Below, piece by piece: positions 1 through 39,175 of a stretch of 39,175 nucleotides of DNA (position 1 is its first letter; each line of letters begins with the position of its first letter). The position numbers were made by a program, and so were the translations under genes. The notes beneath the pieces were generated by a model. That model was not told the origin of the DNA. It did not search any database and saw only the letters and a program-made list of their open reading frames with translations. The DNA comes from Gammaproteobacteria bacterium. Its GTDB lineage: Bacteria > Pseudomonadota > Gammaproteobacteria > UBA5861. Location of the stretch: positions 1 through 39,175 of the forward strand of contig JAKSCV010000013.1 in the NCBI GenBank assembly GCA_022360445.1. The letters run 5' to 3'.

Positions 1-230
1 AAATTGCCTCAGCTATTGTGACGGGGCTGGTTGCCTAGCCTGTCTAAATACTCCGTTCATTCCATTTTAATAGGCTTAATGTCCCGTTGAAAATTCAACC
101 GCTGGATGTAACCGTCATTTGGTAAAATGAGTCTGGTTAGCATAGAGAGTCTACCTTCTGTTTGTCAGGCTATGCCAACATGGGCGTGTGTCTATGATGA
201 AATATCCACGAGTGAATAACGGAGCATTTT
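1..230. other. Leader region upstream of the tus operon; no gene identified
   Basis: All three forward frames reach a stop within the first 65 bases. One of them (bases 3-38) would encode a short hydrophobic C-terminus ending in LVA, which could be the tail of a gene lying before the window, but nothing identifies it. A small inverted repeat (GTTGAA, two bases, TTCAAC) lies at 86-99. A TAAAAT hexamer at 123-128 and a TATGAT hexamer at 193-198 resemble -10 boxes, but neither has a convincing -35 partner. The region probably carries the promoter of the following operon; I cannot place it. Confidence 0.4.
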
Positions 231-623
231 TTGATTGTTAATGTTCAAGTCAACGCAGGGCCTTTTTCGCACCAGGGGGCGAATACTGCTTATCATTTTA
301 TTCGTGCGGCGCTTGAAAAAGGGCACACCGTGCAGCGTGTTTTTTTCTATGCCGACGGGGTTTACAACGGTAATGATTTGACCGTGCCTCCACAAGATGA
401 ATGCCACAGTGTCGCGAGGTGGTCTGCTTTGGCTGAGCAGGCTGGCATTGATCTGGTCATTTGTGTGGCCGCTGCGCAACGGCGAGGTATTCTGGATTCT
501 GAAGAGGCAAGTCGGCATGGTAAGCTCTGTGCCAATCTTGCACCGGGTTTTCGACTTTCTGGTTTGGGCCAGCTGGTTGAGGCGGCTATCGATGCAGATC
601 GTTTGGTTGTATTTAATCGCTAG
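231..623 (+). CDS. tusD: Sulfurtransferase complex subunit TusD (DsrE-like)
   Basis: Subunit of the TusBCD hexamer, which receives persulfide sulfur from TusA and passes it to TusE for 2-thiolation of the wobble uridine in tRNA; cytoplasmic. The 130-residue protein matches the usual TusD/DsrE length. It has the family hallmark FFYADGVYN near residue 39 and the sulfur-carrying cysteine at C78 in the context ICVAAAQRRG, with the closing motif LSGLGQLVEA. The start is TTG, supported by GGAG at 221-224 six bases upstream; no ATG is available. It is the first gene of a four-gene operon with tusC, tusB and tusE. The family assignment is firm; whether it serves tRNA modification or dissimilatory sulfur chemistry is open. 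Confidence 0.93.
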   Translation: MIVNVQVNAGPFSHQGANTAYHFIRAALEKGHTVQRVFFYADGVYNGNDLTVPPQDECHSVARWSALAEQAGIDLVICVAAAQRRGILDSEEASRHGKLCANLAPGFRLSGLGQLVEAAIDADRLVVFNR

Positions 624-632
624 TGGGGCGTC

Positions 633-998
633 ATGCCAGTCAATAATTGCTTATTTATTCTCAGTACTCCACCTCATGGCTCGGCCGTGGCACAGGAAAC
701 CTTGGATGTCATTTTGATGTATGCCGTATTTGGTGTTCCTGTGACGTTGCTTTTTATCGGCGATGGTATTTTTCAACTGAAAAAAAATCAAAGTACGTCA
801 CCACTTCAGTTAAAAAACTTTTCTGCGATATTCCGGGCCATGAAAGATTACGACATTGACAATGTTTATGCCGACGAAAGCGCGATGACAGCACGGAGTA
901 TTCAGTTGGAAGATTTGCTCATTGATGTCACTCCTCTTGATATGCAGAGACAACGTCAACTGATTGAAAGTGCTGATTTGGTTTTTAACCTTTCGTAA
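633..998 (+). CDS. tusC: Sulfurtransferase complex subunit TusC (DsrF-like)
   Basis: Second subunit of the TusBCD/DsrEFH sulfur-relay complex. The 121-residue protein has the usual DsrE/F fold pattern: an N-terminal hydrophobic strand followed by a PPHGSAVAQETLD segment near residues 13-25 and the strand-turn VTLLFIGDGIFQL near 37-49. The only cysteine is C6, and the subunit is regarded as structural in this family. It follows tusD by nine bases and precedes tusB by five, so co-translation is likely. The name follows from position between tusD and tusB and from length. Confidence 0.9.
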   Translation: MPVNNCLFILSTPPHGSAVAQETLDVILMYAVFGVPVTLLFIGDGIFQLKKNQSTSPLQLKNFSAIFRAMKDYDIDNVYADESAMTARSIQLEDLLIDVTPLDMQRQRQLIESADLVFNLS

Positions 999-1003
999 CC
1001 ACA

Positions 1004-1309
1004 ATGCGAAAATTACATACAGTAAACAAGTCACTCCATACCTCGACTGCTTTAAGTAGCTGCCTGAACTTAATCAGTCCTCAATCTGCACTCGTACTGA
1101 TTGAGGATGGTGTGTACGCCGCTGTAGGGAATGCAACACATATCCAGCCGTTTAATAGCTCCTTGGGCATCAAGCTTTACGCACTCAAGCCTGATCTTGA
1201 AGCGCGGGGCCTGATTGAAACTCGGCTTCTTTCTGATATCGAAGTGATTGAATACATTGATTTTGTTGACTTGGTTGCCGCTTACAGTAGTGTTGTTGCG
1301 TGGTCGTGA
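1004..1309 (+). CDS. tusB: Sulfurtransferase complex subunit TusB (DsrH-like, with Cys20)
   Basis: Third subunit of the TusBCD complex, 101 residues. It opens with LHTVNKS, typical of DsrH/TusB, and contains LIEDGVYAAV near residues 32-41 and YALKPDLEARG near 61-71. It carries a cysteine at residue 20. As I recall the family, that cysteine is conserved in DsrH of sulfur oxidisers, while Escherichia coli TusB has none. Together with the two-cysteine TusE that follows, this places the operon nearer the DsrEFHC branch. It sits five bases after tusC and eight before tusE. Confidence 0.9.
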   Translation: MRKLHTVNKSLHTSTALSSCLNLISPQSALVLIEDGVYAAVGNATHIQPFNSSLGIKLYALKPDLEARGLIETRLLSDIEVIEYIDFVDLVAAYSSVVAWS

Positions 1310-1316
1310 GTGAGTT

Positions 1317-1652
1317 ATGGCTGTTATTAATGTGAGTGGGCGGGATATCCCAGTGGATCAAGAAGGCTTTCTGACAGACCTTACCGACTGGGATCGCGAT
1401 GTCGCGCAGGCGTTGGCCGTAGAGGAAGGCGTCACTCTGGATGCGCGTCATTGGGAGATCATTGACTTTTTGCGCGCCTACTATGCTGAATATCAACTCA
1501 CGCCCGCATTGCGTATTTTGACGCGCAAAATTGGTTTGGCTTTGGGGAAAGACAAGGGAAATGTTGAATATCTACTTAGCCTGTTCCCGGTCGGGCCTTT
1601 GAAACAGGCATGTAAATTTTCAGGCTTACCTAAGCCAACGGGCTGTGTTTAA
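1317..1652 (+). CDS. tusE: TusE/DsrC family sulfur carrier protein with both C-terminal cysteines
   Basis: Sulfur acceptor of the TusBCD complex; in tRNA thiolation it hands sulfur to MnmA. The 111-residue protein has the family core HWEIIDFLRAYY near residues 46-57 and the flexible C-terminal arm CKFSGLPKPTGC followed by V111. C110 is the penultimate cysteine found in all TusE/DsrC proteins. C99, ten residues upstream, matches the second redox cysteine of true DsrC, which in dissimilatory sulfur metabolism forms a trisulfide or internal disulfide; E. coli TusE has threonine there. The next gene is on the opposite strand, so no dsrMK follows. The family is certain; DsrC versus TusE function is unresolved. 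Confidence 0.92.
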   Translation: MAVINVSGRDIPVDQEGFLTDLTDWDRDVAQALAVEEGVTLDARHWEIIDFLRAYYAEYQLTPALRILTRKIGLALGKDKGNVEYLLSLFPVGPLKQACKFSGLPKPTGCV

Positions 1653-1683
1653 CCATTTCCCTTGCCGGATTGTCGGAACGAGT

Positions 1684-1971
1684 TTACTTCTTAAGCGTTT
1701 TTTTACTCGACAGTGCGATCCACTTTTTATTTTCTTTGAGTGTTTTGGGGCCAATACCCGACACATTCAGTAGATCGTCAGCTGATTTAAATTTACCGTG
1801 CTTTTTCCGGTATTGAACGATTGCTTTAGCCTTTTTGGGGCCAATACCTTTTAGGTTAGCGGATAAAGCGGCCGCGTCTGCCGTATTAATGTTGACGACT
1901 TCAGCTGCAAAACTGAATGGGGTAGTGAGCATTAATATTGCTGCAAAAATAAAAGGGTTTAATTTAATCAC
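1684..1971 (-). CDS. Secreted helix-hairpin-helix (ComEA-like) small protein
   Basis: A 95-residue protein with an N-terminal signal peptide (about residues 1-22, cleaved after SFAA) followed by two helix-hairpin-helix elements: NINTADAAAL with GIGPKKAKAIV near 28-53, and FKSADDLLNVSGIGPKTL near 62-79. This is the DNA-binding core of ComEA, the periplasmic receptor that pulls incoming DNA during natural transformation. Many gammaproteobacteria carry such short stand-alone versions outside competence loci, so a competence role is inference. The start is GTG, chosen because AAGGAG sits five bases upstream (1978-1983 reading on the minus strand). It is divergent from the TetR gene and convergent with tusE. 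Confidence 0.88.
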   Translation of the reverse strand: MIKLNPFIFAAILMLTTPFSFAAEVVNINTADAAALSANLKGIGPKKAKAIVQYRKKHGKFKSADDLLNVSGIGPKTLKENKKWIALSSKKTLKK

Positions 1972-2150
1972 GAAAACTCCTTAAGCTTATTGATCATCAT
2001 TTTTTGTTATTTTTTACAGAGATCTGACATTTAATTCAGCATTTTGACGTCTCTGTGCCTGTCATTGAACATGTCAAGATGTATAGGTGTCAAATTAAAG
2101 ACTAAATATTCATTGCAAATAGCGCGGGCATCGGCTAGTTTAGGGCCTTC
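1972..2150. other. Divergent control region between the HhH gene and the TetR gene
   Basis: This stretch is A+T-rich and has no open frame of interest. It holds three TGTCA words (2060-2064, 2072-2076, 2088-2092), one TGACA (2025-2029) and one TGACG (2045-2049), a local clustering that could be half-sites for a regulator or chance. Read on the minus strand, two of them form TTGACA, a good -35 hexamer for the leftward HhH gene, but I do not find a matching -10 at 16-18 bases. Nothing else is evident. Confidence 0.35.
2113..2141 (+). promoter_or_regulatory. Possible sigma-70 promoter of the TetR gene
   Basis: TTGCAA (2113-2118) and TAGTTT (2136-2141) are separated by 17 bases. The expected transcription start, near 2148, would fall just before the palindromic operator, a sensible arrangement for autorepression. 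The -10 is a poor match, so the call is tentative. Confidence 0.3.
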
Positions 2151-2166
2151 TTGACCGATCGGTCAA
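2151..2166. promoter_or_regulatory. TetR-family operator, perfect 16-base palindrome
   Basis: TTGACCGATCGGTCAA is a perfect inverted repeat ending 25 bases before the TetR start codon. The core GACCGATCGGTC with flanking TT/AA is the kind of site bound by many AcrR/TetR-type repressors. Its position at the head of a regulator-adaptor-pump gene set suggests autoregulation and control of the efflux genes. The palindrome is seen directly; its binding partner is inferred from adjacency. Confidence 0.8.
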
Positions 2167-2191
2167 TTTCGTGCTCAAAGGCTAAATCTGA

Positions 2192-2818
2192 ATGCAACAG
2201 AGTAGTGACGCGGCAGACAATATTTTGAATGCGGCAGAACAGTTATTTGCTCTCAAGGGCTACGACGGTGTTTCTGTCCGGCTGGTAGCTGAGCAGGCGT
2301 GTGTGAGTAAAGCCAGTGTATTTCATCACTTTGGGTCAAAAGAGTTGCTTTACGAAGCGGTGTTAAAACGTGCTTCGGCAGAGTTTGAAGCACTCTTGGG
2401 AAGGCTCGGAGGGAACACAGGTAACCTGCGTGACCGGTTGAGCACCTTTGTAAAGGAGCACTTGACGTGCATTTATGATAAGCCGTCGCTTTCTCATTTG
2501 CTTTTAAGAGAGGTTTTGGAGCCAGGGAGTGATGTTTCGTACACAAAAGCAGCGGGTGTTTTAGGCAGTAGTTTTGCAAAGTTGACCGCTGTCTTGCGGG
2601 ACGAAAAGCAGTCACAGACGATCAAGCCAGAGACAGACCCGGCGTTACTGGCTTATTTACTGATCGCAGCCAATGTTTTCTTTTTTCAGTCACAAAAATT
2701 TATTCAACATATGTCTGAAATCGACTTTGCGGGTGATAATTCGCGTTATACAGAAGCAGTTGTTACCTATCTATTGGATGGCGTGCTCAGTCACTCTGGT
2801 GTGCCCGCTGACCACTAA
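2192..2818 (+). CDS. TetR/AcrR family transcriptional regulator
   Basis: A 208-residue one-component repressor. The N-terminal helix-turn-helix (about residues 10-57) shows the family pattern ILNAAEQLFALKGYDGVSVR, then VAEQACVSKASVFHHFGSKE with the recognition helix around S39-F46. The C-terminal ligand/dimer domain (about 80-200) is variable and gives no substrate clue; it resembles the regulators with a C-terminal TetR_C domain found beside RND pumps. A palindromic operator lies just upstream at 2151-2166. An adaptor and RND pump follow 69 bases downstream on the same strand, so it probably represses them and itself. The ligand is unknown. Confidence 0.92.
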   Translation: MQQSSDAADNILNAAEQLFALKGYDGVSVRLVAEQACVSKASVFHHFGSKELLYEAVLKRASAEFEALLGRLGGNTGNLRDRLSTFVKEHLTCIYDKPSLSHLLLREVLEPGSDVSYTKAAGVLGSSFAKLTAVLRDEKQSQTIKPETDPALLAYLLIAANVFFFQSQKFIQHMSEIDFAGDNSRYTEAVVTYLLDGVLSHSGVPADH

Positions 2819-2887
2819 CAGAGAATGTCTATTTTGAGATCTTTTTTACTTTCTGCGGAATAATATTTAACAATATGAGTGGGCGAT

Positions 2888-3997
2888 ATGAGTATGCTTA
2901 GTGTTTTTCCTAAACGTTTAGTCACCGCTATCTTGAGCGGATTACTGCTCGGTTTTCCCGTTGTGCAAGCGGCGGATGACAACCAAGAAAAATCAGATGA
3001 TGCAGCAACAAAGCGATCTACGCTTATTTCGGCCACGCAGGTTATCCGCAAAGATGTGGAAGTGAAATTGTCATCTGTCGGGCGATTACAAAGCATTTTG
3101 AGTCCGACTGTCGCAACAGAAGTGAGCGGACGGGTGTTGAGTACCCGCGTCAACAGTGGCGATGAGGTGCGTGCCGGAGATACCCTGCTCACACTTGACA
3201 CCACGATTGTTGAGCTGAATAAAAATGCGGCGCTGGCGGATATCGATAGTCTTAAGATTCAAATTGCCAACGAAGAGCGCCGAGTAGAGCGCTTCCGTAG
3301 TTTGAAGAAAAAAGACTATCTGGCCAGTACTCAGCTGGATGATTCCATTGCCCAGGTACGGGTACTGCGGAGTCAGCTCAAAGCTGCGTACGCTCGGCTT
3401 GAAGTCATCAATGATCAGTTGAAAAAAGCTGCGCTGATTTCACCCGTTGATGGTGTTATTGACGAGCGAATGGTATCGACCGGTGACTTTGTAAAAGTAG
3501 GAACACCGGCATTTACCATTATTAACAACGTTAAGTTACGAGCGCATTTACCCTTACCTGAGGGTGCTGCAGCCCGTTTGAATAAAGGACAACCCGTTCA
3601 TTTGAGTAGCCCATTGGCCCCCGGCGTCAGTGTGGACGCGAGAATCACTGAATTAAGGCCTGTAGTCGGAAATGGCAGCCGTGCGGTTACCGCCATTGTT
3701 GATATGGAAAACCCTGGAGCCTGGCGCCCAGACGGCACAGTCATCGGCATCATCACAGTCGAAACACGGGAGGGGGCAATGATTGTTCCCGAAACCAGCA
3801 TTGTCAGGCGCCCTACTGGTTCTGTGGTCTATGTCATTGAAGATGATCGTGTGGTTCAAAAAAGTGTAGAGCTTGGTCTGCGTATACCCGAAGGGATCGA
3901 AGTGACCGGTGAGTTAAGCGGAGATGAACGCATTGCAGTCGATGGCGCGGCTTTCCTGGTTGATGGTGCAGCAATTCGGTTCGCGGAGGCCAACTAA
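2888..3997 (+). CDS. RND efflux periplasmic adaptor (membrane fusion protein)
   Basis: Periplasmic adaptor bridging the inner-membrane RND pump at 3998 to an outer-membrane channel. It has a signal peptide (about residues 1-29, ending VVQA), an N-terminal barrel-sandwich half (EVSGRVLSTRVNSGDEVRAG near 80-99), a coiled-coil hairpin (about 110-180), the second sandwich half (ALISPVDGVIDERMVSTGDFV near 182-202), then beta-barrel and membrane-proximal domains. About 369 residues. I start at ATG 2888 because it precedes the signal peptide directly; an in-frame GTG lies at 2879 and neither has a strong ribosome site. Its TAA stop abuts the pump ATG with no gap. No TolC-like gene is present here, so the channel must be encoded elsewhere. 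Confidence 0.92.
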   Translation: MSMLSVFPKRLVTAILSGLLLGFPVVQAADDNQEKSDDAATKRSTLISATQVIRKDVEVKLSSVGRLQSILSPTVATEVSGRVLSTRVNSGDEVRAGDTLLTLDTTIVELNKNAALADIDSLKIQIANEERRVERFRSLKKKDYLASTQLDDSIAQVRVLRSQLKAAYARLEVINDQLKKAALISPVDGVIDERMVSTGDFVKVGTPAFTIINNVKLRAHLPLPEGAAARLNKGQPVHLSSPLAPGVSVDARITELRPVVGNGSRAVTAIVDMENPGAWRPDGTVIGIITVETREGAMIVPETSIVRRPTGSVVYVIEDDRVVQKSVELGLRIPEGIEVTGELSGDERIAVDGAAFLVDGAAIRFAEAN

Positions 3998-6900
3998 ATG
4001 AATTTGCCTGAGTTGTCGATACGCCGGCACGTCCTGGCGTACATGTTGTCTGGCGTACTGATTTTATTTGGAATTATCAGTTTCCGTGGTATTGGCGTTG
4101 ACCGCTTTCCAGCCATTGACTTCCCCTTTGTTTCGGTCACAACCCGTTTGGTGGGAGCGAGTCCCGACATTATCGATTCAAGTGTGACGAATATTATCGA
4201 GTCAGCCGTGAATAGTGTGCCGGGCGTTAACCATATTGAGTCAAGCTCGTCACCGGGCACATCCGTTGTTTCGGTTAGCTTTGACCTATCCAAAGATGTT
4301 GATGTGGCGTTCAATGAAGTGCAAGCCAAAATCAATCAAATTTTGCCGTTGTTGCCTTCAGAAACCGATGCGCCTGTGGTGGCTAAAATAGAATTCGGTG
4401 GGTTACCGATTATGTGGTTGTCGCTCACAGGCGACAGAACCCTGCAGCAGCTGAATGTCTACGCCAAAAACACCATCAAAAAGCGGCTTGAGACCATTGA
4501 CGGAGTTGGACAGGTTCAGATCGGTGGTGAGCGTGAGCGCAATATCCGAGTTAACCTTAATCTGGAACGCATGGCAGGCTACGGCATTACAGTACAGGAC
4601 ATTATTGCGGCATTCGGCCGGGAGCATATTCGCCTGCCCGGTGGCTTTTTGGTTGGAGAAAGCAGTGAACAGCTGATCAAGCTGGATTTGGAGTTTCATA
4701 ACATCCCAGAACTTGAAAACCTGATTGTCTCTCACCGGCAGGGCTTGTCGGTCCGGCTTAAAGATATTGCCACGGTTGAAGATAGCCTGGAAGACTTCCG
4801 CAAGCTTGCCCGGTTCAACGGCGAGCCTACAGTTGGGCTTGGCATTGTCAAAATCAGTAATGCCAACACCGTTGCGATTGTTGATGAAGTACAAAGGCGT
4901 TTGGAAACAGAGATTATTCCACAGCTGCCACCGGGCATGAAAATCCAAATCGCCCATAATGATGCTTCATTGATTCAAGAGCTCGTGAAAGGGCTGCAAG
5001 AGCACTTGGTTGAGGGCACCATCCTGACGGCTCTTGTCGTGTTATTGTTTTTACGGAGTTTACGGTCCACATTTATTATCGCGGTATCCATCCCCGTGTC
5101 CTTGCTTGGGGCTATTGCTGTGATGTATTTCGCCGGTTACACGTTCAACACCATGACATTACTGGCTTTGTTGTTGTTGATTGGCGTGGTGGTTGATGAT
5201 GCCATTGTGGTCTTGGAGAATATTTTCAGGATCCAGGAAACCAGTGAACCGGATAAAATGAAGTCCGCGTTAATTGGTACCAATCAGGTTGTTTTTGCCG
5301 TGATTGCAGCCAGCTTGACGCTGGTTTCCATTTTTATCCCCGTCATTTTTATGGAAGGCATCATTGGTCGGTTTTTTGAATCGTTCGGGGTTGTTGTGAC
5401 GTTCGGCGTTTTGGTTTCCCTTTTTGTTTCATTAACGCTAACTCCCATGCTCTGCTCCAGATTTCTAAAAGTTCAGCATAGTCATGGTGTTATTTACAAC
5501 ATGCTCGAAGCTTTCTTCCGGGGAATGGAGAAAGTCTATTCTGCCTTTCTTCGTGTTGCGCTCAACTTCCGTTGGATTGTGATGCTATTGACAGTATTAG
5601 TGGTGTATTCCAGTGGATTTTTCTTTGCCAATATTGGTAAAGGCTTTATGCCCACACAAGATGAAGGGCGTTTTATCATCAGTGTTAAAACTCCTTTAGG
5701 CTCAAGCGTGACATACACCGAAGAAAAGCTTGTTGAGATTGAGAACGTTCTGGCTAAACATGAAGAAATCGTGGGTTATTTCTCTGCGATTGGCATTGGC
5801 AGGAACCAGCAGGCCAATTCGGCAATATTTATCGTGCGCATGGCTGACTGGAATGATCGGGACATTTCTCAACAGGAATTGATTAAGACCTTAAGCGGTG
5901 AGTTGGCTCAACTAGCGGGTGTGAAGGCCTTTGCAACAGAGCTTCCTGCTGTGGGTGGTTCACGAGGCGAACCCCTTCAGTTTGTATTGGTCGGTCCGGA
6001 TGTGAATGAGGTCTCTCGGTTGGCTAACCAACTTCAGGAACGGCTCTTGTTAAGGGATGAACTGGGTCCTCTGGACTTGGGTCTGGAACTGGATCTACCC
6101 CAGCTGGATTTAACGGTAGACCGTGAGCGTGCAGCGAACCTGGGTTTATCCACGCAGTCGGTCGCCATGGCCGTTAATGTGCTGGCGGGCGGCTTGGATG
6201 TGGGCCGCTACAATGATATCCCTGGTGACGGTGAGCGCTATGATATTCGCCTCAAAGCGGAAGAGGGCAAGCTCACATATCCCGACGACCTTAGCTTGAT
6301 TTACTTGCGCTCAAATACCGGTGACATGGTGCGTTTGGATACTATCGCCTCGTTTGAATCATCCATTGGTCCCGCCGTCATTTCCAAGTTTGATTTACAG
6401 TATTCGGCCAAATTTTTCAGCACACCAACTGTTGCAATGGCGGAAGCAGTTGAAATCGTCAAAGCAGAAGCGGCAGAAATCATGCCTTTGGGATATCAGG
6501 TCAAAATGATCGGGCAGGCTGAAGAGTTTGCCAAAACAGCTAACTATGTCGTTTTTGCCTTGATTACGGCCCTGATTATGATTTACATGGTCTTAGCGAG
6601 TCAGTTTAACTCATTTATCCAGCCCGTCATCATCATGGCCGCGCAGCCTTTGGCGATTATTGGCGGTGTAGCCGCGCTATGGTTGACAGATAAAGGATTA
6701 AATATTTACTCGATGATCGGCTTGGTACTTTTGATGGGGCTTGTCGCCAAAAACTCGATCTTATTGGTGGATTTAACCAATCAACTGCGCGAGTCAGGCA
6801 AAGACATTAGCACCGCTCTGATTGAAGCGTGCCCGATCCGTTTAAGACCAGTTTTGATGACGTCTTTGACAGTCATTTTGACCTTACTGCCACCAGCGCT

Positions 6901-7057
6901 CGGGCTGGGTGCAGGTTCAGACACCAATGGGCCCTTGGCGATTGCGGTGATTGGAGGGATGGTGAGCTCTACACTGCTGACCTTGATTGTGGTGCCAGCG
7001 GCTTATTCGCTAGTTGAAGGTGGACTTTTAAAGTGGGCTCGGTTCCGGGGTAAATAA
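3998..7057 (+). CDS. RND efflux transporter, AcrB/HAE1-type inner-membrane pump
   Basis: Proton-driven exporter of 1019 residues in the usual HAE1 range. TM1 is at about 12-30, followed by the first large periplasmic loop. TM2-TM6 start near 340, with the proton-relay aspartate pair D400-D401 in LLIGVVVDDAIVVLENIF. The second periplasmic loop spans about 555-855, then TM8-TM12 include VLASQFNSFIQP and GLVLLMGLVAKNSILLVD. It is co-translated with the adaptor and probably controlled by the TetR at 2192. The sequence type is close to the multidrug pumps of environmental gammaproteobacteria, but the substrate cannot be read from it. A strong terminator follows at 7080. Confidence 0.95.
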   Translation: MNLPELSIRRHVLAYMLSGVLILFGIISFRGIGVDRFPAIDFPFVSVTTRLVGASPDIIDSSVTNIIESAVNSVPGVNHIESSSSPGTSVVSVSFDLSKDVDVAFNEVQAKINQILPLLPSETDAPVVAKIEFGGLPIMWLSLTGDRTLQQLNVYAKNTIKKRLETIDGVGQVQIGGERERNIRVNLNLERMAGYGITVQDIIAAFGREHIRLPGGFLVGESSEQLIKLDLEFHNIPELENLIVSHRQGLSVRLKDIATVEDSLEDFRKLARFNGEPTVGLGIVKISNANTVAIVDEVQRRLETEIIPQLPPGMKIQIAHNDASLIQELVKGLQEHLVEGTILTALVVLLFLRSLRSTFIIAVSIPVSLLGAIAVMYFAGYTFNTMTLLALLLLIGVVVDDAIVVLENIFRIQETSEPDKMKSALIGTNQVVFAVIAASLTLVSIFIPVIFMEGIIGRFFESFGVVVTFGVLVSLFVSLTLTPMLCSRFLKVQHSHGVIYNMLEAFFRGMEKVYSAFLRVALNFRWIVMLLTVLVVYSSGFFFANIGKGFMPTQDEGRFIISVKTPLGSSVTYTEEKLVEIENVLAKHEEIVGYFSAIGIGRNQQANSAIFIVRMADWNDRDISQQELIKTLSGELAQLAGVKAFATELPAVGGSRGEPLQFVLVGPDVNEVSRLANQLQERLLLRDELGPLDLGLELDLPQLDLTVDRERAANLGLSTQSVAMAVNVLAGGLDVGRYNDIPGDGERYDIRLKAEEGKLTYPDDLSLIYLRSNTGDMVRLDTIASFESSIGPAVISKFDLQYSAKFFSTPTVAMAEAVEIVKAEAAEIMPLGYQVKMIGQAEEFAKTANYVVFALITALIMIYMVLASQFNSFIQPVIIMAAQPLAIIGGVAALWLTDKGLNIYSMIGLVLLMGLVAKNSILLVDLTNQLRESGKDISTALIEACPIRLRPVLMTSLTVILTLLPPALGLGAGSDTNGPLAIAVIGGMVSSTLLTLIVVPAAYSLVEGGLLKWARFRGK

Positions 7058-7079
7058 CGTTTGGTGATTCTCAGAGTCA

Positions 7080-7115
7080 CACAAAGCGGCCATATTTTTG
7101 GCCGCTTTGTGTTTT
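7080..7115 (+). terminator. Rho-independent terminator after the RND pump genes
   Basis: A perfect 12-base stem (CACAAAGCGGCC at 7080-7091 with GGCCGCTTTGTG at 7100-7111) closes an eight-base loop and is followed by TTTT. It lies between converging genes and ends the tetR-adaptor-pump unit. On the minus strand the stem is the same but no T-run follows it, so termination of the sco transcript there is less certain. Confidence 0.9.
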
Positions 7116-7119
7116 CAGG

Positions 7120-7761
7120 CTATGTGTTTTTCAGAATCTCTTTGATTGTGCTGGCGAACTCATCGGGCGTTGCATCGTGCGAAACCAATTTGCGCACATA
7201 TCCATCTCGCCCTAACACATAGGTTGAACCTGTGTGACCGACCGTATAGCCTAGCTCAGAGTCAACCTCCACCTTTCCATAGAAGGCTTTGTATTGCCTG
7301 GCAATCAGTGCAATTTCTTCCGCGGTTCCCGTCAGGCCAATAAAGCTGGGGTAAAAATATGAGGCGTACTCATGCGATTTTTGGGGCGTATCCCGTTCAG
7401 GGTCGACAGAAATGAATAAAACCTGGGTGGCATCACGCTCATTTTGAGCCAGACTCTCCATTGCAGCACCCATGGAGGCCAAGGTTGTCGGGCAAATATC
7501 AGGGCAGGCCGTATAGCCAAAGTAAATTAAAACAGCTTTACCTTGAAATTGCTCGAGTGAAACAGGGCCTTTTGCGGAACTCAGCGTAAAATTGCCGCCA
7601 ATGTTCAGGGCATCTTGGGGCAGAGATTTGCCTTTTGAAAAGTATTCATCCCAAAAGTATTGACCAAACAGACCGCCGATCATAAAAATGCTCAGGAATA
7701 CAAAGACGAAGGCATAGATTCTTCCACTTTGTTGAGTCTTGCCAGGTCGTTGAAATAGCAT
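7120..7761 (-). CDS. SCO1/SenC family copper chaperone
   Basis: Membrane-anchored thioredoxin-fold protein that delivers copper to, or reduces, the CuA site of cytochrome oxidase. It has a single N-terminal membrane anchor (about residues 15-34) and then the Sco domain with copper ligands C86 and C90 (TACPDICPTTL) and H176 (GHTGSTYVL). About 213 residues. I place the start at ATG 7761 because GAGG lies eight bases upstream; an in-frame GTG at 7770 overlaps that ribosome site. It follows the PCuAC gene by about 17 bases on the same strand, the common pairing for CuA assembly. No cytochrome oxidase gene is in the window. Confidence 0.93.
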   Translation of the reverse strand: MLFQRPGKTQQSGRIYAFVFVFLSIFMIGGLFGQYFWDEYFSKGKSLPQDALNIGGNFTLSSAKGPVSLEQFQGKAVLIYFGYTACPDICPTTLASMGAAMESLAQNERDATQVLFISVDPERDTPQKSHEYASYFYPSFIGLTGTAEEIALIARQYKAFYGKVEVDSELGYTVGHTGSTYVLGRDGYVRKLVSHDATPDEFASTIKEILKNT

Positions 7762-7778
7762 GATATACACCTCTTAAA

Positions 7779-8246
7779 TTAGTGTTTGTGGTGGTCGGGG
7801 CCTTTGTGCGGAGTCACCTTTTTAACGGGCACTGTCAGCGTTTTGGTGCTTTCATCCTCAAACGTTAGCGATAGTTCGATCTCTTCCCCAGGCTTCAGGT
7901 CTTTTTTCAGGTTGATCAGCATGATGTGCAGTCCACCCGGTTTGAGATGGGTGTCAGCGTTTGCAGGGATATCAATTTTGTCAACAGGGATCATCTTCAT
8001 CATGCCATCTTCTTTGATGTGCGTGTGAAGCTCTGTGACGCCTGCGACGGCTGCATGTGCTTTAACCAGTGCGTGTGCTGTGCCACTGTTATTTTTCAAC
8101 ACTAAAAATACCCCGCTGTTTTTGATGCCAGGTGGTGTGGCTCGTGCGACAGGGTGAAGCGTGTCAATATCATTTGTAGCCGGTGCCGCCGACAGAGAAA
8201 GTGGCAAAAGACTGACGATGCTGATTATAAATAGAAGGTACTTCAT
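7779..8246 (-). CDS. Periplasmic copper chaperone PCu(A)C family protein
   Basis: A 155-residue secreted copper(I)-binding protein that loads copper onto oxidase subunit II, often with Sco. The signal peptide spans about residues 1-20 (LSLSA then APA). The family metal motif of histidines and methionines is present: H74 in ELHTH, methionines at 82-85 in GMMKM, and H107-x-M109 in GGLHIM. The C-terminus is unusually histidine-rich (HKGPDHHKH), which may add metal affinity. The start is ATG with GAGGAT seven bases upstream. It is the middle gene of the DUF2946-PCuAC-Sco set. Confidence 0.92.
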   Translation of the reverse strand: MKYLLFIISIVSLLPLSLSAAPATNDIDTLHPVARATPPGIKNSGVFLVLKNNSGTAHALVKAHAAVAGVTELHTHIKEDGMMKMIPVDKIDIPANADTHLKPGGLHIMLINLKKDLKPGEEIELSLTFEDESTKTLTVPVKKVTPHKGPDHHKH

Positions 8247-8309
8247 GGGGCTATCCTCACAAATAAAATTTTCGTAGATTCAAACTCTACGTGAATAAAA
8301 AAATGGGTG

Positions 8310-8723
8310 TTATGAAACGCTGTGAGAGAAAGGAGGCGCCCGGATAGCGTAGAGCGTTTTGTGGTCAATGCTCGTGAGTGAAAAGGTGGCTGGATATTGA
8401 ATGGTATTGCCGTTAGCACGTACCAGTGCGGCCAGCGTATCGAGGTGCAGAGAAGCATCAGTATAAGTGGGTAAAACGCACACTGGACAATGAGTGTGCT
8501 CCTGGCTCGGTAGTGTTGGAGTACTGGGTTCACTCCCGTAATTCAAGGTCAGCAGAATTTTTTTATCAGTGTTACAGATCGCAATAAGAAAGCTTTCTGA
8601 CTGCTGGGTTTTATGAAAATAGGCGTAGACAGGTAAGAACGACTGCAGTAAAAGCAATACCGCCAGTAAGCCGAGAAGTTTTTTCGGGACGTTTTTGTCT
8701 GTGTGTGAATGCTTTAGGAACAT
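8310..8723 (-). CDS. DUF2946 family small membrane/exported protein
   Basis: A 137-residue protein of unassigned function. It has one hydrophobic N-terminal segment (about residues 15-35, KKLLGLLAVLLLLQSFLPVYA) that could be a signal or anchor. It then has a histidine/cysteine cluster HTHCPVC near residues 76-82, and ends near RAPPFSHSVS. The combination of a CPxC motif, a preceding histidine and a terminal R-x-PP is the signature I associate with DUF2946, usually found beside copper genes. It leads the PCuAC-Sco unit, separated from PCuAC by 63 bases. A metal-sensing or metal-handling role is inference. There is no clear ribosome site before the ATG. Confidence 0.72.
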   Translation of the reverse strand: MFLKHSHTDKNVPKKLLGLLAVLLLLQSFLPVYAYFHKTQQSESFLIAICNTDKKILLTLNYGSEPSTPTLPSQEHTHCPVCVLPTYTDASLHLDTLAALVRANGNTIQYPATFSLTSIDHKTLYAIRAPPFSHSVS

Positions 8724-8823
8724 GCGTTCGCATAAAAAGTAGGCATCATTATTGACCTCATCCTACATCAAAGTAAGAGAAAAGCAATGCTACAATGTGG
8801 CCTTGTCATCTGTGGAGGAAGTC

Positions 8824-9621
8824 ATGGCTCGTCACCTATCTGATCAGTTCAGCGCACCTTATATCGAGCAAGGCCAAGGAGAGCCCCTAGTTTTGATATC
8901 GGGTTATTCCATGACAAAAGAAGGCTGGGGGCCCGTTTTTGATGACCTTGCGGAAGACTTTCGCGTAATTGCTTTTGATAACCGAGGGGTGGGTGGTTTT
9001 GAACCAACGGGAGCCACCTTTTCTATTGCGGATATGGTCGCAGATACCATCCGTCTCATGGACGAGTTAAATATCGAAAAAGCGCATATCATGGGCATAT
9101 CCATGGGTGGGTTGATCGCGCAAACTTTATGCATCGAATATCCGGAACGTGTCATCAAAGCTGTATTGGGTTGTACGACACATGGTGGGCGAGAGGCCGT
9201 TCCTGGTGGCAAGACAGCCATGCAGGCCTTGGCGAGCTCTGCGGACCCGAGTCAGCCAAGAGATGATGTCATTCAAGCGTTATTGCCTTACTTCTTTCAT
9301 GATCGTTCTATTTCCTCACCAACAGATGGTGTTGCCGTATTTTTGGAGACCTACCTTAACAATATTCCCAGGGATGGTTTACAAGGGCAGCTAGGGGCGC
9401 TTTCGGTATTTAATTCAAAGCCCAGGCTGGCTGAAATTATTTGCCCCGTATTGGTGATCACCGGGACAGAGGATGTCGTTATTCCATCTGAAAATTCAGA
9501 ACGGCTGGCGACAGCGATTCAAGGGGCTGAGCTGATTAACATTGAAAACACTGGCCACCTCTTTTTATTGGAAAAGCCGCAACAGGTCGTTTCAGAGGTG
9601 GTAAAATTTCTAAAGACATAA
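8824..9621 (+). CDS. Alpha/beta-fold hydrolase
   Basis: A 265-residue serine hydrolase of the alpha/beta fold. The nucleophile elbow is GISMGG near residues 102-107, the oxyanion-side HG equivalent is LISGYSMT near 27-34, the acid is in ITGTEDVVIP near 216-225, and the catalytic histidine in NTGHLF near 242-247. It resembles 3-oxoadipate enol-lactonase and related esterases, but the cap region is too variable to name a substrate. I chose ATG 8824 because GGAGG at 8814-8818 lies six bases upstream; the frame stays open upstream to 8752 without a better ribosome site. It stands alone, divergent from the copper genes. Confidence 0.88.
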   Translation: MARHLSDQFSAPYIEQGQGEPLVLISGYSMTKEGWGPVFDDLAEDFRVIAFDNRGVGGFEPTGATFSIADMVADTIRLMDELNIEKAHIMGISMGGLIAQTLCIEYPERVIKAVLGCTTHGGREAVPGGKTAMQALASSADPSQPRDDVIQALLPYFFHDRSISSPTDGVAVFLETYLNNIPRDGLQGQLGALSVFNSKPRLAEIICPVLVITGTEDVVIPSENSERLATAIQGAELINIENTGHLFLLEKPQQVVSEVVKFLKT

Positions 9622-11001
<1,380 letters not shown>

Positions 11002-11024
11002 TTGACTGTGTATTGAACGAATAA

Positions 11025-11360
11025 ATGACCAGATCCCTCACCCTCAATAAATTGATCCTGATTGGCCTTATTTTATTGGCTGCATTGCAGTACCGTTTAT
11101 GGCTTGGTGAAGGAGGGCTGCAAGACGTCTGGTTGTTGGAAGATGAAGTCGCAGAGCGAAATGCTCGTATCCAAACACTCGAAGATAGAAACGAGTCATT
11201 GAAAGCCGAGGTTCTGGACTTGAAGCGGGGGCTCAGCGCACTGGAAGAACGTGCGCGCGGGGAGCTGGGCATGATTTCAAATAACGAAACTTTTTATCAG
11301 GTTATCACCTTGCCGAATGACACCAAACCTGTTGCCCAGAGTGATGCTGGTTCAAAATGA
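11025..11360 (+). CDS. ftsB: Cell division protein FtsB
   Basis: Bitopic division protein that forms the FtsQ-FtsB-FtsL complex and helps activate septal wall synthesis. The 111 residues comprise a short cytoplasmic start, one membrane helix (about 8-25, LILIGLILLAALQYRLW), a periplasmic coiled coil (about 36-80), and the conserved ending ALEERARGELGMISNNETFYQVI. Placement between eno and ispD is the standard gammaproteobacterial order. The stop overlaps the ispD start by four bases. Confidence 0.95.
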   Translation: MTRSLTLNKLILIGLILLAALQYRLWLGEGGLQDVWLLEDEVAERNARIQTLEDRNESLKAEVLDLKRGLSALEERARGELGMISNNETFYQVITLPNDTKPVAQSDAGSK

Positions 11361-12064
11361 GTGTGGCATATCGGGCCATTGTGCCCGCAGCGGGTATCGG
11401 CACGCGGATGTGCGCAGACCAACCCAAACAATATCTGCCGCTGTTTGACCGTACAGTCCTTGAGCAGACTTTAAATCGACTATTGGCTCTCCCGTTTATT
11501 GACTGTATCGTCGTTGCGATCAGTAAATCAGACTGCGACTGGGAGACATTGGCGGCCAGCTCAAACTCACGCATCGTAACCGTACAAGGGGGGGCTGAAC
11601 GGTGCCACTCGGTGTTGAATGCGCTGGATTACCTGGCACCGCTTTCCGAAAAACAAGACTGGGTACTGGTACACGATGCGGCGCGCCCCTGTGTAAGAAC
11701 GTCTGATGTTTTGCTGCTCAAAACAATGCTGGCTGAAGACCCTGTTGGGGGCATTCTTGCAGCGCCCGTGCGTGACACCATGAAACGGGCGATTGAGAAT
11801 CGGATTCAAACAACCGTCGAGCGCACACAACTTTGGCATGCGTTAACACCACAGATGTTCCGTTTTAACCTCCTCTATCAGGCGTTGAAAGCAGCTATAA
11901 ACAAGCAACTTCCTGTGACGGATGAATCCTCCGCCCTTGAGATGGCGGGATACCAGCCGCGCCTTATTGAAGGCCAGCAGGACAACATCAAAATTACCCA
12001 CCCAGGCGATTTACAGCTCGCTGAACTTTATTTACAACAGCAAACTCAGCAAGAAATGGAATGA
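11357..12064 (+). CDS. ispD: 2-C-methyl-D-erythritol 4-phosphate cytidylyltransferase
   Basis: Third step of the MEP isoprenoid pathway: MEP plus CTP gives CDP-ME. The 235-residue protein has the nucleotide-binding start [10 protein letters not shown] with R17 and K24 (in DQPKQY) at the CTP site, D107 in the metal-binding run VHDAARPC, and TDESSALE near 193. The start overlaps the end of ftsB and the stop overlaps ispF (ATGA). Translational coupling is likely. Confidence 0.96.
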
Positions 12065-12558
12065 AAGCAAAAATGATTCGCGTAGGGCAAGGTTTTGATG
12101 TTCACGCCTTTGAGCCGGGTGATCACCTTATCCTGGGCGGTATCAGTATTCCTTTCAATCAGGCATTTAAAGCGCATTCAGATGGTGATGTGTTGATTCA
12201 TGCGCTGTGTGATGCACTCTTGGGTGCCGCTGCGTTGGGTGATATTGGACAATACTTTCCGGACACGTCAGCCAAATATGACGCCATTAATAGTCGAATT
12301 TTACTTCGACAAGTCACGGAAATGGTCAATAAAAAAGGCTGGCAGGTCGGGAATGCGGATATGACAATCATTGCTCAGGCACCCAAAATGGCGCCCCATA
12401 TCCCCGGCATGATAAAAAACCTGGCCTCTGACTTGAGGGTGGACAAAACCGCGCTCAACATCAAAGCAACCACAACGGAAAAACTGGGTTTTACAGGCCG
12501 AGGGGAAGGCATCGCCGCCCAAGCAATTGTGTGCCTGGTCGGCAACGAAGCTGCTTAA
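12061..12558 (+). CDS. ispF: 2-C-methyl-D-erythritol 2,4-cyclodiphosphate synthase
   Basis: Fifth step of the MEP pathway, cyclising CDP-ME-2-phosphate with release of CMP. The 165 residues include the zinc ligands D13, H15 (GFDVHAF) and H47 ([12 protein letters not shown]), the HSDGDV motif near 39, and the signature [20 protein letters not shown] near 138-157. Four extra residues precede the usual [11 protein letters not shown], so a start at ATG 12073 is also possible; the ATGA overlap with ispD favours 12061. The homotrimer is a standard partner of IspD, encoded next door. Confidence 0.96.
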
Positions 12559-13580
12559 TGCGTGGGCCAGTGATGTTGGACCTGATGGGTCTTGAGCTGA
12601 CACAAGAAGAGTGTGAATTACTGACTCATCCGGCTGTAGGTGGCGTGATTCTATTTGCCAGAAACTTCCTCAACCGTCATCAACTTAAGCAACTGATTGT
12701 CGCTATTCGGGCAGTCCGGCCAGAAGTGTTGATCGCTGTGGACCAGGAGGGAGGCCGTGTTCAACGCTTTGAAGAAGGCTTTGTCACAATCCCTCCCATG
12801 CGCGCACTAGGCGATTATTATGATCAGGCACCAGCTAAGGCTGAGAAATTAGCACGGGATGTCGGTTGGCTGATGGCAACTGAACTCAGGGATGTGGGAG
12901 TGGATTTTAGTTTTGCACCGGTACTCGATCTGGATACAGGGAACAGCCACGTGATCGGGAATCGGGCTTTCCACCAGTGCCCCGCAGCCATAGCAGCTTT
13001 GGCCGGAGCGTTTATCAAAGGCCTCAAAGAAGCCGGCTGTGCGAGTGTCGGCAAGCATTTTCCAGGGCATGGTTTTGTGCAGGCTGATTCGCATACGGAA
13101 ATACCGATCGACACACGATCACTACCGCAACTTGAGCACGATCTGTCCCCCTTTATCGACTTGATTCAACAGGGTTTAGACGGCATCATGCCTGCGCATG
13201 TCATTTACTCTGCAACAGACCAACAACCGGCAGGCTTCAGCCACTACTGGCTGCAACAAAAACTCCGGGCGGAATACCGCTTTAAGGGCGTTATTTTCAG
13301 CGATGATTTAAGCATGGAAGGCGCAAGCGTGGCGGGAGATATGACCACCCGAGTGGATTTAGCACAGCAGGCCGGCTGTGATATGCTCCTCGTCTGTAAC
13401 GACCGTGCGATGGCCTGTAAGGTGCTTGATCATATCGCTATTCCCGCGTCGCTTGAGTCTCAGGACCGGATAGCTAAAATGGCTGCGCTGCCGGTTCAGA
13501 AGAGCCAGTCGCAGCAGCAAATGTTGAGTGAGCGATTTTTGCAAACCGTTCAACAAGTCACATGGCTTAGACAAGAATAA
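12558..13580 (+). CDS. nagZ: Beta-N-acetylglucosaminidase NagZ (cell-wall recycling)
   Basis: Cytoplasmic glycoside hydrolase family 3 enzyme that removes N-acetylglucosamine from anhydromuropeptides, a step in peptidoglycan recycling that also shapes AmpC beta-lactamase signals. The 340-residue protein starts [11 protein letters not shown], as NagZ does. It contains the substrate motif KHFPGHG near 166-172, the catalytic dyad histidine H179 (DSHTE) and the nucleophile aspartate in FSDDLSMEG (D249 or D250). I chose ATG 12558, which shares its A with the ispF stop codon; a GTG at 12531 would add nine unlikely residues. Confidence 0.95.
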   Translation: MRGPVMLDLMGLELTQEECELLTHPAVGGVILFARNFLNRHQLKQLIVAIRAVRPEVLIAVDQEGGRVQRFEEGFVTIPPMRALGDYYDQAPAKAEKLARDVGWLMATELRDVGVDFSFAPVLDLDTGNSHVIGNRAFHQCPAAIAALAGAFIKGLKEAGCASVGKHFPGHGFVQADSHTEIPIDTRSLPQLEHDLSPFIDLIQQGLDGIMPAHVIYSATDQQPAGFSHYWLQQKLRAEYRFKGVIFSDDLSMEGASVAGDMTTRVDLAQQAGCDMLLVCNDRAMACKVLDHIAIPASLESQDRIAKMAALPVQKSQSQQQMLSERFLQTVQQVTWLRQE

Positions 13581-13593
13581 AATAACTCCTATT

Positions 13594-14751
13594 ATGATTG
13601 AAAACCTCAAAAATCTAAGTGAAAAGCTGGCATTTCTTGGCTTCGATGGCTGGATTACCCAAGTCTTTATTGTTGTATTTTTGACTGTTTTGGCGGATTT
13701 CATTGGGCGGGTTCTGCTTCGGTATATTGCAGGCAAGCTGCAACTCAGCAAAACCTTGCTGGATGATTCCTTGTTTTTCGCGGCACGAGCGCCACTCTTA
13801 TTGATCATCTGGTCGCTGGGATTAACGTTTGCCGCGGATATTGTACTGGCAGAGACAGGTAACCCTCTGTTCAAAATTGCGGAGCCAATACGGAATGTCA
13901 GCGTCATTGCGGCGATTGCCTGGTTTTTGATACGGCTTATTAAAGAGGCGGAAAAAAACTTTATTCAGCGCATCGAGTCGCGCGATGAAGATGAGCCGGG
14001 TTTAGATCGAACCACCAGTGAAGCCATCGGTAAGTTACTCCGTCTAACAATCGGGATAACGGCAGCCATTGTCATTTTACAAACGTTGGGCTTCAGTGTT
14101 TCGGGTGTTTTAGCATTTGGGGGGATTGGCGGTATTGCGATTGGTTTTGCAGCCCGAGACCTACTCGCCAACTTTTTTGGCGCACTCATGATTTACCTTG
14201 ATCGTCCCTTTGCTGTGAATGACTGGATTCGCTCGCCAGACCGCAATATTGAAGGCACAGTTGAGTATATTGGTTGGCGCCATACACGAATTAGAACGTT
14301 TGATAAGCGACCTTTGTATGTTCCAAACTCCATTTTCACTAATATCGTGGTGGAAAATCCATCACGCATGTTAAACCGGCGGATCTACGAGACGGTCGGA
14401 GTGCGCTATGATGATGTCGGTGTCATCGAAGCCATTATCAGCGATGTTAAAGCGATGTTGATTGCACATGATGACATCAACGATAAGCTGACTATGATTG
14501 TCAATTTTGTCAGTTTTGCGCCATCTTCCCTGGACTTCATGGTCTATACCTTCACGCACACAACCAACTGGGTTGAGTTCCACCAAATAAAACAAGATGT
14601 CATGTTGAAAATTGCCAAAATCATTGAGGAGCACGAAGCAGAAATGGCTTACCCAACCTCGACGGTACATCTTGCCAGTGCGAATTTGCCGACCGGTTTG
14701 ACTGATGAGCTACAAGCCCCACCGTCACAGCATGCGGGAGCAAACACATGA
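13594..14751 (+). CDS. MscS family mechanosensitive ion channel
   Basis: Inner-membrane channel that opens under membrane tension, protecting against osmotic downshock. About 385 residues from ATG 13594. Four likely membrane helices: about 15-37, 62-85, 98-116, and the pore-lining segment about 150-185. The pore segment is rich in glycine and alanine (VLAFGGIGGIAIGFAARD) as in MscS TM3, followed by the beta domain with DWIRSPDRNIEGTVEYIGWR. The C-terminus is polar. An earlier in-frame start at 13528 would lie inside nagZ and is less likely. It overlaps the next gene by four bases, suggesting coupling. Confidence 0.92.
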   Translation: MIENLKNLSEKLAFLGFDGWITQVFIVVFLTVLADFIGRVLLRYIAGKLQLSKTLLDDSLFFAARAPLLLIIWSLGLTFAADIVLAETGNPLFKIAEPIRNVSVIAAIAWFLIRLIKEAEKNFIQRIESRDEDEPGLDRTTSEAIGKLLRLTIGITAAIVILQTLGFSVSGVLAFGGIGGIAIGFAARDLLANFFGALMIYLDRPFAVNDWIRSPDRNIEGTVEYIGWRHTRIRTFDKRPLYVPNSIFTNIVVENPSRMLNRRIYETVGVRYDDVGVIEAIISDVKAMLIAHDDINDKLTMIVNFVSFAPSSLDFMVYTFTHTTNWVEFHQIKQDVMLKIAKIIEEHEAEMAYPTSTVHLASANLPTGLTDELQAPPSQHAGANT

Positions 14752-15503
14752 ACGCACCACTGGCGATTATTGGTGGCACTGGACTGACCAGTATTCCGGG
14801 TTTGGCAATAGAGCGTCGGGAAATGGTTAAAACCCCCTATGGACCGCCTTCTGGACCACTCTCACATGGCGAGTTGAACGGTCGAAAAATTGTGTTTTTG
14901 GCACGGCATGGGCACCGGCATTCCATTCCTCCCCATAAAATCAATTATCGGGCGAATATTTGGGCATTAAAGTCTTTAGGTGTTACTCACATCATTGCCG
15001 TTGCAGCAGTCGGTGGTATTGATGACGCCTGCTCACCCCTGGCGATCGTGATTCCCGATCAGATTATTGATTACACCTATTCACGGGAACATACATTTTT
15101 TGAGGGGCGGCCGGGCAAAGTGGAACATATTGATTTTACCTACCCATATTCATCATTTTTACGGGAGTGCCTGATGACTTCAGCTGAGAAGATGGCTTTA
15201 AAATTTGTCAGTACGGGTACTTACGGGGTCGTTCAAGGTCCGAGACTGGAAACAGCCGCAGAAGTTCAGCGTATGAAACGGGATGGCTGTACGGTTGTCG
15301 GCATGACGGGAATGCCAGAGGCTGCTTTGGCGCGGGAAGTGGGCCTTGAATATGCCTGCTGCGCATTAGTGGTTAATTGGGCGGCAGGCATTATGGGTGA
15401 GACCGAAATTAATCTTTCTGACTTAGAGGATGCCGTCAATACAGGCATTAAGAATGTCCGTGTGCTGTTAGCACAACTGTTGGCTCATGCTTACCCTATT
15501 TGA
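14748..15503 (+). CDS. S-methyl-5'-thioinosine phosphorylase (MTAP/PNP family)
   Basis: Purine nucleoside phosphorylase family 2 enzyme, 251 residues. Motifs: the phosphate loop GGTGLTSIPG at 9-18, RHGHRHSIPPHKINYR at 53-68, and TYGVVQGPRLETAAE at 158-172. Asparagine N210 occupies the purine-recognition position (VVNWAAG). Adenine-specific MTAP usually has aspartate there, while 6-oxopurine enzymes have asparagine. The gene order nagZ, this gene, csiV, mfd matches the Pseudomonas aeruginosa locus whose product (PA3004) cleaves methylthioinosine. This implies a deaminase elsewhere converting methylthioadenosine to methylthioinosine. The specific assignment rests on N210 and synteny. Confidence 0.88.
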   Translation: MNAPLAIIGGTGLTSIPGLAIERREMVKTPYGPPSGPLSHGELNGRKIVFLARHGHRHSIPPHKINYRANIWALKSLGVTHIIAVAAVGGIDDACSPLAIVIPDQIIDYTYSREHTFFEGRPGKVEHIDFTYPYSSFLRECLMTSAEKMALKFVSTGTYGVVQGPRLETAAEVQRMKRDGCTVVGMTGMPEAALAREVGLEYACCALVVNWAAGIMGETEINLSDLEDAVNTGIKNVRVLLAQLLAHAYPI

Positions 15504-15520
15504 TTGAGTCTGATTTTTCA

Positions 15521-16444
15521 TTAGTCCATTCCCATCAAAACACGCACATGTTCGGTTGCGCTGCGCCCCAGTGCTTCTAAGGCATATCCTCCTTCTAGCA
15601 TGGAAACAACACGTCCTTGGGCCGTTTTGTTTGCGATTTCCATCAGTGCACGTGTGATCCATAAATAATCGGAATCGACCAGATTCAACCCGGCCATATC
15701 ATCTTCATAGTGGGCATCAAACCCAGCTGAAATAAATAACATATCGGGTTGATAAGCTTCCAGCCGTGGCAACAGTTTTTGTGTGAAGGCATACCGGTAC
15801 TCCGAACTGCCAACACCTTCGGAGAGAGGGATATTGATCATGTTTTCCGCCTCTGGGGTGTTTGAGTGGGGGTAGAACGGGTGCTGGAAGGTTGAGAAAT
15901 ACAAAACGTGTGGGTTGTGTTGAAGGATATCCTCACTTCCATTCCCGTGGTGCACATCAAAATCGACAACCGCCACGCGTTTTAAAGCATATTTTTCAAT
16001 CGCGTGAAGCGCAGCCACCGCAATATTGTTAAAAAAACAAAACCCCATAGAGGCTTCTCGTTCGGCATGGTGCCCAGGAGGACGTACGTTACAAAAGGCA
16101 TTGTTGACATCTCCAGCCATGATCTTTTCAACGGCCAGAACGCCAGCCCCGGCTGCGCAAAATGCGGCTTCCAGGCTGAAAGGGTTCATCGCCGTATCGG
16201 CATCAAGATACGCAATGTCTTCTGCGGGAGATTGTTCCATTAAACGCCTAATGTGTTTACTTGTGTGCGCGCGCTCTAATTGTGTAATCGTTACTTTGGG
16301 GGCCGTGAAGTGGTGCATAAAGTCAAAAAGGCCTCTGGCTTTCAGGTGATCTTCGATCACACTCAAGCGACTGGGGCACTCTGGGTGCTCAGTGAACATT
16401 TCGTGTTTAAGGCACGCAGGGTGGGTAATGTAGGCTGTGATCAA
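15521..16444 (-). CDS. Histone deacetylase-like amidohydrolase (class II HDAC/AcuC/AphA family)
   Basis: Zinc-dependent deacetylase of the arginase/deacetylase fold; bacterial members act on acetylated polyamines or proteins. The 307 residues include the histidine dyad H125-H126 (RPPGHHAE), zinc ligands D163 and H165 (DFDVHHGNG) and D243 (SAGFDAHYEDDMAGL), and the C-terminal LEGGYALEALGRS. The TTG start at 16444 follows GAGGA by about ten bases; no ATG is available upstream in frame. It converges on the thioinosine phosphorylase with only 17 bases between, and is divergent from the chemoreceptor. The physiological substrate is unknown. Confidence 0.92.
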   Translation of the reverse strand: MITAYITHPACLKHEMFTEHPECPSRLSVIEDHLKARGLFDFMHHFTAPKVTITQLERAHTSKHIRRLMEQSPAEDIAYLDADTAMNPFSLEAAFCAAGAGVLAVEKIMAGDVNNAFCNVRPPGHHAEREASMGFCFFNNIAVAALHAIEKYALKRVAVVDFDVHHGNGSEDILQHNPHVLYFSTFQHPFYPHSNTPEAENMINIPLSEGVGSSEYRYAFTQKLLPRLEAYQPDMLFISAGFDAHYEDDMAGLNLVDSDYLWITRALMEIANKTAQGRVVSMLEGGYALEALGRSATEHVRVLMGMD

Positions 16445-16490
16445 GGTATGTTTTTCCTCAAATGATCGCTCGATAAGGTGCTGAACGGGG

Positions 16491-16517
16491 TTAAGAATTC
16501 AGGTTAGTTGTCGATAT
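16491..16517 (+). promoter_or_regulatory. Sigma-28 (FliA)-like promoter of the chemoreceptor gene
   Basis: TTAAGAAT (16491-16498), eleven bases, GTCGATAT (16510-16517). Compared with the flagellar sigma-28 consensus TAAAGTTT-N11-GCCGATAA, five of eight and six of eight bases agree and the spacing is exact. It would start transcription near 16525, upstream of the chosen ATG at 16556. Chemoreceptor genes are classical members of this regulon. Confidence 0.55.
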
Positions 16518-16555
16518 TCCAAATGACGGAGACATTAGCATATTGGGAAGGGCTC

Positions 16556-18544
16556 ATGACGATCAATAAAAAACTGCTGGTTGGCTTTTCTTCCATGGTA
16601 GGTATTTTGGTACTTTTGGGAGGATTATCTTGGTATTACATGAATAAAATGAACAGTGCGACAGATGAAATCGCACATTGGCGCATGCCTGTTCTAAAAA
16701 GTGCGGTGAGTGTGAATAATGCGGCGTTAGAATCAACACTGGGTGCGGTTCAGTTCGTATTTATGTCTTCGGAAGAAGGCATCACATCGGCAGAGAGCAA
16801 GGTAGAGGGTGTCAGCGCTTCTTTGGAAAGCACAGCTGGAATTGCAGAGCAGTATGATGATAACGCGTTGAGCGAAGGTGTTGCGGCTGTTAATAACAAC
16901 GTGAATCAGTTACTGGCTATCTATAGCGAGATCAAATCGGTCAAGCAGGCACTCAATGAAGCTGAGCGCAAGATGGAAGCCAATGGCAAAGCGGTATTAG
17001 CGGCAACCAGCGACTTTTTGCAGTATGTAGAAAGTGAATCGAAAAAGTTATATGAAAAAGCTGTCTCTCAATTTGAAGTCGCTGCGTTTGTTCAGAAATA
17101 CAACAAAGTCAACCAGTTGACACGAAAAATTCATACACTTTTTGAGCTGGATAAACGCGAACAACTGCTACGGGACCGCACAAATTATCAAGCGCTGAAA
17201 GCAACACTTGAAGAGTCGATTTACTTACTCGAAGACCTGGAAATCATCAGTGTCGAAGATGCTGAAATATCAAAAATTCAATTGGCGATCAAAAGCTTGA
17301 ATAACTATGGCCAAGCAGCAGGGGCATGGGTTGCACAAGATGATGTCATGAAGGAAAAATTTGAGCAGCTACAGGACGCGTCTGAAGGCATGCGTACGGT
17401 ATCCGAGCAAGCGCAACAAGAAAGCTGGGTTCAAGTGGAATCTTTGAGTGAGAGAAGCGTTGCTCTTGCTCAACAAGGAACGTTTACGATCATTGCCAGT
17501 GTCGCCTTGGGTGTGTTTGTTGGCCTTTTAACGGCGATACTCGTGCCAAAATCCATTAAGTCTTCTTTGGAAGCTTTGGGCGATTTCGCCAAACGGTTTG
17601 GTCGTGGAGATCTGACTGCACGGGTTGAGCTCAAAGGCAAGGATGAGATTGCTGTGATTGGTTCCCAGTTTAATTTGGCCGCAGAAACGTTAAGCGACAT
17701 TATTGCTCGACTGGGCGAGACCTCAGGCTCGCTCACCGAAACATCGGTCACATTGAACGAAAATGCGGAGCGGGCAACACAAGGAGCGGAAGTTCAGCGT
17801 GCCAATACTGAAAGCGTCGCAGCAGCGATGACTGAGATGGCCGGCTCTGCCGAAGAAGTCAGCGCCAACGCGAGTAGTGCGGCTGAAGCGGCTGATGTTG
17901 CCAACTCAACAGCAACCGAAGGTAAGGCAGTTTTTGATACTGCCATTGGCTCAATTAACGCGTTAGCGGAAGAAGTTGGACGAGCAATGGAGGTCATTCG
18001 TCGTCTGGAGAGCGATGCTAACGGCATCTCTGGCGTATTGGAAGTGATTTCCAGTATCTCGGAGCAAACTAATCTCTTGGCGTTGAATGCGGCAATTGAA
18101 GCGGCGCGAGCAGGTGAGCAGGGTCGTGGCTTTGCCGTCGTGGCAGAAGAAGTCCGCTTTTTGGCGACCCGCACACAAGAGTCTACAGAAGAAATTCAGA
18201 AAATGATTGAACGCTTACAAAGCGGTGCTCAGGAAGCGGTAAAAGTGATGACAGCCAGTCATGAAAAAGCGGAAGAAAGTGTGAATAAAACATCCGAATC
18301 TGACGAGGCGCTCGAAGCCATTGCAAATGCCGTATCTTCAATCAACCAGATGAACTCCCAGATTGCACACGGTATGCAAGAGCAAGCGGTTGTTGTTCAG
18401 GAAATCAACAAAAACATTGAGCAGATCAGCGCTATTTCGGAAGGCAGTTTGAATGATACGCAACAGACCAGTGCGGCCAGTCATGCGTTGGCTGACCTGG
18501 CAGAGCAACTGCGCTCAACCGTTCAACTCTTTAAGTTAGGCTAA
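16556..18544 (+). CDS. Methyl-accepting chemotaxis protein with large helical periplasmic domain
   Basis: Membrane chemoreceptor, about 662 residues. TM1 lies at about 7-28 and a long, almost entirely helical periplasmic sensor at about 30-305. TM2 is at about 310-330, then HAMP (about 332-385) and a cytoplasmic signalling hairpin with the tip motif [20 protein letters not shown] near 503-522, where CheA and CheW dock. The sensor length of about 275 residues fits the helical bimodular (HBM) class better than the shorter four-helix bundle; this is inferred from size and composition. No C-terminal CheR-binding pentapeptide is seen. The start at 16556 follows AAGGG and the sigma-28-like promoter; earlier starts at 16508 and 16523 precede or overlap the expected transcript start. 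Confidence 0.93.
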
Positions 18545-18560
18545 GGGACAGGTGTCAGGG

Positions 18561-18590
18561 CTCTTCTAATTAGAAGAGTCTTGGTTTCTC
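18561..18590 (+). terminator. Possible terminator hairpin between converging genes
   Basis: CTCTTCTAATTAGAAGAG at 18561-18578 is a perfect 18-base palindrome, overlapping the last codons of csiV on the other strand and lying 17 bases after the chemoreceptor stop. The following TCTTGGTTTCTCTT is only moderately T-rich. The loop would be very short, so a terminator role for the chemoreceptor transcript is plausible but not strong. Confidence 0.45.
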
Positions 18591-19351
18591 TTAAACTCTT
18601 CAATGTAAACAATCAACCCGAATTTTGGGTGATCAAGATAGTGAATCTCCTTACTTCGCATACGTCGGTGTATATTTAACCGGTAACTTTGCTTCCCCAG
18701 CCGAGCGCCCGGTTCCTGATTTGTTTCTATTGACACAGGTAGGTTATCTGGCGCGGGAAGAGTCAGAATCAGATCGGTGACGATATGCAGATAGCGTCCG
18801 AGATAGATTGTGACGCTACCATCTAAAGGGTAACCTCGGACGGGACTCAGCAGATCTGGCAATTCAGGTTGTCGATCACGTGCGAAAAAAAAACTTTCCC
18901 CATGCTTTGTGGTTGTTGAAAGTGAATGGTCCGGTTGCGACAGAAGATAAAGCGGAAAAGGTGTGCCTGTTTTTATTCTGAGAGGTAAGGCATTGGCTTT
19001 TGCCAGCCCCGGTTGACGCCAGCGTAAATGAGTCAGCACGTTATAGCGCGATGAACGACTCAGAGCTTCTTTTTGAGCGTTCAGAAAGTAAGTGTCCGAT
19101 TGGAGTTTTAAAAATTGCTGCTCGCTGGCCGAAGACGGTGCGCTTGGGTGGCCTTCAGCGGCTTCATCCTCTGGGAAGGCTAAAGTGTTTGATAGGTTTG
19201 GGACGAGAATTTCAGGTTTCCAATAATTCGTATTTGAAATCGGTCCCCGGCTATTTTCAAAGATGATTATCTCAACGTCGTACGTTCGGTCTTCAGCATT
19301 CAATGAACCGAATATGAGACAGCAGAGTAAGGTAAATAGCGTTTTTTTCAT
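18566..19351 (-). CDS. csiV: CsiV family periplasmic protein
   Basis: Periplasmic protein of about 261 residues with a signal peptide (about 1-19, LIFGSLNA) and the family opening YDVEIIIFENSRG near 24-36. The terminal part runs YLGRYLHIVTDLIL, then a segment SYRLNIHRRMRSKEIHYLDH followed by FGLIVYI. CsiV is described in Vibrio cholerae as a peptidoglycan-binding protein required for toxicity of D-amino-acid-type or specific wall stresses through the LpoA/PBP1a branch; that role here is by homology only. I start at ATG 19351, which directly precedes the signal peptide, rather than at an upstream start inside mfd. It is 16 bases after mfd and probably co-transcribed with it. Confidence 0.82.
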   Translation of the reverse strand: MKKTLFTLLCCLIFGSLNAEDRTYDVEIIIFENSRGPISNTNYWKPEILVPNLSNTLAFPEDEAAEGHPSAPSSASEQQFLKLQSDTYFLNAQKEALSRSSRYNVLTHLRWRQPGLAKANALPLRIKTGTPFPLYLLSQPDHSLSTTTKHGESFFFARDRQPELPDLLSPVRGYPLDGSVTIYLGRYLHIVTDLILTLPAPDNLPVSIETNQEPGARLGKQSYRLNIHRRMRSKEIHYLDHPKFGLIVYIEEFKRNQDSSN

Positions 19352-19367
19352 AATGTAGGACGTACGG

Positions 19368-22300
19368 TTACGATGCTGTGGGCGAAGACAATAAACCAAG
19401 CAGATTCTCCACAAACGAAATGCGTTGCTCAGGATCAGCCAGTTCGCATTTAAACCGCATAACCTCTTGGCCGTCAAGTTGATAGACCGTTGGTTTTTTT
19501 TGAATCAGTTCAATCAATGTGATCGGATCAATTTTGGGTTGCCTGGTGAAAACAATATGTCCCCCCGTGGCGCCAGCTTCGAGTTTTTTGATGCCCAGCC
19601 CTTCACATCTTAATTTTATTTCTGATAATAGAAGCAGGTTTTTTGTGTACTCCGGTAGGAGCCCGAAGCGATCAATCAGTTCGACTCGCAATTCTTTCAG
19701 CGCCTCTGAAGTCGTTGCACTGGCAATGCGCTTGTACATGATGAGACGATGATGGACATCTGCCAGGTAATCTGCCGGCAGTAAGGCAGGGATATTGAGG
19801 TTCACCTCAATGGGGGCCTCATCTTCGGGTATGTGTCCTGATTGGAGTGCTTTCACAGCACGGCCCAGCAATTCGTTATACAGCGTGAAGCCAATTTCTT
19901 GTATTTCTCCGCTTTGCTCTTCACCTAGAAGTTCGCCTGCGCCACGAATCTCCAGGTCGTGCGTGGCTAATGTAAAGCCAACGCCAAGATCTTCAAGAGA
20001 TGCGATAGCATCCAGCCGTTTGGCCGCATCCTTTGTCATCACCGACTTGGGCGGTTTGAGTAAATAGGCATAGGCACGGTGATGGGACCTCCCCACCCGG
20101 CCACGCAACTGGTGCAATTGGGCGAGCCCGAGTTTGTCGGCTCGGTGAATAAGAATGGTATTTGCGGTAGGGACATCAATGCCACTTTCGATAATGGTCG
20201 TACACACCAGCACATTAAAGCGCTGGTGGTAAAAGTCCAGCATCACGTCTTCCAGTTCTTTTTCACGCATTTGGCCATGAGCAATCCGCACCGTGGCTTC
20301 GGGAACAATCTCTTCCAGAGTACGGGCAATACGGTCGATCGATTGCACTTCATTATGCAGAAAGTAGACTTGTCCGCCCCGCGTTAATTCCCGTTGGCAG
20401 GCTTCCCGTATGATGGCATCGTCCCATTTAGTGACAAACGTTTTGATGGCATGCCGGTGGGCGGGTGGCGTGGCGATGATCGACAGATCGCGCATGCCGG
20501 CCATACTCATATTGAGTGTTCGAGGGATAGGTGTTGCGGTGAGCGTTAACACATCCACTTCGGCGCGCATTTTTTTCATATGTTCTTTGTGGCGCACGCC
20601 AAAACGGTGTTCCTCGTCGATAATGACTAAGCCGAGATCTTTAAACGCAATCCCTTTTGAAAGCAGCTTGTGGGTACCGATGACGATATCGATTTTCCCG
20701 TGCTGCAAACCTTCTATCGCTGCTTGTTGCTGCTTGGCGTTGCGAAAGCGGGATAATGATTCAATATGAACAGGCCAGTCAGCAAAACGGTCGCGGAAGT
20801 TTTTTAAATGCTGTTCTGCGAGCAGGGTTGTCGGCACAAGGACGGCCACCTGTTTGCCGCTATCGACCGCCACAAACGCTGCGCGCATGGCGACCTCGGT
20901 TTTCCCGAATCCCACATCACCACAGACGACCCGGTCCATTGGTTGCTCTCTTTGCATGTCGGCGATGACAGCTTCGATGGCTTGTTCCTGATCGGGCGTT
21001 TCTTCAAAAGGGAAGGAATCGGCAAAGCGATGGTAATGTCGTGCATCAATGGTGCAGGCGTGTCCTTTTTGAGCGGCCCGCCGGGCGTAAACTTCCAGCA
21101 ATTCCGCCGCGACATCTCGGACCTTTTCCGCTGCTTTGCGTTTAACGGTTTGCCACTGCTCACTGCCGAGCTTGTGTAGCGGGGCAGTTTCCGGGCTCGA
21201 CCCAGTGTAGCGACTGATCACATGCAGTGAAGAGACCGGAACATAGAGTTTATCGTCGCCTTTATAAACCAGGGTGAGAAATTCGGCTTCCATACCATCA
21301 ATGTCAATGGTAGTCATCCCCTGGTAGCGTCCAACGCCGTGATCAATGTGCACAACAGGTGATCCAATTTCCAAGTCCGTTAAGTTGGCAATGATTGCGT
21401 TGGCGTCTGGTGTGGCTTTGTAGCGGCGCCGGCTTTGACGGACTTGTTTTCCAAATAATTGTGACTCGCTGATAACGGCAATTTGTTCTTCCAGCAACAG
21501 CCCTTCTTCGAGCATTGCCTGGGTGATGCACAGAGGCGATTCGCTGGCAAGGAAAGCCGACCAGTTATTCACGAAAGTTGGTTTAACCTTCTCTTCTTGC
21601 AGCATGTCGAGTAATGCTTCTCGGCGTCCGGCCGATTCGGCCACCAGCAGCGTGCGCCCAGGAAAGGATTGAATAAACATTGTGAGCTGATGCAGCGGTG
21701 CCTCTGCCTTGTTTTGTGTCGGAAGTGATGGCGGCTGACGGGTGGGATAAATTTGTCTGCTGATCTGCTCAGATCCATCACTTGATGGCTGCTCACGGTG
21801 AAGTTCAGCGAATTTTCGGGTAAACGTTTCCTGAAACTGTTCCGGAGGAAGGTAGAGCATGTGGGGTGGCAAAATGGGCCGTTCAATGTCGTGTCGCCAT
21901 TGTTCATAACGTTCGTCGATTTGCTGCCAGACTTTACCCAATGCCTCTTCCCAGCCATGAAAACGAATGTGGTGAGTGTTCTTGGGCAAGTGGTCCGCCA
22001 GCGTTCCCAGGCGCTCAAAAAAAAGCGGGAGATAATACTCAATCCCGGCGGGCACAACTCCCTGGCTCACATCACGATATAAAACACTTTCTTTTGATTG
22101 CCCGTCAAAACACTCGCGGAAGCGTTTGCGGAATTGCTTGATGCCCGCATCATCAAAAGGAAACTCATGGGCAGGCAGCAAACGGATGTGTGCAACAGTG
22201 TCGTCCCCTCGTTGGCTTTCAGGGTCGAATGTGCGAATGGAGTCGATTTCATCGTCAAAAAAATCCAGGCGATAGGGGTTCACACTGGCCATAGGGTATA

Positions 22301-22820
22301 AGTCAATCAGTGATCCGCGTACAGCAAATTCCCCATGCTCTGTGACGCGGCTGACATGTCGGTACCCGCTTTCTGTGAGTTGCTCTCTCAATTGTTCGAT
22401 CGACTTTTGTTCACCCGTTTTGATCAGGAAAACATGCTGCTGAAAGAAATCAGGTGGCGGTAAACGCTGGATGAGTGTTGAAATGGGTGCAACCAAGATG
22501 CCTTGTTTGAGGTGGGGGAGTGCGTGTAGCACTTCCAAACGCTGCGAAGTGATGTCCTGGTGCGGCGAAAAGTGATCGTAAGGCAGTGTTTCCCAGTCGG
22601 GTATATGAAAGACGGGCAGGCGCCCACCGGCATAAAATTGTAGCTCGCTTTCCAAGCGCAGGGCATCCGCCGTCGACGGAGTAACAGCCAGTGTGAGAGA
22701 GTCAATACTCAGCGCGTACTCAGCGATCGCTAATGCTGGGGCGCTCCCATAAAGTTGTATCCAGTTTTGCCGTTTTGTGGCTTTTTGAGGGCGTGGAAGA
22801 ATGATGGCTTGTTCTGTCAT
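19368..22820 (-). CDS. mfd: Transcription-repair coupling factor Mfd
   Basis: DNA translocase that removes RNA polymerase stalled at lesions and recruits UvrA. The 1150 residues are near the E. coli length. In order: UvrB-homology region (about 1-350) with DWETLPYD near 57, the RNA-polymerase-interaction segment HIDHGVGRYQGM near 490, and helicase motor 1 with Walker A GDVGFGKTEVA near 635. IDEEHRFGV follows near 735, then motor 2 with QLRGRVGRS and the TRG region, and the C-terminal UvrA-masking domain. The start is taken at ATG 22820; a TTG directly before it is in frame but adds nothing. No strong ribosome site is visible. Confidence 0.97.
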   Translation of the reverse strand: MTEQAIILPRPQKATKRQNWIQLYGSAPALAIAEYALSIDSLTLAVTPSTADALRLESELQFYAGGRLPVFHIPDWETLPYDHFSPHQDITSQRLEVLHALPHLKQGILVAPISTLIQRLPPPDFFQQHVFLIKTGEQKSIEQLREQLTESGYRHVSRVTEHGEFAVRGSLIDLYPMASVNPYRLDFFDDEIDSIRTFDPESQRGDDTVAHIRLLPAHEFPFDDAGIKQFRKRFRECFDGQSKESVLYRDVSQGVVPAGIEYYLPLFFERLGTLADHLPKNTHHIRFHGWEEALGKVWQQIDERYEQWRHDIERPILPPHMLYLPPEQFQETFTRKFAELHREQPSSDGSEQISRQIYPTRQPPSLPTQNKAEAPLHQLTMFIQSFPGRTLLVAESAGRREALLDMLQEEKVKPTFVNNWSAFLASESPLCITQAMLEEGLLLEEQIAVISESQLFGKQVRQSRRRYKATPDANAIIANLTDLEIGSPVVHIDHGVGRYQGMTTIDIDGMEAEFLTLVYKGDDKLYVPVSSLHVISRYTGSSPETAPLHKLGSEQWQTVKRKAAEKVRDVAAELLEVYARRAAQKGHACTIDARHYHRFADSFPFEETPDQEQAIEAVIADMQREQPMDRVVCGDVGFGKTEVAMRAAFVAVDSGKQVAVLVPTTLLAEQHLKNFRDRFADWPVHIESLSRFRNAKQQQAAIEGLQHGKIDIVIGTHKLLSKGIAFKDLGLVIIDEEHRFGVRHKEHMKKMRAEVDVLTLTATPIPRTLNMSMAGMRDLSIIATPPAHRHAIKTFVTKWDDAIIREACQRELTRGGQVYFLHNEVQSIDRIARTLEEIVPEATVRIAHGQMREKELEDVMLDFYHQRFNVLVCTTIIESGIDVPTANTILIHRADKLGLAQLHQLRGRVGRSHHRAYAYLLKPPKSVMTKDAAKRLDAIASLEDLGVGFTLATHDLEIRGAGELLGEEQSGEIQEIGFTLYNELLGRAVKALQSGHIPEDEAPIEVNLNIPALLPADYLADVHHRLIMYKRIASATTSEALKELRVELIDRFGLLPEYTKNLLLLSEIKLRCEGLGIKKLEAGATGGHIVFTRQPKIDPITLIELIQKKPTVYQLDGQEVMRFKCELADPEQRISFVENLLGLLSSPTAS

Positions 22821-22893
22821 CAAAAGGGTTCGCTTATGAGGTTTGGGGTGTTAGTGGCTTGATGCCCTTTAAAAACAATAATATACGGATGTG

Positions 22894-23979
22894 TTATACA
22901 GAATCAGCGTCGATATCAGCATTCTGGGCTCGGTGACGCAGCATGTGATCCATCAACACGAGTGCCAGCATGGCCTCGGCGATGGGGGTTGCGCGGATGC
23001 CAACGCAAGGGTCATGTCGGCCTTTTGTGACAACCTCAACGTTGTCGTTATGGCGGTTAATGCTTTTCCCAGGAATGTGGATGCTGGAGGTTGGCTTTAG
23101 CGCGAGTGAGGCGATGATGTGCTGCCCCGAAGAGATGCCACCCAGCACGCCACCTGCCTGATTGCTGAGGAAACCTTCGGATGTGATTTCGTCCCGGTGC
23201 TCACTGCCGTGTTGCTTAATCACATCAAAACCGGCGCCAATCTCAACGCCTTTGACGGCATTAATACTCATCAAGGCTTTGGCGATATCCGCATCCAGCC
23301 GGTCGAATACCGGTTCCCCCCAGCCTGGCGGAACACCTTCTGCCACGACGCGGATTTTTGCACCAATTGAGTCGCCATCTTTTTTGAGCTGTCGCATGTA
23401 TTTTTCCAGTTCAGGCAGCTGTGAAGGGTTTGGCCAGAAAAAGGCATTTTCATTCACGATGTCCCAATCAAAATGGCTCTCGTCTAATGCGATAGGGCCT
23501 AGCTGAGACAGGTGTCCACGAATGGCAACTTCGTATCGCTCGCTGAGGTATTTTTTTGCAATAGCGCCGGCAGCGACACGCATTGCGGTCTCCCGGGCAG
23601 ACGCTCGTCCTCCTCCCCGATAATCACGAATACCGTATTTCTTTTGATAGGTGTAATCGGCGTGAGCCGGTCGAAAAATATCCTTAATCGCGGAATAGTC
23701 TTTGGAGCGTTGGTCCGTGTTTTCAATGAGCAGGCCAATAGGTGTACCTGTGGTCTTTCCCTCAAAAACGCCAGACAGTATTTTGACCTGGTCAGCTTCA
23801 CGGCGTTGTGTTGTAAATTGCGACGTACCTGGCTTGCGGCGATCGAGGTCTTTTTGAATATCGGCCTCGCTCAGCGCCATACCCGGCGGGCAGCCGTCCA
23901 CGATGCATCCGAGGGCAGGCCCGTGGCTCTCACCGAAAGTGCTAACGGTGAACAGTTGGCCAAAGCTGTTTCCACTCAT
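22894..23979 (-). CDS. aroC: Chorismate synthase
   Basis: Last shikimate-pathway step: anti-1,4 elimination of phosphate from EPSP to chorismate, using reduced FMN as cofactor. The 361 residues match the family. Motifs: [10 protein letters not shown] near 11-20, [17 protein letters not shown] near 46-62, [14 protein letters not shown] near 102-115, the signature [20 protein letters not shown] near 120-139, and the C-terminal [17 protein letters not shown]. It lies downstream of mdh by about 97 bases on the same strand; a GCAGGGC/GCTCTGC hairpin in that gap may be a weak terminator. About 70 bases separate it from mfd. Confidence 0.97.
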
Positions 23980-24076
23980 GATTGGTTTCTAATGTCGTTG
24001 AATTGTTGGCAGGGTCATCAAAATGATCAGATAAGCAGAGCCTGTTTGTACCAACGAGCCCTGCTACCGGAAAAAT

Positions 24077-25053
24077 TTAGAGCAGTGACTTGACGGTGTC
24101 GCGCTCATCAATGAGTTCTTTCTCGCTGGCTTTCATTTTTTCTGCGATGAATTCACTGATCGGTAAGTCACGAACGATTTCGTAGTCGCCATTCTGGCAA
24201 GTGACCGGGTACGAGTAGATGATCCCTTCCTCGATACCGTAACTGCCGTCACTGGGTACAGACATGCTGACCCAGTCACCATCAGGTGTGCCCAGCACCC
24301 AGCTGTGCATGTGGTCAATCACGGCATTGGCCGCTGAAGCCGCGCTGGATGAGCCGCGTGCATCAATTACAGCAGCCCCCCGCTTTGCAACTGTGGGGAT
24401 AAAGTCGCCCTGAGACCAGGCCGTGTCCACTTTTGCTGTGGCGGCTTCACCCTTGATGGTGGCATAACTGATATCGGGCACTTGAGTGGTGGAGTGGTTA
24501 CCCCAGATAAGCATTTTTTTGATATCGGCGATGGCGCAATTCGCTTTTTCCGCAAGCTGGTAGATGGCGCGGTTGTGATCTAGGCGCGTTAGAGCGGTGA
24601 TATTGCGTGGGTTTAGATCGGGTGTGTTTTGTTTGAGAATGTAAGCATTAGTATTGGCTGGGTTACCGACGACACAGACTTTCACATCTTTTTTGGCATT
24701 GGCATTGAGCGCACTACCTAAGCCACTGAAAATTTTGCCATTGTCGACTAAAAGGTCACTTCTTTCCATGCCTGGACCACGAGGCTTAGCGCCGACGAAC
24801 AGTGCAGCATCGGCATCTTTAAAAGCTCTTCGGGTTTGTCTGTACAGACAACATCGGCCAGTAGCGGGAACGCACAATCGTTCAGTTCCATGGCCACCGC
24901 GTTGAGCACTTTGAGGGCGGGTGTGATTTCCAGTAGCTGCAGGATGACTGGCTGATCTTCCCCATACATTTCGCCTGCGGCAATGCGAAACAGCAATGAG
25001 TAACAAATCTGGCCAGCGGCCCCGGTTACAGCAATACGTACGGGTTCTTTCAT
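24077..25053 (-). CDS. mdh: Malate dehydrogenase (NAD-dependent, type 2), reading frame broken by one base
   Basis: TCA-cycle enzyme interconverting malate and oxaloacetate. The N-terminal 79 codons (25053 to 24817) encode the Rossmann start [20 protein letters not shown]. The remaining 246 codons lie in the -1 frame and carry [15 protein letters not shown], the substrate/catalytic aspartate motif LTRLDHNRA and the catalytic histidine in [11 protein letters not shown]. Joined at the T TTA AAG at 24823-24817 they give 325 residues, the normal length, reading ...KPEELLKDADAAL where relatives have EAFKDAD. Residue 17 is cysteine where many family members have the third glycine of GxxGxxG. ATG 25053 has AGGA about nine bases upstream. 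It could be a sequencing error, a recent mutation or a frameshift-dependent gene. Confidence 0.9.
24817..24826 (-). other. Frame-break site in mdh with in-phase slippery heptamer
   Basis: Read on the minus strand the zero-frame codons are GAG CTT TTA AAG ATG. U UUA AAG has the X XXY YYZ form, in the correct phase to allow a -1 slip into the frame that encodes the rest of the enzyme. A single missing G (GAG GCT TTT AAA GAT, giving the conserved E-A-F-K-D) explains the same sequence. I see only a weak stem (GCCGA with TCGGC) starting too close downstream to be a typical stimulator. Confidence 0.7.
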
Positions 25054-25182
25054 AAAGTCTATTCCTTTTGGTTTAGTCAAACTGAGACTGTTAATGATAG
25101 CAATAAACGTTCGCCACTAGCCATAATTGAGCATGAATAGCGGATGGTATTCGCGTTTAGAGCCCAGGACACGACTGTCAAC

Positions 25183-25869
25183 TCAAAAGCGTCGCTGCAA
25201 GGTGACTTCAATTTTTCTGAACGGATCCGTGTAGGCGGTGAGACCAACGTATCCGGTTTTATCCGTTTGGAACTCAAACCCAAGGTAGGCACTTTGTGTG
25301 TCGGCCTCCTCAAATTCAACATCGGTTAAGGTGGCGCCAAAGGCTTCCTCTTCACCGTCGATCTCCTGATGATGGACGCCGACTCTCACAGCCAAGGGGC
25401 TGTAACTTAAACGCATACCGAGTGTGCTCTCCCAGTGTAGCCAGTCTAATTCAGCCTGCCGGTCTTGAATACGGTCTTCTGTTGAAAAGTAAGTCACACC
25501 GCCCAGCACTTCCAATGTCAGGAATGTCGCAAAAGTGAGGTTGAATTCCATATTGACACCATAACCGTAACCCGTAAGGTCAAGACCGCGAGAAGCCTCT
25601 CGATCATCCTGGTCCGCGCCCAGTAAACTACCGTGCAAGCGAAGTTTTACACCGGGTAAAATGCGTTCGGCAACCGACACTTTGACTTGCGCCCATTCGA
25701 GTGCGTCGGGTGTTTGAGTGTCGTTGTATCGCACATCTGTTTCAGTGCTGCTCAAATGCAAAGCAAAATCTGGTGAATTGGCGACCCAGTGAAAATAATC
25801 CGAGTCAGCCTTTGAGACGTTCGGCGGAAACAAAATAAAGACCAGTGTCAAAGCGATTAAGTAGCGCAT
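25183..25869 (-). CDS. Predicted outer-membrane beta-barrel protein, function unknown
   Basis: A 228-residue exported protein with a signal peptide (about 1-21, ending VSKA). The mature chain is built of alternating hydrophobic/polar strands typical of a small beta-barrel. Examples are VKLRLHGSLLGAD near 76, GYGYGVNMEFNLTFATFLTLEVLGGV near 101-126 and LGMRLSYSPLAVRVGVHHQEID near 153-174. The last residue is phenylalanine (LQRRF), the usual BAM recognition signal. I do not recognise the family; it recalls YfaZ-like or generic OmpA-size barrels. It lies upstream of mdh on the same strand with 129 bases between, and is divergent from nrdR. Confidence 0.75.
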   Translation of the reverse strand: MRYLIALTLVFILFPPNVSKADSDYFHWVANSPDFALHLSSTETDVRYNDTQTPDALEWAQVKVSVAERILPGVKLRLHGSLLGADQDDREASRGLDLTGYGYGVNMEFNLTFATFLTLEVLGGVTYFSTEDRIQDRQAELDWLHWESTLGMRLSYSPLAVRVGVHHQEIDGEEEAFGATLTDVEFEEADTQSAYLGFEFQTDKTGYVGLTAYTDPFRKIEVTLQRRF

Positions 25870-26044
25870 CTAGCGATTATGAAGGAATCGTTCTACAATA
25901 TCTTGTATTTTATGAACGTTTAGTGAGTTTATTGCCTCGTTATTTTGCCTTTTTCTGATCGCGGAAGTTGAATCGGCAGACGTAAAGGCTGTAGATAATG
26001 TTTGAGTCGGTTCCTGATTCAGGACTTCTTCTGGAGTATAACCC
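25870..26044. other. Divergent control region between the barrel gene and nrdR
   Basis: No open frame of interest. A segment CAATATCTTG at 25894-25903, flanked by TA on both sides, resembles the core of the NrdR box (CwAtATaTwG). A second box at the usual distance is not visible. A possible promoter for nrdR is TTGAAT (25968-25973), 18 bases, TAGATA (25992-25997). CTGGAG at 26031-26036 lies eight bases before the nrdR ATG as ribosome site. Confidence 0.4.
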
Positions 26045-26536
26045 ATGTATTGTCCTTTTTGCTTAGGTCAGGACACTAAGGTTGTCGATTCCCGCCTGGC
26101 GGGAGAGGGTGTGCAAGTGCGTCGGAGGCGTCAGTGTCTATCTTGCCATGAGCGTTTTACGACATACGAGGTGGCTGAGTTAAGTCTGCCAAAAGTTGTT
26201 AAGTCTGACGAAACCCGAGAAGCCTTTTCCGAGAGTAAATTGCGCTCCGGCATCCAAAAATCACTTGAAAAAAGACCGGTCAGTGTTGAACAGATAGAAA
26301 GTGCCGTCAACCGAATAAAGCATCACATCATTGCCACGGGGGAGCGTGAGGTCAGTTCTTTGCTGATCGGCCAGTGGGTGATGGAAGAGTTACGCAAGTT
26401 GGATCATGTCGCTTATATTCGCTTTGCATCAATCTACCGCAGCTTTGAAGATGTGCACGCCTTTCGCGAAGTGATCGACACGCTGGAAAAAGAACCGCCG
26501 GTAGAAACGGCAAAAGATCAGTTGTCTTTGCTTTAG
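26045..26536 (+). CDS. nrdR: Transcriptional repressor NrdR
   Basis: Nucleotide-sensing repressor of ribonucleotide reductase genes. The 163 residues begin with a zinc ribbon whose ligands are C3, C6, C31 and C34 (CPFC and CLSC), with the basic run RRRRQ between the pairs. The ATP-cone domain follows at about 46-136 ([39 protein letters not shown] near 126-144). It is the first gene of the nrdR-ribD-ribE-ribBX-ribH-nusB cluster, the common proteobacterial order, with 17 bases to ribD. Confidence 0.96.
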
Positions 26537-26553
26537 TCCCGAAGATTCGATCA

Positions 26554-27654
26554 ATGCCTGCCCCAAGTGATGTACGCTACATGAAACAAGCTCTGGTACT
26601 GGCGGAAAGGGGACGTTATACCACGGACCCTAACCCTCGTGTCGGGTGTGTCATTGTGAAAGCGGGACGGGTGATTGGTTGCGGCTGGCATCAACGGGCC
26701 GGACAGCCTCATGCCGAAGTTAACGCCTTGAATACCTTGTCGGATTCCGCTGAAGATGCGACAGCCTATGTGACGTTAGAACCCTGTAGTCATTTTGGGC
26801 GGACACCACCTTGCTGTGATGCACTCATTGAATCTGGGGTTAGCCGCGTTGTGGTCGCGATGGAAGACCCAAATCCACAAGTCTCCGGGCAGGGAATACG
26901 GCGGCTTCGTGCAGCGGGTGTCCGTGTTGATATCGGTGTGTGTGAGGACCAGGCGCGTCAGCTCAACCGAGGTTTTATGAAACGCATGAGCGCACAGTTG
27001 CCTTGGGTCCGCGCCAAGGTCGGTATGACACTGGATGGCTGTACCGCCCTCTCCACTGGTGAGAGCAAATGGATTACCAGTGAAGCATCGCGGCACGATG
27101 TGCAGTTCTGGCGAGCACAAAGCAGCTGTATTGTCACCGGGGTCGATACAGTTTTGGTGGATGATCCGGGATTGAATGTCAGGCTCTCTCCGGCCGATCT
27201 TGGGCTAGAGGTCGGCCCTGTTCGCCAGCCGCTGCGCGTGGTGCTGGATACCCATGGTCGGCTCCAGAAAGCGGATCATTTCTTTCAGGCCGAAGGCGAT
27301 ATCTTGTTATTGACGTCCGTGCCTCATCATCCGATGAGTCATTATTGTGACGTTATGCAGATAGAACAAAATGGCCAGGGCCAATTATCACTGCCGCATG
27401 TTTTAAAGGGATTGGTTGATCGCGGCATGAATGATGTATTGATTGAGGCTGGATCGACGTTGACCGGGGCATTTTTATCCACAGGCTGCATAGATGAATT
27501 GGTATGTTACGTTGCACCTATTGTTTTTGGTCACTTAGGCCGCCATGCTTTCACCATGCCGGAGCTGCTCCGGATGACGGATCGGGTGGATATGGATCTG
27601 GTCGAAGTGACTCAAATAGGGGATGATGTTCGACTGATTTACAGGTTGAGGTAA
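26554..27654 (+). CDS. ribD: Bifunctional riboflavin deaminase/reductase RibD
   Basis: Two consecutive steps of riboflavin synthesis. The deaminase domain (about 5-130) has the zinc-site residues H53 and E55 (HAEVNAL) and C78 and C87 (PCSHFGRTPPC). The reductase domain (about 150-366) has KVGMTLDGCTAL near 152, the NADPH-site run SKWITSEASR near 170, and the family-typical VLIEAGSTLTGAFL near 307-320. The 366 residues match the bifunctional family. It is followed after five bases by ribE. Confidence 0.96.
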   Translation: MPAPSDVRYMKQALVLAERGRYTTDPNPRVGCVIVKAGRVIGCGWHQRAGQPHAEVNALNTLSDSAEDATAYVTLEPCSHFGRTPPCCDALIESGVSRVVVAMEDPNPQVSGQGIRRLRAAGVRVDIGVCEDQARQLNRGFMKRMSAQLPWVRAKVGMTLDGCTALSTGESKWITSEASRHDVQFWRAQSSCIVTGVDTVLVDDPGLNVRLSPADLGLEVGPVRQPLRVVLDTHGRLQKADHFFQAEGDILLLTSVPHHPMSHYCDVMQIEQNGQGQLSLPHVLKGLVDRGMNDVLIEAGSTLTGAFLSTGCIDELVCYVAPIVFGHLGRHAFTMPELLRMTDRVDMDLVEVTQIGDDVRLIYRLR

Positions 27655-27659
27655 CCACA

Positions 27660-28319
27660 ATGTTTACAGGTTTAGTTCAGGCGGTAGGCAAGATCCAGTC
27701 CATTGGTGACCGGGGTCGCGATAAATACATCCGCATCGATGTGGGAAATCTGTCCATGGAGGATGTTGGGTCAGGCGACAGCATTGCTGTAAATGGTGTT
27801 TGTCTAACTGCGTTGGATATTGATGCGCACAGTTTCGCAGCCGATGTTTCGGCTGAAACTATTGAGCATTCTATCTTTAAAAATCTTGGCGTTGGTGCTG
27901 CGGTTAACCTGGAAAAGTCATTGATGCCCTCCTCCAAATTGGGAGGACATTTTGTCAGTGGTCATGTGGATGGTGTGGGTGAAATTATTCAGCGCTATGC
28001 CGATGGGCGTTCAGAGCGTTTTGTGGTCCGAACACCGCCCGCCTTATCGAAGTACATTGCGCCCAAGGGTTCCATCTGTATCAGTGGCATTAGTCTGACC
28101 GTGAACGAAGTCAATCGAGACGCGTTTGGGGTTAACATTGTTCCGCATACCCTCAAAGAAACCATCCTTGGCGATTTGCATGTTGGCGACAAAGTTAACC
28201 TGGAAGTTGATATAATCGCCCGTTATCTTGAACAGTTGCTAAAGGGTGGACAGGGTGCAGATGGTGTCTCGGAAGCCTTGCTGGCAGACGCGGGTTTTAT
28301 TAAAAATAAAGTGAGATAA
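27660..28319 (+). CDS. ribE: Riboflavin synthase alpha chain
   Basis: Dismutates two molecules of 6,7-dimethyl-8-ribityllumazine to riboflavin. The 219 residues show the two tandem lumazine-binding barrels of the family: MFTGLVQAVGKI with SIAVNGVCLTA in the first half, and GGHFVSGHVDGVGEI with SICISGISLTVNEV in the second. The C-terminal helix region carries VDIIARYLEQLL. Some authors call this gene ribC. It lies between ribD and the ribBX fusion, consistent with one pathway operon. Confidence 0.95.
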   Translation: MFTGLVQAVGKIQSIGDRGRDKYIRIDVGNLSMEDVGSGDSIAVNGVCLTALDIDAHSFAADVSAETIEHSIFKNLGVGAAVNLEKSLMPSSKLGGHFVSGHVDGVGEIIQRYADGRSERFVVRTPPALSKYIAPKGSICISGISLTVNEVNRDAFGVNIVPHTLKETILGDLHVGDKVNLEVDIIARYLEQLLKGGQGADGVSEALLADAGFIKNKVR

Positions 28320-28418
28320 CCTTTCGTGACGCGAACGAAAAATGCGTGTGCGGATCGGTGTTTTCTGCGCCAAGGTTATGATTGATCAATTTGAACACGT
28401 CTCCAGGAGACCGGTATT

Positions 28419-29522
28419 TTGAAACTTAATTCGGTAGAAGAAATCGTCGAAGACATCCGCAAAGGAAAAATGGTCATCATTATGGACGATGAAAACCGGG
28501 AAAATGAGGGCGATCTTGTTATGGCCGCAACCCTCACGCGGCCCCAAGATATTAACTTTATGGCCACGCATGGGCGGGGACTGGTCTGTTTAACATTGTC
28601 GGCCGAGCGCTGTCGGCAATTACGCTTACCTTTAATGGTGAACGACAACAGTTCGTCTTTTTCCACAAACTTTACCGTTTCGATTGAAGCCGCTGAAGGC
28701 GTGACAACGGGTATTTCTGCGGCTGATCGGGCGAAAACGATTCAAGCCGCTGTTGCGCCGGAAGCCAAACCGGAAGATATCGTTCAGCCTGGTCATATTT
28801 TCCCGATTATGGCTCAAAAAGGAGGTGTATTAACGCGCGCTGGGCACACCGAAGCCGGTTGTGACCTGGCAAGGCTGGCGGGGTTGGAACCTGCGGCCAC
28901 GATTGTTGAAATTCTCAATGAAGATGGCACCATGGCCCGACGGCCAGACCTCGAAGTTTTTGCCAAAAAACACAATATTAAAATTGGTACCATTGAGGAT
29001 TTAATTCGCTTCCGTGTTCAGCATGAACGCTCGATTGAAGCGGTAACCGAGACACCATTCGAGACGCGCTATGGTACTTTTCAGTTGCATACCTATCGTG
29101 ATGCCACACACTCAGGGCTTCACATGGCGCTCGTGATGGGAGAGCCGAAGCCTGATAAAGCCTTTTTGGTGAGAGTGCACGTAGAAGACTTACTCTGTGA
29201 CACGCTGGGTGGCAAGTCCAATGGGCGTTGGCCATTAAATGATGCGATTAAACGCGTGGCTGAAAAAGGTGAAGGCTGCATTGTCCTTTTACGCCCCGCA
29301 ACGACGCAGGAAAGTTTGATCGGGCGCATCAAAAACTTTCAACAGCAGGTGCGCCCGCCTCAACCTCAGCCGTCTTCCCCTGAAGATATTCGTACCTTTG
29401 GCATCGGCGCGCAGATCTTATTGGATTTGGGTGTGCGAAAAATGTGTTTAATGAGTGCGCCAAAGCGATTTCATGCCCTGGGCGGGTTTGACTTGGAAGT
29501 TACAGATTACATGAGTGAATAA
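28419..29522 (+). CDS. ribB: DHBP synthase fused to a degenerate GTP cyclohydrolase II domain (RibBX type)
   Basis: The N-terminal domain (about 1-200) is 3,4-dihydroxy-2-butanone 4-phosphate synthase, with the acidic site DDENRENEGDL near 23-33 and RAGHTEAGCDLARLAG near 140-155. The C-terminal domain (about 205-367) has the fold of GTP cyclohydrolase II but lacks its three zinc cysteines: where genuine enzymes have C-x10-C-x-C, this one reads VHVEDLLCDTLGGKSNGRW. That matches the variant described as RibBX in proteobacteria, which has no cyclohydrolase activity, so a separate ribA must exist elsewhere. The TTG start at 28419 has AGGAG about ten bases upstream. I see no FMN riboswitch in the 99-base gap before it. 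Confidence 0.92.
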   Translation: MKLNSVEEIVEDIRKGKMVIIMDDENRENEGDLVMAATLTRPQDINFMATHGRGLVCLTLSAERCRQLRLPLMVNDNSSSFSTNFTVSIEAAEGVTTGISAADRAKTIQAAVAPEAKPEDIVQPGHIFPIMAQKGGVLTRAGHTEAGCDLARLAGLEPAATIVEILNEDGTMARRPDLEVFAKKHNIKIGTIEDLIRFRVQHERSIEAVTETPFETRYGTFQLHTYRDATHSGLHMALVMGEPKPDKAFLVRVHVEDLLCDTLGGKSNGRWPLNDAIKRVAEKGEGCIVLLRPATTQESLIGRIKNFQQQVRPPQPQPSSPEDIRTFGIGAQILLDLGVRKMCLMSAPKRFHALGGFDLEVTDYMSE

Positions 29523-29580
29523 GCAAACTTATGCTGTGGCGCATCAGCAATTACAAAACTAACAGTGAATGAGACAATTT

Positions 29581-30051
29581 ATGACAAATATACGTTCGAT
29601 TTCGGGAGAACTGTCTGCCAGCGGCGCAAAGGTGGCGATAGCGGTTGGCCGGTTCAATGGGTTTATTGTGGAAAGCCTGCTGGATGGCGCGATTGATGCC
29701 TTGGAGCGCAGTGGTGTTAAATCCAGCGACATAGTGGTGATTCGTGCGCCGGGTGCATTTGAGCTACCACTGGTAGCTGATAAGCTGGCGGCGAGTGGCG
29801 ACTACGACGCCGTGATTGTCCTTGGCGCCGTGATCCGCGGCTCCACCCCACACTTTGACTATGTTGCCGGAGAATGCGCCAAAGGGATTGCCAATATTGC
29901 CTTGAAGCACGGCCTACCGATCGTATTTGGTGTGTTAACCACAGACACGATTGAACAGGCGATCGAACGCGCCGGCACCAAAGCAGGTAACAAAGGCGCA
30001 GAAGCGGCGCTCACCGCGATCGAGATGATCAACTTATTGGATAAACTTTAA
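29581..30051 (+). CDS. ribH: 6,7-dimethyl-8-ribityllumazine synthase
   Basis: Penultimate riboflavin step, condensing the ribityl-pyrimidine with dihydroxybutanone phosphate, usually as an icosahedral or pentameric assembly. About 156 residues, with the phosphate/substrate motifs VGRFNGF near 22-28, RAPGAFELP near 57-65 and [18 protein letters not shown] near 84-101, plus the C-terminal [23 protein letters not shown] 29581 is preferred to an in-frame ATG at 29569 by alignment of the N-terminus; neither has a strong ribosome site. Confidence 0.95.
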
Positions 30052-30063
30052 AGGCCACACCCT

Positions 30064-30555
30064 GTGGATGATGCTGATGAAAAACGATCACTCCTACGAG
30101 GCCGAAAGCATGCCCGGCGAAAAGCGGTGCAGGCACTCTATCAATGGCATATGAACGCATTGATGGGGGAGGAGCCTCCTACGGACCAGTTCGTTAACGA
30201 TTTTCTGAGTTACCAGGATATGGGTAACGCAGACAATGACTACTTCTGCGAACTGGTGAAAGGCGCCTTAAAACACCGCCGTCGAATCGACAGTTTACTG
30301 GCTGATCAGATGATTCGGGATACGGAACAGGTTGATGCGGTTGAACTGGCGATTCTGCAACTCGCAACCTACGAGCTGATTGACCGCATCGATGTGCCGT
30401 TTAGAGTGGCAATCAATGAAGCTGTTGAGCTGGCAAAAACATACGGTGCTGATCAGGGGCATAAATTTGTTAATGGGATTCTTGACAAGCTGGCACAGGA
30501 TTTAAGAGCCGTGGAGCGTCAGGCTGGTCGCGCACCGTCTCATGAGCCGAAGTGA
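30064..30555 (+). CDS. nusB: Transcription antitermination factor NusB
   Basis: RNA-binding all-helical protein that, with NusE (S10), binds boxA RNA in rRNA leaders. The 163 residues include the N-terminal arginine-rich RNA face RKHARRKAVQALYQW near 14-28, VDAVELAILQLATYEL near 92-107, and the conserved C-terminal RVAINEAVELAKTYG with KFVNGILDKLA. The start is GTG with AAAGG about nine bases upstream. It follows ribH by 12 bases and overlaps thiL by 14. Confidence 0.95.
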   Translation: MDDADEKRSLLRGRKHARRKAVQALYQWHMNALMGEEPPTDQFVNDFLSYQDMGNADNDYFCELVKGALKHRRRIDSLLADQMIRDTEQVDAVELAILQLATYELIDRIDVPFRVAINEAVELAKTYGADQGHKFVNGILDKLAQDLRAVERQAGRAPSHEPK

Positions 30556-31534
30556 GTTTGATCTGATTCAAGCCCACTTCATGCGTGCGGTGAAAAATCG
30601 TGATGATGTTGTATTGGGGATTGGCGATGATGGTGCGGCACTCAAATATTCCGAAAAGCAAGACTTGATTGTCTCCATCGACACGCTGGTGGCCGGTGTA
30701 CACTTTCCGGAACCCACAGTCCCCCAAGACATTGCTCATAAAGCGCTGGCGGTTAACTTGAGTGATCTGGCTGCAATGGGGGCGACTCCGGCCTGGGTCA
30801 CATTATCGTTGACCTTGCCAAACGCCGATGAGGCCTGGGTGTCGGATTTTTGCACAGGCTTTTTCGCCTTGGCTGATCAGCACCGGGTGCAGCTCGTGGG
30901 GGGTGATACAACCCGAGGGCCGCTGTCAGTCACCGTGCAGGCACACGGGTTTGTGCCTACGGGTCAGGCATTGCGACGAGATGGCGCGTATGCAGGCGAT
31001 CTCATTTTTGTGACTGGCGAATTAGGTCTCGGCGGGTGGGGGCTCGCCGCAGTCACGCAAAAGCTGGCTCCTGAATATCAGAGGCTCGATCATACACGTG
31101 CGATTGTGCACCTTAATCGACCAGAACCCAGGTTGGCAGTCGGCGAGCAGCTCCGGGGAATGGCCAGCGCGTGTATTGACCTGTCAGATGGTCTGGCAGG
31201 TGATCTTCGACATATTCTGGAACGCAGCCAGGTAGGTGCCGTGATTGATGCTGAGCAAATTCCGCTTCCAGGCATGTACTGCCTGCAGGGTGATCGCCAG
31301 CAAGCACTGGAGTACGCGCTCTTTGCGGGGGATGACTATGAACTGTGTTTTACCGTATCCCAGGAAAAGCTCGGGCAATTATCGCCGGACCATTGGTTGT
31401 TTTCCGCCTGCTGGCCCATAGGCAAAATTACAGATGAACCGGGATTGCGTATAAAGACGTATGATTCACACGGCTGCAGTAATATTCATACGCTCGCGCG
31501 GTCAGGGTACACACACTTCGATTCAGCGGATTGA
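30542..31534 (+). CDS. thiL: Thiamine-monophosphate kinase
   Basis: Phosphorylates thiamine monophosphate to the active cofactor thiamine diphosphate. The 330 residues carry the PurM/ThiL-fold motifs in order: GIGDDGA near 26-32, DTLVAGVHF near 46-54, NLSDLAAMGA near 72-81, VGGDTTRGPLS near 118-128, DLSDGLAGDL near 216-225 and AGDDYEL near 262-268. Its ATG lies inside the end of nusB, so translation is probably coupled. The nusB-thiL-pgpA order is standard in gammaproteobacteria. Confidence 0.96.
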   Translation: MSRSEFDLIQAHFMRAVKNRDDVVLGIGDDGAALKYSEKQDLIVSIDTLVAGVHFPEPTVPQDIAHKALAVNLSDLAAMGATPAWVTLSLTLPNADEAWVSDFCTGFFALADQHRVQLVGGDTTRGPLSVTVQAHGFVPTGQALRRDGAYAGDLIFVTGELGLGGWGLAAVTQKLAPEYQRLDHTRAIVHLNRPEPRLAVGEQLRGMASACIDLSDGLAGDLRHILERSQVGAVIDAEQIPLPGMYCLQGDRQQALEYALFAGDDYELCFTVSQEKLGQLSPDHWLFSACWPIGKITDEPGLRIKTYDSHGCSNIHTLARSGYTHFDSAD

Positions 31535-31545
31535 TATATCCGTCT

Positions 31546-31553
31546 GAGGAGGG
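31546..31553 (+). promoter_or_regulatory. Strong Shine-Dalgarno of pgpA with no AUG/GUG/UUG behind it
   Basis: GAGGAGGG here is the best ribosome-binding sequence near the pgpA start, yet the next in-frame codon at a workable distance is ATC at 31557 (four bases after AGGAGG). The nearest standard start, TTG at 31602, is about 50 bases away and has no ribosome site. Confidence 0.65.
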
Positions 31554-31556
31554 CCT

Positions 31557-32042
31557 ATCAAACTAGGAATCGACAATTTATTTTCACCGCCTGTCAACTT
31601 CTTGGGATTAGGACTGGGGTCAGGCCTTTCGCCATGGATGCCCGGCACGATGGGCACGGTAGCGGCAATTGCGCCTTATCTTGCATTGCAATCGTTGCCG
31701 TTTTGGCTTTATCTCAGCTTCGTATTGGCTGCCGCTCTGGTGGGCATTGTGATCTGTGGTGCAACAGCCGATGCCTTGGGCGTACATGATCATGGTGCCA
31801 TTGTCTGGGATGAGTTTGTAGGCTTTTGGGTGACCATGATTGCCGCACCGACCGGCTGGCAATGGATTGTGGCCGGGTTTTTATTGTTTCGTTTTTTTGA
31901 CATCGTGAAACCCTGGCCAATCCGCTGGCTTGATGAGCACGTTGGTGGTGGCGTCGGGATTATGCTGGATGACCTGATCGCCGGCATCATGGCACTTGTT
32001 TGCCTCCAGTGCACGCACTATGCGCTCAGTCGGCTGGTTTGA
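31557..32042 (+). CDS. pgpA: Phosphatidylglycerophosphatase A, start codon anomalous
   Basis: Inner-membrane phosphatase converting phosphatidylglycerophosphate to phosphatidylglycerol. Motifs: GLGSGLSPWMPGTMGT, HDHGAIVWDEFVGFW, DIVKPWPIRW and GGVGIMLDDLIAGIMA, plus three to four membrane helices. Conventional callers would begin at TTG 31602 (146 residues). The frame is open back to the TGA at 31545, and the extra residues KLGIDNLFSPPVNFLG resemble the N-terminal part present in E. coli PgpA. I therefore begin at ATC 31557 (161 residues), placed behind a strong Shine-Dalgarno. The codon may be a real non-AUG start or an ATG read as ATC. The family is certain, the start is not. Confidence 0.85.
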   Translation: MKLGIDNLFSPPVNFLGLGLGSGLSPWMPGTMGTVAAIAPYLALQSLPFWLYLSFVLAAALVGIVICGATADALGVHDHGAIVWDEFVGFWVTMIAAPTGWQWIVAGFLLFRFFDIVKPWPIRWLDEHVGGGVGIMLDDLIAGIMALVCLQCTHYALSRLV

Positions 32043-32060
32043 CTTAATCAGAGGTTCCTT

Positions 32061-32555
32061 ATGAAAACGAATAGGCCAACGATGCTTGTTTGGGTCTTAG
32101 GGGCGTTATTTTTACTGCTTTCCGGTTGTGGTTCTGCACCAGAGAAGGCCCAGAGTCAACAAGAGCAATCAGCTCGTGTGGTGACCTCATTGCATTTGCT
32201 TGAGCATCATCAGGCGTGGCAGGGCGTGCCATATCAACTGGGAGGTATGAGCCGTCAAGGGGTCGATTGCTCAGGCTTTGTCTATTTAACCTACAGGGAT
32301 CTGTTTGGTGTGGTCTTGCCTCGTACGACGCTGGAACAGTCGAAAGTGGGCCCCAAGGCCAGCCGAGGTGCCCTGGCTCCCGGTGATCTGGTTTTTTTTC
32401 GGACCGGTCGGCGGTTACGGCATGTTGGGATTGTTATTGACCAACAACGGTTCTTGCATGCCTCAACACGTCGGGGTGTGATGATTTCAAACCTGGATGA
32501 TCGTTACTGGTCGGCTCGATTTTGGAAAGCCACACGCCCGCTTGTCAGCCACTAG
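32061..32555 (+). CDS. NlpC/P60 family lipoprotein (cell-wall endopeptidase)
   Basis: Outer- or inner-membrane lipoprotein with a cysteine-peptidase domain that cuts peptidoglycan peptide cross-bridges. The 164 residues have a lipobox LLLSGC with lipidated C23, then a short linker and the NlpC/P60 domain. The nucleophile is C70 (GVDCSGFVYL), the catalytic histidine H121 (LRHVGIVI), and the third polar residue H133 (FLHAS). It resembles the Spr/MepS and YafL type in size. GAGGTTCC lies just before the ATG, and it follows pgpA by 18 bases. It converges on the ligase gene at 32586. Confidence 0.92.
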   Translation: MKTNRPTMLVWVLGALFLLLSGCGSAPEKAQSQQEQSARVVTSLHLLEHHQAWQGVPYQLGGMSRQGVDCSGFVYLTYRDLFGVVLPRTTLEQSKVGPKASRGALAPGDLVFFRTGRRLRHVGIVIDQQRFLHASTRRGVMISNLDDRYWSARFWKATRPLVSH

Positions 32556-32560
32556 CGGGC
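32536..32560 (+). terminator. GC-rich hairpin at the end of the NlpC/P60 gene
   Basis: GCCCGCT (32536-32542) and AGCGGGC (32554-32560) form a perfect seven-base stem around an eleven-base loop spanning the stop codon. There is no T-run on either strand, so it may stabilise a transcript end rather than act as an intrinsic terminator. Confidence 0.3.
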
Positions 32561-32585
32561 ATTGGGAAGCAGGTGCACGTCTAGG

Positions 32586-34199
32586 TCAGGCTGACGTTTG
32601 GCGTTTTATGGGGTTCACTGTCAACTCACCACACCGATGCTGATCGATTAACGTCCGTTTTAACACTTTCCCGCTGGCCGTGAGCGGAAAGGCCTCCACA
32701 CGCGCGAAATATTCCGGCATATCGTATTTAGACAAACCTTCTCGACGGAGGTGTTCCAACAAGTCATTGACGGTGACCTGGCCGATAATAGCGATGCCGA
32801 TTTTTTCACCAAGGCGGTTATCCGGCACTGGGAAAACCGCTGCTTTTTCGACAGCTGGATGCCTGAGCGCGACGGCTTCAATGGGGGCAGGGTGGATGTT
32901 GTGACCGCCTCGGATAATCAGGTCTTTGATTCGGCCTTTGATCGTCAGATTGCCCACTTCATCCAGGGAACCAAGGTCTCCGGACATAAACCAGCCATCC
33001 TGATTAAAGCTGCTTTCGGTCGCTGATTGGTTATCAAAATAACCGAGCATCAGTGCGGCACCCCGCCCGGCAATGTGTCCGGTTTCCCCGGTCTTGAGGT
33101 ATCGGCTTGGGTTGTCAGAGTCTAGTATGCATACGTCATAAGCCGGACCACCCCGGCCACAGGTGCCGACAATGATCTCGAAGGAATCATCCGGGAACGT
33201 GTACTGGTGGGATGAGTTTTCTGTCATGCCGTAAACATTTTGTGGAGTAATCCCCTGTTTGGTAAATGCTTCCGCGACGCTGGGCGGGATCGGTGATCCG
33301 GCTAAATAAAATACGGAAACGTTCCCCAGTCTCGGCAGGTTTTGGCGGGCTTGTTCTGCAAGAATATCCATGGCATGCGTTGGAACGCCGAGCACATAAG
33401 TTGCGCCTGTTTGTACAATCCAGTCGAGCGCATGCATATTCGGTGGCGGGTGGTTGGTGATAAAGACGCCGCCACAAACCAGCCACTCGGATGCGGCGAC
33501 CCAGGCGATGTGGTGGGACAACGGGCTGAGCGTCAGAATCCGCGTCTGTGTATCAAACCCCCAGACCTCAACCAGTTTACGTACGCTGGAAAGCAAGGTA
33601 TTGGCCGAATGCATAACACCTTTGGGCTTCCCGGTGGTCCCTGAGGTGAAGGCCAGGTAAGTAACATGGTCAGGCGTTTTACTCGGCGGGTGGTTGGGTT
33701 TTTTCACCGGCTCGGGGAGCGTGTCGGGTTCATAGATGACTTTAAGCGACGGCACCTGCTCCAAGAGGCTTTGCGTATTGACGGCATCCGGATCAGCCCC
33801 CCAGTCGGGTTCAGTGATGAATGCTTTGGTATTTAAACGGTTTAAGCGTTCAATAATTTCTGCCCAAGTATGGGATTTATGCAGGGAAGGGTTGCAAACA
33901 AGGCCTTCCCTGGAGCATGCGAGCAGGGCAATTACGGGGGTGATGCAATCAGACATCCAGATGGAGACTCTGTCTCCTCCACGGAGCCCTTTTCCGATCA
34001 AGTCCAGTGCGAGCGAGTCTGCATGATCGATGACTTCTTGCCACGTCAGCTTGGTAAAGCCGTCCTGCAATGCGAGTGCATGGGGTCTTGCCGTTGTGTG
34101 CTTGAGGGCTAAATCATAAAAGGTTTCGTCAAACCAGAGTTTATCCTGGTAATACTTTTGAGCTTGAGCCGGAGTATGCAAAGTTAAAAAAGGTCTCAT
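32586..34199 (-). CDS. AMP-forming acyl-CoA ligase-like enzyme (ligase 1)
   Basis: ANL-superfamily enzyme of 537 residues that would activate a carboxylic acid as acyl-AMP and pass it to CoA. The large N-terminal domain has the phosphate loop FTSGTTGKPKGVMH near 188-201, the acid-site region LSPLSHHIAWVAASEW near 226-241, and the A5 motif VYGMTEN near 320. The hinge region has GWFMSGDLG near 405 and the next core motif GRIKDLIIRGGHNI near 423. The C-terminal lysine motif is LTASGKVLKRTL near 510. Overall it resembles cyclohexanecarboxylate/medium-chain ligases, but the acid is not readable. ATG 34199 has GGGAGG seven bases upstream. An eight-base inverted repeat lies in its leader at 34230-34250. 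Confidence 0.9.
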   Translation of the reverse strand: MRPFLTLHTPAQAQKYYQDKLWFDETFYDLALKHTTARPHALALQDGFTKLTWQEVIDHADSLALDLIGKGLRGGDRVSIWMSDCITPVIALLACSREGLVCNPSLHKSHTWAEIIERLNRLNTKAFITEPDWGADPDAVNTQSLLEQVPSLKVIYEPDTLPEPVKKPNHPPSKTPDHVTYLAFTSGTTGKPKGVMHSANTLLSSVRKLVEVWGFDTQTRILTLSPLSHHIAWVAASEWLVCGGVFITNHPPPNMHALDWIVQTGATYVLGVPTHAMDILAEQARQNLPRLGNVSVFYLAGSPIPPSVAEAFTKQGITPQNVYGMTENSSHQYTFPDDSFEIIVGTCGRGGPAYDVCILDSDNPSRYLKTGETGHIAGRGAALMLGYFDNQSATESSFNQDGWFMSGDLGSLDEVGNLTIKGRIKDLIIRGGHNIHPAPIEAVALRHPAVEKAAVFPVPDNRLGEKIGIAIIGQVTVNDLLEHLRREGLSKYDMPEYFARVEAFPLTASGKVLKRTLIDQHRCGELTVNPIKRQTSA

Positions 34200-34229
34200 G
34201 AAACCGCCTCCCGTGTTGTCTAGGTTGTT

Positions 34230-34250
34230 GTTTCTGAGTCAATCAGAAAC
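34230..34250 (-). promoter_or_regulatory. Inverted repeat in the leader of ligase 1
   Basis: GTTTCTGA, five bases, TCAGAAAC: a perfect eight-base inverted repeat about 30 bases upstream of the ligase 1 start. It has no T-run, and its position would suit an operator for a fatty-acid-type regulator or a leader hairpin. No regulator gene is adjacent. A second, looser repeat (TGGCCGCT with AGCGGCCA) lies at about 34326-34364, between this site and yciI. Confidence 0.4.
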
Positions 34251-34380
34251 CTGTGGTTGAGAGCGTTTTTTCTGCGACCAATTTATGTTGAATTCATGTC
34301 CATGAGCTTCCTACCATCCGGGTTATGGCCGCTTTGATTTGTTGTCCGTTATGTGCAGCGGCCAGTGATTTTATCTGCCG

Positions 34381-34680
34381 TTAAGGCAGGACTTTTTTAA
34401 ATGGTTTTACAGTGGTTTTAGCATAAACACCAGCGGTGATGTAAGGGTCTTTGCTTGCCCACTCTTCAGCGGCTTCTAGCGATGGGAACTCAGCAATCAC
34501 CAGGCTGCCTGTAAATCCGCTCTCACCCGGTTCAAGGCTGTCAATGGCTGGGTGGGGACCTGCAACGAAAAGACGATTTTCACTTTTCAGTGTTGCCAGT
34601 CTCTCGAGATGTTTTGGGCGGGCGCTGAGTCGTTTTTCCAGGCTGTTTTCAATATCTTCGCTGAGGATGGCGTAGAGCAT
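34381..34680 (-). CDS. yciI: YciI family protein
   Basis: A 99-residue small enzyme-like protein with a ferredoxin-like fold. It has the family-conserved histidine H24 ([11 protein letters not shown]) and the pattern [10 protein letters not shown] near 36-45, then [20 protein letters not shown] near 59-78 and DPYITAGVY. Biochemical function in most organisms is unknown; a few relatives act as dehalogenase-like or muconolactone-isomerase-like enzymes. It lies 12 bases after yciB on the same strand, the common arrangement, so the two are probably co-transcribed. Confidence 0.9.
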
Positions 34681-34692
34681 AAGGTGTTCTTC

Positions 34693-35361
34693 CTAAGGTG
34701 CGTTAGTCTTGGGTTCTTGGATGTGCCGGGCCAAGTAGATGGTTTGTACAATGACGAAAAGGATAGTTAAACCCAACAGCCCGAATAATTTGAAATTTAC
34801 CCAAAACTCTTCTTTGTCACGTGCTGTTTCACATAAACCAATCGTAGTGGGATTGAAGTCAGCTTCACAGTTTAATGTTTCCAGCTGTTCACTGGTGACA
34901 GCAGGTGAGGCATTAACCAATGCTGCCTCAGCACGCAGGTAGTCACTGGCAAAGTAAATATTGAGCGCGCCACTGAAAAGAAAAAAGCCAACCCACATGT
35001 AGCTCAGGCGGCGCCAGATGGTATTCGTGAGCGAAATTTGTCCGCCAATCATGCGTTGTATCAATGGTTGTTTGCCGATGAAATGGCTACCCAGGAAGAC
35101 GGCTCCGAAGGCCCAGTTGATTAAGGTGGGCTTCCACATGATGAAGCTTTTTTCCTGAAGCAGCAGTGTTAAACCACCGAGAACGGTGATAAGTGCCAAG
35201 GATACCAAGTGCATGTTTTCAAACCGGCGGTGACGGTACCAGAACAGGCTGACTTGTACGAATGAGGCCACAATGGCGACCGCAGTGGCTACAAAAATGC
35301 CTTCCAGTTTGTAGGCGATAAAAAAAAGCAAGATGGGAAAGAAATCGTAAAGCAGTTTCAT
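34693..35361 (-). CDS. yciB: YciB/IspZ inner-membrane protein with an inserted loop
   Basis: Polytopic inner-membrane protein linked to envelope and septum assembly (also called septation protein A or IspZ). The 222 residues exceed the roughly 180 usual for the family. Conserved parts are present: LLYDFFPILLFF at the start, GGLTLLLQEKSFIMWKPT near 62-79, KQPLIQRMIGGQ near 97-108, ALNIYFA near 132-138 and FWVNFKLFGLLGLT near 186-199. The extra length is an insertion at about residues 140-185 between the last two membrane helices, rich in acidic residues and with cysteines C165 and C177. It sits 12 bases before yciI and 59 after the ligase 2 stop. Confidence 0.93.
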   Translation of the reverse strand: MKLLYDFFPILLFFIAYKLEGIFVATAVAIVASFVQVSLFWYRHRRFENMHLVSLALITVLGGLTLLLQEKSFIMWKPTLINWAFGAVFLGSHFIGKQPLIQRMIGGQISLTNTIWRRLSYMWVGFFLFSGALNIYFASDYLRAEAALVNASPAVTSEQLETLNCEADFNPTTIGLCETARDKEEFWVNFKLFGLLGLTILFVIVQTIYLARHIQEPKTNAP

Positions 35362-35420
35362 TGTGATGATAGATACCGTATTAAATTTACAGGGTTTTAA
35401 GGAGACTCTGATTAAGTATA

Positions 35421-37046
35421 TCAGGTCGTTGGGGTCAGACTGCGATGCATGATGGACTCTGCCATATTCCGCAGTTTTGCCCGCTGTATTTTATTGCCAT
35501 TGGCACTTAATGTGACAGGAAAAGCGTCAATCGGTTCAAAATGCTGGGGTACTTTGTACTTCGCCATGCCTTTTTCACAGTATTGACGCAGCGATTGGCG
35601 GTCCAGTTCAGTGCCATCAGCCGGAATGATAAACGCGCAGAGCCATATTTTTCGGGCTTGTTGTACGCCGACGACTTGAGCCTCACTGACAGCTGGGTGT
35701 GTTTCGATGTAGCCTTCAATTTCGGCAGGGCTCACGAGAAACCCACTGAGGCGGATGGCATCACCAAACCGGCTTAAGAAAACCCAACTGCCATCGTCGC
35801 GTGTGTAGCCCAGGTCACCGGTTTTAAAAAAGCCATCTTCGGTGAAGGCGGCCTGGGTTGCCTCTGGGTTATTCAGGTAGCCCACCATACGGCTGGGTGT
35901 TTTGATTTCAATTTCCCCGCGTTCTCCGTGAGGCAGAATATTGCCGCTTTGTGTGTCTCTGGCGCGGACTTGGGTCTCCGGGTTGACACATATGCCACCA
36001 CCTTGGGTGCGATCTTGTGGGGGCAAGGCTTCACTTTGCAGCGAGAACAGAGCGCCTAATTCACTGGAGCCGTATAAACCTCGCAGGGTTATCTCCCGTC
36101 GAGTCGCTTCCAGAACCAGGTCCTGTGAAGAGCCTCCCCCGACGGCAGCAAATCCAACGAATTCCAGGCTGGGGAAAGGTATGGGTGTATCGTTCACTTC
36201 CATTAGGCAGCGTACGGCTTCATCAGATGCGGAAGTGTGCGTGATCTGATGTGCCTGGATCAGGCGTACGGCTTCAGCCGGATCAAAGAAAGGCATAATG
36301 TATAAGGTAGAGCCGCTCGCGAGTGTCATCATGCCTTGATCAAATCCCCAGACACCGCAAAATGGGATCATGTGCAACACGCTTTTTCCCGGTTGATCCA
36401 AGCCAAAGGCGCGACTGATGTCGTAGAGATGGCCCGCCGTGGCCGATTGCTTGTGGTAGACCAGCTTGGGCGCTTTTGTCGTCCCCGACGTCGTGAAGAC
36501 ATTGCACCCAGATTCCGGCGAGGCATGGTTAGCGGTGTACGGGGGAGATTGTTCCAGCGCGTGGTAGCTGGCGGTGTTACGCCCCAGGATGTGATGCGCC
36601 GGCTCGGTTTTGTCTTCCGAATAGAGAATCACCGTTTGCAACGCGGTGAGTGCAGTCGGGTCGATATCAGATAAAATGCCTTCAAAATCAATGTGTTTGA
36701 ATCCGGGCCACATGATAATGGCTTTGGCTTGGGATCGACTGACAATATCCTGCACTTCACTGCTGCGGAATTTTGTGTTGGTGGCAACGGCGACAGCCCC
36801 CAAACGGCAGAGTGCGATATAGGTGATCAGCCAGGCAGGCACCGCAGGTAGCCAAAGTGAGACACGATCACCTTCACCAATGCCGAGACGGCGGAGGCCT
36901 TCGGCAATGCGCTGGCTGCGCTCAAGTAATTCATTGAACGTAATATGTTGTCCCAAGTATACAATGGCGGTTTTATCGCCTTTTTGGCGAGTAATATTTT
37001 CAACCATGTCGGTAATGGTTTCAGGCCGCGGTAATGTTTGGTCCAT
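35421..37046 (-). CDS. AMP-forming acyl-CoA ligase-like enzyme (ligase 2)
   Basis: A second ANL-superfamily enzyme of 541 residues, clearly different from ligase 1. The phosphate loop is TTSGTTKAPKLVYH near 188-201, departing from the usual TSGTTGxPKG at two glycines. LRGLYGSSELGALFS near 327, GFFKTGDLGYT near 411, and SRFGDAIRLSGFLVSPAEIE near 430 follow the normal core order. The final part LSANGNKIQRAKLR near 513 carries the adenylation lysine. ATG 37046 has GGGGAGGA about seven bases upstream. It precedes yciB-yciI on the same strand with a 59-base gap, so may be co-transcribed with them. The substrate is not readable; a CoA ligase is the default reading. Confidence 0.88.
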   Translation of the reverse strand: MDQTLPRPETITDMVENITRQKGDKTAIVYLGQHITFNELLERSQRIAEGLRRLGIGEGDRVSLWLPAVPAWLITYIALCRLGAVAVATNTKFRSSEVQDIVSRSQAKAIIMWPGFKHIDFEGILSDIDPTALTALQTVILYSEDKTEPAHHILGRNTASYHALEQSPPYTANHASPESGCNVFTTSGTTKAPKLVYHKQSATAGHLYDISRAFGLDQPGKSVLHMIPFCGVWGFDQGMMTLASGSTLYIMPFFDPAEAVRLIQAHQITHTSASDEAVRCLMEVNDTPIPFPSLEFVGFAAVGGGSSQDLVLEATRREITLRGLYGSSELGALFSLQSEALPPQDRTQGGGICVNPETQVRARDTQSGNILPHGERGEIEIKTPSRMVGYLNNPEATQAAFTEDGFFKTGDLGYTRDDGSWVFLSRFGDAIRLSGFLVSPAEIEGYIETHPAVSEAQVVGVQQARKIWLCAFIIPADGTELDRQSLRQYCEKGMAKYKVPQHFEPIDAFPVTLSANGNKIQRAKLRNMAESIMHRSLTPTT

Positions 37047-37208
37047 GTCAGATCCTCCCCACTGGCTCTATTGGTCGACTTTGAATCGATCACTTTATTT
37101 TTGTTTTGAGTGTACAACTATAATTTACCAGGGAGAATATTGTCTATTACGTGCAAAATATATGAGACCAATGCAAAATGGCATTCTTTTTATGCGTGTT
37201 TTTAGTAC
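37047..37208. other. Divergent control region between ligase 2 and yciO
   Basis: A T-rich stretch holding the ribosome site of ligase 2 at one end. On the plus strand there is a perfect TATAAT (37119-37124), but the -35 position has only a T-rich hexamer. A short stem AATGC/GCATT (37170-37174, 37181-37185) followed by CTTTTTAT resembles a weak terminator in the yciO leader. No ribosome site precedes yciO. Confidence 0.35.
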
Positions 37209-37829
37209 ATGAGTCAGTACTTTGAAATTCATCCGGACAATCCGCAAAAGCGGTTGATTCACCAGGCCGTTGCCATTATCGAACAAGGCGGGGTAATCGT
37301 CTACCCAACGGATTCCAGCTATGCCCTGGGTTGCCATATCGGAAACAAAAGTGCGATGGAGCGAATTCAGCGGATCAGGCAGTTGGGCAAAGATCATAAT
37401 TTTACACTGGTATGTCGAGATCTTTCTGAAATTGCCTTGTATGCGAAGGTGAATAACAGCCAATACCGGACCATCCGAGCACTCACCCCGGGTCCGTATA
37501 CCTTTATTTTTAAAGCCACGCACGAAGTGCCGCGGCGCTTACTCAATCCGAAGCGGAAAACCATCGGTATCCGGGTGCCGGATCACGACATTGCAAATGC
37601 ATTATTGGAAGCACTGGGTCAGCCTTTGATGAGCAGCACGCTCATTTTGCCCGAGAGTGACCAGCCAATGAATGACGCTTACGAAATCCGCCAAATGCTG
37701 GAAAAACAGGTTGACCTGATCATTGACGGTGGCAACTGCGGTATTGAACCAACCACCGTCATTGTGATGGAAGATGGACAAATGGACGTGGTGAGAAAAG
37801 GAAAAGGGGATGTGTCCCTGTTCGAATAG
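37209..37829 (+). CDS. yciO: YciO family protein (Sua5/YrdC-like)
   Basis: A 206-residue YrdC-domain protein. The opening MSQYFEIHPDNPQKRLIHQA and the run IVYPTDSSYALGCHIGNKSA near 35-54 are nearly those of E. coli YciO, as are HNFTLVCRDLSE near 63-74, KRKTIGIRVPDHDI near 116-129 and PTTVIVMEDG near 181-190. YrdC relatives make threonylcarbamoyl-adenylate for tRNA t6A; YciO keeps the fold, but whether it carries that activity in vivo is doubtful, and a true tsaC is expected elsewhere. It leads yciO-scpA-scpB, with 24 bases to scpA. The start is fixed by homology because there is no ribosome site. Confidence 0.92.
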   Translation: MSQYFEIHPDNPQKRLIHQAVAIIEQGGVIVYPTDSSYALGCHIGNKSAMERIQRIRQLGKDHNFTLVCRDLSEIALYAKVNNSQYRTIRALTPGPYTFIFKATHEVPRRLLNPKRKTIGIRVPDHDIANALLEALGQPLMSSTLILPESDQPMNDAYEIRQMLEKQVDLIIDGGNCGIEPTTVIVMEDGQMDVVRKGKGDVSLFE

Positions 37830-37853
37830 CCATGCATTAAGGAGAAGCCTTTA

Positions 37854-38696
37854 ATGGACCGATCACCGGACGCCCCGGCTCAGGCTGAAATGCCATTCGC
37901 CATCGTACAGGGCGAGCCGCTAACCGTATTGCCGCAAGATCTTTACATTCCACCGGATGCGCTTGAAGTGATTCTTGAGGCATTTGAGGGGCCCTTGGAC
38001 TTATTGCTCTATCTGATCAAACGCCAGAATATCGATATCCTGGATATTCCGATTGCCCGGGTGACAGAGCAGTACATGGAATACATTGCACTCATGCAAA
38101 ATATGCGCTTTGAGCTTGCAGCTGAATACCTGGTTATGGCTGCTATGCTGGCCGAAATCAAGTCCAGAATGTTGCTGCCCAAGCCTGAGTCCAGTGATGA
38201 TGAGGATGACCCACGGGCCGAATTAATACGCCGTTTGCAAGAATACGAACGCTATAAACTTGCCGCAGAGAACCTTGATGCGCTCCCTCGGCTGGAACGG
38301 GACACACAGCTCACGGATTGTGTATTACCCGTGCTGGACAAGCAGCCGAATTACCCCGACATTGATTTGAAAGAACTCCTGTTTGCGTTGCAAGGTGTTT
38401 TGAAGCGGGCGGACATGTATACGCATCATAATATTGAGCGTGAAGCATTATCGGTACGAGAGCGGATGACGCGAGTGCTCTCGGTCTTGAGTGCCGACGA
38501 GTTTACTGAATTCTCACACTTATTTGATGAAAAAGAGGGGCGGATCGGTGTCGTGGTGACCTTCCTCGCTGTTCTCGAACTGGTGAAAGAGGCACTGGCT
38601 GAACTGGTACAGGCGGAACCGTTTGCTCAAATTTACGTAAGAGCGCGGGGAAGCGCCAATGTCGTTGATCGAAGGGATGTAGAGCGTGACGATTGA
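37854..38696 (+). CDS. scpA: Segregation and condensation protein A
   Basis: Kleisin subunit that bridges SMC or MksB-type ATPase heads and binds ScpB, helping chromosome compaction and segregation. The 280 residues show the N-terminal kleisin core EAFEGPLDLLLYLIKRQNID near 42-61, ITEQY-like VTEQYMEYI near 69-77, the AAEYLVMAAMLAEIKSRMLLP run near 90-110 and a C-terminal winged-helix part near 200-270. About 40 extra residues precede the core. AAGGAG lies about nine bases before the ATG. The stop overlaps the scpB start by eleven bases. Confidence 0.94.
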   Translation: MDRSPDAPAQAEMPFAIVQGEPLTVLPQDLYIPPDALEVILEAFEGPLDLLLYLIKRQNIDILDIPIARVTEQYMEYIALMQNMRFELAAEYLVMAAMLAEIKSRMLLPKPESSDDEDDPRAELIRRLQEYERYKLAAENLDALPRLERDTQLTDCVLPVLDKQPNYPDIDLKELLFALQGVLKRADMYTHHNIEREALSVRERMTRVLSVLSADEFTEFSHLFDEKEGRIGVVVTFLAVLELVKEALAELVQAEPFAQIYVRARGSANVVDRRDVERDD

Positions 38697-39175
38697 AATA
38701 AAAAACCGGGTTGAAGCCCTGCTACTGGCCGCTGGTAAACCTCTCAGTGTTGATCAGTTATTGAACATTTGCAACGAGCAGCATCGGCCTTGTAACCGCA
38801 GTGATATTGCCCAGGCCTTGAACCAGCTTAGCGGTGAATATGCCGGCCGCAGCATTGAACTCAAGGAAGTCTCCAGTGGTTTTCGGATCCAAATCCGGCA
38901 GGAAATGGCACCCTGGGTTGCTCGCCTGTGGGAAGAAAAGCCACCGCGTTATTCGCGCGCATTGTTAGAAACCCTGGCGCTGATTGCTTATCGGCAACCC
39001 GTGACGCGAGCAGAAATCGAAGAAGTGCGCGGTGTTGCCGTGAGTTCACAAATCATCAAAACCTTACAGGAGCGGGAGTGGATTCGGGTGATTGGTCATC
39101 GGGATGTGCCAGGGCGGCCTGCCATGTTTGGAACCACCCGGCAATTTCTCGACTATTTCAACTTAAAAAGGCTGG
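38686..39175 (+). CDS. scpB: Segregation and condensation protein B, truncated by the window edge
   Basis: Partner of ScpA. The GTG at 38686 lies inside the end of scpA, and the frame remains open for 163 codons to the last base, so the C-terminus is outside the window. Visible parts are VEALLLAAGKPLSVDQLL near 9-26 (first winged helix), and ETLALIAYRQPVTRAEIEEV with RGVAVSSQIIKTL near 95-127. The highly conserved VIGHRDVPGRPAMFGTT near 136-152 follows. Three residues or so into the tail (FNLKRL) the sequence ends. Confidence 0.94.
   Translation, partial: MTIEIKNRVEALLLAAGKPLSVDQLLNICNEQHRPCNRSDIAQALNQLSGEYAGRSIELKEVSSGFRIQIRQEMAPWVARLWEEKPPRYSRALLETLALIAYRQPVTRAEIEEVRGVAVSSQIIKTLQEREWIRVIGHRDVPGRPAMFGTTRQFLDYFNLKRL

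What the first reader, a model, noticed from the sequence alone, without database searches (positions are those of the whole stretch)
31546..31604. pgpA appears to start at AUC behind a strong Shine-Dalgarno
GAGGAGGG is followed at four to five bases by ATC, and the frame from there encodes an N-terminus like that of other PgpA proteins. The only standard start, TTG at 31602, has no ribosome site and trims conserved sequence. Either this is a rare AUC start, which would limit PgpA synthesis, or ATG has been misread or mutated to ATC.
Basis: partly seen in the sequence, partly recalled or inferred. Interest (0 to 1): 0.5.

Follow-up and report, generated by a model that had tools for sequence, protein, structure and literature searches.

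The report
AUC start codon for pgpA
In a little-known lineage of gammaproteobacteria the membrane-lipid gene pgpA has no ordinary start codon at its expected beginning and very probably starts at AUC behind an unusually strong ribosome site, as the gene for initiation factor IF3 appears to do in the same genome.

Summary
GAGGAGGG lies at 31546-31553 and ATC at 31557-31559; the pgpA frame has no ATG, GTG or TTG before 31602. A congeneric species, 9% different in pgpA DNA, keeps both ribosome site and ATC, so a misread base is excluded. The ATC lies 21 codons before a conserved serine; in 74 of 109 homologous loci the best-supported start lies 21-23 before it, whereas TTG 31602 would lie 6 before. 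The predicted ribosome-site pairing (-12.6 kcal/mol) is beaten by 0.4% of 1293 genes of this genome. In a census of 1527 predicted genes (1.76 of 3.46 Mb), only pgpA and infC had ATN behind a site of -9 kcal/mol or better with at least 8 codons of coding sequence before the first ordinary start; both are ATC. Best explanation: a real, inherited AUC start, offset by a very strong Shine-Dalgarno, perhaps helped by coupling to thiL, and likely IF3-sensitive. Limited synthesis and IF3 control are inferred, not shown. Against: shallow conservation, and a TTG at codon 8 with a fair ribosome site in the sister species. ATN starts with strong ribosome sites are a known kind; this is a new member.

The parts
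30542..31534 (+). thiL (thiamine-monophosphate kinase), the gene upstream; its stop TGA lies 22 nt before the ATC
   Evidence: TIGR01379 thiL 319 bits, cut-off 184.15, scanned from 30548 on; the start at 30542 is the first M of the open frame printed, not tested further
31546..31553 (+). Shine-Dalgarno GAGGAGGG, core AGGAGG 31547-31552, 4 nt before ATC
   Evidence: Read directly; -12.6 kcal/mol, 0.4% of 1293 genes stronger; TGAGGAGGGC unchanged in the congeneric species
31557..31559 (+). ATC, proposed start codon of pgpA
   Evidence: Conserved in the congeneric species; 21 codons before the serine of GSG, where homologues start; the only ATN, CTG, GTG or TTG triplet in any frame starting within 12 nt after GAGGAGGG (by eye)
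31557..32042 (+). pgpA coding sequence from the proposed start (161 codons plus stop), phosphatidylglycerophosphatase A
   Evidence: PF04608 145.2 bits; 34 synonymous and 8 amino-acid-changing codons against the congeneric species
31602..31604 (+). TTG, first canonical start codon in the frame; rival start, judged unlikely
   Evidence: No ribosome site, +1.5 kcal/mol; 6 codons before the conserved serine, against a minimum of 14 among the chosen starts of 109 loci
31522..31548 (+). possible RNA hairpin with the thiL stop in its loop, abutting the ribosome site; a weak hint at coupling, not conserved in form
   Evidence: 35-nt fold -11.8 kcal/mol, z -2.0; in the sister species a different hairpin, -12.9, z -1.8, with the stop in its stem; 79-nt folds are no better than shuffles, z -0.9 and -0.1

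Best explanation
pgpA of this lineage starts at AUC (31557-31559). The initiator tRNA reads AUC with a mismatch at the third base. A near-perfect Shine-Dalgarno 4 nt upstream holds the 30S subunit on the site, and ribosomes finishing thiL 22 nt upstream may help supply it. [quoted passage not shown] Shown here: the sequence, its sharing by two species, the match to homologous start positions, the exceptional ribosome site, and the parallel with infC. Inferred: use of AUC in the cell, lowered output, IF3 sensitivity, coupling.
For: Same SD and ATC in G001/UBA12305 while flanks changed: 5 of 22 intergenic bases differ, none in TGAGGAGGGC. The best-supported canonical start lies 21-23 codons before the conserved serine in 74 of 109 homologous loci, and ATC gives 21. 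Of 107 loci outside the genus, 106 have ATG, GTG or TTG 17-45 codons before that serine; all 29 loci read around the one exception have ATG at 24-26. SD of -12.6 kcal/mol, 0.4% of 1293 genes stronger. Only pgpA and infC pass the ATN census of about half the genome. infC of this genome has no canonical start before codon 25 of its open frame and has ATC 8 nt after AAGGGGG. Codons 8-15 after ATC, which lie before TTG 31602, show 3 synonymous and no amino-acid changes. IF3 repression of non-canonical starts: passages of PMC5472188.
Against: No expression, peptide or ribosome-profiling data. Only two species of the order are held, so conservation is shallow: with fourfold-site divergence of 0.277, three bases stay unchanged by chance with probability 0.38, ten SD bases with 0.04. 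Codons 2-7 show 1 synonymous and 2 amino-acid changes, so substitutions do not prove coding there. The sister species has TTG at codon 8 with a fair SD (-6.9 kcal/mol; the window has TTA) and GTG at codon 13, so it does have canonical codons it could use. The 4-nt spacer is at the short end. The anti-SD is assumed from E. coli, since no 16S gene was found in either assembly. Half the genome was not in the census.
Confidence: 0.85

Rival explanations
1. Translation starts at TTG 31602, and the ATC and ribosome site are leftovers.
For: It is the first canonical start in the frame, is kept in the sister species, and the Pfam PgpA match begins 2 residues after it.
Against: No ribosome site (+1.5 kcal/mol); 6 codons before the conserved serine against a minimum of 14 among chosen starts of 109 loci; leaves an exceptionally strong ribosome site unused in two species; the NCBIfam match starts 6 residues before it.
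Confidence: 0.06
2. A version of the best explanation without function: AUC is the start but is neutral baggage. An ATG drifted to ATC long ago, the strong SD and coupling keep output adequate, and no regulation is involved.
For: One base change suffices; pgpA is under purifying selection (34 synonymous, 8 amino-acid-changing codons); PAP2-family proteins that might share the reaction exist in both genomes (2 each).
Against: Not returned to ATG in either species although one change would do it; the same codon as infC. Neither point is decisive.
Confidence: 0.4
3. A sequencing error or a very recent mutation turned ATG into ATC.
For: Fragmented assembly (110 contigs). A start-codon change seen in a single genome does occur, at L006.
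Against: The same ATC stands in a second species with 44 differences in 483 bases of pgpA.
Confidence: 0.01
4. The frame is entered by frameshifting from an upstream start (TTG 31531, or ATG in the other species) rather than by initiation at ATC.
For: TTG 31531 overlaps the thiL stop; the other species has an ATG next to it in the same frame.
Against: That frame ends at TAG 31564-31566 in the window but runs on in the other species, and no slippery heptamer is seen by eye.
Confidence: 0.02

Closest known systems
infC (IF3) with ATT in E. coli and ATC in Streptomyces (passages of PMC5472188)
   Same: ATN start; infC of this very genome also appears to have ATC, behind a strong ribosome site
   Different: infC feeds back on its own product; PgpA is a lipid phosphatase with no such loop known
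cvfC1 (AUU) and ccpN (AUA) of Staphylococcus aureus (start of abstract and passages of PMC13009471)
   Same: Conserved ATN start behind an extended Shine-Dalgarno; reporters gave about 10% of AUG in poor medium, up to 30% for ccpN in rich medium
   Different: Confirmed by ribosome profiling and reporters; other genes, other phylum, AUU or AUA rather than AUC
rnhC (ATC) of Listeria monocytogenes (passages of PMC13068326)
   Same: Natural ATC start, reported there as experimentally confirmed
   Different: Unrelated gene; its ribosome site was not compared here
sigR (GTC) of Streptomyces (passages of PMC5472188)
   Same: Non-canonical start whose output is held down by IF3
   Different: GTC codon; IF3 control and physiological need were tested there
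pcnB (AUU) of E. coli (title only, in the reference list of PMC13009471)
   Same: Gammaproteobacterial gene said to be limited by an AUU start
   Different: pcnB of this genome has an ATG 8 codons into its open frame

Membership tests
genes with a non-canonical ATN start codon | ATN at the start site and no ATG, GTG or TTG at the homologous position | tested here: met
   Caveat: the sister species has TTG at codon 8
genes with a non-canonical ATN start codon | strong Shine-Dalgarno at workable spacing | tested here: met
   -12.6 kcal/mol, 4-nt spacer, used by 17 of 163 counted SD-ATG pairs
genes with a non-canonical ATN start codon | start codon conserved in relatives | tested here: met
   One other species, the only other one of the order held; shallow, chance 0.38 for the ATC alone
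genes with a non-canonical ATN start codon | initiation at that codon shown by peptide, profiling or reporter | not testable with these tools
   No expression data
IF3-repressed genes (infC, sigR type) | expression rises when IF3 fidelity falls and the response is lost with ATG | not testable with these tools
   Needs a reporter experiment
phosphatidylglycerophosphatase A (PgpA) | Pfam PF04608 above its cut-off | tested here: met
   145.2 bits against 28
NCBIfam equivalog NF008288 (a narrower PgpA model) | score above its curated cut-off | tested here: not met
   199.7 bits against 226; residues 10-154 align to 12-157 of 165. Membership of this narrower model is not claimed; PgpA family membership rests on PF04608

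The most novel reading that the evidence does not exclude
pgpA belongs to an IF3-controlled set in this lineage: by sharing the AUC start of infC, PgpA output rises and falls inversely with IF3 activity, tying phosphatidylglycerol synthesis to the state of the translation machinery.
Probability: 0.15. Interest if true: 0.6.

Novelty: new member of a known kind. Interest (0 to 1): 0.42.

Why it matters
Few natural non-canonical starts have been characterised, and start prediction leans on ATG, GTG and TTG alone (both said in passages of PMC5472188). A shared AUC start on a lipid-synthesis gene, with the same codon as infC of the same genome, adds a case in Gammaproteobacteria and suggests a simple screen: strong Shine-Dalgarno plus ATN plus coding sequence before the first ordinary start. 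In about half of this genome that screen gave infC and pgpA and no other ATN.

Tried and rejected
Rejected: sequencing error (second species); TTG 31602; frameshift from TTG 31531 (by eye). The second in-frame ATC, 31569-31571, was rejected: it is 16 nt from the SD core and is GTC in the other species.

Led nowhere: 16S rRNA to read the anti-SD (0 of 2 assemblies). A first census by coding potential alone flagged 179 of 1527 genes; infC was among the 60 rows printed, pgpA was not. An SD-motif census found ATC, ATT and ATA twice each, against up to 5 for other codons, so no genome-wide surplus of ATN starts; pgpA was the only ATN with a 6-nt match. Weaker ATC candidates (L135:35451, L190:2725, L180:1280) were looked at by eye only; L180 looked frame-broken, and the others are not excluded. 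A PgpC (YfhB, TIGR01545) search found none in 2 genomes. Folds near the site are weak and differ between the species. In one search neighbouring codons of one ribosome site count as separate hits; of the 16 hits I kept the two ATN.

Limits of the homologue set: one search kept the best 80 of 533 confirmed relatives (itself a capped list); one search gave loci for 30 of 39 genomes with a match; one search gave loci for 30 of 53 genomes with a match, L006 among them.

Literature: the lists (titles and abstract starts, at most 20 shown per search) showed no report of a non-canonical pgpA start. Of the papers listed, I opened passages of PMC5230787 only. Most subscription papers are not in the library. 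The paper measuring all 64 codons was not held. A passage of PMC6925171 lists ATC in both its high (19.0-43.9% of ATG) and low (0.01-6.5%) groups, so I took no number for AUC from it. Passages of PMC11497404 were not used.

Full report
What is there. Between thiL (stop TGA 31532-31534) and pgpA the window reads GAGGAGGG at 31546-31553 and ATC at 31557-31559. The pgpA frame opens after a TGA at 31545-31547 and has no ATG, GTG or TTG until TTG 31602. The core AGGAGG ends 4 nt before ATC. The protein is PgpA by Pfam (145.2 bits, cut-off 28); it falls short of the narrower NCBIfam equivalog (199.7 of 226). The upstream gene is thiL.

Not a misread base. Only one other species of the whole order is held, in the same genus (G001). 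Its locus L002 and the named record L031 (UBA12305) are identical wherever both are shown in the alignment, apart from its last few unaligned bases, so I count them as one species. In ungapped comparison pgpA differs from the window at 44 of 483 bases and thiL at 113 of 984, yet the second species has the same TGAGGAGGGC and the same ATC, with changed bases on both sides. This excludes an error and dates the ATC to before the split. As evidence of selection it is modest: fourfold sites differ at 64 of 231, giving chance probabilities of 0.38 for an unchanged ATC and 0.04 for ten unchanged ribosome-site bases.

Where homologues start. I took 109 homologous loci (L002-L110, the congeneric L002 and L031 included). 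For each, chose the canonical start with the longest Shine-Dalgarno match, or the most upstream one where none had a match. That start lies 21-23 codons before the serine of the GSG motif in 74 of 109, and never closer than 14. The ATC gives 21 and TTG 31602 gives 6. Of the 107 loci outside the genus, 106 have a canonical start 17-45 codons before the serine; the one without is L006. In the order of L006, 53 of 59 genomes had a match. The 29 further loci returned were read, and all 29 have ATG at 24-26, where L006 reads ACG ATC ATT, so that case looks like a change in one genome. L003-L030 are unnamed and may repeat species among L032-L110.

Ribosome site. Predicted pairing with the E. coli-type anti-SD is -12.6 kcal/mol in both species, and 0.4% of 1293 genes in the sample have a stronger one. 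infC has -10.5 (4.9% stronger) and TTG 31602 has +1.5. Among SD-ATG pairs counted in the sample, 4-nt spacings occur (17 of 163) though 5 and 6 are commonest. The anti-SD is assumed; no 16S gene was found in either assembly.

Genome census. From 1.76 Mb of the 3.46 Mb genome (plus the window) a hexamer model gave 1527 predicted genes. I asked at which codons, at least 8 before the first canonical start and followed by a positive coding score up to it, a site of -9 kcal/mol or better stands upstream. Of 2512 positions in 324 eligible genes, 16 passed. Two are ATN, both ATC: pgpA and infC. The other 14 are neighbouring codons of the same two sites or codons in three other genes. With a laxer motif rule, ATN codons were no commoner than others, so the sample shows no general habit of ATN starts. 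infC of this genome has no canonical start before codon 25 of its open frame and has ATC 8 nt after AAGGGGG; an ATA two codons later cannot be ruled out. In the sister species the same ATC and site stand, but a GTG, by eye without a ribosome site, comes at codon 16. That infC starts at ATT in E. coli and ATC in Streptomyces is in passages of PMC5472188.

What counts against. Codons 2-7 show one synonymous and two amino-acid changes between the species; codons 8-15 show three synonymous and none, and codon 18 adds one more synonymous change. So substitutions support coding upstream of TTG 31602 but not right up to ATC. The sister species has TTG at codon 8, with a ribosome site of -6.9 kcal/mol, where the window has TTA, and GTG at codon 13; there, a shorter form could start. 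No expression data exist for either.

How it probably works. AUC is read by the initiator tRNA with a third-base mismatch. [quoted passage not shown] a strong Shine-Dalgarno offsets this. Published parallels: S. aureus cvfC1 (AUU) and ccpN (AUA) have extended ribosome sites and gave about 10% of AUG output in poor medium, up to 30% for ccpN in rich medium (passages of PMC13009471); rnhC of Listeria starts at ATC (passages of PMC13068326); sigR of Streptomyces uses GTC and is held down by IF3 (passages of PMC5472188). thiL neighbours pgpA widely: 101 of 109 loci have a ThiL-like frame on the same strand. In the 97 of these with a canonical start 17-30 codons before the serine, the gap from thiL stop to pgpA start runs from -14 to +99 and is under 25 in 89. 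The window's 22 nt fits, so coupling is plausible. A short hairpin upstream of the site holds the thiL stop in its loop in the window; the sister species forms a different one with the stop in its stem, and longer folds are no better than shuffles, so I give it little weight.

Verdict. AUC start: 0.85. New member of a known kind. Whether it regulates anything is open: drift with compensation (0.4) and IF3-linked control (0.15) are both compatible with the data.

Noticed in passing
L192 (G000:C25:30087-30629, minus strand) and L191: infC of this genome has no canonical start before codon 25 of its frame (codon 16, a GTG, in the sister species); ATC, or ATA two codons on, behind AAGGGGG is the likely start in both.
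   Followed up: yes
   Followed up: partly
L031:2008-2010 (codon 8 after ATC): The sister species has TTG with AGGAG upstream where the window has TTA; a possible second, shorter start in that species only.
   Followed up: partly
window 31522-31548: Predicted hairpin with the thiL stop codon in its loop, next to the ribosome site; a different hairpin at the same place in the sister species, with the stop in its stem.
   Followed up: partly
L135:35451-36290 and L190:2725-3933 (own genome): Two other genes whose coding potential begins before the first canonical start, with ATC behind a weaker ribosome site.
   Followed up: no
G000 and G001: No YfhB/PgpC-type phosphatase found in either genome; two PAP2-family matches in each.
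   Followed up: no
PMC5230787 (one passage): E. coli pgpA is mentioned there as one of two cellular leaderless transcripts found in a transcriptome study, so unusual initiation of pgpA has been noted elsewhere in a different form.
   Followed up: no
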